The notes under the pieces: model-generated
Told to the model about the DNA's origin: nothing
Seen by the model: only the letters and a program-made list of their open reading frames with translations
Databases searched by the model: none
Made by a program: the position numbers and the translations under genes
Source: Polytrichum commune
Lineage: Eukaryota; Streptophyta; Polytrichopsida; Polytrichales; Polytrichaceae
Assembly (NCBI GenBank): GCA_950295325.1
Contig: OX485804.1
Coordinates: 39,618,001-39,682,000, forward strand
DNA length: 64,000 bases
Direction of reading: 5' to 3'
Shown here: positions 1-64,000 of the stretch, one piece after another
Layout of the letters: each line of letters starts with the position of its first letter
Position numbering within the stretch: the stretch's first letter is position 1

Positions 1-2682
1 ATAGAGAGGATTAAAATCATTTGAAATAAAAATTTTAAAGGAATTCCAAATAATGAAGGGACCATTAAATGTAGACAATCCCATTATAAGTAAGTTAGAT
101 GGACATAAAACGTGGGCCATTATTTTTTTGTAAAATTAATATAGGGGCTAAAGATAAGGATCCTAGAAGGTATGTTTAGTATGTTTGCTATGGTCTCCTA
201 TGTGTTTTCTTCATAACTTTGTTTGCAATGATATTACTGTTTGCACCCTTCTTTGTTTCCATGGTTTCCCTTAACACTTGTCAATGCTTTAGGAAGTAGA
301 TTAGCTTTTATTACTTAAAAGGAATATAGAGTACAAAAAATTGCAGTGACTTGGACAATATAAGTAATGGAAGGGTGCAAACAAATGGGCCATTTTTGAA
401 ATTTAAGTAATTATAGGGAGACTTTAATTCAACCCTTGAAGGTAAATAGCCCCAAAACAAAAAACCCCCAGCCACACGTGGTGCACAAAAATGCCTTAGA
501 GTGACCTACCCGTGCTCCGTAGTAGTCCTACACAGAAGCAACATCCACTTCAATTTGGTCCTTAAACTATGCACTGTCAAACTTTTAGTCTTGTGATGTG
601 AGAAAACTGTAGAGTTGTGGTAGGTTTCTAAGCTGATGAAAGGATTCATGTGGCTCCTTCATTGCTTAACTCCTAACTGCTCAAGGCTTCACATTCCATT
701 TTCAGGCACCTCAAACACCAAGTGCTTAAAATTTCCATTATGTAGGACCCTGTTGTTTTCAAGTTCAACTGTACCGATGTGAACTAGACTCACATACATT
801 CTTGCTAGGGAAAATTGAAGTCGACCGGACCACATTTTCTAGGTCAGTTTGACATATAAACATGGGCTTCATCTAGGGGGCAACTAGAGAAAACTTTGGA
901 ATGTTTCGTTTTATGACCATTTTGGTCATGAAACAAATTTTAGAAAGTTGGCAACTTTGCCATAATATTTTATGTGGATGACAAAAAAGCTACTCCCCAA
1001 AAAATGGGTCTTTTTGAGCAAATTTAGATAAAGTCCATCACCCTCAAAGTTGGAGGGGCCACATGAGGTCATTTTGGGATATTTCCCCTTTTTCATGGTG
1101 CAAGAAACATGTGCACTAAGTTTTTTTCCCAAGTCCATTAGGTCAAATTGTGCACAACCATCACCTTGTCCTAAGGAAACAAAACCCCACCCAAATTGGA
1201 CATCATGTGTGAAAGATATTGGCTCCCAAATTTGGCTCCTACATTTGAGTAACATGTGGAACCACCTCTCAAAACAAGCAATGCCAACCTAACCAAAAAA
1301 ATCCTACATGCTTGGAATATGATTTTTTTTATATGTTATTATGGCCCACATGTTAGTGGGACCACCCTACACCAGTGGATACCTTTCCATCCACGTAGAA
1401 TGCCACCTAGTGGGTCGCAAACCCTCATAGAATATTAGGTGGTGACCCATTTTGGGTTGCTTGAGCATTTAAGGGCTAAGTTACACGCAAGTTGCAAGGA
1501 TATTAGGTATTAGGGTGCATCACTAATGGTGTCTAGACTAAGGACTAATTTAGACTACAATGAAGAAGTGTACTTGTCGGTCAAGAATTTCAGCCCAAGA
1601 CAAGGTTATTTGAGTCAATTGTTGGTATGGTAGACACGATGGAAAAAAAGTTAAAAAAGTTAAAAAAAAAACCTCAAGTTGGAGCATTATGCATGCTAAG
1701 TTGTTGGTCCAAGGGTTTGAAATTGCCCAAGAAACTTGACCTCCGGAGAACTCCCCAGTATATTGGCAACCATATCATTTTTTCATACATGCTTGGAGTA
1801 CTCCACTAGAGAAGTCTTGGCCATAGTGTAAACCCTAGCCAGTGAAGAGCCCATTTTGTAGCTAATCATGTTACTCCGTTCCCCTAAAGTTATGAAGCGG
1901 TGCACTTCTTCACCGAAGTTTAATCCGGCCCTAACTTCCATGTCACAAATATGTTGCACCATTTAGGGAACCTTTCATGTTAACCCCTTTATGTATTTGG
2001 GGTCACATATGACCTCGAATTTCACGTAAACTTTAGTTGGGAGGTTATATGTTGGTCATTTTGTGAACTATATGTTATGGGTAGTGGTACCACGGAGCAC
2101 CCTTGCAAGAATTTATTTACTTATTATTATTGGAATCCATATATCTCTCCAAGTTGTGGAATTTATTACGCTGTATGGGCAACGACGTGGCCGCCTGGGC
2201 ACCCATTCGCAATCTTCCCACTCATATTACGACACGTGTCTTATCCTAAAGGGGTGGTCCTTGGCTTACAAAAGCAACTGCGAGAACCAACCAAAGCAAG
2301 TCCTACCATTAATCCTATTGTCCTATGTGGTGGCGTGTGAGCGATCATCCCACATGGCCATGAGAGCTTGAGCCTTGCAAAGCTCCAATGGATTCCTCCT
2401 GCTTTGGACATTCAATCATCGGAATCATGAAGCAATCTCCGTGCATTTGAGAGGTTGGATCGGAAACAAACACACAATTCAATGAACTGAGATGCACAAT
2501 TACATGCCATCAAACCCAACATGATCGGTGGCCGAAGAGTTGAAAACTTTCTACATTTTCAGCACCAAACACATAACGCTACTCGGGCATGTATAATTCC
2601 ATGCACATTATTGTTGGATTCACATCCACTACACAATCTGCACTTGCACATTTCCCCCTTTGAAAGTACAGATTTTTTGCCA
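1..2682. other. Gene-poor AT-rich DNA
   Basis: I see no supportable gene here. Short open frames on both strands are unlinked, lack splice context and show no recognisable motif. The stretch looks like old repetitive plant intergenic DNA. Confidence 0.6.
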
Positions 2683-3890
2683 TGGCTGCACAACAACGAG
2701 GAATCGTTGACATCCTCCCTGCTCCAAGAGACTGCCTTAAGTTTGTGGGAGAGTTTATGGTTTAATTAAATGAATATTGTGCTCCAGATTCTCAGATACT
2801 CGCTCTACTTCATAATGAATACCTCACCTGACTCCCTAGTGATTTCAATTCAAACGTAGACTTAGGTCCTCCTTACCTCCAATCACGAACTACGCTACAT
2901 GTTCAACAATTCTTGAAAACAATTTTCAACAGTTTCCAAAACACATTGATGAAATTCTTCGCAACATTGTGTGACCGGACTCACCTGAGAGAGCGATGAA
3001 GACCTAAGAACACGCCTTTTTAGATGCCCTCCTGCACCGTGTCCGTATAAACATTGTGGACGTTGCTGATTATTAATAACTGGAATTCGGCGATGCATGT
3101 GATCTGGATGAGGGCAATGCTCCGGGAGAACCGACAGTTAGTGACAGATGAACCGGTTGAAGTTCAAGACTTCACAGGAGAATTACCGATCACTTTAGAG
3201 GAATTTATGGAATGTACTCCAAATTAATATAGAAAAACCGAAGGACGTCAACAACAGGTCACCGGTTGGACTTGCAAACACTAGGATCTCAACCGATTAT
3301 GCCCAGAAATCTCCCCGATCACTGATGAGGAGGAGCTCCCTTTGACCAAACAAGAATGGGCACTTGCACCCACTGAATTCATTTCCTCCCGATGTTCAAT
3401 AGTCACAACTTCAATGACCAAGCCTTTTGGCTCAGAAGGAGAACCGTCCTCCATTCGGAGAATCGCATGAATCGTTAAACTCCCCAATTCAGATCGTAGT
3501 CAAGGATGAGGATCATGTTCCGATCATTTAGGCTTATGCTTCCATCAACGTTGCAACTCCTGACGCCGAATTCATTGGCGAATCTACTCCCAGGCAACGA
3601 GAGCTCCTCAATTGGGCGATTGTGCAACCATGATTCAAGAGCTGGCCGTTCGAAATGCAATAACTTAGGATCACAAAAGCTCTGCCCCCTTGCTGAAGCT
3701 CTCCAATGACACACTCTCAAGAAGCGCTGCACATGGAGCATTTTGTAGACTCCTCGTCAAAGTCCAAGGAATCACATGGGCAGCTCCTCGCCAATTCCCA
3801 AGATTTCGTCACCAAGATAGCCCAGTTTCAATCCGTACGTTCATATGGAGATTGAAAGGTCACTTTTGCTTAAAAGTTGACTGTTGAGCC
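2683..3890 (+). pseudogene. Decayed coding remnant, possibly retroelement gag-like
   Basis: From an ATG at 2683 (MAAQQRGIVDILPAPRD) the plus strand gives protein-like stretches broken by many stops and frame changes. Examples are a segment with LALLHNEYL, one with ITLEEFMECTPN, one with ITDEEELPLTKQEWALAP and, near the end, TPRQRELLNWAIVQP and EALHMEHFVDSSSKSK. Acidic, helical and Gln-rich character with no catalytic motif resembles a decayed gag, but I cannot name a family. It could also be a dead host gene. No long terminal repeats were noticed around it. Confidence 0.25.
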
Positions 3891-4106
3891 TAGAATGGTT
3901 AACAAATAGAATACGTACCCCAATCTCTTCTAAACACATGTCTTCATGATCTTACATTCTTACCTGACCCGACATCACTCATATGAAGTTGTCTGATTAG
4001 GAAAAACACCCATGAAAGATCCTGTTATTTCAAAAACTACCTCACTACAAGCTTGCATACCCAGGGAGGTCACTCTTAGTAAGATACTACAAACCATGTG
4101 CAAAAT

Positions 4107-4142
4107 TATATATATATAGACATATATATATATATATATATG
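4107..4142. repeat. (TA)n microsatellite
   Basis: Two blocks of alternating TA separated by a few bases. A run of 14 C follows at 4353-4366. Confidence 0.85.
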
Positions 4143-4800
4143 TGGGATGGAATCAAATAAAATAATTTAAAAAAAAATAGCATAAATGTAGGGGACTATA
4201 ACTTTTTGGAGAGCATACTAGATATTTCAAGTTTTTTTCTTCTAAAAAACGAAAAATAAAATAAAAATCCATGAATATGCACAGTACTTCAAGACCTCCT
4301 TGAAAAAAATCCCTTTATTTCATGTGATTCATATTCCTACAAGACACTTACTCCCCCCCCCCCCCCTTGACATGCATACTACCTAATTGGACATTTTCAA
4401 CTCGCCATGTGGGCATTCAAAGGGCTTGCCATTGGGGAGGTGGGTGCATGTTGGCTTGCTCCCACCCATTCAAGGTATTCACCTTTGAAAGAAGGCAATA
4501 ATCTTTGAGGGCCCTCTACATCTCGTGATGCTTGTTTTAACATTATAGAAAGAATTATGTCACCTCAAAAGTTGAAGCAACACCATAATGCATGCAGGTG
4601 GCAGCATTGGAGTTGTCTTTCTTTGCTACATACATTGCCAACATATGGGGCAAGTTAGGGACTCAAGTTTCGGGCTCCTAAAAAATGATACTCATGTTGG
4701 TCAAACATCAATTAAAAAAGGTTGTAGAAAAATCCAGACTTAAATGTTTCAATCACCATAGTAAATTAACACCTTGCATTTAACTAGAAAATAATTGTCA

Positions 4801-5195
4801 CAACTACACCAAATAGTCCCATTTGTGTGGGTGAAAAATTAGCATGGAAATCATTAGTGTGGGTCACCCTTATTTCTAGTCAAGGTGGGATTTACATACG
4901 TCCAAGACATTTGTATCTCCCCTTAAGTCTTCATGAAGAATTTTAAAGAACACCTCACAATATTAAAAAATAAAATAAATATAACTATTCACCTTACATC
5001 AAAAGTAGCACAAAAAATAATAATCACACATATTATTTTTTCTTAAAATAAAAATTGTGGCCCATGTTAATTCTCTACTAGAAATATAGTTTGGTTTGAG
5101 ATTAATGTGGCCCGTGTTGTTTCTCATCATGAAATTTAGTGTGGGCTCTAGAAAATCATTGTGGCCCATAGAAATAGTACTACTTATTGTAGTCA
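4801..5195. mobile_element. MITE-like dispersed repeat, copy 1
   Basis: This segment is clearly related along its length to 33336-34092: both begin CAACTACAC(C/T)AAATAGTCC and share blocks such as GTGTGGGTCAC, AAGTCTTCATGAAGAATTT and GTGGGCTCTAGAAA. The end (ACTACTTATTGTAGT) is roughly an inverted copy of the start, so it is a short terminal-inverted-repeat element without coding capacity. The target duplication is not clear. Confidence 0.6.
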
Positions 5196-6131
5196 TACTC
5201 ATCCTAAGTGAATGTGTTGAATATGTTTTGCTAAATCAAAGGTCAACTTCTAGTGCAACATCAATAATGGATTTCCACAAGATCCATCAAAGTGGAGCAA
5301 TGTGTTGAGTACATTTGTTGTGAATACTTTGAACTTTTGAGGATGTGTAGGGGTTTGATAACAAAATAAAAAATCACATGAGCGCGTTACCTCTGCACAT
5401 AAGTAATTGACCCTCTAGTTGATTGCTCGCATTAGCAATCAATTGGGGAGTCAACTACTTATTTGAGCTATATATCATCTCCCTAACGACTTTCATAGTA
5501 GCATTTGACCTTCTTAGATCTTCATACATTGCATGTAAGTTGTCGGCTTTCTCGTTGATTGCTCCCATTGACAATCGACTAGACTCTCGATTGCTCATAT
5601 TAATTAATAGTCAATTGGGGAGTCGACTCCATACGTGGATGGGTGCATATGGATTTAGGGAACATTGAATGGAACATGGGAGAAAAACCAACAATTGTTT
5701 GAATTCGGATAAGAAATGTGTTATATCACAACAAAGGTAATATAAAGATACTAAAATTTTACAAACAAATTCATGTCAATAATACATGCCTATTAAGTTT
5801 ATGAAAACCCCCTTTATGTCGCAACCCTTGCTAGCACCCCTTAACTATCTTGGTTATTTTTCAACTCTAGCAAGGATCACGAGCGCTAACCCTTTGCATT
5901 CCGCCATGCTAATGGTTATCTCTCCATACTGCGGACCTCTTAGTTCATAGGATAAAGACCATCCCTCCTACACTTGCATTCGGAACTCACCGTTTAATTG
6001 GTGACTAGTGGTAAGCTATGAACTTCTATCCATGGAAGTCCAATCTTTAGTTGATTATCGTGTTGCCATAGCAACACTACAACAACCCGCACCATACTAG
6101 GCAACTATATATGCTCCCATGTTGGGTCAAT
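5196..6131. other. Intergenic DNA with a short imperfect repeat
   Basis: No gene is supported. At about 5420-5625 a motif of the type ATTGCTC...AATCAATTGGGGAGTC occurs twice with variation. The last bases are the pre-insertion flank of the large Mutator-like element. Confidence 0.5.
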
Positions 6132-6140
6132 GCCGGTGAA
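6132..6140. repeat. Left target-site duplication of the MULE
   Basis: GCCGGTGAA here is repeated exactly at 17428-17436; identity extends one more base, GCCGGTGAAG. The length of 8-10 bp suits Mutator elements, which usually make about 9-bp duplications. It lies next to the left inverted end. Confidence 0.75.
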
Positions 6141-6230
6141 GAGGGAAGCTATCTTATGAGCGATGAGCAGTGAGCGGTGAGCGGTGAGCAGTAACACATG
6201 AGCAATGAGCAGTAACATATAAGCACAAGT
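6140..6230 (+). repeat. Left terminal inverted repeat and subterminal repeats
   Basis: After the outer bases comes GCTATCTTATGA, then iterated 8-12 bp motifs of the type GAGCAGTGAGCGGTGAG and CAGTAACACATGAGCAATGA. Clustered subterminal motifs are typical transposase-binding regions of DNA transposons. The related right end is 17388-17427. Confidence 0.65.
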
Positions 6231-6280
6231 GAAAGGGCCCTATTTCCATGGATCATTTAGAACACTTTCAATCCATTGTT

Positions 6281-6430
6281 GATTTTTATTATAATAATTC
6301 AAACCAATACATGTCATTTATTGACATCCTTATACATGTAGCTACAACTAGCACTTGTACAACCACTCACATTCTACAACACCAGCAAATTCAAGTAGGT
6401 GCATAACCTCATTATACATATATGTCGGTG
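6281..6430. repeat. Duplicate of the transposase 3' end
   Basis: This segment closely matches 6856-7005, including the bases that encode the last residues of the transposase and the flank TTTTTATTATAATAATYCAAACCA. It is a local direct duplication about 575 bp apart. The SINE lies between the two copies. Confidence 0.8.
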
Positions 6431-6544
6431 CCATAATTGTGAGCCACTCAAACTGCTCACGGGTTGAATAAAGGCCCAGAATCTACAAAAGAAAGAAAAT
6501 TAGATATTAGAAATAATGAATATGTAGGTAGCTACTAGGTTTTG

Positions 6545-6745
6545 AGACATCCGCCTGTGGATGCGAGTTGTGTAAGAGACTGGTATTAGGTCTGGATCAA
6601 CCCGGGTTCGAATCCAGTTGGTTACATTGACTGGTGCTATCCCAAATTGAGCTAGTGATAAAGCAAGAATAATCTATAGGCGGATACCAAGAAGACGTTA
6701 CTACGCGGATGTGCGTAGAATCTTCTTAATTATTTTTTATTTTTA
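6545..6745 (+). mobile_element. tRNA-derived SINE
   Basis: A perfect RNA polymerase III B box, GGTTCGAATCC, lies at 6605-6615. An A-box-like stretch (TGCGAGTTGTGTAAGAG) sits upstream at tRNA spacing, and the 3' end is T/A-rich. The body has no open frame. The edges are approximate. It is not a functional tRNA gene because no acceptor stem or anticodon arm is evident. Confidence 0.65.
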
Positions 6746-6938
6746 GAAACGTGTTATTATTTATCCGTGTGAATCAATCAAACCACACATGGTTATGTCG
6801 CAGTCTAAATAAAAATGAAGTTACTGAATCATTTGAAATACTTTCAATCCACTACTAATTTTTATTATAATAATCCAAACCAAAACATGTTATTTATTGA
6901 CATTCAAATATATGTTGCTTAATAGAACACTTGCAATA

Positions 6939-9900
6939 CTACTCACATTCTACAATACTAGCAAGTTCAAGTAGTCGCATGACCTCATTATAGGTATATG
7001 TAGGTGCATGAATGAACTTGTCACTCTCGTAATCCACCTTGCACAAAAATCTAAACACATAATAAAGATGTTTACAATACACCCATTTTCTTTTCTTTCC
7101 CAATGCATGAGAGGACATTTTCGTGAAATCTGGACATGTGCAATGCGGGATATCACCAATTGTGACATGATAGGTGATATCCTGCTTGGAGACAATGTTG
7201 ATTATCACTCCAAAGCCCGGATATGGAATGGCAGTGACCCCAACCACATAGTAACCTTCCATGAGTCCGGCGCTTTCCCATTTGTTTTTGTGATCCGCTA
7301 GAGGTGCTATTGGATTACGACGCATTGTCTTCCCAAATCTGAATGTAAGGTGGGCGTCTGGGTTTGGTGGTATAGAAAAATGCGAGCGAGGGATGGGAAG
7401 AGTTGCGATTGTTGAAAGCCTACGACGAGGAGACAATGCCTTCCTCTACTGTAGTTGAAATCCAGCATCTTCAAGTGCCAAAACCTCCTCTCTCGATAGA
7501 TTTGTACCTATCTTCACTGGCCACGTGTTGGGTACTATAGGCCAATCCAACACATATTTCTTCTTACTGCCACTCACACAACGTTTGATGTCGTCAGGAC
7601 AAAACCAAAATTCATACTTCACATTGTTGGGAGAGCGAAATTCCTTCCTGAGCCCTTTGTATGTTGGAGCAGGTGTGCCATGTTTCCCAGTCCCGACTTT
7701 GGCATTGCACATAGTCCCTGTAATGGCCTGTAGTGCCCAACAACGTTTGGCTGAGTTGGGTGGCAATCTTGCAATGTGCCACTTAGAAGCAAGACAATCA
7801 GTCTCTAACACGGATGTAATATGAGCCACACCATGAATTGCAGAACTCAACGATTCCTTTATGCGTTGACAAGTTGCTCGGGTGTTGGGACGAGGAATGG
7901 AATAGTTCACTTTGTCGGGTCGATGAGAGTCACAATCAGCACCCGGTGGTAGGTTGAGTTTGTGTTCGGTGGAACCAAAGAGTTCTGACCCTTCCAATGC
8001 ACAATCTCTAGTGTTGACGTGTTTTGCCCATGGATAAGACTTCATGGCATCAGCCAACATTTTTGAATCTCCACACCTGGCAGCTGCTTTGAGTTTCAAG
8101 GAGGCCGAATTAGGACCTTTACCATCAGACCCCCCTTTCAACCATGTCCGGTAATTTGCAATTTGCATGAAGGCACAGATCATGTCGTCCACTGTAGCTT
8201 CATATAAACAAGTCATATTGTTGCCGGACTGTTGGAGCCATTTGTTGTGTACAGTCTCTGCAAGGTTGAATGTTGGCATTTCCGCACGCTCTTCTATTGT
8301 CATATCCTATGAACAACACACAAATACAAGGACAAGATAAACATAAGATAGATTATATATCTAGGTTTGGGTCGTTCGACCCAAAATGGCTGTCACGTTT
8401 GGGTCGAACAACCCAAACTGTTTGTTGTTTGTTGTGTACAGTCTCTACAAGGTTGCATGTTGGCATTCCCGCACGCTCTTCTATTGTCATATCCTATGAA
8501 TAACACAGAAAGACAAAGATAAGAAAAACATAAGATATACTACATTGAGTAATGAAGTTTGATATGTACTTACAAGTAGCATATGGCCACCCCATTGTCT
8601 GTAACGAAAGTGCCAAAATCCCAACCACTCTGAAAGGCCAATGATGGCTTCTTCGGAGGCAGCTCCAGATGACAACCACCAAGAACGAATCACATGGTAT
8701 TTGGTCTCAGCGTCGTCCATTGTTTTCGCGTCTTTGTAATCCTTGCATATTTGTTTGTGTTGAAATTGCAAGGATGGTTTGATATACTTTTGGATCACCT
8801 TATCCAAGCTTGCAGACCAATGGAAAAGACATGTACGCTCACGTGCAACCATAGGTAGACTTGGATCACCATCCCCATAAAATAGCCCTCACCGCATTCC
8901 AATTAGCTTGAGTACTATCGGCCATAAACCCTTTGAAGTTTACGTTTGGTACACCATTTTCTGCCATGACAGCATTCAAATTTTCCCGAAAGAGAATTTG
9001 TGCTGCACCATCTTCATATTGCATGTCACAACACGCAATAGTCAACACTTTACAGTATCGACTGTCGTACACACGTCCAGTCCTTCAAACGTTTGACATG
9101 GTCAAACATAATCCATGAATTCTCCATATCCCCACCGACTTGCATCCTCTTCACAAGCTCCACACCACTACCTGGAAGGTCTACAAACATTTTAAAAACA
9201 AACACTTTGTCCTTTGACTGCCCTGGGAACCGACTATCATGGACGAATTTGAAAGCAGAGTGGTCTTTGAGCGCCATAATACTATCCATAGTTTCCATTC
9301 CATTACGCAAAAAACGCTTTGATCCAGATACAAAGTTACGACAATTTGGAGACGCAAGAGTGCTGAATTTGTCCATGACGACCTCTAGGGTTGAACCAAC
9401 CAAGTGATGGCCTTCGACATTTGCGGGAGATTTGAGAAGGTAATCGGCCAAGAATTGTTTGCTCGCCGCCATAAATATGGCTGAATTTTTTGCTGTGGGT
9501 GTTTTCAATACTTCATTTGCAACGCATTGGTATGCCATGTCCAATGATTCACGGCATGTGCCATTGGCCACAGGGTGATCATGTACACCAAGATGAATGC
9601 AAGCCCTGGACATTCCAACGGATGTGGAGTGGATGTATATGATTCGAACATTACACAAAGCAATGCACACAGGTGTGGAACGACATACCTTATACTCGAC
9701 AGTGGACTTAGTAGGGGGAACAACACCCATAGCAAATGGGATAGGAGTTGAACCGGCCCATTCAGTGTTGTTCCGGAGGCCCCCATTGCAATTCATGTAA
9801 TCACAGTAGTCATTATGACATTGGAGATGACCAGCACAAGTAGAGCGCCGGAAGGACAGTCCAAAGTCATTTTGGATATTCGTGGTTTTGGTGGTGCACC

Positions 9901-10696
9901 AAGGGTGACCGTCGCACATCTTGTCTATGCCGTCCATTGAGCGACCATATGTACTTGGAGCTTTGACTGCCACAGGAGGCAAGAGAAACAAAACATCACC
10001 ATTAAAAGAAGATGGTAAGTACTTGACTTCACGAACATCTATATTGTCAAAATCAATGGATGCAAGATCGGACTTTGATCTTTTTCTTGACTTTGTCAGC
10101 TTCAAGGCATCAACCATAGTCAACCCTGTAGATGAAGGTGAAGGGTGTAGTGGAGGACGTTGAGAAGGTGAGATTTGGAGAACCACTTTCTTGTACATAA
10201 GACCGCAAGGGGATTTGGCTACATGTATAGGAAGTTGGGAAGGAATAGAATGAACACTTCTAAATAGAAATGGCGATGTGTTTGAAATATCAACAGATGC
10301 ACAAATGTCATCTTCTGAATCTGATAGCACAAACACACTATCATCAAGGGGTTCCACCTTAACATGTGCGATAGAGGGAATTTGAACTGTGGATGTACCT
10401 GATTCGTTTGTCAAAATGACAGTTGAAGCTTGCATCTGAGACTCAGAAAGTCCTATCACCCTATATGAACCAGGTCCTAAGATCCACATAAAACCAACAT
10501 CAGTTCTATTTTTTGGAACCAAAATCGTTTCATACACCTCTCCATCTGCAGAGTACATCTCATGCTCTAAATACATGGTTCCTATTTGGAGGTTGAATCT
10601 CAAACTAAGTAAATCCTCTGAAACACTCACATGACCATCATCTTGGAGTGGCAAGATGAAGGGAACAAAAGATCCATGAGCTCTAATGGTAGTCAT
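6939..10696 (-). pseudogene. Mutator-like (MULE) transposase with SWIM zinc finger, broken
   Basis: The ATG is at 10696. The N-terminal part ends in a Cys/His-rich region (CAGHLQCHNDYCDYMNC, then CIHLGVHDHPV) of the zinc-binding type seen before MULE catalytic domains. The catalytic part contains CCDMQ, FKGFMADSTQANWNAVR and a Glu-bearing GAASEEA...GFWHFRYRQWGG segment, fitting the MULE DDE core. After an intron (donor GTAAGT at 8573, acceptor before 8306) the C-terminal exon ends in a SWIM motif: HCTCPDF ... YCKHLYYV, about residues 85-110 of the last open block. Lesions are a frameshift near 9070, another near 8880 and an in-frame TAG at 7446-7448. A TATA-like CTATACAAAAG lies on the minus strand at 10762-10752. 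The product would cut and move the element; this copy cannot make it whole. Confidence 0.88.
8242..8545. repeat. Tandem duplication across the transposase intron acceptor
   Basis: 8242-8350 and 8428-8545 are near-identical (for example GCACGCTCTTCTATTGTCAT in both) and lie about 185 bp apart. Each copy contains the same splice acceptor and the start of the second exon. Between them lie two GGGTCG-type hairpins, the first a perfect one at 8366-8385. The upstream-most acceptor on the minus strand (8493) would give a short, quickly terminated product. Confidence 0.85.
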
Positions 10697-11218
10697 AGAA
10701 AATCAAAAGAACATATGAACAACACATCACAAAAATATGGGGTGAATGTTGCTTTTGTATAGAGTTGTATGAGGAAATGAATGGAAATGAAAACGTGTGA
10801 TACAATAATGGATGGAGATGAAAGCGTGTGATACATAGTATCTAATAATACAGAAGTGGAGATAACACAATAATAGTCAGAGAATATTTACGAGCAGGAT
10901 ATACACAAAATGGCGTCAAAAACTAAAAGTATTGGTAGAAATTTAAAATATATATGTGTGGACTGACGTAGATGTAGAAAGAATTAAAATTGGTTGGAAA
11001 AATAAATTATTGATCATTATGAATAGAACAAAGTAGGTGTCAGAAAATTTTGGCGGATATAACAAAAATAAACACATAATGACAAACGCGTCGAAATATC
11101 TCGTTCATTGAACGCCAATTACAACATGTGATCGTAATATACGCCGGAATTTGTGAGATAGACACATTGGAAGAATAAATGATAGTACCTGATAGAAAAC
11201 ATATCATAAACACCAACG
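10697..11218. promoter_or_regulatory. Divergent promoter region inside the MULE
   Basis: This 522-bp gap lies between the start codons of the minus-strand transposase and the plus-strand small ORF. It is AT-rich. A TATA-like CTATACAAAAG (minus, 10762-10752) precedes the transposase by about 60 bases. A shared bidirectional control region is inferred from the arrangement only. Confidence 0.45.
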
Positions 11219-11500
11219 ATGGTGGACGATGTAGAGAGAACACCCGTGAGGCCGAAGAGAAGACGTAGGAAAATTTTGTATTTCACTTCCGAGAAAGAGA
11301 GGTTCAGACTGAGTGTAGAAAAGAAGAATGCAAATAAGGAAGGGAAAAGAAATTTGTTGAGTATGGTAGAAGAAACTGTGAAGACAGTGGATTTTGATGC
11401 GATGGAAGATGATGAAAGTGCAAAGAGCAAAGAAGATGTAAACGATCGTATATCAGAATCCGAATTGAAGACGGGTTCAAAGAAGACGACAAACAAAAAG
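11219..11500 (+). CDS. Small basic/acidic ORF or first exon, unknown function
   Basis: The ATG at 11219 opens 94 codons ending exactly at a consensus donor (AAAAAG then GTAAGT at 11501), so this looks like a first coding exon in phase 0. The protein has a strong nuclear-localisation-like cluster RPKRRRRK near residues 11-18, then a charged Lys/Glu/Asp/Ser-rich tail with no recognised fold. It faces away from the transposase. No convincing second exon was found: the 64-bp repeat array follows directly, and the methyltransferase-like gene appears to have its own TATA box at 12827. It may be an accessory nuclear protein of the transposon, a decayed 5' part of a longer gene, or an unexpressed frame. 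Confidence 0.4.
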
Positions 11501-11544
11501 GTAAGTCAGTTCAACGTTCACATAATTTGATAGTGCATAAGTTG

Positions 11545-12202
11545 TAAGTTAGGACGGAGAACCTTGTACGTTCATTCACATGTCATGTAGTAGCAATTTA
11601 TAGAGGTTATAAATTGGAAAGGAGAAACCCTATACATTAATGCACAGCAGCACATGGTATATAACAGAAATTTAGGAAGGCTAGAAGTCAGGAGGAGAAC
11701 GCACAGGGTTTATAATAGCAACTTAGGAGGCGAGAAGTTGGGAGGTAAAACCCTGTACGGTAACGCACAGGGTTTATAAGAAAAATTTAGGGAGGCCAAA
11801 AGTTGGGAGCTAAAACCTTGTGCGTTAACGCACAGGGTTTGTAATAACAACTTAGGAAGGCAAAAAGTTGGGAGGAGAAACCCTGTGCGTTAACGCAGAG
11901 GGTTTGTAAGAGCAACTTAGGAGGCAAAAAGTTGGGAGGAGAAACCCTCTGCGTTAACGCAGAGGGTTTGTAAGAGCAACTTAGGAGGTAAAAAGTTGGA
12001 AGGAGAAATCCTGTACATTAACGCAGAGGATTTATAAGCGCAACTTAGGAAGCAAAAAATTGGGAGGAGAAACCCTGTGCGTTAACGCACATGGTTTGTA
12101 AGAGCAACTTAGGAAGCAAAAAATTGGGAGGAGAAACCCTGTGCGTTAACGCACAGGGTTTGTAAGCGCAACTTAGGAAGGCCAAAAGTTGGGAGGTAAA
12201 AC
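11545..12202. repeat. 64-bp minisatellite, each unit centred on a palindrome
   Basis: About ten units of 64-65 bp; the first ones are degenerate and the last five are close copies. Each unit carries a palindrome around CCTGTGCGTTAACGCACAGG with flanking AAA/TTT. The clear copies start near 11748, 11813, 11878, 11942, 12006, 12070 and 12134. The spacer is of the type GTAAGAGCAACTTAGGAGG. Some units show matched changes in both arms (11942-11969; 12006-12033). The array lies between the small basic ORF and the methyltransferase-like gene. Confidence 0.92.
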
Positions 12203-12647
12203 GACTAGGACAGCCTAAAAGTAAAAAAAAAATCTATTGTATGAATTTAAATCGATGTTCAGAACGTAGGAGCAAAAAACTATTCAAAACGGGGTTAGAA
12301 TGTAAGAAATGAGAAATATGTCTACTCAAATATTCATGCAATACGTTATAGGAGTTAGAAAAAGACACAAAATAGCATAATTTTTGTTTTGACCCGAAAC
12401 CCAAAATCTATGAGGTGGCCCAAAACAAGGAAATAGATAGAAGAATGAGAAAATAAAATGATTTCGAACCAAAACAAAATATATAAAAAATTGTACCTAC
12501 AGAGATTTAGATAATATAGCATGTTTTTGTTTTTGTTTTTACCCCATAAGCATTTTTTTCCAGATTTTACAAGTTTTGGCAAATCTACCAATTCCAGACT
12601 AAAAAAAATAAAAATAAAGTTTTTTTTCAAATTCATGTCTCGGCCAT

Positions 12648-12768
12648 GTGCGTTAACACACAGGGTCTATGCGCTAACGCACAGGCCTTATGCGCTAACG
12701 CACAGTGGCCTCAAAGTTGCCAGCGCAGACCTTGTGCGTTAACGCACAGGGTCTACGCTGGCAACTTT
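12648..12768. repeat. Palindrome cluster including a 56-bp near-perfect inverted repeat
   Basis: Several GTGCGTTAACGCAC- and GCGCTAACGCAC-type palindromes are packed here. The largest, 12713-12768, has arms beginning AAAGTTGCCAGCG and ending CGCTGGCAACTTT around the same CTTGTGCGTTAACGCACAGG core used in the minisatellite. It ends about 58 bp upstream of a TATA box, so it could be an operator-like or hairpin element. Confidence 0.9.
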
Positions 12769-12826
12769 CTAGTGGCTATGCGGAGCCACGAAGAGCCACG
12801 CTAAATATGGCTGCAGATACGAGTAG

Positions 12827-12834
12827 TATAAATC
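12827..12834 (+). promoter_or_regulatory. TATA box of the ParB-methyltransferase-like gene
   Basis: TATAAATC sits between the 56-bp palindrome and a pyrimidine-rich leader. A possible 5'-UTR intron starts at 12927 (TACAAG then GTTTGT). The coding start is at 13441. Confidence 0.5.
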
Positions 12835-13002
12835 GCCACACCCCCAAAGCATTCAGTCTTTTTTTTCTCATTTGTCAGACCTGAGCTCGTCGCTGCAAGC
12901 TCTCTCATCTACAGGTGCAGTACAAGGTTTGTTTGCACTTTCTTGATGACTGGGTAATTGCGCATAATCAGGCGTAAATTGCTGACAGTTTGTGAGCATG
13001 GT

Positions 13003-13157
13003 TTGGGTCGCTCGATCCAAACTGCCTGGATGGTTTGGGTCGAGCGACCCAAATCACGCGCAGAAAGTTTGGGTCGTTCGACCCAAACTGGCTGTAGGCG
13101 GTTTGGGTCGCTCGATCGAAACCGCGTGGACAGTTTGGGTCGTTCGATCCAAACTTC
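13003..13157. repeat. Five-unit array of GGGTCG hairpins
   Basis: Five palindromes of the form GTTTGGGTCGNTCGAYCCAAAC recur every 32-36 bp, separated by 9-12 bp of differing sequence. The closing base pair alternates G-C and A-T between units, so the pairing is kept. The array lies in the leader or 5' intron of the methyltransferase-like gene. The same hairpin occurs at 8366-8418 and at 33886-33920. Confidence 0.88.
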
Positions 13158-13192
13158 ACGCCTAACTTTGGTAGACCTGTAGTTGGACACAC

Positions 13193-13220
13193 AGACCCTG
13201 TGCGTTATCGCACAGGGTCT
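13193..13220. repeat. Isolated hairpin of the CCTGTGCG family
   Basis: Arms AGACCCTGTGCG and CGCACAGGGTCT flank TTAT. This is a stray copy of the minisatellite palindrome, downstream of the GGGTCG array and upstream of the coding start. Confidence 0.85.
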
Positions 13221-13440
13221 GCCCTTGTAGTATTGGGGTGAGCGGCCACCCTATTCGTACAATATTTAAAGGTGCAAATGGCAGTGTCTAGAATAATTTT
13301 TGTCATTCTTCCCTGTGTTCGTGATATTCTGTTGTTATTGTTGTTGCTATTGCTGTTGCTTTTGTAATGTTATTGCTAATGTGTTGCTACTGGTTTTGAA
13401 ATATTTATGAAACTTATTTCATTTGTTTTATGACTAATCA

Positions 13441-16400
13441 ATGGATTTGGAGAGAACGACTCCTATTTCTACTGATGATGATTCCACAATGCATTCAACT
13501 CAAGATCGTCCATCTCAACAAGTTCATCATCATCAGGACATATCGTCAAATCTTCATAATAAGAAAAAGAAAAAAATAAATGAATCCCTCGTTGATTTTG
13601 ATTCGGATTAAGATAATGATGGTGACAATAAAACTTATAAAGAGAAAGTGTGGGAGCTTACGAACAAACAAAAGGTGATTTCCACTTCCACAATTTCCTC
13701 AATCCGTGCTGGACTTAATGCTCGCTTGCATGTACCCTTATGTCGCTTGGTTGCTATGCCGATTGTGTATCCTGCTTTGAAGGGTGACATTACTAAATTG
13801 GAGGCTGATTTTTTCAATGGTTATCGTGATGGTGACCGTGTGTTTTATATATCGGCCACCGATTCTAAGGGAAATTTTCAATTCGTGGATGATGAGGTTC
13901 GCGCATCTTGGAGCCCAAATTGGGCTCAAGCCAATGCCCTGTTTGAATCTCAATTGGATACAGATTTGTCATTGACGTCATACAAGAACAAGATGTTTTT
14001 TATATGGGATGGAAATCACAGATTTTCTGCATGGAAAAATTATATTGACCGCGTATATACCGAAGATTATGAACGTCATGTCTTTGTGGATTCTATCATT
14101 TTGGCGCCCGAGCCTGACGACATTCCAAGTTTGTTGACTACTATGCATGACATCAACAAGTAATGTTCTTACCTTTTTTTTTACACTTATTTCTAGTTTA
14201 TATTTTGTTTTCCAAATTATATCATTATGAATCTAATCAATTTAATGTTTTTTTAGGTCAACCGAAAATTCTCACGTATCCACCAATTTGGTGCATACTT
14301 TATATCGGATGTAAAGTATTGGCACCATGCCTTTGACTTCCTTCAGAAAGCAACTGGATCCAAAGAGTTATAAACGATGTGAGGAGAAGTCTGTCGAAAC
14401 TTGGTATTCTTTGACATGACCAATTTTTTTGGATTACATGTACAGTGTAAGTTCTTCTACCATTGCTAATATGTGCCTTATGTTTATTCATCTTCATTTT
14501 ACATTACAGCTATATGTACTTATAAATATTGACTTTTGTTTGATTTTTCAGCAAGAACTTGCTGAGGCTAGCGATATTGCTCTCAACCAGTACAATGAAA
14601 CTCATCCTCTTGAACGGACATCAGACGGAGTTTCAAAAGCAATGTCCGCAGCTGTCAACAAAAAACGTGCAATGTTATCTTCTAGTTTTACGAAACAACT
14701 AGCGATTGCCGACATCAACTTTACCTCTGCTTTCCTTGAAGAAGTTAAGCACCATTGGGGTTCATTTTCGGTGCCTGAAATGCTACAAGAGAAACTTCAT
14801 CGTGTTGCTGTCAATAATGTGGATGCAGAAGTCAAAGTTGGATGGCTTAAGCTTTGGAATGACAATAGATTTGACAAAGATGCATTGCATTTCCCGAAAT
14901 CTCCCCTCTCTGATTCTGCACTTGATGATTGGTTATCAAAGTTTACATATTGGGCACAGTTGGAAAAAAAGGCTATCGAAGAGCTTCAAAGTATTCTTTC
15001 ATCTCCTCTTCAGTTGCCTGCAGATGTGCCTACTCTCTCCGAGTATATCCAAACCTGGAAGTTTGCGGCTTTCAATTCAATATTCTATCGTGAATTCCAA
15101 AGCGGAAAAGTTAAAAAACACAACGGTTGGGATGAGCAACCTAATATTGATCTTGCTATGAAACGTGTATTATACATGTACAACCTAATCTTATTATTTT
15201 TTTGATTTTTTTTATTCCATTTGTGAAATTATCATGGAATATTTGACTTACAATATTTTTGTGTGTAGGTATTTTCGATATGTTTTGATTCCACATAAAT
15301 GCGTTATAGGGGAACCTCGTTTTTTTCCAAATTGGCGTGACACTGGTGCAGGAGATTCATGCATCTTCACTACTGAGATTTGTTTGGATTGGTCGCTCCC
15401 ACACTATGAGGATTGTGGTTGGTATCTTGATTGTCCTAAGGATACATGTCCGTCAAGTGAGAAGACAATCCGTCAGATAAATGATGCTAAAAATGTGGAT
15501 CCTCGTGATACTGTAATTTTGCAAGCACAAATTGTGCAGCTTAAACTTAGAGAGCCAAAACCAAAAGAGACAAAACGTCGTAAGAGGAAACATGTTCCTC
15601 AAACCAAAATACAAGATCATTCAGAAATTTCACAACATGAAGAATTGCTTGTTCTTTCCAATGATTTGGATAAGAATCCACTTGGAGGCGAAAGTTCAAA
15701 GTCTGGATGTGATGTATTGGAATTTTATTACTCCAGCACCTATGACGCTATTCATCGTGCGCCAACGGATATTTTGAGAAAAGAGTTATTCATACTGAAG
15801 AACTTTCTCACGCTCTCGTTTGCTCGATCTACTGTTGTCAAGAACAAGTCTGAAGGGGTGGATGTAGGCCCTCCTGAGTAGATCTAATGGCGGGAATTTA
15901 TTGAAAACGTAAGTATTATTGTTTTGGTATTTTCTCTAATGTTCTTACTTTCATTTGGGTTTTATTTTGTGTCTTATATTGTGATATGTTGTGGTATTTC
16001 AGTTCAATGACAATCGCGAATTTCATGTCATGGGAAGTCCGACTCCCTTTGCCGTTGACTTGGTTTTTCTCCAATTTCCCGACGGTCTTGACTTCAACCT
16101 CTCCAATAGACCTGCTGAAATTCCTCTTTGGAATAAATATGACAAGAACTGGATGGTTGCAACAATGTGCTTGTGCAAGTCCATCTTGTCTGATGATGGC
16201 GTCCTCATAGTATTGTCTGCTATCGATATGCAAACCAAGAAGGTTTTGAATTCAACCTTATACAACGGCAACATGAAAGTTCTTAGGACTTTTATTTGCT
16301 TCAATTCGTACATGGTGTTCAAGGATCCGGAGTCTCCAACCTACACCCTAAGTATAACAGATCACAATTGTTTCTATTTAATTATTTTGGTGTTATTTGC

Positions 16401-17257
16401 ATTGTATATAGTTTTAACACAATTTACATTTTTATGTAGACTCCGGCATTTATGGCTCATGTCTTGGTAAGGGATTTTACTACCATAAAATCCACGAGAC
16501 AACCAAACTCCACTTTTTTTGGCACTGGATTGAAAAGCAAAAACTTGCTTTTCAATTTTGTGGATAAAAAAAACATGCTTCTTCAAAAATCGGGAAGACC
16601 TTGGAGGGGGCCATATCAAAAATCGCCGCGTTTTTTTCAAGATCTTATTGAATTGTTTACACCATCGAATGGACGCGTTGTTGATTTGACATGTTCCACT
16701 GGAGCTTCTATCCTAGCAATACGCGCATGTGGCAGACATCTTCTTACATTTGAGGGTGATAATGACATGTTTGAGCACATATTGAAACTGTTTTTGGAAA
16801 ACGTTTTGAAAGAGGGGTCATCTAAGGAGAATATACAAGATCTCACAAAAGAAGATGATGACCTCTCGGATGAGAAGATGCTTGAATTTGAGTGTGAGTA
16901 AGTTTTAATACAATAATTTTTTATTCAATTCATTCGTTTCATTCAATTCATTGGTTCATTTTTTTTCTTCACATTATTTACATGTTTCATCGATTTGATT
17001 TCAGGAATACGATTGGAAAGAGGACATGTCTCCCGTTTTGGGCACATAGACAATTCCTACGAAGTCCAAGCCGTAGCCCGCGTCTCCCATCATATGCCGA
17101 GAACGTTGCAATTGCAATGTTGAATCTCGAAGATTCGGATCCAAATGAAGAATCTTGCTATAGTTCCAAAATCAATTCGCAATGCAAAGGTGCTCGAATA
17201 TATATAGATGACGAGGCAAAAGATAGTTTCATGTCTAGTGCTACTACTGATGAATAA
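13441..17257 (+). pseudogene. ParB-like plus beta-class DNA methyltransferase-like protein, seven exons, broken
   Basis: Exons read 13441-14159, 14257-14446, 14552-15177, 15269-15908, 16003-16351, 16440-16897 and 17005-17257; all joins are GT-AG and keep phase (about 1,078 codons). Exon 1 contains WDGNHRFSAW (D at about residue 190) followed by a hydrophobic strand, as in ParB/sulfiredoxin-like domains. Exons 5-6 resemble a permuted N4/N6-amino-methyltransferase in order: VDLVFLQFPDG in the motif IV place, ILSDDGVLIVLS, then RFFQDLIELFTPSNG, VVDLTCSTGAS and GRHLLTFEGD for the cofactor side. The catalytic D/N-PP-Y tetrapeptide is not visible. The middle (exons 3-4) is helical and unknown. Lesions: stops at 13609, 14312, 14417, 15879 and 15885, and a one-base frameshift near 16557. 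It lies within the MULE, so it is probable transposon cargo. Function is not proven; DNA binding or an anti-silencing role is possible. Confidence 0.72.
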
Positions 17258-17387
17258 ATTTTTGGACTTCATGTTGTTTATCCTTCTCAACCCTCTTATT
17301 ACTAAACCCTAAAATCATCATTTTAAAGGCCACAATTCCACGGTTATAGGATATTGGTGGCCCTATTACCAAAATTTTCATCTTCCT

Positions 17388-17427
17388 CACTGCTCATAAG
17401 TTACCGTTCATAAGATAGCACTCTCCT
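17388..17427 (-). repeat. Right terminal inverted repeat of the MULE
   Basis: Read inward on the minus strand it gives AGGAGAGT, then GCTATCTTATGA, then a TGAGCAGTGAG subterminal motif, as at the left end. Confidence 0.65.
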
Positions 17428-17436
17428 GCCGGTGAA
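17428..17436. repeat. Right target-site duplication of the MULE
   Basis: GCCGGTGAA, an exact copy of 6132-6140, immediately outside the right inverted end. Confidence 0.75.
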
Positions 17437-17841
17437 GGCCGTGTCATTCGGCCTTGGGTGGGTTTGGCGGCCATACCGCCTCACCCATATAAGCCTCTAG
17501 GACTTCTGGCAGGGCCCCTACCCCACCGTCAAGAAACCTTTTGTCTCTCTACCAAGAATTGGGGCCAAATAGACATTTTCCCTAAGCTGTTGGGGCTGGA
17601 AGCCCCCAACAGCTTCAGAACACCATAACTTTATTGTATGATGTATGATGTTTACATACAAACACTCCATCGTCATTTACATTTCACGTAGATGCCAATA
17701 GACTCATCATTTGCCCCATTCGAGTAAGTATTGAGGAAGTTATACCTGTTCAAACCTTGGCAATCCCGAGAGCCACTCCCAGGCCACTACTGTACGAGGG
17801 CGTTGTCCCGGGACAACGCCCCACTCAAATTGTCATATCCC
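17437..17841. other. Intergenic DNA with two hairpins
   Basis: No gene. An inverted repeat with arms AAGCTGTTGGGG and CCCCAACAGCTT lies at 17584-17615. A perfect 22-bp palindrome with half-site GGCGTTGTCCC lies at 17799-17820. Confidence 0.7.
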
Positions 17842-18102
17842 TGTTGAGAGTATCAACATAACCTAGACAATCAATAGACACAATCAACGTGTAAAATGAA
17901 TATTGTGCCCGGTATTGGGGACATGTCTATATATATATATATACTACTGCAGTTAATGCAATTAATGCATACAGCCGTCATCGGCATGGTCTACTGTATA
18001 GTAGGTGTAGCCTTGCCTAATCCTAATCAGGGAGGTTAATTATACCATGGACCTAGCTCTCCTCAGGGGTAGTGCATAGGTCGCGTCAGACCTATGTCAA
18101 CA
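17842..18102 (-). repeat. LTR of a copia element
   Basis: On the minus strand the 261-bp LTR starts TGTTGACATAG and ends CTCTCAACA, the TG...CA form. A polypurine tract GTCGAGGAGGAG abuts its start (18114-18103), and the RNase H end lies just inside. The other LTR was not found in this window. Confidence 0.75.
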
Positions 18103-18194
18103 CTCCTCCTCGACATATGAGAACTACCTCATTAAAAAACTTTGTTGTATAAAAACCCTTCTGGGAAAACCATCAACGAAGAAAAGAATATAGC

Positions 18195-19138
18195 CTATGG
18201 TGAGGTCAATTCATGTAGAGGTCTCATTCCTGCATCCTCAACTAGCTTCTTGTACTTGTACGCTGGTAAAACTTTGGTGAGCATCTCAGCTACATTATGC
18301 TCGGATTCGATCTTTCTAACTTCAATTTGTTTGGTTTCAATCAAATCTTGAGTATACCCAAATATGTGGGGGCTGATGTGCTTGACTCTATCTGCCTTAA
18401 TGAATCCAATGTTCATTTTATTTACGCATGCCACATTGTCCTCAAAGATTATCGTTGGATTTGCTGGATGGCTTATTTTGTATTGTTTGGCCAAGATGTC
18501 CTGCATCATCCATAGCCACACTGCCTCCCTGGATGCTTCATGGAAGGCCAATAGTTCAACATGATTTGTTGAGGTTGCGGTCACGGTTTGCTTTGCCGAT
18601 TTCTACGAGATCGGTGCTCCGTTTTTATGAATATGTAGCATGTTTGTGATTTCCTGGTCACCTCAACAGTCTTGAATCCGGAATTTGCATATCCTATGAT
18701 TTCGCTCTTCGCATCTTTCTTGTAAAAGAGTCTGAGGTCCTCTATTCCTCGTAGATAGCAAAGCAGGTATTTGACTCCGTTTCAGTGTCTGGCTGTTGGT
18801 TTTTTACTGTGTCTCGCAAGGATGTTGGTTGCGAACGCTATGTCTGGCCTCATATGTGTGGTTAAGTAAGTGAACACTCCAACCACTGTGAGGTACTTTT
18901 GCTTGTCTATTATCTCCTTCTCCTTTGAGCAAGGTTGGTAGGGGTGATCATCGCTGCGGCTCTGTTCAATCATTAGTACGGCTACTGCGTGTGCCTGGTC
19001 CATGTGAAAATGTTGTAGCTTCCTAAGTGAGGACTTCACAAGGATGGTGAATGAGTCAATAGCATTGGAACGGTTCCCAAATGGAGTAACGAAAGGACGC
19101 ATCATTTTGCTTTTCAAGAACAGTGAACGCTCAAGCTT
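18195..19138 (-). pseudogene. Ty1/copia RT C-terminus and RNase H, truncated
   Basis: The minus strand reads a typical copia 3' coding end: FHMDQAHAVAV, KYLTVVGVFTYLTTHMRPDI and FATNILARHSKKPTARH in one frame, then after a frame break TATSTNHVELLAFHEASRE, TIIFEDNVACV, RVKHISPHIFGYTQDLIE and NVAEMLTKVLPAYK. These are RNase H and tail motifs. It stops at 18195, about 90 bp before the LTR. The upstream part of the polyprotein is missing because the LINE at 19139 abuts it. Confidence 0.88.
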
Positions 19139-19926
19139 AACCAATTGGCGACCGATCACGTTACTCAACACCACTTACAAGATCTTTGCGAAGGCTCTCC
19201 AATGGTGACTCCAACCTCTTCTTACCACTTCGATTTATTTTAGACAATATCCTACTCACACATGAAACAATCCAATGGGCTAAGGAGTCACGCCAAGAAT
19301 CCATCTTCCTAAAACTCGACTTCAGCAAAGCCTATGACACGGTTGATTGGGCTTTCATGTTCCAAGTCATGAGGAAATTAGGAATGCCAAGCATGTTTAT
19401 TAAAATGATAAGAATATTGTTTCATGACGCAACAGTCTCCGTTAATCTCAATAATGTAGTAACAAAACCTTTTGGACTTCACAGAGGAGTTCGCCAAAAG
19501 TGCCCTCTTGCCCCCTATCTCTTCATTATAACGGCAAAGGCACTTAATGCAGCAGTGAACCATGCAATGGGTACCGGCAACCTCAAAGGCATTGACCTTC
19601 CAAAAGGCGTATCCCAACAGATCATCAACCAATACGCTGATGACACATCCTTCACGGTTAAGGCAGAAGAAGCTAACATAGATTACCTTGTAGAAATTCT
19701 TTACAAGTTTGGTACAACCTTCGGACTCGAAATCAATTGGCAAAAGAGCATGGCGTATTGGTGTGGTCGAGGACAACCGCTGAGGTGGGTGGAGAAATAC
19801 CAGTGGAAGTGGGCCGCAAATGGAGACTTATCCAAACTTCTAGGCACGCCTTTTGGTCTCAATTTGGATTTGCAGGACATCGACCAATTTTTCATTAATA
19901 GGGTTGAGGGTAAACTCAAGTACTAG
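19139..19926 (+). pseudogene. LINE reverse transcriptase domain
   Basis: RT motifs run in order: FLKLDFSKAYDTVDW (motif A, catalytic Asp), RGVRQKCPLAPYLF (motif B, where a Lys replaces the Gly usual in RQGCPL) and NQYADDTSF (YADD catalytic box). KLLGTPFGLNL follows as the thumb. A stop near 19186 precedes the main block (open 19186-19926) and a TAG ends it. Residual homology continues to about 20410 with further stops. Confidence 0.9.
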
Positions 19927-20409
19927 AGCTCCACCAATTTGTCCCTTGCAGGACGCACTCTCATCGTAAACCAAGTGTTGATGTCATCCCTCAGGTATTT
20001 TATTGCGGTATAGGTTGGGTCAAGAAAAGTTCTTGGAAGGACTAAAGTTTTACTCTGCAACTATTTGTGGTCTAGATCGGAGAGTACGGCTAGAGCTTGT
20101 GTAAGTTGGGATGATTGCACGATGCCCAAGAAGAAGAAAAAGGCCTTAGTCTTATCTCGTCAAAAGATGCAATGAAATCTCTCATGAGAGAATGGATTAT
20201 TCAAGCCCTACTTCCAGGCCAACCAAACCTTCAAATCATTTTGCGCTATCATATCAAGCAGTTGCAACCTTCCACCCATGGATCATGAGACCCTTCCTCC
20301 CTATGATTGTTCTCCCACAATTCTCTACAAGGGGAGGATCCAAAGTCTGGCACCATATTACCCAATCGTGGAAGGTTATGGCGAAAACAATGACATACTA
20401 TGAGCCCAA

Positions 20410-21670
20410 AATGGTTGCTCACATTTGTTTTATGCTTAGAATTTATTTAGATTTGCATTTGACATCATTGTGAAACATCAAAAAGTATAAAAAAAAAATG
20501 AGGTTTGGTGTGGGATTATGTTTAGGCCTTAGGCTTATGCAGTGTGGTTAATTAAAGGATTAGCGGCATTAGGGGGTTGGTTGAATTAAGTTGAGAGTGT
20601 GTGTGTTAAGTAAGGGGAAGGGCCTTGGGTTTAATTGTTTGAATTAAGGCCTTCCCGTGTTGGTTTAAGGGTAGAGGGTTTAGTGGATAGGCTTGGGTTT
20701 TTCATTCAACAAGGTTTATGGGCCTCAGGATATAGTGTGTGTCTTCTTCTTTTTCGGCACTGGGAGAGCAAGCGGAGGAGCTGGTAGAATGGCGGAGCGC
20801 AAGCTCCGAGGCTGGATTGAGGAGCTAAGCTCAAAGGCTGGATTGGGTCAGCTAAGCTCGAAGTTGGTTTGAGGCAGCTAATCTCGAAGGCTGGATTGGG
20901 TCAGCTAAGCTCAAAGCTGGTTTGAGGCAGCTAAGCTCGAAGGCTGGATTGGGTCAGCTAAGCTCGAAGGCTGGTTTGAGGAGCTAAGCTCGAAGCTGGT
21001 TTGAGGCAGCTAAGCTCAAAGGCTGGATTGGGTCAGCTAAGCTCAAAGGCTGGTTTGAGGCATCTAAGCTCGAAGGCTGGATTGGGTCAGCTAAGCTTGA
21101 AGCTGGATTGAGGAGCTAAGCTCGACGGCTGGATTGAGGCAGCTAAGCTCGAAGGCTGGATTGGGTCAGCTAAGCTCGAAGCTGGATTGAGGAAGCTAAG
21201 CTCGAAGCTGGATTGAGGCGACTAAGCTCGAAGCTGGAGAAGCCCTTTTGACGGGCAGTGATGGGCGTAGCCCCGAGCCCAACAGTATAGGATCCCGAAA
21301 CCACATTAATTACTGAAGTTGAAGCAAAGGGGGGTAGTGGTAGTATTCACCTTATATTACAATAGAGGCTAGGTGGGTAGGCTTAATATAAGGGATTAGT
21401 CTGGGTAATTAGTTAATTAGTAAGTGAAGAAACCACACAATGCTAGGTGGTGGCATTAAGTGTTCATTAGGTGTGTGGGTTTTGCGAGGGGATGTATTAC
21501 GGGGGTGATAATAGGGAAGAGCGTTCTTCAACGCTTGTATCCTCGCCATGGAATAATTGGGGTGCCAAAATTGATGTGAGATGCAATGGAGGTTAATGAC
21601 ATTGGGAAGATTTAGCTAGGCTAGCATGAATGTGATCCCCATGCCCTCACCCGGACTACGACGCATAAGG
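20410..21670. other. Non-LINE segment inserted in the LINE
   Basis: LINE protein similarity stops after YYEPKM and resumes near 21675. The intervening 1.26 kb has no coding similarity and contains the minisatellite. I could not identify terminal repeats, so its nature is open. Confidence 0.5.
20796..21240. repeat. About 26-bp minisatellite
   Basis: About 17 units of the type GGCTGGATTGRGTCAGCTAA plus GCTCRAA, with small length variants (GAGGAGCTAAGCTC). It lies within the segment that splits the LINE. Confidence 0.9.
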
Positions 21671-21674
21671 GTGG

Positions 21675-22332
21675 GTGGTTTGGCCTCACACATACCTCCC
21701 CCCGACAATTCTTGAAGATATTTTGCAACTCAACCTTCGGTGGAGGACACAATACCAAGGCCTACATTTTGGCATTATCATGAGCAGGGCGCTCACTTTG
21801 TACAAGAGCGGATTAAGGCTTTTTAGGGACATATGGGACCCATGGAAATATGACTTTCTAAGTTGGGAGGAAGCTAGAGTTAAGTTTTCTTTGGAAAAAG
21901 TCCACCGAGATTTTTGAATTCTACTCTCCTTTTCGAGATACAATGATCAACCAACAAAATGCTCAGATCACCTCACATGAATGGGTTGGCCTTTATAGGT
22001 TTATGGAGGATGCTCTACTGGAATGTGTTATTTGTGCAAGTTACCTTAAGGAGCATAGGCCTGGCCATGTTCAGTTTAGCGCCGAATTCATGAATACAAT
22101 CCCCAAATCCACCGTAGGCTCGCAATACTTTACCCTTACCGAAATTAAACTGAACACTGAGAATGCAACTCCACCTATGGCTTTTGAGGGCTGGATGACA
22201 CATGTTAGGGTGGATAGCCTCACAAGAGGGAGCAACAAAACTAAATTCAACTTGTTCTATGGGAAACTTGATCAACTCTTCTTTGACCCTGCTAGGTGGT
22301 GGTGGCTAGAGGCTACTCCTTTCCTTGCTTAA
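21675..22332 (+). pseudogene. LINE C-terminal linker region
   Basis: The first block, PTILEDILQLNLRW through RALTLYKSGLRLFRDIWDP, is the conserved region between RT and the zinc-binding domain of plant L1 elements. A second open block, 21943-22332, continues with HEWVGLYRFMEDALL. A stop and frame changes separate the blocks. Confidence 0.75.
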
Positions 22333-23067
22333 TCGGCCAAAGAGGGGAGGAAGTGGATTACTAAGCAGATTGCCCTCAAGAAGCCAATATCACACAAATG
22401 GTGGAATGAAATTCCTCCCTCGACCTCCCCCAAGTGGAATATCATATGGCATAAAACTAAGGCACAAAAAGAGGCGGCTTTCCTTTGGTCGGTCATCCAT
22501 AAGGCGGTGGCGGTAAATGAATGGCGTGGCAAAATCTCAATGGAAATTGACAAGAGTTGCCCCCATTGTGGTCCCCAATTAGTAGAATCCATTGAACACA
22601 TGTTCTACAGTTGTCCGTTGGCTCAACACAGGTGGCGATATGCTGCCAATATCATTTGGCAACTCTTTGCAAAGAAGAAGAATCTTGGTCCGCAGAAGTC
22701 CTTTTCTATGATGCAATGTCTCTTCAATCAACCTTTGTGCAAAACACTTAGAAAGTTCAGTCGTATCTGGTTCTTTCTTAGAAGTGGTCTTCCTTGGATT
22801 ATCTAGCGCCAACGGAATGATCTAGTTTTCAACAACCTACAATGGCCTTTTGAGAAAACACGTCAAGTCATTTGGGACACCTTGCAGGATTATGGTAGGA
22901 TCGAGTGGAAACAGACGTTGAAGGATTTGGAAGAGGCCCCGGACGTGGCCTACCAAGATGTCCTAAAAGAATTCGACACGACGTGGGGGGTCAAAAACCT
23001 CATTGTGACTCGGAGTAATTTAATTGTTACTTGGATGGATAGACCTCAGATGAGCATCATTTCTTGA
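22333..23067 (+). pseudogene. LINE zinc-binding C-terminus (zf-RVT type)
   Basis: It contains WNIIWHKTKAQKEAAFLWSV, then CPHCGPQLVESIEHMFYSC and HRWRYA, the Cys/His pattern of plant L1 zf-RVT domains. A TAG at 22804-22806 breaks the usual PWIIW-RQRND stretch where Trp is expected. The frame then continues to a stop at 23067. Confidence 0.85.
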
Positions 23068-23170
23068 TTTCCACTTGGGTTGCGTTGGCTCACCCAGGTT
23101 GGTTGTTTTTTGGTTTCCTTTGTAATTGATTTTCTCAATTTGTGCCAAAAAAAAAATTTTAAAAAAAATG

Positions 23171-23902
23171 CAGTTTCAAATAACACTTGAATACTGAAAG
23201 TCACTTGGGTCTTGATCAATGTAATAACCACATGTAGCAATATTCTTCCAAGCTTTTATAATTTTGTGTCAAACCAAATAGCACCTTCTGGTAGTGCTAG
23301 CAAACCAAGTTTTGATAGAAGTCCCAACAATCATTAGCATGAGTTAAGAAAAAAAGTAAACTAAATATTGTACTTCATATCACTGTAGATAAGTTGCTAC
23401 AGACGCTATTTTTTATGAATAGTTTTACAATACTGTTCTCCCAACTCACTTTTAGTTCCTCCACTACTAATTTATCCACTTTGAGTTTGGTATATTTTGC
23501 ATCATCCTAACATCATAACAATTCTGTAATAAGATATTGTCATGGATGATTGAAATGACTACAAACTAATAATTACTTAGTAAGTGACAGTACCTGCAAA
23601 ATTGTACCCAGAACTTGCTACAAGGATTAACAAATAATGTTAATTTACATTTAGTGTCGATGACACTACACGGGCGGCTTACAATTACTATTGAGCAAGA
23701 CAAATAGAATTGGTAACACTAAATACAGTATTTAGTGTAGCTTCTTTCTGAAGGTCGTAGAAACACAAATTAACCTGATAACAAAGAGAACTGTGAAATT
23801 CATTCAATTCAGAACAGTCAATTGTTGTGTGTGATTCAACATTCCTCAACTATTCTCCTTGTAAATAAATATTGCAAAAGAAAATGTAGTTACATTACTA
23901 TT
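23171..23902. other. Helicase 3' flank with a MITE fragment
   Basis: No gene. 23648-23741 contains ACACTAAATACAGTATTTAG and related bases, a fragment of the MITE family found complete at 45797-46017. Confidence 0.55.
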
Positions 23903-26900
23903 CTACAAGAGAACATTACTGTCTACCATGAGATGTTGCCTTTCCATATGTTGCAGCCAAGAGGACCAACATTTGTTTGAACTGAGTGTCGCACTGCTTC
24001 CAATAACTATCAAACCCCGTTTCGCCCGTGTGATGGCTACATTCATGCGTCTTGGGTCTGTCACGAAACCAAGACGTCCTTCCTTGTTGCAACGAACTGT
24101 GCTGAATACAATGACCTGCCAGCTCATGTTTTTTAATGAGTCTCATCCATGAAAGTTCTACAGGAAAAAGTAAGAAAATGTTACAATACCTGCCAAAATA
24201 GAAACTTTCCAATTTCTTTTTGCCTCCAGAACCACTGTAATTAATTGGATTGAATCAGATGGTGGTAAGACAGGACTAGAAGTTCCTGACATGGATACAA
24301 GGCCTAAGTTTAGCATGAATACCTCTTTCTCCCGACCTTGGAAGCCATCCACAGTTGCAATCTCGACATTCTTGAACTTCGTTGCGTCTTGCTTTTCATA
24401 TGATTGTATCAAGTCTTGTAGCAACCGCACCTGTCAGATTTATTTTGGTTAGATATAAGCCACAGAACAACAGGGACTGCCTTGTGGCTTCACAAGCGGC
24501 TCAGTATAAAGAGCGATCCTCATGGCAAGTACATACATGTTTGTCACAAGTGCCCGTGTTCCTTCTCATCCTCTGCAAATACAGAGTACAACTAAAAGCT
24601 CCCCCAAAATATTTTTGCTCCCAATCTATCCCCTTCCCCTTCTAAATCACCCTAATGAATAACATTGAAACTTTTTTTATTTGCACAATAGGTGAACTTT
24701 ACCGTCTCTTCTCAGACCCCTACTGATGCTTACCTGGGCAGCATAAGGAGCAATAACACCGATATCTCCTGATATGTCAGAATTGCTAAGCAAATGTTGC
24801 ACAATTTTCACAACTACTAATGCCTCTTGACGATTCTGCCATGAGATTCCTTCTGCTCTTGTTTCCTCCCTTCCATTGACACAGTCTACAAACAGTAGAG
24901 GTTTTTCCGAATTTGGCCAATTTAATCTGCAAATATATAGTACAAGTAAGCTAGATTCCCAAAACTGGGGACATGTTGCCAAGCTCATATAACTGCTAGC
25001 AAACAAGTTTAGCACAATGTAGGTCAATGACCACTGCAGTAAATTCTGTAAGACAAATTCTCCTGAGAACATTGTTAAAACAACATAATCCTACACATAA
25101 AACACAACTTGCATGTCAGCTCACATACTCTAAAGATGTGGAATCCTTCTTTGATTACGTAGTTATTTTGAAGATTTGAGATAACTTGAGATTTCTTGGA
25201 GAGGGGAGAGCATTTTATGGACTTTCCATGATTCTTTCCCACTAGTCAGGAACTCACCCCTTTGGTGCAGGTCTATCAGAAGGCAACGGTTGAGACACAA
25301 GTCGGTTGTCATAGAACATACGTGATGGCCATTCTGCCAATGCCGGATGCATCCTAGATCACATTAGAAGGAAAAATCTTAATACCTACTGACTTCACAA
25401 CTATGAAGCTCTCCAACGAGGAGGTTATTTGCAAATTTGGAACATGCACCAGCACAACTTTGCTTAGAAATTTTAGTAGGCTACTCCAAGAAATTCCAGA
25501 TGAAATAATGAGAATGATTGAATGCTAGTGTCAAGATGCACAACAATGCAGAAAAATTCTCATGCAAAACATGACCCAATCAGAATCAGACGTGCAACAG
25601 TACATAGGAACTGTCTCCCATTGTCCATGAACCCCTAAACAAGCAAAAACTGTTGCAGCAACACAATACCTACTATGTACCAACGTCAGGGGCTGTTGAT
25701 TGATTTTCTACACTCTGGAGCTTCTGAGATTGATGACTACATGGGAAATTCCAACGGGTTGGTTCCAACACAAGCTGAAAAGAGCGTCATTTATCAATGT
25801 CAAATTTGGAAATGTTGAATAAGCCAGAGACGCTTTTGAAATTTGACGCTCACCTATATTGAGTGTCAAGCAAGTAAGGGGTGACGCCGCCCTGCTGAAG
25901 ATGCTCAAATAGGCTCACAGGCAATCCAACCTGACCTATCCCAAACATTCCAAGGGGATTTCAGATAACAGTAGAGAACATGATAGAAAGAGAAATGTTA
26001 GTTGGAGGACTCTGGGAGAAATCCCTGCTAACCCACAGGCATCTCCACTGCTTTAACATTAATCATTAGGTCTCAATCCATTACAATAGGTTCATAGTAA
26101 TGTATATGCACCTCAACAGCCTGTTGTGAAATAACAGTTGGAGGCAGTTGAGCAGGATCTCCAACTAACACCACACTATCTGCTCCACTTCCCATCAATG
26201 GGATCAAGCCTGATGGTTCGGTAGCCTGATACATTACAAAGGCCTGATTAAAGATATCAAACTCTCAAAAGTACTGTAACTCTTAAGGATGATGTTTCAC
26301 TGAGCCTGTAAACAACACACACTGACATGCACAAAAGGGACAAGCTCACACTGCTATCACTATCTAAGTGGATCCATGCTTATGGCTATATAACCCTTCA
26401 CTGCATCCTTTAGGAACTTAGAAGCAAATATTCAAACACCAGATGTAAAAAACCTCATCTACACATTGCTCCATTAATTTACATTTCACATACTCAGGAA
26501 GGTGGCGGGAATGTAGTACACATATATATACCCATTATCATGTACCAGTGCAAGAACACAAACCCAACTCTCATGATGCAACAAATGCCTCCAATTAGCC
26601 AGTGTCTGACAGATCACCTGTGTCGCTTCATCAATGACACAAAGACGAAAGCGTCGGCCCTCCAAAACTTCATCAGCAGAACCCACACATGTTGCCATCA
26701 CCACATCCGCTCTGTGAAAGACATTGGTAGTTATTAGGTGCTTCGAACATCATACTGAAACTCAGGAAACTAAGAAACAAGGTACCAAGTTGGACAAAAT
26801 CCACAGGTGGGAAGGTTGAGTACTTGTCCAATATGTCTTTAATAGCCTGGGCTTCAAGGTCCACTGCATCCTGCCACATGGAGGTTGCCTGCTTGGCACT

Positions 26901-29900
26901 AACAATACGCTTCTTCGTGTTATTGATCTGCCTGCTCTCTTGCCTCTGTTGAATAGCAGCTTGCCTGGCTTCTGTTGCTTTCAGCATGAGAGGGTGGGCT
27001 GCAACTTGAGCAGCAATAGTGGCATCTCTAAGTGCTTCTTTAACCTGCACAAAGGACAGCATATGTATGTATGTTTAGTCGAAGTCCACACTTTATGTAC
27101 TCAATGCAAAAAAATGACAACAACTTTTTATGCGAGGACTGGAACTTTGCTCCAAAGTTGATATCAAGGGCTCAAACTCTTTGTGGGAGGAATGACAACC
27201 TTAACAGGTTGACCCACACGAACTACACGTAAACCTTGATCCAGCAAGCCTTCCAAAAGATTATCGACTGCCACATTGCTGCAATTCATAGTTATCAACT
27301 AGATACATAGTAGACATGTACATTACTGATGAACAATAGAAAAAATGCACATTGATAACTCTGTCAGCACTGATAAGCCAAGGATCCTAAGTAAGTTATT
27401 CACGAGTTCACTATTAAATGCAATGAAAAACACTAGATTTTACTGCTTCTCGAAAAAATACATGCTTACTCCACATGTATCTTCCAATATAACACAAAAT
27501 AATAATAATAACAACAACAACAACAATAATAATAATAATCCGAGCAGCTCCTGGAGTATCAAATGTACCTATCAGCACATGCGAGCACTTGACCTTGACG
27601 GCTCTGACAAAATGCAGCAATAAGCCGTACAAGTGTTCGAGTTTTTCCAGTGCCTGGAGGACCTTGCCAAAGTGTGACCCTTTGGTTCATAGCTGCTTCT
27701 ATAGCAATTCTTTGGCTTTTATTCAGATCATCCTGCATGGTTGTTAAAAGTGCTCTGATGGTGCCCTTGTGCACCCCAAAAGATTTCCCACTTATGCGCA
27801 ATGGAGGACTCTTGGCTACGGTTAACTCCTCCTGATTGATCAGAATCTTAGAGGGTGTACTCTCTGAGAGAGTGTTTTCATCTGCTCTTGCATTTACTTC
27901 TTCAACTCCCAATATTAAGCCTCTTACTGCCATTGCTCCCTCCCCTACCATCAACATTCTTTCTGACTTTGTACCATCATTTGAGGTTTTGGATTGCGCT
28001 ACAGTTGCTGTGGAAAGGAGAGAGCCTTTGATGTCTTGTCTAAGTAGTGGGGAGGCAAAGCAGTCAATTGCCAGCATACAACGTTCATATGTGACACGGT
28101 TAGCTGAGACATCAAGACGCCACTTGGACATCACATTCAGGTCTTTTGCCTGACGTGATGAAACTGCAACTCGCAAAAATCTGTCCTACAACAAAGATTA
28201 CGTATTTTTAAGAGTGCACATAAGATCCAGAAAGGCCATCGAAAGTACAAATTTAAAATGGATATATAACAATCAATAAGGTAAACCACCAGAGAAGCTC
28301 TTTGATCCAGCTGCATAAAATGAGATATAATGCTTTTGTGTTTTCATAACCCTTACAATAATTCTGGAACTACGTATCCAAAGTAGACAAGGAATTCATG
28401 AAAGAGAGTAGGCACCTGCGTGCTCGCTCCATAACCACACCCTCAAACACACCATCCTCATCATCTAGTGGATTTTTGTGGCTAATGGCAACCATATCCC
28501 CCTGATTCAGAAGCATATACACCAATTTCGTTCAATTCACTAATCCCAGTGCACAAAGAGATACAATTTACAAAACCCAGAAAATGCAAGCTGGACTCTG
28601 AGAAAAGGAGGATAATCCACCTGACTGAATTGATGTTGAGAAGGGAGAAGTCCACCTTTTGTGTGGGTACTGAAAAAGCGGAATATCTGATCTCTATACA
28701 ATCCACACACAAGTTTTGATGCGTTTAGGCAACTCCAAGTATGTACTCATCAGCAAATGTCACCAACATTGAGCTCTTATTGCAGAGACTCCCATGAGGC
28801 ATATCACATCTGTTCACATGTGTACATAATCTCCACATAAAATTTGAGAAACTAACATTCTTAGAATAAGTATGCGAGGGTTTATCCTGATCTCACGACT
28901 ATCAAATTGCAATCAAATCGATCGTGATCAAGTTGCCCTTATTGCAACTTACAAGTTGTGGTCAATCCACACTCACTTTATCAGTTCAGTGAAAGTGGAC
29001 ACAGGTGATAAAGCCAAGGACATAACATTCTTAAGTGGCCTATTTAGGTCCAAATGTAATTGGAAGAATCCTCAGGTGATCCAGATAACCTAGGAATGAC
29101 TCCATTGGGGACGCATCTCTTCAATCAAACCTTGATCGATGGAACAAGGCCTTCTGTCCAAAACTAGGCAACAGTGAGGTGTGGACTAACGAGAGCTTGC
29201 TAATAGACTATCCTCAGCATTCATGCATGTACTCAAGGACCTTGATTCTTGACGAATCATTCTTAAAGCTACAATAGAAAGAGAACGCCCTCAGACATGT
29301 TTAGGAATGCTATGGATGTGCAAATCCATGTAAAGTTAACAAATGTTATACAAGCTTCCCAACAGTTGTGTTTTAGTTGTTTCACGAAGGATGTATTCAC
29401 AAGTATTGAATTGACATTCTTGTTACATTGTAAACCCTAATCACACAGATCCACCACAACGTTCCCATAATCAACAGCATATCGTAGTGCATTCTGGTCT
29501 TAACTCATAATATAACCTATGAAATGCACTCGAGAAGATTTGTTGAACAGTATAATTATTGCACAAAAAATACTTAGCTCCTTACAGACCTACCGTAAGA
29601 CTGAATGCCCCCATCCAATTTATTGAGACATACATACCGATACATCAACCATCAGGACACACAGATAGACCAAACAGCACATAACTCTCATCTTGATCAA
29701 GTGGCCCTTATTGGCACTTACAAGTTGCAGGCAATCCTCACTGACTTTATCAGTTTAGTTGAAGCGGACACAGATTATAAAGCCAAGTGTACACCTTGCA
29801 TTCGTTTACACCTGCTGCACTAGCTTCTCAACATTTGTGTTTTGGTTGTTTCACTAAGTAATGTAATCTCAAGTATTGTATTGGCATTCTTGTTACATTT

Positions 29901-31169
29901 TCAAACCCTGATGGAACAGATGGCACTATAAAATTCGCATACATCAAGGACATACTGTACTGTATTTTGGTCACTAAATTTAGGCTAGAATAAGCTGTAA
30001 AATGTACATAAGAATTGTATAATGAACAATATAATAACTGCACAAATTGTACTTAACTCCTTACAAACCCAACATTGACTGATGAATGCCCTCTCAAAAA
30101 TGTTGAGCGATGACACACATACCGATATAATCGACCATCGGGACGCACAGACAGATCAAACAGCGCATATCCCTCATCCTGCAGCCGTTGCTTTGACCAC
30201 TCTCTTACCCGCTTCTTCATTCCCTCCAGCTCCTCGTCCTGTCCACATAAGCGGACCCACATTATCGCCAACTCAACACATGGGAAACGTGCATTTACTT
30301 AACTACAGAACACCATAAACCTGGCCGCCACACGAAAAACACCTTCTCGACACTTCTGGCACCTTAAATAACACTGGAAACTTCAAATGCGTGGAAATCA
30401 TTTTACCTAAGGTATCCGGGCCTCAGTTACTTTTCTTAATCAGACGTGGTGTGTCGCTAGGTGTGAATCTACGAACGGATAACATAAAAGGTATCATGTG
30501 CTTAAAAGATATTGGACTACGTCTCCAAAATGTTTGTTGAACATTCTTCGCTCAGTAGTCAACATAATTGAGGGCTTACATGACTATTTATTGATTGAGA
30601 ATCGTCACTTTGATAATGAATATCCATAAGAGCTCCAAACATTTTGAGGAAAATGGCTACGGCCACGATTTGGAAATGGCAATCATCTTTCGCTAACTTG
30701 ATAGCGTGCAGAGCTAAAAGTGTCCGTCTAAGTCTCACTTACCTTACCAAGTCACCTCATGACCGAAACCAAACCAAACAAAACAAAAATCTTAGAGAAT
30801 TCGAGCCGCAGAGAATATTCCTCATCCGTAACCCCTTGGGAACAAGTACGCATTCAAAAGGGAGAGACGCGGAAACACGTAAGTTACCAATTCGGATGCG
30901 AGGGCGGTTGCAAAGCGACTACGGTATCGCTCGAGGACAACTCTGCGACGCTCCTGTTTCTGCCCGCGTTGCCGCGTCCCGCCCTTCCCTTCTTCCTGCG
31001 GTTCCCTGCTCCGGCATTGCACTGCCAATCGAATGTTCCTCCCATTCTTGCATTCCTTCTTCAATTTCTTCAGTTTCAGTCCATGCAATCCGAGTCCTAA
31101 CGTGGGATTCCAATCCCTGGGCCCGCAATTCGGCACCGGGAGTGCGCACCTCGCGAGGCAGAGCGCCAT
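23903..31169 (-). CDS. SMUBP-2/IGHMBP2-like superfamily 1B helicase, 14 exons
   Basis: Exons on the minus strand: 31169-30888, 30238-30123, 28693-28621, 28501-28416, 28180-27569, 27278-27200, 27044-26786, 26709-26618, 26225-26112, 25930-25854, 25353-25258, 24926-24734, 24430-24323, 24115-23903. All joins are GT-AG and in phase, giving 799 residues. Helicase motifs: GPPGTGKT (359-366), VIDEATQ (527-533), GDPAQLPP (555-562), QYRMHP (595-600), TVDGFQG (719-725), RRMNVAITRAKRG (751-763). This order marks an Upf1-like SF1B nucleic-acid helicase. The N-terminus MALCLARCALPVPNC, followed by a basic region, looks like an organelle targeting peptide; plants have a plastid-predicted member of this family. 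No lesion was found, so this is the one intact host gene. The ATG was chosen as the first in the exon that leaves the family-like VLERYRSRF segment in frame. Short exons 3-4 rest on phase and homology only. Confidence 0.93.
27498..27540. repeat. (AAT)n/(AAC)n microsatellite in helicase intron 5
   Basis: Alternating AAT and AAC triplets between exons 5 and 6, about 30 bp inside the intron from exon 5. Confidence 0.9.
29345..30250. repeat. Tandem duplication carrying a dead copy of helicase exon 2
   Basis: Intron DNA at about 29345-29600 matches 29830-30110, and 29632-29700 matches real exon 2 (30123-30238). The minus-strand copy reads LFGLSVCPDG before a stop, where the real exon has LFDLSVRPDGRLYR. 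It even keeps the GTATGT donor. A further relative of the adjoining intron sequence lies at 28917-29020. Confidence 0.85.
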
Positions 31170-32285
31170 CGCCACGCTCAAGTTCAGGAAAGACAGTCCG
31201 CCATAGCCGTCATAGCTAAGCTCAAAGGCTCACTAAAAGGTAGACGTGTGTTAATCCAACATAAGGTGGATAGGTCTTAAATGGTTACTTTCTCCCACTA
31301 GCCCACTTCTTGTATGATATGAAACACGCAATGAGTATGAGATCGTTAGCAAATCCAAATCGAGGCCTTAGAAACCTCCCTCATAATTTTTGGAGCTCGT
31401 ATAAATATCTTATTCATTATCAAAGTGAATGTTCTTGTGCTTGTTAACTGGTCATATAGGTCATATCCCAATTATGTTGATTATTGAGCTTAACAATGAT
31501 TTTCAAATTCTGAACACGTAGTCCAATCTTTTTTAAACACGTTTTTCTTTTGTAAATATTTTTGAAGCCACACGAAACTACATCTCTTTGAACAAGTGTC
31601 CAAATAAGATGAGTAACCAAATCGTGCACGTTCTACCTTAGCAAGAATTTGGACATGTATATTTGAGTGGTATGTGGTTTAAGCATGGGTCTAAGACTGG
31701 ACACCCAAAAGGCATCATGTTACTACATGTTCAAAATAAGCTGACCACTGTAGACTCAACAGTCAACATAATCGGGGGGACATGTACGACCACATAATGC
31801 ACAAGAGTGTTCACTTCAATAATGAATAAGACATTCCTATGGAATCCGTAAATTTAGAGACAAGTACGCATGCATGGTCCCAATGTTGTTGTTGTTGTTG
31901 TTTATATACATATATAAAGGTCTGCATGTTGACTATATGATGTACAATGAAGAATGTCATATAATTTCTTGTTTATTTTATCCAGATTCTAAGTTGGTGA
32001 TAGGTTCTAATTTATTCTTAAAACTTTGAGTTAAGTCACAAGAGGGGTGTTAATATTAACATGTTTGTTGGCAATGACATAGGTTGTGTACATGGCATTT
32101 GATGTGGAGTTGGCAATGACCTACCATGGTGCCCCCCATTGACTTTTTGTGTTTTTTTACAAAAATTTTGATTCATAAGGAGAGGGAAACACACACACAC
32201 GCCTTCTCTTAATTTTTTTAGTGCAATATGGCATCATGGAGCCCCCAAGAAAAACATTGCTATGAATACAATCAACTTGCACTAA
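31170..32285. other. Upstream of helicase: dispersed repeats
   Basis: No gene. Segments such as AACAGTCAACATAATCG near 31755 recur near 30550, and the stretch GTTAGCAAATCCAAATC near 31345 recurs near 46620, so this is old dispersed repeat. No clear TATA box was assigned to the helicase. Confidence 0.5.
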
Positions 32286-32955
32286 GGGCCAGTTCACATG
32301 TGATCCCAAGTCCCATTCATGTTACCAAGTCCCAACATGGATAAAAGTCCCAACTTTTGAGCCTCAAGAAGCCATTAAAATATGGTTAATTATCATCAAA
32401 ATCATATCTAATATTTGTGGGACTTGTGTTGAGAGTTGGGTCTAGCTTTGTGCTTGACCCAACTCAACACAAAAGTCCCAAGCCTCGTCTTCAAAAAGTG
32501 TTGCCATGTAGGCATCCCGACTTGGGACTTAGGACTTGGGACCCCATGTGAAGTGGTAAGTCCCAACTATTCCATGCTCTCAACGGCTGAGATTGCACAT
32601 ATTGACTTGGGACTTAGGACTTGGGACCCCATGTGAAGTGGTAAGTCCCAACTTTTCCATGCTCTCAACAGCTGAGATTGCACAGATCGACTTAGGACTT
32701 GGGACCCATGCGAAGTGGTAAGTCCAAACTTCCATGCTCTCAACGGCTGAGATTGCACATATTGACTTAGGACTTGGGACCCATGCGAAGTGGTAAGTCC
32801 CAACTTTCATGCTCTCAACGGCTGAGATTGCACATATTGACTTAGGACTTGGGACCCATGCGAAGTGGTAAGTCCCAACTTCCATGCTCTCAACAACTCA
32901 GATTGCGCACATTGACTTGGGACTTAAGACTTGAGAAACCCGTGTGAACCGGCCC
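32286..32955. mobile_element. PIF/Harbinger-like MITE with internal tandem repeats
   Basis: The ends are GGGCCAGTTCACATG and, inverted, GGGCCGGTTCACACG, flanked by the direct repeat TAA (32283-32285, 32956-32958). The family usually duplicates a 3-bp TNA/TTA target. It has no coding potential. Its end sequence matches the element at 33696-34079, so both probably use one transposase. Confidence 0.85.
32519..32930. repeat. Five-unit 74-84 bp tandem repeat inside the MITE
   Basis: Each unit runs from GACTTAGGACTTGGGACCC to TCAACGGCTGAGATTGCACA; two units of about 84 bp are followed by three of about 75 bp. It gives an apparent repetitive open frame on the minus strand that is not a gene. Confidence 0.9.
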
Positions 32956-33335
32956 TAATTGCGTGATTCATATGCTACAAGAAGCGGGTGCAAGGAGAAA
33001 AGTATCCAAATAACACACGTCTACGGTTCTACCCCCATAGCCAACATAGCCCACATTGGCCATTGCCAAATGTTGTCAAGAGTGCACGGGAGCCACTAGC
33101 TTGGACAATGAGGAAGTGAGGAGGAGGAGGAGGAGCCCCGCCACTTGCATGGCTACATAATTATTCCATGGGCACGTGAATTTGAAATACCTCGGGACTT
33201 GGAATTTGGGACCATTGAGCTCCAAGATTTGAGCAACCAACTAAGTTAACGTATGTGAGCTCCAACATCTGGGTAGCAGTTCGATTGGTGTGATATGGGA
33301 CACATGTTTAGGGCCATTGATATGGTGTGGAGTAC

Positions 33336-34092
33336 AACTACACTAAATAGTCCTATTAGTGTGGATGGAAAACTAGCATGGAACCAATTAATGTGGGTCA
33401 CACTAATTTTCTAGTCGAGGTGGAATCAGCTTGGTTTCAATATCCTGCGTCTACCCCCAAGTCTTCATGAAGAATTTCAACCAACACATTGAATATTAGT
33501 TATAGGACAAAAGTAGCACATGATAAAAAGAATCACCCAGGCTAATTATTATTTTATATAATTACTATGGTCCACACTAATTGTCTTCTAGAGATTTAGC
33601 GTGGGTTGAAAGTTACTGTGGCCCACATTAATACTCATTATGAAATTAGCATGGGCTCTAGAAATTATGGTGGTCCATCGTAACATGATTATTTAGGGCC
33701 GGTTCACACTATGGCCAAACTTCGAGAGGAGAAGCGTTTGGACCAATGAAAATGCAGAAATGTCCAAAGTCCGTCCTCTCGGCCTTCACACTAGAGGCCG
33801 AAGTCCAAAGGACATCGCCTCCAAAAGAGCCTCCGTGGCAACACTTTTAGGAAGTTATGACGCCAAGAGTTGGGCCTCTCGAGCAAAGTTTGGGTCGAGA
33901 AAAATGCTCGACCCAAACTTCCGTCGAGAGGCCGAACTTTTTTTTCATTCAAATATTCAAAATCTGACAGTGGATTATTTTAAAATACTTTTTCAACCCA
34001 AAGGCTTCTCCTCTCGACATAGTTTGGTCCATAAAAGTGACGCTTCTCCTCTCGACTTGGCCATAGTGTGAACCGGCCCTTAGTGTACTTTG
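33336..34092. mobile_element. MITE-like repeat, copy 2, interrupted by another MITE
   Basis: Homologous to 4801-5195. Once the inner element is set aside, its ends ACTACACTAAATAGT and ATTATTTAGTGTACT are inverted repeats. The inner insertion lies inside its right end. Confidence 0.65.
33696..34079. mobile_element. 384-bp PIF/Harbinger-like MITE
   Basis: Terminal inverted repeats GGGCCGGTTCACACTATGGC at the left and the exact inverse at the right, flanked by TTA duplications (33693-33695, 34080-34082). Shorter GAGAGGAGAAGCG inverted blocks follow inside. An internal hairpin of the GTTTGGGTCG family lies at 33886-33920. Confidence 0.92.
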
Positions 34093-34984
34093 GTTACATT
34101 GATCTTCACACAACGCTTCCTAGTGGATTGTGGTCGTGGATTGATGCGGAAAACAACTTTGGTGGCATCCATATTTACACACCATTTTCTCAATGGATTT
34201 GTGACCATTGATGATTCATAGAACTCAACACATTGTTTAGCACATCTATTCTAAATACCGGATGAATCTTGAACCGTGAATCTTCAAAGTGTTTATTATA
34301 TATGTGTCTCAAACTGCGTCCTTGGCTCTCATGGTCAAGTTGTATTCATCTTAGTGAGGAATTTGTAGGAGTTGCTTTGGGGGCAAGGCTCACAATTAGC
34401 CGTGGTTACCGTAATCACTCCCTACCTATTAAATTACCTATGAATCATCAACGGTCACAATCCATCGAGAAAATGGTCACCAATAAGACCCACCAAAAAT
34501 TGACTTTAACTATTTGCTCATTTATTTATAAGGGCGATTGTAGGTGTGATTACCATAGTAAGCTATTACAATGGAAGCAGTTCATGTAGATTTTTGCCTC
34601 AAATGAAAATGGATTCAACACAAAATAGAAGCCTAGTAGGGTTTGTTTCATAGATACTTGTTACCAACACTTTGAAAGCTCGTGGTCCGTTTCTACAGTG
34701 TCCCAAAAAAGGTTCAATTACCAATAAGACCAAACCAAATATGATTCAAAGCACTATGACAATAGCGTTGGTGCTCATATACTCAATAGGACATTTACAT
34801 GTATAGTTAAGGTATGCAAATAAATCTATAACCAACATTGGTCAATCCGATGTGAATTTGAGTGCGTTGATCCTACCCTGCTCAAGAATCTTCTTGGTGT
34901 AGGGTGGGGTTTACTGCCTACCTTGCGATGGTTGGGTTCTTGGCTTCCTACTTACCTAGCTACTGTAGTTTTCTTAATCAAGTA
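34093..34984. other. Intergenic DNA
   Basis: No supportable gene; short open frames only. Confidence 0.5.
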
Positions 34985-35060
34985 GTGAGAAGATTTCACA
35001 ACAGGAATCGAACCGCCAACCACTCCAATCGGAAATGGGTACCTCCCCCCTATCACCCGG
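34985..35060 (-). mobile_element. tRNA-like SINE fragment, family B
   Basis: On the minus strand the B box GGTTCGATTCC (35015-35005) follows an A-box-like GTGATAGGGGGGAGGTACC. The sequence aligns with the plus-strand copy at 49100-49230 (GGAGTGGTTGGYGGTTC in both). It may extend down to about 34920. Confidence 0.6.
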
Positions 35061-38000
35061 AACTTTAGGCTCATCTCGGACCGAAGGTATGCAAAGCTTC
35101 AGTATGTGCTCGATCTTCTTCGTCGAACCCCTGCACTACATTGGTATATCACAAGGCTTGTAGTTGTGGACATCAAAAAATACGCGTGTGTGGATGCTAT
35201 TGGTTGACAATACGCTCAAAATATAGAAACCATTGTAGGCCCAATTGGGAACTCAAATGGAAGGAACTTATGTATTCAATCGTTTACTTAGAAAGAGAAA
35301 GAACGTCTCCACTCAAACCTTTTAGCGACTTTTGCATCTCAACCCCGTTTCTTAAAAGTCGACATAACAATCCTTGTGGCTCGCAATCGTTAACTCGATG
35401 AAGCAACTCCCGGTCCAATCCCATGGCCCAAATTGTATGTGGAGTTGGCGATAGGGCCGTGTACGTTATATAACGAAGGTATACATACATGCATGGGTGG
35501 ACGGCACGAAACTCCTCATGGGATCTTCATTTGACTTCTCACATTTAGAACTCCCCTCCTCCTCCTCACGCGTGATGGATGCACACGAGCATGGGAGCTA
35601 GTGAGGTAGCAAGTTAGTGGTACGGCCCCACGGTGGGCATTTGCTCCTCCATGGCACTAAGCCTCACAATCCAAGGCTCGGGTTCCGAGAGGTTTGGCTT
35701 AGATTCCTTGGGATTCCTTGTGAGGTGATGCGGGGCTCTTTTTGCGAAGATTTCTTCAAGCACACATAAAGTGGGGCACCGCAAATTACTTGTTTAGAAT
35801 TTGCACGGTTTCTAGTTCCGCTTTTGCAACGTACGTACCTCCCCCCGCCCGATAAGTGGTTGGTTAGTTTTTTAATCGTTGTTGTTTACTTAATTGTTCC
35901 ATTCGTAATGGCCCTATGTAAACTTATAGCGTGTCCAAAGGGCGGAACCATTTTTTCCCCCTCGGGAATCTTTCTTGCACAACCCTACACCTAAAGAGGG
36001 GTTGTTTGTCTCTTTGTGAGACCCACTCTAGTCCATGGGAGATCAAGTGAATGCTATCTACACTAGCATGTCGGCCCCTTATTAGTAGTTGGCGACACGG
36101 TCATGCGCGATTTACGTTGGGAATGAATTAGTGTGATCCCAAATATGGTGCAATCAAATATCTTCAAATTATACTTATATATGCCATGGATTTGGCTTGA
36201 ATAAGCATCAATCAATTTCAAATCTAGTGCGAACATTCTCACATTCCACATGACATCGGTTGGACCAAGCTTCTTCTTAACTAAGAATACTTGTGTGAGG
36301 TTGGACTAAGTGTTCTTCTTGAGTCCAAGCCTTCAATCAAGCCCACCGTAGTACCATAGCAGTTTAAACGTTACTTATAATATTTGGAGGTCTATGAAAT
36401 AAATTGATTTTCTTCAAAATGATCAATTATGTAAAGAAAAAATGAAAATCTAGGAAAATTATCCATTCGTGGAAATGAAATCTTGAAAACGGATTAATCA
36501 TTTGACAACGGTAACAGTTTGCATAAACCGCTTTGGGATTATGGTAATCTCTTTGAAATACAATCCTTTTTCTACCTACTATAATTAAAGTTTTCAATGC
36601 ACATTAAGTGGGACCCAAAAGCTCATGTCAATTGGGATGCGTGAAAAGTGAGCACTTACGATTGGATTTTTATTGACTAGCGTGGAGTAGTTTCATGTTG
36701 AAATAAAATTTCCAAACTTCTTAACATATAAATGGGAATGGAAACATCAAGTGTGACTTGCATGTATTCTAAATCCAAGAGCCTATTGACCTTCATGGTT
36801 GTTGCTCCCTTTTGTGGGTGGATAAATAATTCCAACATAGTACATTGTGTGCTAAGTTTAAGATCCAACAAGTGGGAATCCATCACGTAGTGCGAGGCCA
36901 CACCAACGGCATCACACCTCGACCCTTGGTTGGCCTCCATTGTGGATGGTACACACTATACATCTTGTCAAATGATGGCACGCAAGGGAGGTCACCGCTG
37001 ACAATGCATAAGAAATGAGAAGTGGTCATAGTATGAAGTCTGACTCCCAACCACCTACACTTATGGTGGTGGGGCTTGTATTTATGTACTTGTGTCTTGT
37101 AAATCAAGGGCTTGCATGCTAGTGTCTCTCCCTATGACCATCTCCCTATGACCAAGTCCTCAAATTTTGTTGTTTCTAAAACTTGGCATTCCATATCTAG
37201 TGCTTAAACCCTTCCTTTTGAGATTGAAGTCAACAATGTACTGGGTCCAAGAGATTGATGCTATTAGTAGCAATCTTTTACTTGGCTAGCTTTAAACCAC
37301 ATCATGCAACAAAACCTATGTGGTGTATAGGGAAAAAAGACAGCAAGTTGGGTGGAAAAAGATCAAGCCTAATTTTTTTGGAATCTAATGAGTCAAACGG
37401 CCTAAATGGAAGGAAAAGTAATCATAAAAAAATAAAAACATTAGGAAATTTCTCAACACTCAATAATCTATCCTCCTTGTCAATGGGATGGAACATACAA
37501 GTGATTTGCCTTTGCCTCTTAACCATGCTTGCAAATTCTCAAACAACATGTACTAAACATGAGCACAAAACATTAGACAATATTGATTGCAACCCTAATT
37601 CACACACTAAGAAGGCTTAACCTAAACTCCAAAGGTTAACAGTGCGTACTTAGCCACCATGCACGTATGAAAATAAGCCACAATACATGGATTTGTATGA
37701 AGGATGCATTACGTGTCTAGTTAAATAATCATATGTATGCATATTTTCATGATTTCTTTTCCAGACCATGTAATCATGAAAAGAAATCATTACATGATTA
37801 TGAGGCATTTTTATGGCCAATATGCCATCAACCTACATTTTATTTTTCTTAAAAAAACTTTATTTTGAGTAGTAGGTGGTTTGATGTGGCTTCAAGAATA
37901 GATACCAAAAAGATGAGATAATTTAGGACTTAATTTGTAGGTGTTCTCAAGTATCCAACCGTACACATATAATACTGGCATTTGTATGAGCTATCCAAAA

Positions 38001-38690
38001 CAATATCAACTGTCCATGTGGCAATGTGAATGAGATACTAGTATGTATGTGAAGGTATAATGGGAGCAATAGGTGATTGAAACAAACTTTAACCCTACTG
38101 ACATCACCGAATGTGTGACAGGATGGGACCCAATTGGGATGAAACTTTTTGCATAAGATTCCCATCTAAATTATGAACCTTTGAGGTTTAAAATATTTAT
38201 GTTTGCACCATATGTGATTTTTTGAGAGCCCTTGCAATGTGTAGCACTCCCTTTTTTTCATCCAATCTTTCATAATATTTCTTAATATACAATATATAAT
38301 ATGCAATATAAGTAACTTCAAAAACTCCAAAATACCAATCAAATGGTAGATACTTGAAACATGAAGTAAACTAAATCCTCATAAATTTTCATAGCTATCC
38401 AAGTACATATGAATGTTGTTTTCCGATCTAATACATTTCCTTGTGAATCATGAGGTTTAGTCCAAATCCAATGGAATTTGCAGTGCTAGATGACTTTGAA
38501 AATTTCCACAAGGCTAAGGTTTAGCCCAAATCCAACGAGATCTGGGGCAGTCTATGCATACTGAAATTTCTTAATTATGACAAAAATTTCACCTCCATCT
38601 AAACAAGTCAAAGGTCTCATTTGAAACAAAAACCATCAAAATAAAAATTTAATAAAATGTTCTATTTGGATCTCTCAAGGATTTAGGGTT
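35061..38690. other. Gene-poor DNA
   Basis: No gene is supported. The longest plus-strand frame (37255-37620, 121 codons) starts with a hydrophobic segment but has no family motif and lies in AT-rich repeat-like DNA, so I do not call it. Confidence 0.5.
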
Positions 38691-39200
38691 AAGGTACTTA
38701 TGGTAGGTGTGTCACCTAAATGCTGGATGAATCCATATGTATGTTAGTTTATTGCAAAGGACACAACACTCTTGTAGTCTCGGTGAGTCATCAAATTCAA
38801 AACATTTGTGGATTGCTCGATTTCGCCATCAAAATTGCTCGATTTCAAAATTACAAGTTTGGTCTTGGACCCCCATGCGAAACCCAAACTAAGGTACTTA
38901 CGGTAGGTTTGTCGCCTAGATCCCGGGGTGCAAGCATGTACATGACAATTCATTGCAAGGACACAACGACACTTTCGCATCCTCTATGAATCATCAAATT
39001 CAAAATGTTTGTGAATTGCTCGATTTCGCCATTAGCATTGCTCGATTTGGGAGTTACAAGTTTGGTCTTGGACCCCGATGCGAAACCCGAACTAAGGTAC
39101 TTGCGGTAGGTTTGTCGCCTAGATCTTGGGGTTCAAACATGTACATGACGATTCATTGCAAGGACACACTACACTTTCGGAGCCTCGGTGGATCATCGAA
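38691..39200. repeat. Tandem repeat of about 200 bp, 2.5 copies
   Basis: AAGGTACTTAYGGTAGGT starts copies at 38691, 38891 and 39094. Each contains TGCTCGATTTCGCCAT and ACAAGTTTGGTCTTGGACC. The third copy is partial. Confidence 0.9.
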
Positions 39201-39921
39201 CTCATAACCCTTCATGGTTGCCAACGAACAAGCATACCTTTAGACCACGTAATTGGGGCCAACCCCTTTGTGGTACATGTGTTAGTAGTTATAAGTACTC
39301 TCTCCTTACTTGGTTGCCCCCGCTTTGCCCACTTTGTACAAACCGTACACCACAAAGGAAGCAAGTGTTGGAATGTTTGTGTCCCGTGTTCTCCTCAAAT
39401 TCGGTGTTCTTGCTCTCCGCCTCAATTTAGTGTGCCATGTTGCCGTTGAGTTTGTCGTGGAATCTCTCGGGTTGATCCCCGGACCTTACAATTATGCGCC
39501 AATGAGCTTTGGACATGCCCCTTCCTAGCCCTAGAAGAAAAACTTGTCCATCACAAACCATATGTTGCAACTTGGCCATAGCGACTTCATGGTGAGAAAA
39601 TGCATGAATAAATCATTGTGGTTGTTAATTGCGAGTTTTTGGTTGCAGTCTCTAGACAATTGCGAACCAAACCCCTCTAGTTGACCACCATAATGATTTG
39701 TGTATACAATTTCTCGCCATGAGTTGCAATGGCCAAGTTGCAATGCATGGTAGTAATGGACAAGTTTTTCTTCTATTGTAGGTGTCCATCCTCATGGAAG
39801 GGTTTTTGGGTTGGATTTAGCCCAAATGCAAGGACCTTCGTTTGCAAAAGGACCGCTTCCATCCTACCAAACAAAGAGCTCCCACAAATTGATTGACTTA
39901 TAAGATTTGCAATCCTTATGT
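39201..39921. other. Intergenic DNA
   Basis: Overlapping frames of 70-107 codons at 39126-39743 on both strands have no recognisable motif. I do not call a gene. Confidence 0.45.
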
Positions 39922-40067
39922 CATAACATTATTCAAATTCATAACAATGTTTTGTGGGACTGACAGTATTCTACTCAATATTCCTCACATTCAGTTTGAA
40001 TGTGAGGAATATTTTGCATAATATTGTCAATCCCACAAAACATTGTTATGTATCGGAATAATGTTAT
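39922..40067. repeat. 146-bp foldback (long hairpin)
   Basis: The two halves are inverted copies almost end to end: CATAACATTATTC pairs with GAATAATGTTATG, AACAATGTTTTGTGGGA with TCCCACAAAACATTGTT, and AATATTCCTCACATTC with its inverse near the tip. Small bulges interrupt the stem. It could be a foldback MITE or a miRNA-precursor-like transcript. Confidence 0.85.
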
Positions 40068-43000
40068 GGCTGTCATTGTTTCTTAATAAGAAATATTAAG
40101 TCGAGTGGTATATGGCAGGGCTTGTCATTGGTAGCAAGCACCACCCCCCCCCAAAATAAAAACATGTGTCACGGTGAGATTGGGCTATGTGCTCACATGT
40201 ATAAATTATTACAAGTTATTTGGTTAATGCCATTGAAAGGACCTATGTGATCGTTTAAGAATGAATGAATCTTCAATTTAACCTCTCGTAGCCCTTTGCA
40301 TCTCAATTCTAATTCTAAAACTTGAGATACCAGTCTTTTGTATGTTGCAATTGGTGAGCAATTGGTACTAAGATGAGGTGCTTCCCATTACATTCAAAGT
40401 CCATGTAGAGGTAGAAGTGTCCATTGTTGGTAGGGTATTGCTAGAAAAAACAAAATAAAAATTGGGTGACTAAAATGAGGATTTCACACCTTTGGGATAC
40501 TAGCAAGGTATGGGTATTTGATGGTATTTTTATTTTTGATGCCACTGGGATCTATATGCCATACAAGATACCTTCATATGTAGGCAAAATCGTACTAGTA
40601 TCAATATGGTTCATAATGGTATTGACCCAAACAAGAACTCGGGCATGCAAAGATTCTCTCACCTTGACATACCCACCAAATATCAAAATTTGAATGGTAT
40701 TTCAATTTTGATGCCCCATGGGTAGAACTTTTGATAGCATTACTGAGGTTGATTCTTAGTACCAGACATTCACCTATACACTAGTCCGACATTGAAAGTG
40801 TCCACAACAAAACCACATGCCGTATGGGTATCATTGGTAGAGAGCCAAAGAGGAGAATAATTTGCTTATTATTCATCGTGTGGCATCTCCATGTTGGCAT
40901 ATATAACTAGGTACACATAACCTTATATGGGTCCGGAGAGCTAACCTAGTGCATGGCAAAGTACGCAATGGCAAGCCCCACACAAGCCTCGTCGGATGTT
41001 GGCAACCGTAAGTATATTCTCACCGCTCAAATGGACACGTTTGCTTATTGCATTGTCGTTTTCTCGAGCCCCTACCGGAGCCTATTACCACTTTATCTAC
41101 ACTATTGGCTAGCTAGCCTTGTTACGTATTTGGTGATTGGCAACGTGTGTTCCTTTAGTCAATTGCGTGCATCCGGGATCCCGATTTCCTATCTTGCTTT
41201 GAGGTTAGTAATGAATAGTGTGGTTTAATATCCAAATAACCCACAATCATTGTTAAACTCTTTTGAATGATGAGCCCGTACTACTAACTATTTAGTTGTT
41301 CCAAAGATCATCGCCGTGGTGAACTTTCCAAGTGATAGAGATGATGCAAACTGGTGGTTGGCTTGAATATACACACATCACCCTTGCAAATAGACTTGGT
41401 GTCATTTTACACATGTGACCAAGGGCCGTGAGAAAATTTGATTTGGAAGTTCTCGTGATCATGGTTGATAGTCTGAAGCTATGATCACAAGAAATCTTGA
41501 ATCATTTTTGGAAAGTTTTGGTCACGAGACGTAGTATAAAGCATATTTGGATCTAGACGTAGTGTTTATGACACTATCAAAATAAAATAAAAAACTAAAA
41601 TATAAGATTATAGATAGATAGATTGAGATAGTTGATGTTGTTTTCTTTGCTAAGACAATCTATTTTAGGTTTTCTACCGCAAGACAATATTAGTTAACGC
41701 ATGTGTAGAATTTCATGTCGGTGTCATGTTACTTAATTCTCATCCATTTTCTAACATGGTCATTTTTATATTGGTGATCTTGTGGGACAGTCATTCATTT
41801 CTCAACCGACTTGAGAAATTAGAATGCGGTCCATGGTCACTAGTGCAAGCATGCCCTTGATTCATGTTTAAACATTCAAACTTAAGAACGAAGTTAAATT
41901 GAGTTGGATGGTTCTTCCAGTTTCTTATTACTTACAAGAAATATTGTTTCCAAAAATCATGCATAACATTGTGATGTATAAAGGCTTGCAAAAGTTATCG
42001 GGGAAATGCACTTAAGATATGAGGTCCTATTGGGGCACTTCTAACTCCTCATACATTTTTGACAATTCAATCAAATTGTGGATTATCCCATTCAAGTAGC
42101 AATTATGTATCACACATGTTCTTATTTCAAATGATATAATTGAAGCTCAAATGCAAAAGATATAGGAGGTCAATGTGAATAATTGTCTTTTTCTTTTAGT
42201 GATCACATAGGTGCTCTCACTTGTGTTAACAATTGAACCCAAAACAATATATATAATTTGAGCACATAGTTCAATCTCACTGTAGCACATATCTTTGTAA
42301 TGTTTTTTATCAACTACAATCTTTGTCATATATCACTCAAATGTAGATGTTTGATTGAGAAGAATGAGCATTCCCACTCATGGAGCCCTAACATAGTTTT
42401 AGTCACTAGTCTTAAATGTATGGGCTAATTTGGGTGATGTAAACATATGACTATGCTCATAGAGCTGACTAGCACATATCTCTGTATTTACAATGGACAA
42501 AGATAAGATCAATTGGCCAAACCAATTGCCTAGTGTTACATTGGAGTATTGTATCATCGTCTCAACATCACATGGTGTTATGAATGCAATGTGGCATGAT
42601 TGTGGGGGTGATGGTATGTGCCTCAAGGGGCATGACATATTGAAGGCCATGGCATGAGCATGGGGGGCACATCTCATGTACCATGATTGGGTCATGATAC
42701 AACACTAGGAAGTTGCATGACATTCAATTGTGTGATCTTGTGAAAGCTTAGATGTTTAGGGTTAAGATACATTGTTTTAGTGTGTCTTTCACACATTACA
42801 TATAAGAGTATTGCACAATCATTAACCTCATTACATGTTTGTAATAGTTGGAACATTATGCCATGCTAAATTGAAGTCGGGTTAGGAGCTAATCCTAAAG
42901 TAGTAATTGCGATGGAGACAAAATTATTGCTTTGAAGTATCAATGGGTTTGTGGTTCAATTCATGTGTAGCAATCAATTGGTGTTTATCGAGGATATGAC

Positions 43001-45796
43001 GAAATCATTCATGCCTAGCAAAACCACATTTTTGGTGATACCTTGGGGAGGGTAGCAATTTTGTTAGGGCGCTTCCCATGTTTCAAATACTTGTCTAGGC
43101 AAGTTTTTGCATATACTTTCACATGCTATGGCTGCCTCTACTTAGATGTAGTTTATTTCTTCCACTCCCTCACCTCTCAATATGCTTGTTCAGTGCTTAT
43201 GCAATATTTTTGTATTTCGTTTTGGTGTTTAAGTGAAACAACAAAACTCCTTCTACATCACACAAGGTAAGGTGAACAAGATTGGTTTTCATTGCATGAG
43301 GGTGGGACCGCACTAGTGGACTCCATGGGCAAAGACATGTGTTGACAACACCCATATTAGCCAACACATTTAAGACTAGTGATTGAAACTATGTTAAGGC
43401 TCGTGAAGCCACAAATGGACCTCTACCATAGGTTTTTTAGACCTTTTAGGACATGGTTGCATTCTTTGTCCTTTCTCACAACCCACATATATCCTAAGTC
43501 ATTTTTACCCACCAATTTTAGTGTGTTATAGAAGGCCCTCTCTCATGCTCACATACAAGAGTGAAAGAAACATTTAAAAGCACTTTTCTCACACTACCGA
43601 GGCTTTTAGACAAGACTTTAAAATATCGTATCTTCAACAATGGATATAAATACGTGCAAATTCTGCACATCATCAAGCCACATGCATCAAAGTGTCACAA
43701 AGCTCACACGATGTTGTGCAAGTTGGATTTTAGTGTGGTAACTTAGCGATTGTTTTATTACATTTGCTATTGTCAAATAACAAAGTAGGATGTGTTGTCA
43801 TTCAAGAAATGTGTGATACCCATTAATCAACTAAGATACATGTTCCTATTGTTGGCACTTCCAACTCGACAAACCATTTATCATCTTCATACGGCTCTAG
43901 AAATCTCTCGTCCGGTTAACATTTGTGGGTCACAACTATTGTTAGTTGAATCTTTGTAATCAAAGTAGATGCAACAATTATAAGAATTAAACATGGAGAT
44001 TTTCCTACTCATTAAATGATCACATGGGAACTCCCAATCGTGTTCATTGTTGAATCTAGAACAATGTCTATATTTTGAGATGAAAGATGAACTCTTTGTG
44101 AAGTTTTGGATTTTTTTTCCCCCTTCTTTGAAAAGTAAGTACACGTATCATCTAACATCACAAATGGCATTGAGCAAGAGTGGTTTGATTTGCATCCTAT
44201 CCACCCTCCAAAAAATGGTAGTTAAACAAATTGTCCATATGGAACATTAGACGTTATGATTCAATTAGTAATTAACGAGTATGAAAGAAGATGATTACAT
44301 CCTTGCTATGTCCCAAGGTTCATGTCAAGCATGTTGTGTGAACTAACAAGATACCTTAAATTTACTCAAAACAATATACTTATGACCACCTTTGGAATGA
44401 GCATGGCAACCCAATTACACACCACAATCCAAAGAGATCACATGCCCAATATATGGGCAACCACATAATAAGTTAGACGTAGACAATACACTATGATTCT
44501 TTGGCTCCCATATTCCTAAGGAACTTGAACCCATGGCTAAAGCATCTTGGGTTATGTAATAGGATTACTTGGAATAAATTACTATTGTTGTGATTCCGGA
44601 TTCTTGTAGACATTCGAAGCATTGGTTGAATCTTGGGTACATTGTAGTTGGGACCACTTAAAGAGGAAGCCATGGCACCATATAAAGGGTTGCATGAATA
44701 ATATTCTTATGTTTATTTGTTTTCTTCTAGAAAGCATGATAGGTTATAGACTCAAGGGTGGCTTAAACGCAACCTTTGAAAGCTTCCATGTGTAGTTATT
44801 CAAGGTAGAAATAGTGTCATCCTTAGCACATGAATTATGGTGCATCTTATCATTATGGTTCACCCAATCATAGTTGGAATATTTGGGTGATCTAAATGTT
44901 TTCATCCTTCCATGTGGGAACCTAGGGGCTTGTCTTTGGGAGAGATTCAGTCAAGTGTGGGTCAACTTTTATATGTTTGTTTAAGATGTCCAACTTTTTG
45001 ATAAAATTATTGTCTTAGAGGCTTTCTAAAGTCCGTGTTGTCTATCTTGGGATTACATGTAGAGTCAGATTAGTTAGAAGATGTAGCAACACCAAAATTT
45101 ACACTGGTGACAACATCGGAGTTATCTCTCTACACTCTCTACTAGGCTTGTGTGTGAGCTTAAGAATCGCTTTATGAAGTTTAATTGTTCACCACCACCC
45201 ATTGCTTTCCTTTAAAGGTGGACTCTAAGAGTAATCCGGGGTATGACATCTTGGATGTGTGGTGTTTGGTTGATCAAAGAGTTGGATCACAAGTTGCTCA
45301 CCTCTTAATATGGTTTTGACATGGGGTTTATTGCAACGGTTAATCGAGGTTTGAAACCACAAGGGTTCTTCAATAGGCACTTTTAACAAGAAAAACCTGG
45401 ACAAGACAAAATATAAGTGATAAGAGACTTGAGAGGTCTTGTCATTTGGTTTTGTACACTTTTGTAGCTTTTGGGAATTTCTCCTATTTTTTAAGGGCGA
45501 AAGGGTCCATGTATTGTGAATGTGATAGTATTGAGATAGCACCGTGTGGTGCTTTTGTGAATTGTTGAAAGTGACAAAGGGGGGGGGGGGGGGGCAATCA
45601 CTATTGACTTGGGTTATTGTGCATTGTTAATACACGTGACCAAACCTTGTCATGAATATTAAGTTGCTTGTTTTTATTGAAACGTAATTGTAAGAGTGAC
45701 CCAACATAACCATTAACTCTAAGATAAAAACATGATCCATGTGTGGTTGTCAAATTTTAACATCAACTAGAGTTTTAAACAAGACAACAAAAACTG
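40068..45796. other. Gene-poor DNA with a poly(G) run
   Basis: No supportable gene. A run of 16 G occupies 45579-45594. Open frames are short and isolated. Confidence 0.5.
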
Positions 45797-46017
45797 ACAC
45801 TAAATATTGTATTTAGTGCCAATTATTATTTGGAATTATGGGATGCAATAATCATTTACTATATTTCTCATTTTTTCTGCTAATGAATGTCGAATTGGTT
45901 ACTTAGACATTATAGAACATTATTGTCTCTACTTGGTAAGAATTTACAGTAATAGCGAATAGTTATAACATTGCGTAATTCCAAATAGCAAGTGACACTA
46001 AATACAATATTTAGTGT
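45797..46017. mobile_element. 221-bp MITE with about 42-bp inverted ends
   Basis: The left end ACACTAAATATTGTATTTAG and following bases to TATTTGGAATTA are matched in inverse order at the right end (TAATTCCAAATA ... CAATATTTAGTGT). The outermost 20 bases are themselves palindromic. There is no coding potential. A fragment of the family is at 23648-23741. Confidence 0.85.
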
Positions 46018-46267
46018 AGCCTAGACAAGCATAGTGCATAGTGGAGGTTGAATTTTCACCGTCAAGATAATAGAAACTAAGGGGTCATGATATGTGGTTC
46101 CTGGAGTTATAATTTTGTGACAAGTCTCGCAAGGTTGTTTGATTATTATTTTCATGCATATTTAGATGCATGTTTAGGGTTGGCAACTCAAAAACCACTG
46201 TGCATGTGGTGCATGTTTAAAGATCTTCTAAGCTAGTTGTTTGAAACTTTGTAAGCAAATGCAACTT

Positions 46268-46287
46268 GGGGGGGGGGGGGGGGGGGG
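46268..46287 (+). repeat. Poly(G) run of 20
   Basis: Twenty consecutive G on the plus strand, a potential G-quadruplex former and a frequent assembly trouble spot. Confidence 0.9.
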
Positions 46288-46334
46288 TCAAAGGCCTTAT
46301 TGTGACATGAAGTAACTTAGTGATCACGTGGAAG

Positions 46335-46460
46335 GTTAGGCCCCAAATGGGTATCATTTCTCGATTTCCCCTCGGTGTGCGCTGATTCTCCCGGGGTGGT
46401 TGTATTTTGGTTCCTTTCTTGCAATTAATTTTTTGTCAATTTGTGCCAAAAAATAAACAT
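46335..46460 (+). mobile_element. 5'-truncated LINE 3' tail
   Basis: ATCATTTCTCGATTTCC ... CAATTTGTGCCAAAAAATAA closely follows the 3' end of the LINE at 23050-23150, including the terminal A-rich tract. Only the last ~125 bp were inserted. Confidence 0.8.
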
Positions 46461-48779
46461 AAAATAAGATTGTTAACCAATGGCAAATCTCTTCACATGA
46501 ACATACATACAAGACAAGGAGCCGTGGATTTGATTCCATCCTCCAAAATGGCACATAGATGATTGGTTGGCTTCTCTTGCGATGTTGAACACACAATTAA
46601 GCATAGTACAAGCTCGGTAGCAAATTCAAATCAACGCCATGGCCATTGTCAAGTCCCTCGTGATTTTGGGAGCTTGTAAACATCTCACTATCAAAGTGAA
46701 GAATCTATCCATCATAAATGGTCATATAGCCCCTCTCCTCTCCCCCGAAATAAAATAAAATAAAAACAAATGATAATATCTAGTCATCCATGGAGAGAGA
46801 AAATTAGCGAATACAAGTGTACCTCTCATTCATCCAACCAAAAAGCCCTGACACAACATGCAACCTGGAGGTTACATTTGGAAGTTATTTTGACACTGGA
46901 ATTAGCTTCAAAGAATCTAAATGAGTGGCCTTGAAGTCAATTGCGATGAATCGGCGACAAACCTATAGGAGATCGAGTTTTAATGTTGCAAGGACGAGAC
47001 GTACACTCGTATATGATAATGCCCTCTTTCCGTCATCCATGCTTTCACAAATACTACTAAATTCAAGGTGTTGCTCTCCCCTTTAAACACTTCCAACCCT
47101 CGAATATACCACATATAGAGGGGGGAAATTGAAACTCGTGGATAAGACAATCAACTTTGTATTCTCATAAGCTTTGACCGTAAGGAATGTTAGCTCCTAG
47201 GAACATGGAAAACATTATCTGCTTCGGTCGCGTACGATTCCAACTAGCATTCTCATCCACGGAAAGTCTAAATGATTCGCAAATGGAGTTCTCATCCATG
47301 AAGTTGTGAGCCTTGGCCACCGTGTAAAGTCAATTTAGGACCATAAGCAGTGTTCAAGATTGAAGCCCTCATATGAGTCTCATTTTGAAGGGCTCTCAAA
47401 TTTCAGCCTTTCAGTTGAAGGTCTCGTTCAAGCCCAAGACGTCAATCTAAGAATACAGAAATGAAATACAAAACTTGTATTAAACTTGTGCATGAATTTT
47501 ATGGTACATGCTTCTAGTACAATGTGAAGAATTAAGAATCAACCATCTAACTCCACTTCTTGTAGTGACAATGCCATACGCTTGTCGGTTCTTGTGCTGG
47601 GCAAATTATATTGAGGACTTCAAGTGACGTCTTCATTTTCAGTTTGGGGTTACGTTTTGAAGGGATGTTTTGGGAGAGGTATATTTTGAAGGGCCAAATC
47701 GCATTTGAAGGGCGTTGAAGACCTTCAATCTTGAACACTGACCATAAGCTAATACTTGGCAAGTTATGTCTTTAGGAATCAAAGCAGTCTCTTGCTTCGG
47801 TCTTGGATGTGCAAACCACCCTCAAGGCTTGATAAGGGAGTCAAGTGTTTTTGTTAACATGTGGTACTTGCATATTGTAAGTACTAAACTCTTTTGAAGA
47901 TGAATACCTTAAACCCAAAACATGAGGCGTTCATCTTCATAACACTACATAACATCTAGATGATTGTCTCTTTTCAAAAAACGAAAAAGAAGGTTGCAAT
48001 TTTTATTTTATTTTATTGATATTTTATAGTTGTTTGTCAAAGATTCTACAATACACGATTTGAGTGTTCCCCATAAACAAGGAATCTCGGAACTAAAGAG
48101 AGTTACACTCGACCAATACCTGAGTATTCTTACTCACCTTACTCGCCCAAGGAGGTGAGTAATGTTATGTTTAAAGTGTAGAATTTATGGTTTCAACTTG
48201 TAAAGATGAAAATTATAAATTGAAGCTTGGGTGAGGGTTTGTAGAAATTGTGTATATAAGTCATTCTTTGAGCCCCTTTGCCCCGTCTTGGTGCTATCAA
48301 CTTTGTGACACTTGGCACACTATTCCATGCAAAAATCCAACGAGGAGACCTCGTATTTTCCTTCCATCAATAGTTCATACACATCATCAGTGGAGATTTT
48401 TGCACCAATTCCGATAAGCGGTGTAGGTATAATATTTGGATAAGGTTCGTGGCTTTAGTTAGGGAAAATCAATGTGATTCTTTCCTTTTTTGTTTTATTC
48501 AATTCCAATGAAAGTAAAAGATAAAATATCTCAACACATTAAAATTGTGACATCAAATACCAGTAAAATCGATTCCCTCCCAAAGCCACTTCAAAAAAAA
48601 TATATATATATAAACTTCGGTCTCCGGAGGAGAACGACGTGAATTAAGTGTCTGTTCGATCCACCCCCAATCCGATGCCCACAGGACAAAGGTATGGAAG
48701 TAAGGATCTACTCCCCCCTTTCGAGAGTAGACACTATAGTGACACACTATACTAATTCCTAGCTAGCCACTAGTGCCTT
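46461..48779. other. Gene-poor DNA
   Basis: No supportable gene. 46600-46720 repeats sequence from near 31345-31460. Confidence 0.5.
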
Positions 48780-48957
48780 GAGGATACCGGACATGGAATT
48801 CCCCCAATGGGCTTTGAGGTACCCATACAACAAGGTCCAAGGACCCCCCACCATAGTTGGGTGGACTAAGGTGGTGAGCACCACGCCGGCATGGGGAATA
48901 GAACCCACAACCTCCTCATTGGGAGCCATGAGCCCTAACCACCAAGCCAAGCCCATG
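48780..48957 (-). mobile_element. tRNA-derived SINE with 7-bp target duplication
   Basis: Read on the minus strand it starts CATGGGCTTGGCTTGGTGGT (A box TGGCTTGGTGG) and has a B box GGGTTCTATTCCC near 48910-48898. GTGCCTT flanks it on both sides (48773-48779 and 48958-48964). No tRNA cloverleaf is evident. Confidence 0.8.
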
Positions 48958-49099
48958 GTGCCTTAAAGCCACTTCACACTACTGTAGTGGGCGCTCTATT
49001 CCATCTTTACAATGTTGGGATATTGTTTCCACAATGAATTCAAGAGTCTCAATCAATGTATGATCGACACGTGGCAAAACTTGGTTTGAGATGACCCCA

Positions 49100-49230
49100 A
49101 AGTACTAGATGATAGTGCAGAGGTACCCAAACCGAATGGAGTGGTTGGTGGTTCAATTCCCAGCCGTGAAATTGTCTCTCTACTTGATGGAAAACTAAAA
49201 ACGCCTCCTGTGTTTTGAAAAAGAAGGATA
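49100..49230 (+). mobile_element. tRNA-like SINE, family B
   Basis: A-box-like GATAGTGCAGAGGTACC and B box GGTTCAATTCC (49150-49160). It aligns with the minus-strand copy at 34985-35060, and the edges are approximate. Confidence 0.6.
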
Positions 49231-51326
49231 CGTGGTAAAACTTGAGGAGAAAATAATTATTTTTGGTTGAAATAAAGAACCCTCTACGGTGTAGCCAAGA
49301 GCAATGACCAATTAATTGTGAGGGACCTTGAAAGCCATTGAAAGGTTGTATCATGGAAACTTGAAATTAAACTATGTATAGTCACAACCCTTTTAATACA
49401 TTTGTCAAAGTCATAAGTAAACATGCTCTCAACTGAATGTTGTTTCTCTACTGTTCTATGTCATATGAATGTGGACTCTTCCCCACAACACGTTACAATC
49501 CATTAAAAGTTGTCAGACGTTGAAGTGTTATGGTCTCCGGTCTTGATCCAAGAATGTCTAGTTTCCATAGCAAGGGCCCTCAAACATTAAAATAAAAATA
49601 ATTGAGGAATATATAGTAGTTTGAAGTTACGTGTGGGTTGGTGTTTCTAATAGCTATCTAATGGCTTACTGCGTATATCAATACACCAAGAAAAGTATGG
49701 ATCTTGATTAGTAATGAAGGTGAAAAAATATTGATTTTTTGAACACCTCAACACATAAATATTATCATACCAAAGTTGGAGATACTTAGACAACTAACAT
49801 CTTTTGGGGTATTTTTCAACTTGATGTTCTAATATCTATATGGTTGGATTGGGTATAAGCTTATCATATGTGACTATAACAATTATCAAAGGTTTGAAAT
49901 TCGTAGCTTGGACCTATGTTGCCCCGACACTTGGACCCATGCCGTCCCGACTCCTGGACCCGAGCATATTAGTTGATATTCTTGATTTTTCCAACCCCGT
50001 ACACCCATACACCCATGCAACCATATGCCCATCCTCATATGCCTCCCATGCCTTTGCTCATAAGCCCACGTGACCCGCCGCCATGCCCTCATGGAATGCT
50101 TTAATTGTTTGTGATTTTTCTTTTCTCCTTAATGAGTATTCCTATTATCTGTGTCATGTCACTTATTCTACTCCATGCATACTGCCTTCCCCAAGTTTTC
50201 CCCACAACACCCATGCTTTCCACATTTGTTTTTTTTAATTTCTTTGGTCATGTGTTTGATTTGAGAAAGAATCTTTGACATGTGGTCCTTCTTCTTTTAA
50301 AACGTTTTGATTTTTTACGCAAATATGGTGGGGAACAATAAGACAATTCCCTCACCACCATCACCACCACCACATCTTCCATGGATAACCATGGTCAATG
50401 TAAAGCGAACATGCTCACATTCACATTGGTGCTAGATCACCGACATTTGCTATTAGTATACCTTTTATAAGAGGACTTGTTGAGATGGTTGACTTTTAGT
50501 TCACCTTGGTTATAATCTAGTATCATTTCAAAGTTATGAGTGGGCATACGGTGATTGTAGTATGCCCGATTTGAGTACTGTGACACTCTATACAAGGTTG
50601 TGAAGAAATAGAGTGGTGTCAAAGTAAACTAATCTAGTGGTGGCAATGTGAAAATGTATATAGTGTTGAAATAAGCTCAACATTGTGACTCTCAATATGT
50701 ACCATAATCAACATAGAACCACGTCGTCCTCGACGGATGAGTTTACATAGACAACAAAAACTACGACCCTTTGTGGGTTGAGCATGAGTTGGAAAATTTC
50801 AACATAGAGATCTCAACATTTGAAAAGGATGTGTGGTGCGCTAGCATTTAAGTTCTTGTCATAGGGCTTGGTGGGAATGAGAGGACACTCCGCAAAGTGC
50901 GGTTAGGGGATGGAGGATGGATATGGGAGGTAGCCGCAGAGAGCTAGTGAAGCTCTCTACCTCATGAACAAAGATCGTTGCACTGGACAAGGAGCATGAT
51001 GGGCTAGCGATGCGCTGGGGCATCACTCAAGACAAACAATGGGGTGGTAAGCATGCAAGAATGATGTGTAGCATGTGTAGATCTAGATCTAAACTTGCTG
51101 AAGTTATTGCAATGCATTACAAACGGGAGAAACATGATACTAAGTGGGTGTTGGCACAAGACGAGTGTTGGGTCTTAGAAGAATAGGTTGGGCTATTCTT
51201 CTTCACCATTGCTTATATATCGTGACTAGCCCATCATGCTCCTAACTCATTACAAGGATCCACACTCTTAGGCTTCTCTCTATCCAGATCTGAACCACCC
51301 CAAGCCGCACATGCAAGGCACAACAA
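49231..51326. other. Gene-poor DNA
   Basis: No gene is supported. Short frames lack motifs. Confidence 0.5.
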
Positions 51327-52391
51327 ATGGCGCAAACACCAATACTCAGGCTTGCACATTCTTACATTACTCTTGAAATTGTCTTTATTTCACAATGTTG
51401 CTCATCCTACCTCTTTACACAATGTAGCCATCATTCTACGCACAAATCTTCTATACTAACCATGTATGTAAAAAATGCCCTACTGTGTAACAAAAGAACT
51501 AGCCATGGAGACTACCAGCATCAACGCTGGACTACGCCAAAAACTCCACGCCAACCTTGCTGGATGTGGACACATCAGCAAAAGTCACACAAAACAGGTG
51601 ATCAACACCAAAACAACCAGCTTTTTGCCCAACACAGAACTCCACAACCAAAGGTAAGACCCATACCCTTTAGCAGAAACCATTTACCCCTGTGCAAACA
51701 CCGCATTTTGCAGATCGCCTGCAACAAATTCAACAGAATAAAAAAAGTCAGATCGACAACTAAGCAAGCAACAAGGTCAGAAGCAAGACACCCCGGCAAG
51801 AAGAAGAACACAACACTGATAAGCAAGTGGCCCATGAACACAACCCCAGCCCCAAAGTCACGAAGACAGCGCGAGGAATCGTCAACAGACAAACAAAGGG
51901 CACCTGCAGTGCCGAAATCGACTCCCCAGAGGCAACGACTCGCCAACCCTGCAACGACGACCAACACCTACGCCGACCCAGAGATAACAACCCCGAACAC
52001 CTGCCAAAACAAACAAGAAAAAGCAACACCAACAGGCAAACAGCCTACAGAGGCAACCTCGAACATGAAAATACTGCGACAGCGGAGCCAACACACAACT
52101 TCGAAGGGCAACGGCACCAACCAGGCGGCACCGACATCAAAGAACAACATCAATTCGACACCAGTAACCAACAGTACCGACCCCGCGCCGAAGAAAAACG
52201 CCGACCCTGCACCGAAAATCAACACCAACCCGACGCCTCCAACGACCAGCAACACGAGCATCATAGACAAACCAAGCATGAGCACAAGCAAATTAAATAC
52301 AAATGACACGGGGAGAAAACAAGCACAGATAAGAGGAAGCTGCAATTGTGGGGACACGCGAACATCAACATATCCGGATTGGCGTTTTTAA
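51327..52391 (+). CDS. Low-complexity A/C-rich open frame, doubtful
   Basis: This 354-codon frame opens with a hydrophobic Cys/His-rich stretch and then becomes Thr/Pro/Asn/Lys-rich and apparently disordered (SKNNINSTPVTNSTDPAPKK). No domain is recognised. The plus strand here is strongly A/C-rich, which removes most stop codons, so openness is weak evidence. Complementary frames are also open. It could be the 5' part of an A/C-rich LINE related to the one from 57.7 kb, cut off by the CCGG-rich segment at about 52372. I would not rely on it as a gene. Confidence 0.2.
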   Translation: MAQTPILRLAHSYITLEIVFISQCCSSYLFTQCSHHSTHKSSILTMYVKNALLCNKRTSHGDYQHQRWTTPKTPRQPCWMWTHQQKSHKTGDQHQNNQLFAQHRTPQPKVRPIPFSRNHLPLCKHRILQIACNKFNRIKKVRSTTKQATRSEARHPGKKKNTTLISKWPMNTTPAPKSRRQREESSTDKQRAPAVPKSTPQRQRLANPATTTNTYADPEITTPNTCQNKQEKATPTGKQPTEATSNMKILRQRSQHTTSKGNGTNQAAPTSKNNINSTPVTNSTDPAPKKNADPAPKINTNPTPPTTSNTSIIDKPSMSTSKLNTNDTGRKQAQIRGSCNCGDTRTSTYPDWRF

Positions 52392-53753
52392 GTGCCTAAT
52401 CCGGTTTAGTCCGGATGACCCTAGTATCGTCCAGGGATTCTGTGAAGTGTAGGAGGTCTAGAGCACTCCGTACCTGCTTATTTTCTCTTCCTTAGCCAAA
52501 TTTCCGGAAACCCTGATTTCCGGACTTTTGGTCTTTGGGACATTTTTTTTTTTTTTCCGGATTGTGCCTTTCCGGATGGTATCTCTAAGTCCTAATTATA
52601 ATGCTTACCCCCTCCTCTACATCTATCCTCTAGAATGGGTGGTTTCTTCCGGTGAAGACATCCCTTATAAGATTTGAATCCGGAAACTCCCTCACAATCA
52701 ATCCGGATTGATCAGATCCATCTTGGCAGGTCACACAGAGAGATCCGGATTATTTCTTAGGATCACAATGACCAGAGGAGTCCGAATTCCAACCGGAGAT
52801 CTGACTCGACGGGATAAGTGGGTGACCCGTACCACTTTCCGGATTATCCCGTCCACCGGCGCTGAGACCTCTTCGGAAGATCAGATTGGCGCAAGTCCGG
52901 ATCCCTTCCGGTCCTTTGCCCAATCCTCCCCACGGCTATCTCATCTAGACGTTACCCAGACATCCGGAACAATGAGGTTCCCTTCCCACTACACTCCGGA
53001 GATGACCTCCACCCCGGAACCCTAACTATTCCGGTCCTTCTCTTCTCCTTCCGACGGTTCAGTCCGGTTACCTCTACCTTGGATTCTACTCAATCTGAGA
53101 TAACTGGGCGATCCGTATCACTTTCTGGATTGATCCGTCTAAGGGCGGTGGGACCTCTTCAGAAGATCAGATTGGCGTAAGTCCGGATCCCTTCCGGATT
53201 TCACCCAATCCTCCCAGCGGCTATCCCACCTAGACGTTACTTAACCATCCGGGTCAGTGAGGTTTCCCTCCCACTACACACAGAGGGGGTCTACAAGGCA
53301 ATAACCAGATTTGATCCGGGTTTCCTCTCCCATGTCCTATCCGGAACTCCTATCCCTCATGCCCTCCTTCCTCCGCTAATGATCTCCGGATCATTCATAC
53401 AAACATCCATCAAGGAAAGTCAAGGAGTGAGAAAAACAAAAGAACTTATTAGAGTAGGAGCAATCATAATACAACATTGGAGAAGGAACCCTTCCCCAAC
53501 TTCTTATCCGGCCTTAAGTAGAGGCCCAAAATCCCTAACTTGAGGGCGGCGGCCTAGACGGCCGCCCCTAAGGAAAACCCTAACTGCATCCGTTCTCCCG
53601 GATTTCCCGGATCAAGATCCGGATTTTCCGCTGACAAAACTCAAGGGAGAATTTCATTCCTCATCTTCAAAAACTTCTAAGTCCTACCTTCCTACCTCTA
53701 TTCTACCTAACTAATCTGGCTGCCATTCTAAGCTAAGAAGAGCGGGGCTTCTT
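52392..53753. repeat. CCGG-saturated downstream region of the gag-like ORF
   Basis: More than 25 CCGG sites (mostly TCCGGA or TCCGGT contexts) lie in 1.4 kb of non-coding DNA. An imperfect direct duplication pairs 52813-52995 with 53099-53282 (AGATCAGATTGGCG in both). No gene; probably the 3' untranslated part of the same element as the ORF at 53754-55781. Confidence 0.65.
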
Positions 53754-55781
53754 CTAAGCCGATCCCTCCTTCGAATGGCTGCCTAGTTCACTGACGGCGG
53801 ATGAGCCGCCTCCCGGCGACGCCTTCTGCAACCGCGTGAGCATCCTCCTCATGTTCGGAGAAGGGGCAATCTCATCCTCCGAGTCCGCGGTTCTCTCGGT
53901 CCGCGGTGTTCCGGTCCCTGGGGTTCCGGAAACTGTACTCCCCTTCCGAATGCTCCGGACCGGAGAAGGATCGCTTCCGGTACACTGTTCCGGATTCTGC
54001 CCGCCCAAGATCGAAGCAGTCCGCGGATCCCTGTTGGAGGCCGCTCTTGAAGGTGGCGGAGGGAATGGACTAACCATTTGGCAGTCCGGAGGAGAAGACG
54101 GTGAGGCTTGAGTCATAGGAGTCTTACCCCTACTCGGAGTTGCCTCCCGGTCCGAAGTTTGGTGCCGAATTGGCGTCCTAGCCCTATCTGGAGTCCGGGA
54201 CCGATCCGAGGTCCTCGGAACAGGGGATTGGCCTCGCCCGGATCGAACGGACCCAGTGCTCTTCCTCCTCACCTGGGGAGAGCGGGCCCTTTCCGGAGCC
54301 CCTCCGGAACTACCAGACCGAGAGCCGCCTCCCTGCTGGTTGGGTCCTGCAGACGTCGGCGGATTCTGAACCAGGGCCACTTCACCAACCACCTCATAGA
54401 GAGTCCCGGTTGGTGATCCAGGCGGACCCGGATAGAGTACCCGCCGGGGTGTTCCGCTTGGCGGAACCACCTTCTGGATTTCCGCTAGGAGATCCTTCAT
54501 CGTCCGTGAATACTTTACGAGGATGGGGAGGGTCTGCCTGGCGGAAGCGGGTTCTCCGGACTCCATCATCCGGTCGTAGAGATGCGCCTTGTTGACGATC
54601 TCCACCGGATGCCCCACCAACTCCCGGATTCGACTGAAGACCACTGCCTGTTCCGCATGGTACTTTCGGATCTCCTCGCTCTTCTGACTCAGCTCCTGAG
54701 TCATGGCCGCCACCTGCGCGGTGAGGTGAGCATTCTCCGTCTTGGCCTGCTCGAGCTCCTTCCTGTCCGCCCTCTTGGCCAACTCCCGGAGAATATTTCC
54801 GGGTCCGCAGTCGTCCATGGCCTGGTTTGCTCCTCGGATAATGTGCTCCAGCCGGTAGTACTGGTTTTGCAGATCCTCCATCCCCTCCTGGACCCGCTTG
54901 AAGGGATTTTCTGGAAAGTCCCAAGCGGAGAGATCCACATTCCGCCAAGTGGTCTCCCGGCTGGGCCCGGGTTCCGGATGATGATGAGGAGGAGAGAGTG
55001 GCCTCGAGATGGTGGGCGGCGGGCTTCCGGGTGAGGAGGGAGGTGCTTCCGGAATGATTGGGTCGCTGGAAGTCTCCGTCTCGAGGTCTCCGGCTTCCGG
55101 GAGGAGCTTGTAGGTGACCTCGTCCGCCGCTATCGTTAGCAGGTCCTCCTCTTCTGCCAAGATGTAGTCGAAATGCTGGTAGAGATGCAGAATGAAGGGG
55201 GAGAGGAAGGAGGGTTTCCGGCCAATATGGGGGAGGGCCCGCCCTACCATTTCCTGGATAATCAGCCCCCAGTTCACAGGCCGGACTTTGGACATAGCAC
55301 CGAACAGGGTGTTAGCCATGGTAAGGCTAATCCGCTTCGGCTTGTCCGGGTTAAGGATAGGCAAGAGGAACTCTAACACCCTTCGCTCTCTCAGGTTCCG
55401 GCAGTTCCCGGGGTGGAAGCCGTCCTTCGGATCCGCGTCCCCTCTAAATTTTCCGGCGAACAGGCCGTTGCGGCGGCCGGCCCACCCCTCTGCAATCCCC
55501 CTAGGAAACCCGTAGACCCTATTCCAAGTATCCGGAGTCCAATTTTCCGGATCCCTCCTCTTTGTTCCTAGCCACTGATTTCCTCTCTCAAATTTGAATT
55601 CTCGGAGGGTATCTTCTGCTCGGAGGTTCCAGGGTTTGGCGAGCAACCCCGCGCAGCCCATAACCCGGAGATCTTCCGCGAGCTCCTGCAGCTCCCTATC
55701 CTCCCTCGGAATTGCAGGGATGAGGGCTTTGAGCGGAACCGGGATGGGTTCCCTCTGATCCTCTTCCCGTGCTTCCGGCAT
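53754..55781 (-). CDS. Gag-like retroelement protein, 675 aa, intact
   Basis: One uninterrupted minus-strand frame starts at the ATG at 55781 (MPEAREED). Residues about 60-200 form a compact helical domain (WTPDTWNRVYGFPRGIAEGW, ISLTMANTLFGAMSKVRP, LSPFILHLYQHFDYI). A Pro/Ser linker follows, then a coiled-coil-like stretch around residues 285-410 (LEQAKTENAHLTAQVAAMTQ), and a Ser/Arg/Thr/Pro-rich disordered tail with repeats such as SDRSRTPDRARTP. No protease, RT, zinc knuckle or transposase motif is seen. GC-rich third positions and dense CCGG sites set it apart from its AT-rich surroundings, pointing to a recent arrival. A structural (gag-type) role is inferred from architecture only; a host gene remains possible. 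Confidence 0.6.
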   Translation of the reverse strand: MPEAREEDQREPIPVPLKALIPAIPREDRELQELAEDLRVMGCAGLLAKPWNLRAEDTLREFKFERGNQWLGTKRRDPENWTPDTWNRVYGFPRGIAEGWAGRRNGLFAGKFRGDADPKDGFHPGNCRNLRERRVLEFLLPILNPDKPKRISLTMANTLFGAMSKVRPVNWGLIIQEMVGRALPHIGRKPSFLSPFILHLYQHFDYILAEEEDLLTIAADEVTYKLLPEAGDLETETSSDPIIPEAPPSSPGSPPPTISRPLSPPHHHPEPGPSRETTWRNVDLSAWDFPENPFKRVQEGMEDLQNQYYRLEHIIRGANQAMDDCGPGNILRELAKRADRKELEQAKTENAHLTAQVAAMTQELSQKSEEIRKYHAEQAVVFSRIRELVGHPVEIVNKAHLYDRMMESGEPASARQTLPILVKYSRTMKDLLAEIQKVVPPSGTPRRVLYPGPPGSPTGTLYEVVGEVALVQNPPTSAGPNQQGGGSRSGSSGGAPERARSPQVRRKSTGSVRSGRGQSPVPRTSDRSRTPDRARTPIRHQTSDREATPSRGKTPMTQASPSSPPDCQMVSPFPPPPSRAASNRDPRTASILGGQNPEQCTGSDPSPVRSIRKGSTVSGTPGTGTPRTERTADSEDEIAPSPNMRRMLTRLQKASPGGGSSAVSELGSHSKEGSA

Positions 55782-55820
55782 TTTCCTCTCCTTTCTCAAT
55801 TTCCGGCTCGACTACGGAAA

Positions 55821-55844
55821 CTCTCTCTCTCTCTCTCTCTCTCC
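55821..55844. repeat. (CT)12 microsatellite in the 5' leader
   Basis: On the minus strand this is a GA repeat about 40 bp upstream of the gag-like start codon. GA repeats are common in plant leaders and core promoters. Confidence 0.85.
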
Positions 55845-56083
55845 TCCGGATTCCCTTTCTTCCGTCTAATTGCTACAGAGTCCCGGCAAGCCAACTGCCG
55901 GTGACCGGAAAGTGCGGAGTCCCAGCAATCCAACTGCTGGCGGCTCGAAATGACGACAAACTCACCACTCGTTCTCTCAACAATTTGCCTTTTGTGAACA
56001 GAGAAAAAAAAGTGGGAAGGAGAAGGAAGGGACCCTTAAATATCCTTCCTCCCTCTTCCTTCCCTTGTTACCGTTTGGTTTAA

Positions 56084-56110
56084 CGGAAAACGGTTGCCAA
56101 CCGTTTTCCG
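56084..56110. repeat. 27-bp palindrome upstream of the gag-like ORF
   Basis: Arms CGGAAAACGGTTG and CAACCGTTTTCCG are separated by one base. Degenerate CAACGGTTTTAC units follow to about 56155. Confidence 0.9.
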
Positions 56111-56456
56111 GCGGTTTTTACCAACGGTTTTACTAACAGTTTTACCAACGGCTTTCTCTTCCCCCCCACCATCATAAGTCCGTTGTAACCGTCTCTCCAC
56201 TTCCGGGCCGTTAGTTGAACGTGGCATAACCGTTACTTGGTCCGGCCCAGCGGTCCGGACCATGATCAAACGGTCCCTCTATTCCAATTTACCGGACCGG
56301 TAATCATACCTCTTTTTACTCTTTTCATCGTGTGAGACGGATTTAGATTGCCCTATTCCCTAGTGCCCTAAATTTTAACCTAAGAGACCCTATTGTCCTT
56401 ATGTAAGCAAGCAAAAATACGGAAAATGGATCCGTATTTCCGTATTTCCGTCGAAT

Positions 56457-57716
56457 TTGGACTCCCACATCAATCAGTGGAAACCTAACAGAGGGAGCAA
56501 TATGTCATTTCTGTCCAAAATCCCCCAGGACAGAAAACATCGACCAAATGTTGCCTCAACCAGCCAATATAAAAGAGTGATGCACCTGCACTCTCACAAA
56601 CACAACTGCTTATTGCCAAAACCTCTCTTCACCTCCCACCCATGCTCAAGTTTGCCTAGATCGGACCCCCTGTCCTCCCCAACCTCTTACCCCACTTATC
56701 ATTTCCTCTATAGATACATAGCTAGCAGAAAGGAGCAAATAGAAGTAGTAGCATCCCTTAGAACCTACATTGTAAAAGCCCTGGAGCCGAGAGTAGATTA
56801 CTGTAGCGAGGGCCGAGAATACCACACGGAGGCAGCCGGAAACCAGAACCACGGTAGAAGCAGCAGCCTCACAGAACCTGCAGCTGGAGAAGGAGCCCCT
56901 GGTGAGATCGACGGAGTAGCTAAAGGCGAGGAGCTGTAGCAGCCAACCAAAACAGCAGAGTGCCGACACCGAAGTACTAAAGATCACCGGCACCGAAACA
57001 CCGCAGGCCGCCAGCACCGAAACACCATAGGACGACGGCACCGAAACACCGAGCCAGCCAAAGGACCAGTAGAGAGACGCCCAGGAGAGGAGCCAGGCGC
57101 AGGAGCCATAGGAGCGACCCGACAGAGGCACCACATCACAATACCTACTACCAAGGAAGACCAATCAGGTTCGCCACACTCATCAATTAGGGCCCCTCTT
57201 TATATTTACAAAACTCACAGTCTTAGTATTAGAGTTAGGTACTTTTATTACAAACTCTTGAAACACAAGGGGATGCTTATTTTGCAAGCATGCACCCTTG
57301 GCCATCACAAAACTATGAACAAAGGATATGTCCAAAAATGCATGCAAATTCTTAGGATTAAAATGAAATATGTGTACAAAAACATAATGCAACAAAACAA
57401 ACCCTACCCTATCATCGTCATAAGTAGATATATCCTCGGCACCCCTAGAAAAGTACATGCTTGGATAAAAAACACTAGACAACCCACAAATGCTAAATCA
57501 AAACACCACCCCCCTTATCTCAGCAATTACTACTATATGCATAGACATTTGTATAGTAACTTTACTCAAACAAAATACATCTCCCTCTCAAAAGTCATAC
57601 TTCACCCGGCCCCACAAATTAAGTTGTGGGGAGAAGCAGACCATGAGATTATAGGGAGAAACCAAATAATACAAAAAAACTTCAAAATATTAACGCTAAA
57701 TCTTTGTATGCTCAGA
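56457..57716 (+). other. Probable 5' region of the A/C-rich LINE
   Basis: No convincing gene. 56966-57060 holds a 24-bp repeat (CACCGAAACACCGCAGG-like). The frame that leads into ORF1 is already open from 57258, but the better start is the ATG at 57717. Confidence 0.4.
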
Positions 57717-59358
57717 ATGTCTCAACGGGCCACAAACTCAAGCTCCTCCCAAAGATACAAAGAGAAACTCCTAGCCCTAGAAAATGACCCCGATGTTGAA
57801 ATGTTTGTAACCCAAAAACGTTCATCCTCTACCGCTCAAGTCACCTCAAACCAAAAGAAGGCTAAAGGCAAATCAAACTCCGGTTTGAAACGCCCTCCCT
57901 TTTGGCTAGGGTACCAAGCTATGAATTGGACTAATAAAGGAAAAAGACTCCCCATGGATAGCCATGTCCCGGTAACCACGCTAGTAAAAAACGGGATGAG
58001 AGAGAAAGAAGCTAGAGAATGTCAATCCGTCATATCTTCCTTCCCCTTTCTCATCCAAGAAGAATGGCCTAACTCTAGAGAGGACGGTAAGGAGGGTCAA
58101 CATTTCAACCTCACACAAATCCCTTCGGATGTCGAGGTTGATAAGTTTGGCTTCTCATTTGATTACCAAATCGCAATCATATTTGAAATAGGTGAAATTG
58201 ATTGGGAAAAAGATACGATCATGTCATTAGTAGAGTCAAGGCTCAAAGAGATGAACATTGAGCTAGGGGATATAATAGGAGAACCCATTGCACTCATGTG
58301 TTACCACAAATCCACAAAGTGGAGTGGGGTAATAAAGCTACATTTGAAAACCCCCGAAATTGATGGGGTGGGGCTCCTTCAAGGACTCCGCCCATTCATT
58401 CTCAAACTTGATGAGGGTAAATTCAAAAGGGAAAAAATATGTCAAACATATGATTCCCTAGCCTTGAACAACCTTTTGTCGGTCAAAATCACAAGTGAGG
58501 GGCTAGCATCCAAGGAATGGTACGAAATGTTCGAAAAAATGGTAGAAGAGAGTTTCCAAAGGGGAACGGAATACGAAATAACTAATATCCAAAAAAAAAA
58601 AAAAAAACCTCTTTGCATGGGTAGTAGCCTCTTCACCGGAACAAGCACAACGGATGAAAGAGCATAAAATCACCTACAACAACGAAATTTTGGACGGGAA
58701 ACTAGCCGATTGATCACTTGCATCCAAGGATGACATCGCAAGGAAGAACGCCCTCATCCTCATTGCCAAAAATCTCAACAAAGCAAAAAGCGTGGAAGAA
58801 ATTGAGGAGAGCATCGAAGCACATATGGGGCCTAAGAATGCGGTCAACTTCTTCTTCAAAAGAGATGGCAAAAACGGTAAGCATCTAGGCTCATGCAACA
58901 TTCAATGCCTAAATGCCTAAATGCCTAAATGCTATGGTATACAAGAAATTTGGCAAGAAAACGGTAAAACTACTCGGTAAATATGTAGAGTTTACCCCCA
59001 CCCTAGGAGCCTTGACGTAGCTAATGCACCTAGTGCAATTGAACTCACTAGACTAGGGTTTAGTGATGTGAACACTGCCCTTGCAAGTACCATTGAAACA
59101 CTTGAGAACATTCCCACAAAGGGAAACCTACACAAAGATCTCATGAAAGAGATAATCGGGATAAGAGAGGAAATTACCACTGTGAAGGAAGAGTTACGAA
59201 GCGAGCAACAACAAATTGCAGAAAAAGCCGCGGAAAAATCCACATCAACCCTCTACACACAAATGACACTCCTAAAAAGACAACTCGCCACAACCATGCA
59301 AGCACTAGAGATGGCTAGCTCCTCGGCTATTGAAGGAAACATGGATACGACAAACTAG
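57717..59358 (+). pseudogene. LINE ORF1, frameshifted
   Basis: It starts MSQRATNSSSSQRYKEK. The middle has repeated alpha/beta-like segments (FGFSFDYQIAIIFEIGEID; YEITNIQ, then LFAWVVASSPEQAQRMKEHK after a frame change) that resemble RNA-binding RRM-like folds. The last block, 59068-59358, is a coiled coil (IIGIREEITTVKEELRSEQQ). The frame is lost in a run of 17 A at 58591-58607, and in-frame stops follow (LAD-stop near 58711, and near 58919). The role would be RNA binding in the LINE particle; that is inferred from position and fold hints, not from a recognised family. Confidence 0.55.
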
Positions 59359-61331
59359 CTTGGTCAACCAACGCTACGGTAATAAATAATCCATACCTAC
59401 TAGTATCTATAGATACTATAATATATACTAAAAACCCCATAAGAAAAACAAATCCACAAACTCAATTAAAAAGTGTCACACAACACTATAAAACAAAATT
59501 ACAACTCCTAAACAAAAACAAAACCCAACTAAAACGGGCTCGGCCTACCGGCCTTGCCAAAAAAATAAAGAAAACAACAACAAAAAGAAAAAGAGAAGAA
59601 AAAAAACAACAACAAAATAAACCACCCACCCAAACTTCTCAAAACCAACAAAGACAAAAAAATAAAAGCACATCAACACAAAAAACATACAAAACAATCA
59701 AACAAACTAAACATATATCAAACATCAAAACAAATGAAACCCCCACTCTAGGCATCCCTCATAACAACTATAATATCAAAAGTACCAACAAACCAACATA
59801 CTTACAAAAGAAAAACAAAATTTTCCACTCACACAAAGATAAGATGAATAATAAAAATAAAAATAAAAATAAAACTACCAATATAGGCATCCCTCATAAC
59901 AACAAAAATACTCAAACTACCAAGGGAACCAATAAACTAATATACCTAAGAACCACAAACAAACCTTACCACCCACACAAACACAAAGTAATAACAAAAA
60001 ACCCAACCAAACTACACAACAAATTAGTTAGGCCACACATCACAACGGTAACAAAGAATGCACACCTATTAATATCTATAATATACCCTAAAAAACCCAA
60101 AACAATAATAACACCACAAACCAAAACAAGTAATGACAAAAAACCTACCGGCCTCGGCCAAAAAGCATACGCAATTATACCACCTCATAAAAATAATAAA
60201 AACAAAATAATATATACACCATCCAAAACCCATATAAAAAATACTCAAAAGCACAATAATCTTCAACACCAAAGCCACACTATTCACAAATCCCCTAATC
60301 CCCTAAAAAAAATCAACAAACAAAAGCACCTTACTAACAAAAACAACATCACCAACATATCAAACTACCTAAATAACCACTCCTCGAAACTCCTACTACT
60401 CCGTTGTGGAGACATCGAAACTAACCCGGGACCAATGCCAAACATACTTAAAACGCACCCACCATCACACAAAAATAGGAATAAAACATATTTTATACCC
60501 TGCACAATAAAACTACACCCAGAGTACCAACATTTAGCAAAACAATTTGTTGCATGTCTAAAAACAACACACCCAAACCACATTGCCACATCTATAGAAC
60601 TCCCACACCTCTCAAGATACATACAAGAAAACCAACATCACCCACCTCAACACATATTATACGCACTCATTACCACAATAAGCCCATTACTAGAAACATG
60701 TGACCACCAACTAATACACATACCCAACCCATACTGGACAACAACACTCATTGATAAAATAACACTTCTCCAAAACCCCCCAGAAAGACACATCCTAAAA
60801 CCACACCCATACACAGAATTTATAAACAACAACCAAAACCTAATTAACCCCCCCAATATCATTCACAAACAACTATATGATTATATAAAGCAAAACAATA
60901 ATCCCCCAAACCTTCAACTATTAACAAACAAATTCCCATTCCTACCCAAAAATTTACTAATAGAATCCCTCAAATGCAACGAACCCATAACGGAATACTC
61001 ACATCCACCCCCACTACCCAATATACCATTACCACAAAACCAAGAGATACAAACAACTAATCATAACGCACATATCATCGTATGGAACGCCTCATCTCTA
61101 AACACAACCCTACCAAACATATACAACTTAATCACAAACACCACAACAAGCCCAACAATCATCACAATACAAGAAACCAAACTAACCGCAACAAAATCAA
61201 CAAAACCTATACAAAACCTATTTCCAGAATACAAGCTAATTTTTAACAACACACATACGCTAACACGATGCATACACACAAAGAATGCCGTACAACCCGG
61301 CAAGAGGAGGTCTCCTCACTCTAATAAATAA
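59334..61331 (+). pseudogene. LINE ORF2 N-terminal part: low-complexity region, 2A motif, start of endonuclease
   Basis: The frame opens at 59334, overlapping the end of ORF1 by 25 bases in the -1 frame, but its first ATG is only at 59844. The N-terminal part is Lys/Asn/Thr-rich with internal duplications (GIPHNN twice; KPTGL and RPTGL). At about residue 190 from that ATG comes LLLLRCGDIETNPGP, a 2A-type ribosome-skipping motif, and then a separate domain (YFIPCTIKLHPEYQHLAKQF). From about 61060 the endonuclease starts (IIVWNASSLNTT, IITIQETKL). The frame is lost at about 61285. Confidence 0.8.
60390..60434 (+). other. 2A-type ribosome-skipping site in the LINE
   Basis: It encodes LLLLRCGDIETNPGP, matching the 2A consensus D-(V/I)-E-x-N-P-G-P with the hydrophobic stretch and Gly that usually precede it. 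The predicted skip is between Gly (ends 60431) and Pro (starts 60432); Met follows. 2A motifs are known in several animal and protist non-LTR retrotransposons. Confidence 0.85.
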
Positions 61332-61860
61332 CAAATATGCATATCCAAGAAATATCACCAAAATACCTACCCCAGCTGAAATTTCACCCTATCTACAAAT
61401 CATACAAATACAAAATACACCACTACAACCATGGCTAATTCTACACATGTATATGCCTTCTCACTTAGAAGACATCCAATACATCACAACAATTCAACAA
61501 CAAATAACACAACAAATCATGGCACACCCAAACCACTCTTACATACTATGCGGTGACTTTAACAGAGACATAGCCCTTATAGGGAGACAAAACGAATCAA
61601 GCGTAACACCCCCACAACAGAAGACATGGAATGGCGTACATTCACAGACACTCTAAATTTAACTTACATCCCAACAAACAACACATTTACCAGACAAGGT
61701 GGACAAAACTACACTCAAACAAGCATAATTGACGGATACTACATCCAAACGCCCAACAACACGGATTACACTTAAACCACAAACCACGACTACAACCTGA
61801 ATTCAAATCATTCATCAGTCCCACTACAAATACCACCCAACACACTCCTAGCCCGCCCCA
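61285..61860 (+). pseudogene. LINE endonuclease, continued
   Basis: In a new frame: NPARGGLLTLINNKYAYP, YILCGDFNRDIALIG (the GDFN catalytic motif of apurinic-type endonucleases), then after another shift near 61618 TNNTFTRQGGQNYTQTSIID and NHSSVPLQIPPNTLL, the latter with the final His. In-frame stops intervene. Confidence 0.82.
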
Positions 61861-62400
61861 TACAACCAAAAAATAAACAAACCTCCAAGGATTCTAAACC
61901 CCATACCACAAGATAACATTGAAAAACTCAAAATAATATTCTTCGAAGAAAACTCCCTCCAAATAAACGAACTCACCTCAATACTGATGAATGAACACTT
62001 AACAGACAACCAATGGCAAGCATCTTGAACCAAGTTAGACTACTTAATACAACAAATATCAGAAAAAACCCAAGAAACTTGCAGCGCCCCCCCTCTACCC
62101 GCACTAACACACCGCACAGCTCAACAAGGAGGATTCTTGCCAAGAAAACTACAAAAACAATGGAAAAAACACTTATCTATATACCACCTAATAAGAAAAA
62201 CAATTTACATTACAAAAACCATACCACTATGGCAAAACCACCCAGTAATAGAATAACTAAAAAATCACAACCACATTACCATCCCCCCACCACCTCACCC
62301 AGATATAAACCCACAAGAATGGATTAAAACATTAGCAGAACTAGCCAAAACTGCAAACAAACAAGTACGAAAGATCACAACTAAATACACCCAAGAATGT
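61861..62400 (+). pseudogene. Endonuclease-RT linker
   Basis: A decayed helical linker with several stops, for example LMNEHLTDNQWQ and PDINPQEWIKTLAELAKTAN. It has no catalytic motif. Confidence 0.55.
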
Positions 62401-62406
62401 GTCTAA

Positions 62407-64000
62407 AAAACCATCGCGAAATACAGACAACTATATGAAAAAAACCCTAAAAAAATAAATAACAAAATTTTCAAGAACCAAGACACACCGCCGTTAGACT
62501 GCATTAGAGATAGAAACAACAACATACTAACCAACCCAGAAGACATAGCAAACAAAATACATATACAACAATCAATTAGTAACAAACCTACAGTTCCCAC
62601 ATGTTATTACCAGCCAGAACACACAAATAATTGCACATGTGGAGTTAAACAATACCCATGGCACGACCTTGATGGATTTATAATAGATACAAGGGGAGAC
62701 CCACAAATACCACTGCATAAATATTTCGACCAAGAAACATATGACCTATATTTAAAACACCTATCCAATAACAAAACACCAGGCCCAAACAAAATTCCAA
62801 ATTCAATACTAAAAAATATGTCTGACAACTTTCATAAAATGCTACTCCTCTTTATCACACACTGCTATAAACAAAAAAAATTCTAGCATCATGGAAAATA
62901 GGTCTAACCATACTTTTATACAAAAAAGGGACCCATCACTATTAACAAACCACAGACCCATAGCACTTGTAAACACAATCTACAAATTATTCACTAGCAC
63001 ACTGACATTAATACTATTAGCATATGGCGAAAAACACCAAATACTACACGACAACCAAGAAGGATTCAGAGCAGAAAAAAGCACGTCTAGACAACTACAA
63101 CTACTCATAGTAGCCCTAGAAGATGCTAGATTCACAAACCAAAACATATACCTTTTATACATAGATTTCAAAAATGCATTCGGTTTCCTTTACCACGCTA
63201 GACTTTTAGCTATAATGAAAGACTTTGGATACCCACTAAATGCAGTGACACTAATTGGTAATATCTACGCACACTCTACCACCATATTTACCAGCGAACA
63301 CTTTGGCAAAACAAAACCAATACCCATTCAAAGAGGCACCATTCAAGGTGACACCCTAAGCCCATACTTATTTCTAATATTTCTTGAACCATTACTCAGA
63401 TGGCTACAAAGGGGCAGAAACGGTTATACATTTGGCACATCGAAATTAACGATTAGCTCTGCAGCATACGCAGACGACCTCGCCGCTATAATAAACAATC
63501 TCCAATCACTGCAAACACAATTAAACAAACTAAACAAATTTTGTGAATGGGCTGGAATGGATTTAGGTGTATAAAAATGTGCCATCATGGGTTGCCCCAA
63601 CAAATCCAAACTAAATCCCAAAAAATTTAAAATCCAAATACAAACCACAACATATCTTACAGAACCCAACCTATTCCCGTTTTACACCAAAACTAACCAT
63701 ATGTATACCTAGGAATTCAACTAGTACCATCACTAAAATGGAAACTCCAAACACACATCACCACAAACAAAATAAACCACCAATGCAAACAGTTAGCCAA
63801 ATGCCCTGCCACAATTAAACATAAAATTAGTATGGTCGACACCGTTATTAGAGCAAGCATAGCATACAGTTTCTACGCAGTCCCATACTCACTCTCGACC
63901 ATCAAAAAACTAGACAAAAAATTTATAGGAATCCAAAAGACAATATGCGGACTACCAAAATGTACAGCAAACGTAGTAACCCAACTACCCCACGAATTAT
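62407..64000 (+). pseudogene. LINE reverse transcriptase, partial at the window edge
   Basis: A pre-RT part with a Cys cluster (PEHTNNCTCGVKQYPW) is followed by NKTPGPNKIPNSILKNM. After a frame break, the RT gives NHRPIALVNTIYKLF, YLLYIDFKNAF (motif A), IQRGTIQGDTLSPYLF (motif B), AAYADDLAAI (catalytic YADD) and, after a stop near 63574, YLGIQLVPSLKW and IRASIAYSFYAVPYS. RT motifs A-C are intact; the frame is not. Confidence 0.88.

Follow-up and report, generated by a model that had tools for sequence, protein, structure and literature searches.

What use does a moss DNA transposon make of a second gene, divergent from that of its transposase, whose product carries a ParB-like motif and a methyltransferase-like region? 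Such an element lies in the window, a 64,000 nt stretch of a Polytrichum commune contig (OX485804.1). A preliminary description of this DNA proposed a Mutator transposon with captured machinery for marking or reading DNA, perhaps protecting the element from silencing as the VANC proteins of Arabidopsis do. Our analysis partly confirmed its observations and partly supported its interpretation, and showed that it had overlooked the tandem palindrome arrays between the two genes. We regard as evenly balanced the proposition that a system for recognizing its own sequence is encoded in the element, in which the accessory protein would occupy these arrays with an anti-silencing effect.

As first described, the locus is a single DNA transposon with inverted ends and an outer direct repeat; the repeat is an exact 10 bp target-site duplication, and the element spans 6141–17426 (Table 1). 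Positions 6148–6209 matched the right ends of copies A, B and C in inverted orientation over 62 nt (88.7%). The end sequences are GAGGGAAGC...GCACTCCCC, also given as GAGGGAAGC...GCACTC(C/T)CC. Exact 10 bp repeats adjoin such ends in copies A, B, C, D and F, which make up five of six further copies read (for the sixth, copy G, the left end lay outside the sequence read), and in the sister element L029/L030.

Terminal inverted repeats and a duplication within the 9–11 bp range of the Mutator (MULE) superfamily are consistent with the label originally given. SWIM zinc fingers are frequent in this superfamily, and SWIM-like matches to the transposase (window pieces and copy B exons) were obtained below the Pfam cut-off (E 0.018 and 0.077). 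The MULE transposase domain (PF10551) was matched neither by copy B, whose transposase exons are open, nor by the window pieces, and none of its 142 matches genome-wide falls inside the window. The Pfam profile does not confirm the label. The reading frame of the window transposase is broken; open frames of 742 and 455 codons are present in copies A and B.

Table 1. Features of the transposon, in window coordinates
Feature	Position	Strand	Remark
Left target-site duplication TGCCGGTGAA	6131..6140	.	Exact 10 bp copy at 17427–17436
Left terminal inverted repeat, rich in TGAGC	6141..6209	+	Inverted match to right ends of other copies
Transposase, two exons (~10696–8560 and 8306–6939), frame broken	6939..10696	-	SWIM-like zinc finger near C-terminus
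Two TTTGGGTCG palindrome units, transposase intron	8365..8420	.	
Conserved ORF, basic RPKRRRRK stretch, ends in GTAAGT donor	11219..11500	+	Comparison of copies
Tandem array, 64 bp unit, palindrome AACCCTGTGCGTTAACGCACAGGGTT, 7.8 copies	11698..12196	.	
Second group of AACCCTGTGCGTTAACGCACAGGGTT palindrome	12642..12768	.	
Array of TTTGGGTCGNNCGACCCAAA-type palindromes, unit ~34 bp	13000..13155	.	
Accessory gene exon 1, DGNHR (ParB-like motif) region	13441..14159	+	
Accessory gene exon 2	14257..14446	+	
Accessory gene exon 3	14552..15177	+	
Accessory gene exon 4	15269..15908	+	
Accessory gene exon 5, region of motif IV, methyltransferase-like (VDLVFLQFPDG)	16003..16347	+	5' splice site lost in window copy
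Accessory gene exon 6, region of motif I, methyltransferase-like (VVDLTCSTGAS...)	16440..16897	+	
Accessory gene exon 7 and stop	17005..17257	+	
Right terminal inverted repeat	17387..17426	-	End sequence comparison
Right target-site duplication TGCCGGTGAA	17427..17436	.	Exact 10 bp copy at 6131–6140

The accessory gene has seven exons and lies with the divergent transposase gene inside the element. The window copy is decayed, with five in-frame stops and one 5' splice site lost. Copies A and L013 are without stop or frame break, and copy A encodes a protein of 1076 aa. The conserved ORF at 11219..11500 is perhaps the first coding exon of this gene; ORFs of this type with GTAAGT were present in the window, in copies A, B, C, D and F and in L030, and were not found in G and L031 by the pattern used. 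Exon 3 of copy A served as the probe of the genome. The accessory gene was divergent within 25 kb of 58 of the 62 transposase loci (51 of window type, seven of sister type), the other four having no accessory gene in the gene lists used. The pattern named beforehand as speaking against the association, in which the transposase has the same ends but never accompanies the gene, did not occur.

Across 116 units of the AACCCTGTGCGTTAACGCACAGGGTT array from six copies, picked by containing CGTTAA or TTAACG, dyad symmetry was 0.65–1.00 as far as 14 nt from the centre in either direction, and 0.05–0.43 beyond; TTAA was invariant in units selected in this way. The arrays of the six copies ranged from 8 to 48 counted units. 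The window-type array motif CCTGTGCGTTAACGCACAGG occurs at 490 sites in the genome (reversed control, 0). Among the 50 sites listed (all on C1), 45 were located 5' of an accessory gene exon 3 within 10 kb, and five had no listed gene nearby.

Two sister elements have transposases 89% identical to that of the window element, and like ends. Their accessory gene is only ~30% identical to the window gene (24–46% over aligned pieces), and the palindrome of their arrays is ATAAGGGTGGCCGTTAACGGCCACCCTTAT. The sister-type palindrome GGTGGCCGTTAACGGCCACC was found at 70 sites (control, 0), and among the 50 listed, 38 were 5' of a sister gene within 10 kb and 12 had no listed gene nearby. A third subfamily carries the palindrome GGTGCCGTTAACGGCACC (259 sites; control, 0) upstream of the accessory gene and in its large intron; 19 among the 50 sites listed, counted by eye, were without a listed gene nearby. 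GTTAAC is common to the arrays of three subfamilies. Further subfamilies have mostly other palindromes. The array units of L035 and L038 lack GTTAAC, and that of L038 is palindromic only if a central mismatch is allowed. Repeats are present in L032 and L033, but with no perfect palindrome of at least 14 bp, and no array was found in the 8 kb read for L037. Apart from L037, L032 and L033, arrays of a family-specific motif lie in non-coding DNA of the element that encodes the gene. Gene and array co-occur, each is specific to its family, and they change in concert on a nearly constant transposase, as expected if a protein were paired with the site it binds. Mere hitch-hiking, gene and array being swapped as a single block, could also produce this association.

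The nature of the accessory protein bears on how such a site might be used. The preliminary description had read its N-terminal region as ParB-like. The sequence (D)G.(R/H)R is a motif of the ParB/sulfiredoxin fold, and WDGNHR was found in nine of 11 aligned sequences, with WDENHR in L036 and WDGNHC in L038. The ParB-like family PHROG 1033 matched weakly over the motif in L037 (E 0.45). No ParB match was obtained for the subfamily sequences in Pfam, in NCBIfam profiles or in a PDB profile search of the N-terminal region. Alignment with hhalign to five ParB sequences was no better than with shuffled columns (90 of 200 shuffles reached the score), and no support for ParB came from these comparisons, whether the insert ahead of DGNHR was included or cut out; one bacterial ParB, from a ParB_N search of three plasmid records, served as a reference only. 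A single-sequence AlphaFold model of the window DGNHR region, made without relatives, was unusable (pLDDT 31.7). A ParB fold for the N-terminal part is not supported by profile tests, and the resemblance is retained at the level of the motif.

The C-terminal half resembles, in profiles of relatives, a permuted beta-class N6/N4 amino-methyltransferase, with motif IV preceding motif I as in that class. PF01555 matched three of four subfamily sequences (E 1.9e-4, 4.1e-4 and 8.3e-4, none above the curated cut-off) and PHROG 3008 matched subfamily sequence S4 (E 2.8e-9), and a profile of the region matched DpnA-type adenine methyltransferases (PDB 5hek and 5hfj) over the half that holds motif I (E 3.3e-4 and 3.9e-4). 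The window protein alone had no Pfam match, and matched DpnA at E 0.82; the methyltransferase-like region proposed earlier is thus recognizable through its relatives. Most aligned copies retain motif I together with the acidic residue that follows it. The catalytic motif of beta-class N6/N4 amino-methyltransferases is [DNS]PP[YFW]. This motif was absent from all five subfamilies aligned, in which DPPY is replaced by LQFPDG, ADYPDG, AQYPDG, AEYPDG or ADIPEG. With DPPY lost, the protein more probably reads or occupies DNA than marks it.

We consider it rather unlikely that the arrays are methylated at adenine (or N4-cytosine) by the protein of their own element, such that the mark and not occupancy protects or activates the element. 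The retained motif I with its acidic residue, the N6_N4 methyltransferase profile matches, the GTTAAC common to three subfamilies and the TTAA core (invariant in units chosen by hexamers that contain it) are consistent with marking, which is also proposed for similar algal proteins in the available text of PMC12477816; the replacement of DPPY in five of five subfamilies and the absence of GTTAAC from the L035 and L038 units argue against it.

The near-constant pairing of the two genes (58/62), with arrays between them, might instead reflect arrays that bind the transposase or transposition complex, the second gene being a mobility co-factor. This is improbable, as elements with 89% identical transposases and like ends carry a different array, and it is the gene, not the transposase, that the array follows.

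Perfect palindromes can extrude or form hairpins, and tandem repeats are often sources of small RNA, so the arrays might also act without protein, as hairpins, small-RNA sources or structural DNA repeats, with gene and array merely sharing one physical block. The palindrome arms covary above expectation only at distances 12–13 and some of 17–27. This favours protein half-sites over an RNA hairpin, a reading that we rejected since the arms vary independently at most positions. In addition, each of the three motifs used in searches seldom occurs outside the family, with reversed controls of 0. Protein-independent action of any of these kinds is improbable.

The accessory gene is under purifying selection: copies A and D differ by 124 synonymous and 64 non-synonymous changes, with a dN/dS of 0.12. 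It should be noted that dS differs strongly along the gene, from 0.52 in the DGNHR region to 0.06 in the methyltransferase region (dN/dS 0.17), which points to recombination among copies and renders the ratio less clean. A passenger gene captured from a host or bacterium and functionless in the element, as in a Pack-MULE, would account for the many broken copies, that of the window included, and is hardly credible given a dN/dS that disfavours it, several copies that retain their splice sites and frames, and a homologous gene in several deep subfamilies.

The preferred reading, occupancy of the arrays by the accessory protein, finds a close counterpart in Arabidopsis. In the available text of Hosaka et al. 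(2017; PMC5735166), VANDAL elements likewise carry an accessory gene (VANC) beside the transposase gene in a TIR transposon, and a short motif is amplified as fast-changing tandem repeats in non-coding parts and introns (within VANC21 and VANB21 introns, and also upstream of VANA21) and differs between subfamilies along with the accessory protein. The motif is the nine-base YAGTATTAY there and a palindrome of ~28 bp here, and the moss protein differs from VANC in its methyltransferase-like region; the likeness is one of layout, from which anti-silencing is suggested by analogy. The earlier comparison with VANC gains support from the subfamily-specific palindrome arrays in non-coding parts.

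The combination of protein regions has precedents elsewhere. From the available text of PMC12477816, accessory proteins with ParB-like and N6/N4 methyltransferase-like regions are known from Ectocarpus Sola1-1 and from green and red algal transposons, and the moss element would be a variant of a kind already known. The Ectocarpus protein is of similar length (1104 aa, against 1076 aa in copy A), and the algal genes also lie on the strand opposite the transposase. However, the transposon superfamilies differ (Sola, and giant EnSpm with accessory genes in red algae), and the comparison is by description only, in a text whose available part does not mention palindrome arrays for these proteins (PMC12477816). 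ParB-fold proteins fused to an N6_N4 methyltransferase, an identical pair of domain names, are described from phages and plasmids and as frequent on mobile elements in the available part of PMC12704722; these are prokaryotic, whereas the moss N-terminal region has no ParB score. Our literature searches found nothing linking ParB with Mutator-like elements, nothing on ParB plus methyltransferase in plant Mutator-like transposons, and nothing on palindromic tandem repeats of Mutator-like transposons with anti-silencing.

We propose the following mechanism. The accessory protein would combine a DGNHR-bearing N-terminal module with a catalytically degenerate beta-class amino-methyltransferase fold and, probably as a dimer or higher oligomer, would bind the palindromic arrays between the divergent genes and, in at least one subfamily, arrays within its own intron. 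Occupancy of the arrays may keep the promoter region of the element free of host silencing, so that the transposase stays expressed, and the protein would thereby perform the job of VANC by different means. Both the binding and the anti-silencing effect are inferred. With slightly more doubt than conviction, we further suggest a second, independently built system of sequence-specific self-recognition (anti-silencing) in plant DNA transposons, in which a ParB/methyltransferase-like protein and a parS-like palindrome array are exchanged as one cassette between elements keeping the same transposase, with several orthogonal protein–DNA pairs per genome and the same principle in the L045 type.

To our knowledge, VANDALs are the only transposons for which sequence-specific escape from host silencing is understood in detail. 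The present genome offers many copies and several subfamilies, with predicted protein–target pairs whose differences lie mainly in the gene and the palindrome, which makes specificity open to swap experiments. If true, the proposed system would hint at what the ParB-methyltransferase proteins in algal transposons do, and would illustrate the conversion of a bacterial-type DNA enzyme fold into a DNA reader.

Finally, we observed a second abundant element family, the L045 type, which has a DGQH-bearing protein and TTTGGGTCGNNCGACCCAAA arrays; the strict form of this motif occurs at 9,731 sites genome-wide.

The element under study proved to be one DNA transposon, bounded by the ends GAGGGAAGCTATCTTATGA and, inverted, TCATAAGATAGCACTCTCC, and flanked on both sides by an exact 10 bp duplication, TGCCGGTGAA. 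The preliminary description had proposed inverted ends with a direct repeat of 9-10 bp outside them, enclosing both a transposase and a seven-exon accessory gene, and this arrangement was borne out. Exact 10 bp duplications, different in sequence in each case, also flank five of the six other copies first fetched (A, B, C, D and F; the left end of copy G was outside the fetched region). The window copy itself is decayed, with five in-frame stops and a lost exon 5 donor in the accessory gene, and a broken frame in the transposase. Among the six copies, the accessory gene has no in-frame stop in A, B and D, with a changed exon 6 acceptor in B and a one-base length difference at the very end in D, and it carries stops or frame breaks in C, F and G. 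Sixteen further gene regions include one with neither stop nor frame break (L013) and two with frame breaks and no stops (L014 and L018); the remaining 13 have stops.

Features located in the window
Feature	Position	Strand	Details
Transposon	6141-17426		
Transposase	within 6141-17426	minus	
Accessory gene	within 6141-17426	plus	seven exons
Upstream ORF	11219-11500		conserved; basic stretch; GTAAGT donor
TTTGGGTCGNNCGACCCAAA motif	8365-8420		inside element
TTTGGGTCGNNCGACCCAAA motif	13000-13155		inside element
Tandem array	20801-21238		53/79 bp units
Tandem array	32525-32925		75 bp units
Inverted arms	33889-33917		TTTGGGTCG / CGACCCAAA, 11 nt spacer; outside element
Tandem array	38751-39208		203 bp units

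The accessory gene is a resident of the element family, and the expectation that it would accompany the transposase in other copies held. A protein search of the 408 Mb genome (64 contigs) with the copy B transposase identified at least 62 transposase loci at 89-100% identity, a lower bound as scoring covered 62 of the 2,795 first-look candidates. For the gene, 150 of 1,266 candidates from an exon 3 search were scored, and 130 window-type places, the window included, were taken from that list. A window-type gene lies within 25 kb of the transposase, on the opposite strand and 5' of it, at 51 of the 62 loci, and a sister-type gene is so placed at seven; neither type was near the other four, among the matches listed. 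Comparison of the accessory genes of copies A and D gave a dN/dS of 0.12 (0.09, 0.13 and 0.17 in the DGNHR, middle and methyltransferase regions, respectively). Selection retained the gene during the multiplication of the elements. Between the same two copies, dS is strongly uneven along the gene (0.52, 0.20 and 0.06 in the same three regions), which suggests recombination between copies.

Between the transposase and the accessory gene lie 64 bp tandem units, each with a central palindrome, AACCCTGTGCGTTAACGCACAGGGTT. The 20 bp core of this palindrome occurs at 490 sites in the genome, whilst its reversed control occurs at none, and 45 of the 50 listed sites (contig C1, up to 21.2 Mb) are within 10 kb 5' of exon 3 of the gene. 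Across 116 units taken from six copies, the arms show a dyad complementarity of 0.65-1.00 for the first 14 nt either side of the centre, which falls to 0.05-0.43 beyond that and recovers to 0.66-0.95 at 22-27 nt; the units were chosen by the presence of CGTTAA or TTAACG, so the innermost dyad positions are biased. Covariation between the arms was not beyond expectation at most positions. Array length varies strongly between copies (the window copy has eight counted units and copy G has 48). The upstream ORF, with its basic stretch and donor, is present in the window, A, B, C, D, F and the sister element L030, and was not found in G and L031 with the pattern used. This ORF may represent the accessory gene's first coding exon, in which case the arrays would fall in intron 1.

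In the sister elements (L029/L030 and L031), the transposase has 89% identity with its copy B counterpart; these elements share the left end of the window element (L029) and the matching right end (L030 and L031; the left end of L031 was outside the fetched region). Their accessory gene shows 24-46% identity over aligned pieces, and their array is built of 105 bp units that contain ATAAGGGTGGCCGTTAACGGCCACCCTTAT, a palindrome that is perfect in some of them. The 20 bp core of ATAAGGGTGGCCGTTAACGGCCACCCTTAT has 70 genome sites (control, 0), and 38 of the 50 listed have a sister gene no more than 10 kb away, with the site on its 5' side. In a third subfamily (L034 and L036), 233 bp units with GGTGCCGTTAACGGCACC form one array upstream and a second in the large intron that the gene model places after exon 4 (oriented 6169-7924). 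This motif has 259 genome sites (control, 0); the 50 listed form five clusters on C1, three of which (31 sites, counted by eye) surround a listed gene copy. Two other loci carry 138 bp units with GAGGGTGCCGGCAGCGGCACCCTC (L035) and 64 bp units with GGGGTATTGGCGGCACCGCCAATACCCC, palindromic except at the centre (L038). The transposase adjoining L037 and L038 is 62-83% identical, with gene pieces at 28-39%. The array tracks the accessory gene and not the transposase, although the 8 kb read at L037 contained no array, and the repeats of L032/L033 included no perfect palindrome of at least 14 bp. The pattern is most simply read as one exchangeable cassette of gene and array, comprising a predicted DNA-binding protein and its own target.

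The two halves of the accessory protein had been described as ParB-like and methyltransferase-like. In the N-terminal half, K(M/I)F..WDGNHR, which we take to resemble ParB and sulfiredoxin motifs, is conserved, but ParB similarity was unsupported in every profile test run; a single-sequence structure model of this region was unusable. The methyltransferase likeness stands through relatives and not through the window protein alone, which had no match in Pfam and whose methyltransferase-like region matched DpnA at E 0.82. Relatives from three subfamilies matched N6_N4_Mtase at E 1.9e-4 to 8.3e-4, below the curated cut-off, and L030, the fourth subfamily sequence tried, did not match; the S4 region gave a match to PHROG 3008 (DNA methyltransferase) at E 2.8e-9, and the family profile matched DpnA at E 3.3e-4. 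The motifs are arranged in the permuted order of the beta class. Most aligned copies conserve motif I ((A/V/C)(D/N)(L/M)T(A/C)(S/G)TG) and the next acidic residue, and the DPPY site reads LQFPDG, ADYPDG, AQYPDG, AEYPDG or ADIPEG. The likeliest reading of these sequences is a catalytically degenerate fold, perhaps SAM-binding.

Passages of a study of Arabidopsis VANDAL elements (PMC5735166) describe VANC proteins that bind short motifs tandemly amplified in introns and upstream regions, and cause methylation to be lost at them, and report that proteins and motifs differ together between subfamilies. The layout is the same in the window element, but the protein is different. By analogy, we infer that the palindromes are probably binding sites of the accessory protein, which would act as a symmetric oligomer, and that this binding would keep the region open and counter silencing. 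The main rival to such occupancy is marking by methylation, which would fit the conservation of motif I and of a GTTAAC core common to the arrays of three subfamilies, but sits poorly with the loss of DPPY. The ParB-methyltransferase architecture is already known inside a transposon; our searches of the open-access literature turned up no account of it for Mutator-like elements, nor of subfamily-specific palindrome arrays.

Elsewhere in the assembly, a pair of identically scoring gene copies lies in opposite orientation ~40 kb apart (C7:12032772-12036158 and C7:12076298-12079684), perhaps as an inverted duplication. CCCTAAA telomere repeats are present at the start of C1 and absent from the terminal stretch of C3 that was read, and searching for the K-box yielded a single match. 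These observations suggest a host in the green lineage outside the flowering plants. A second motif, TTTGGGTCGNNCGACCCAAA, has 9,731 genome sites (control, 0). Among the first 100 listed are three clusters away from the window-type family (L045, at C1:614500-624400, L046 and L047), each of which encodes a further protein, bearing a DGQH motif; those of L046 and L047 show 85-83% identity to that of L045. Searching with a portion of the L045 protein (150 of 899 candidates scored) gave at least 150 matches; those listed have 94-100% identity and most are free of stops, so this family looks recently active.
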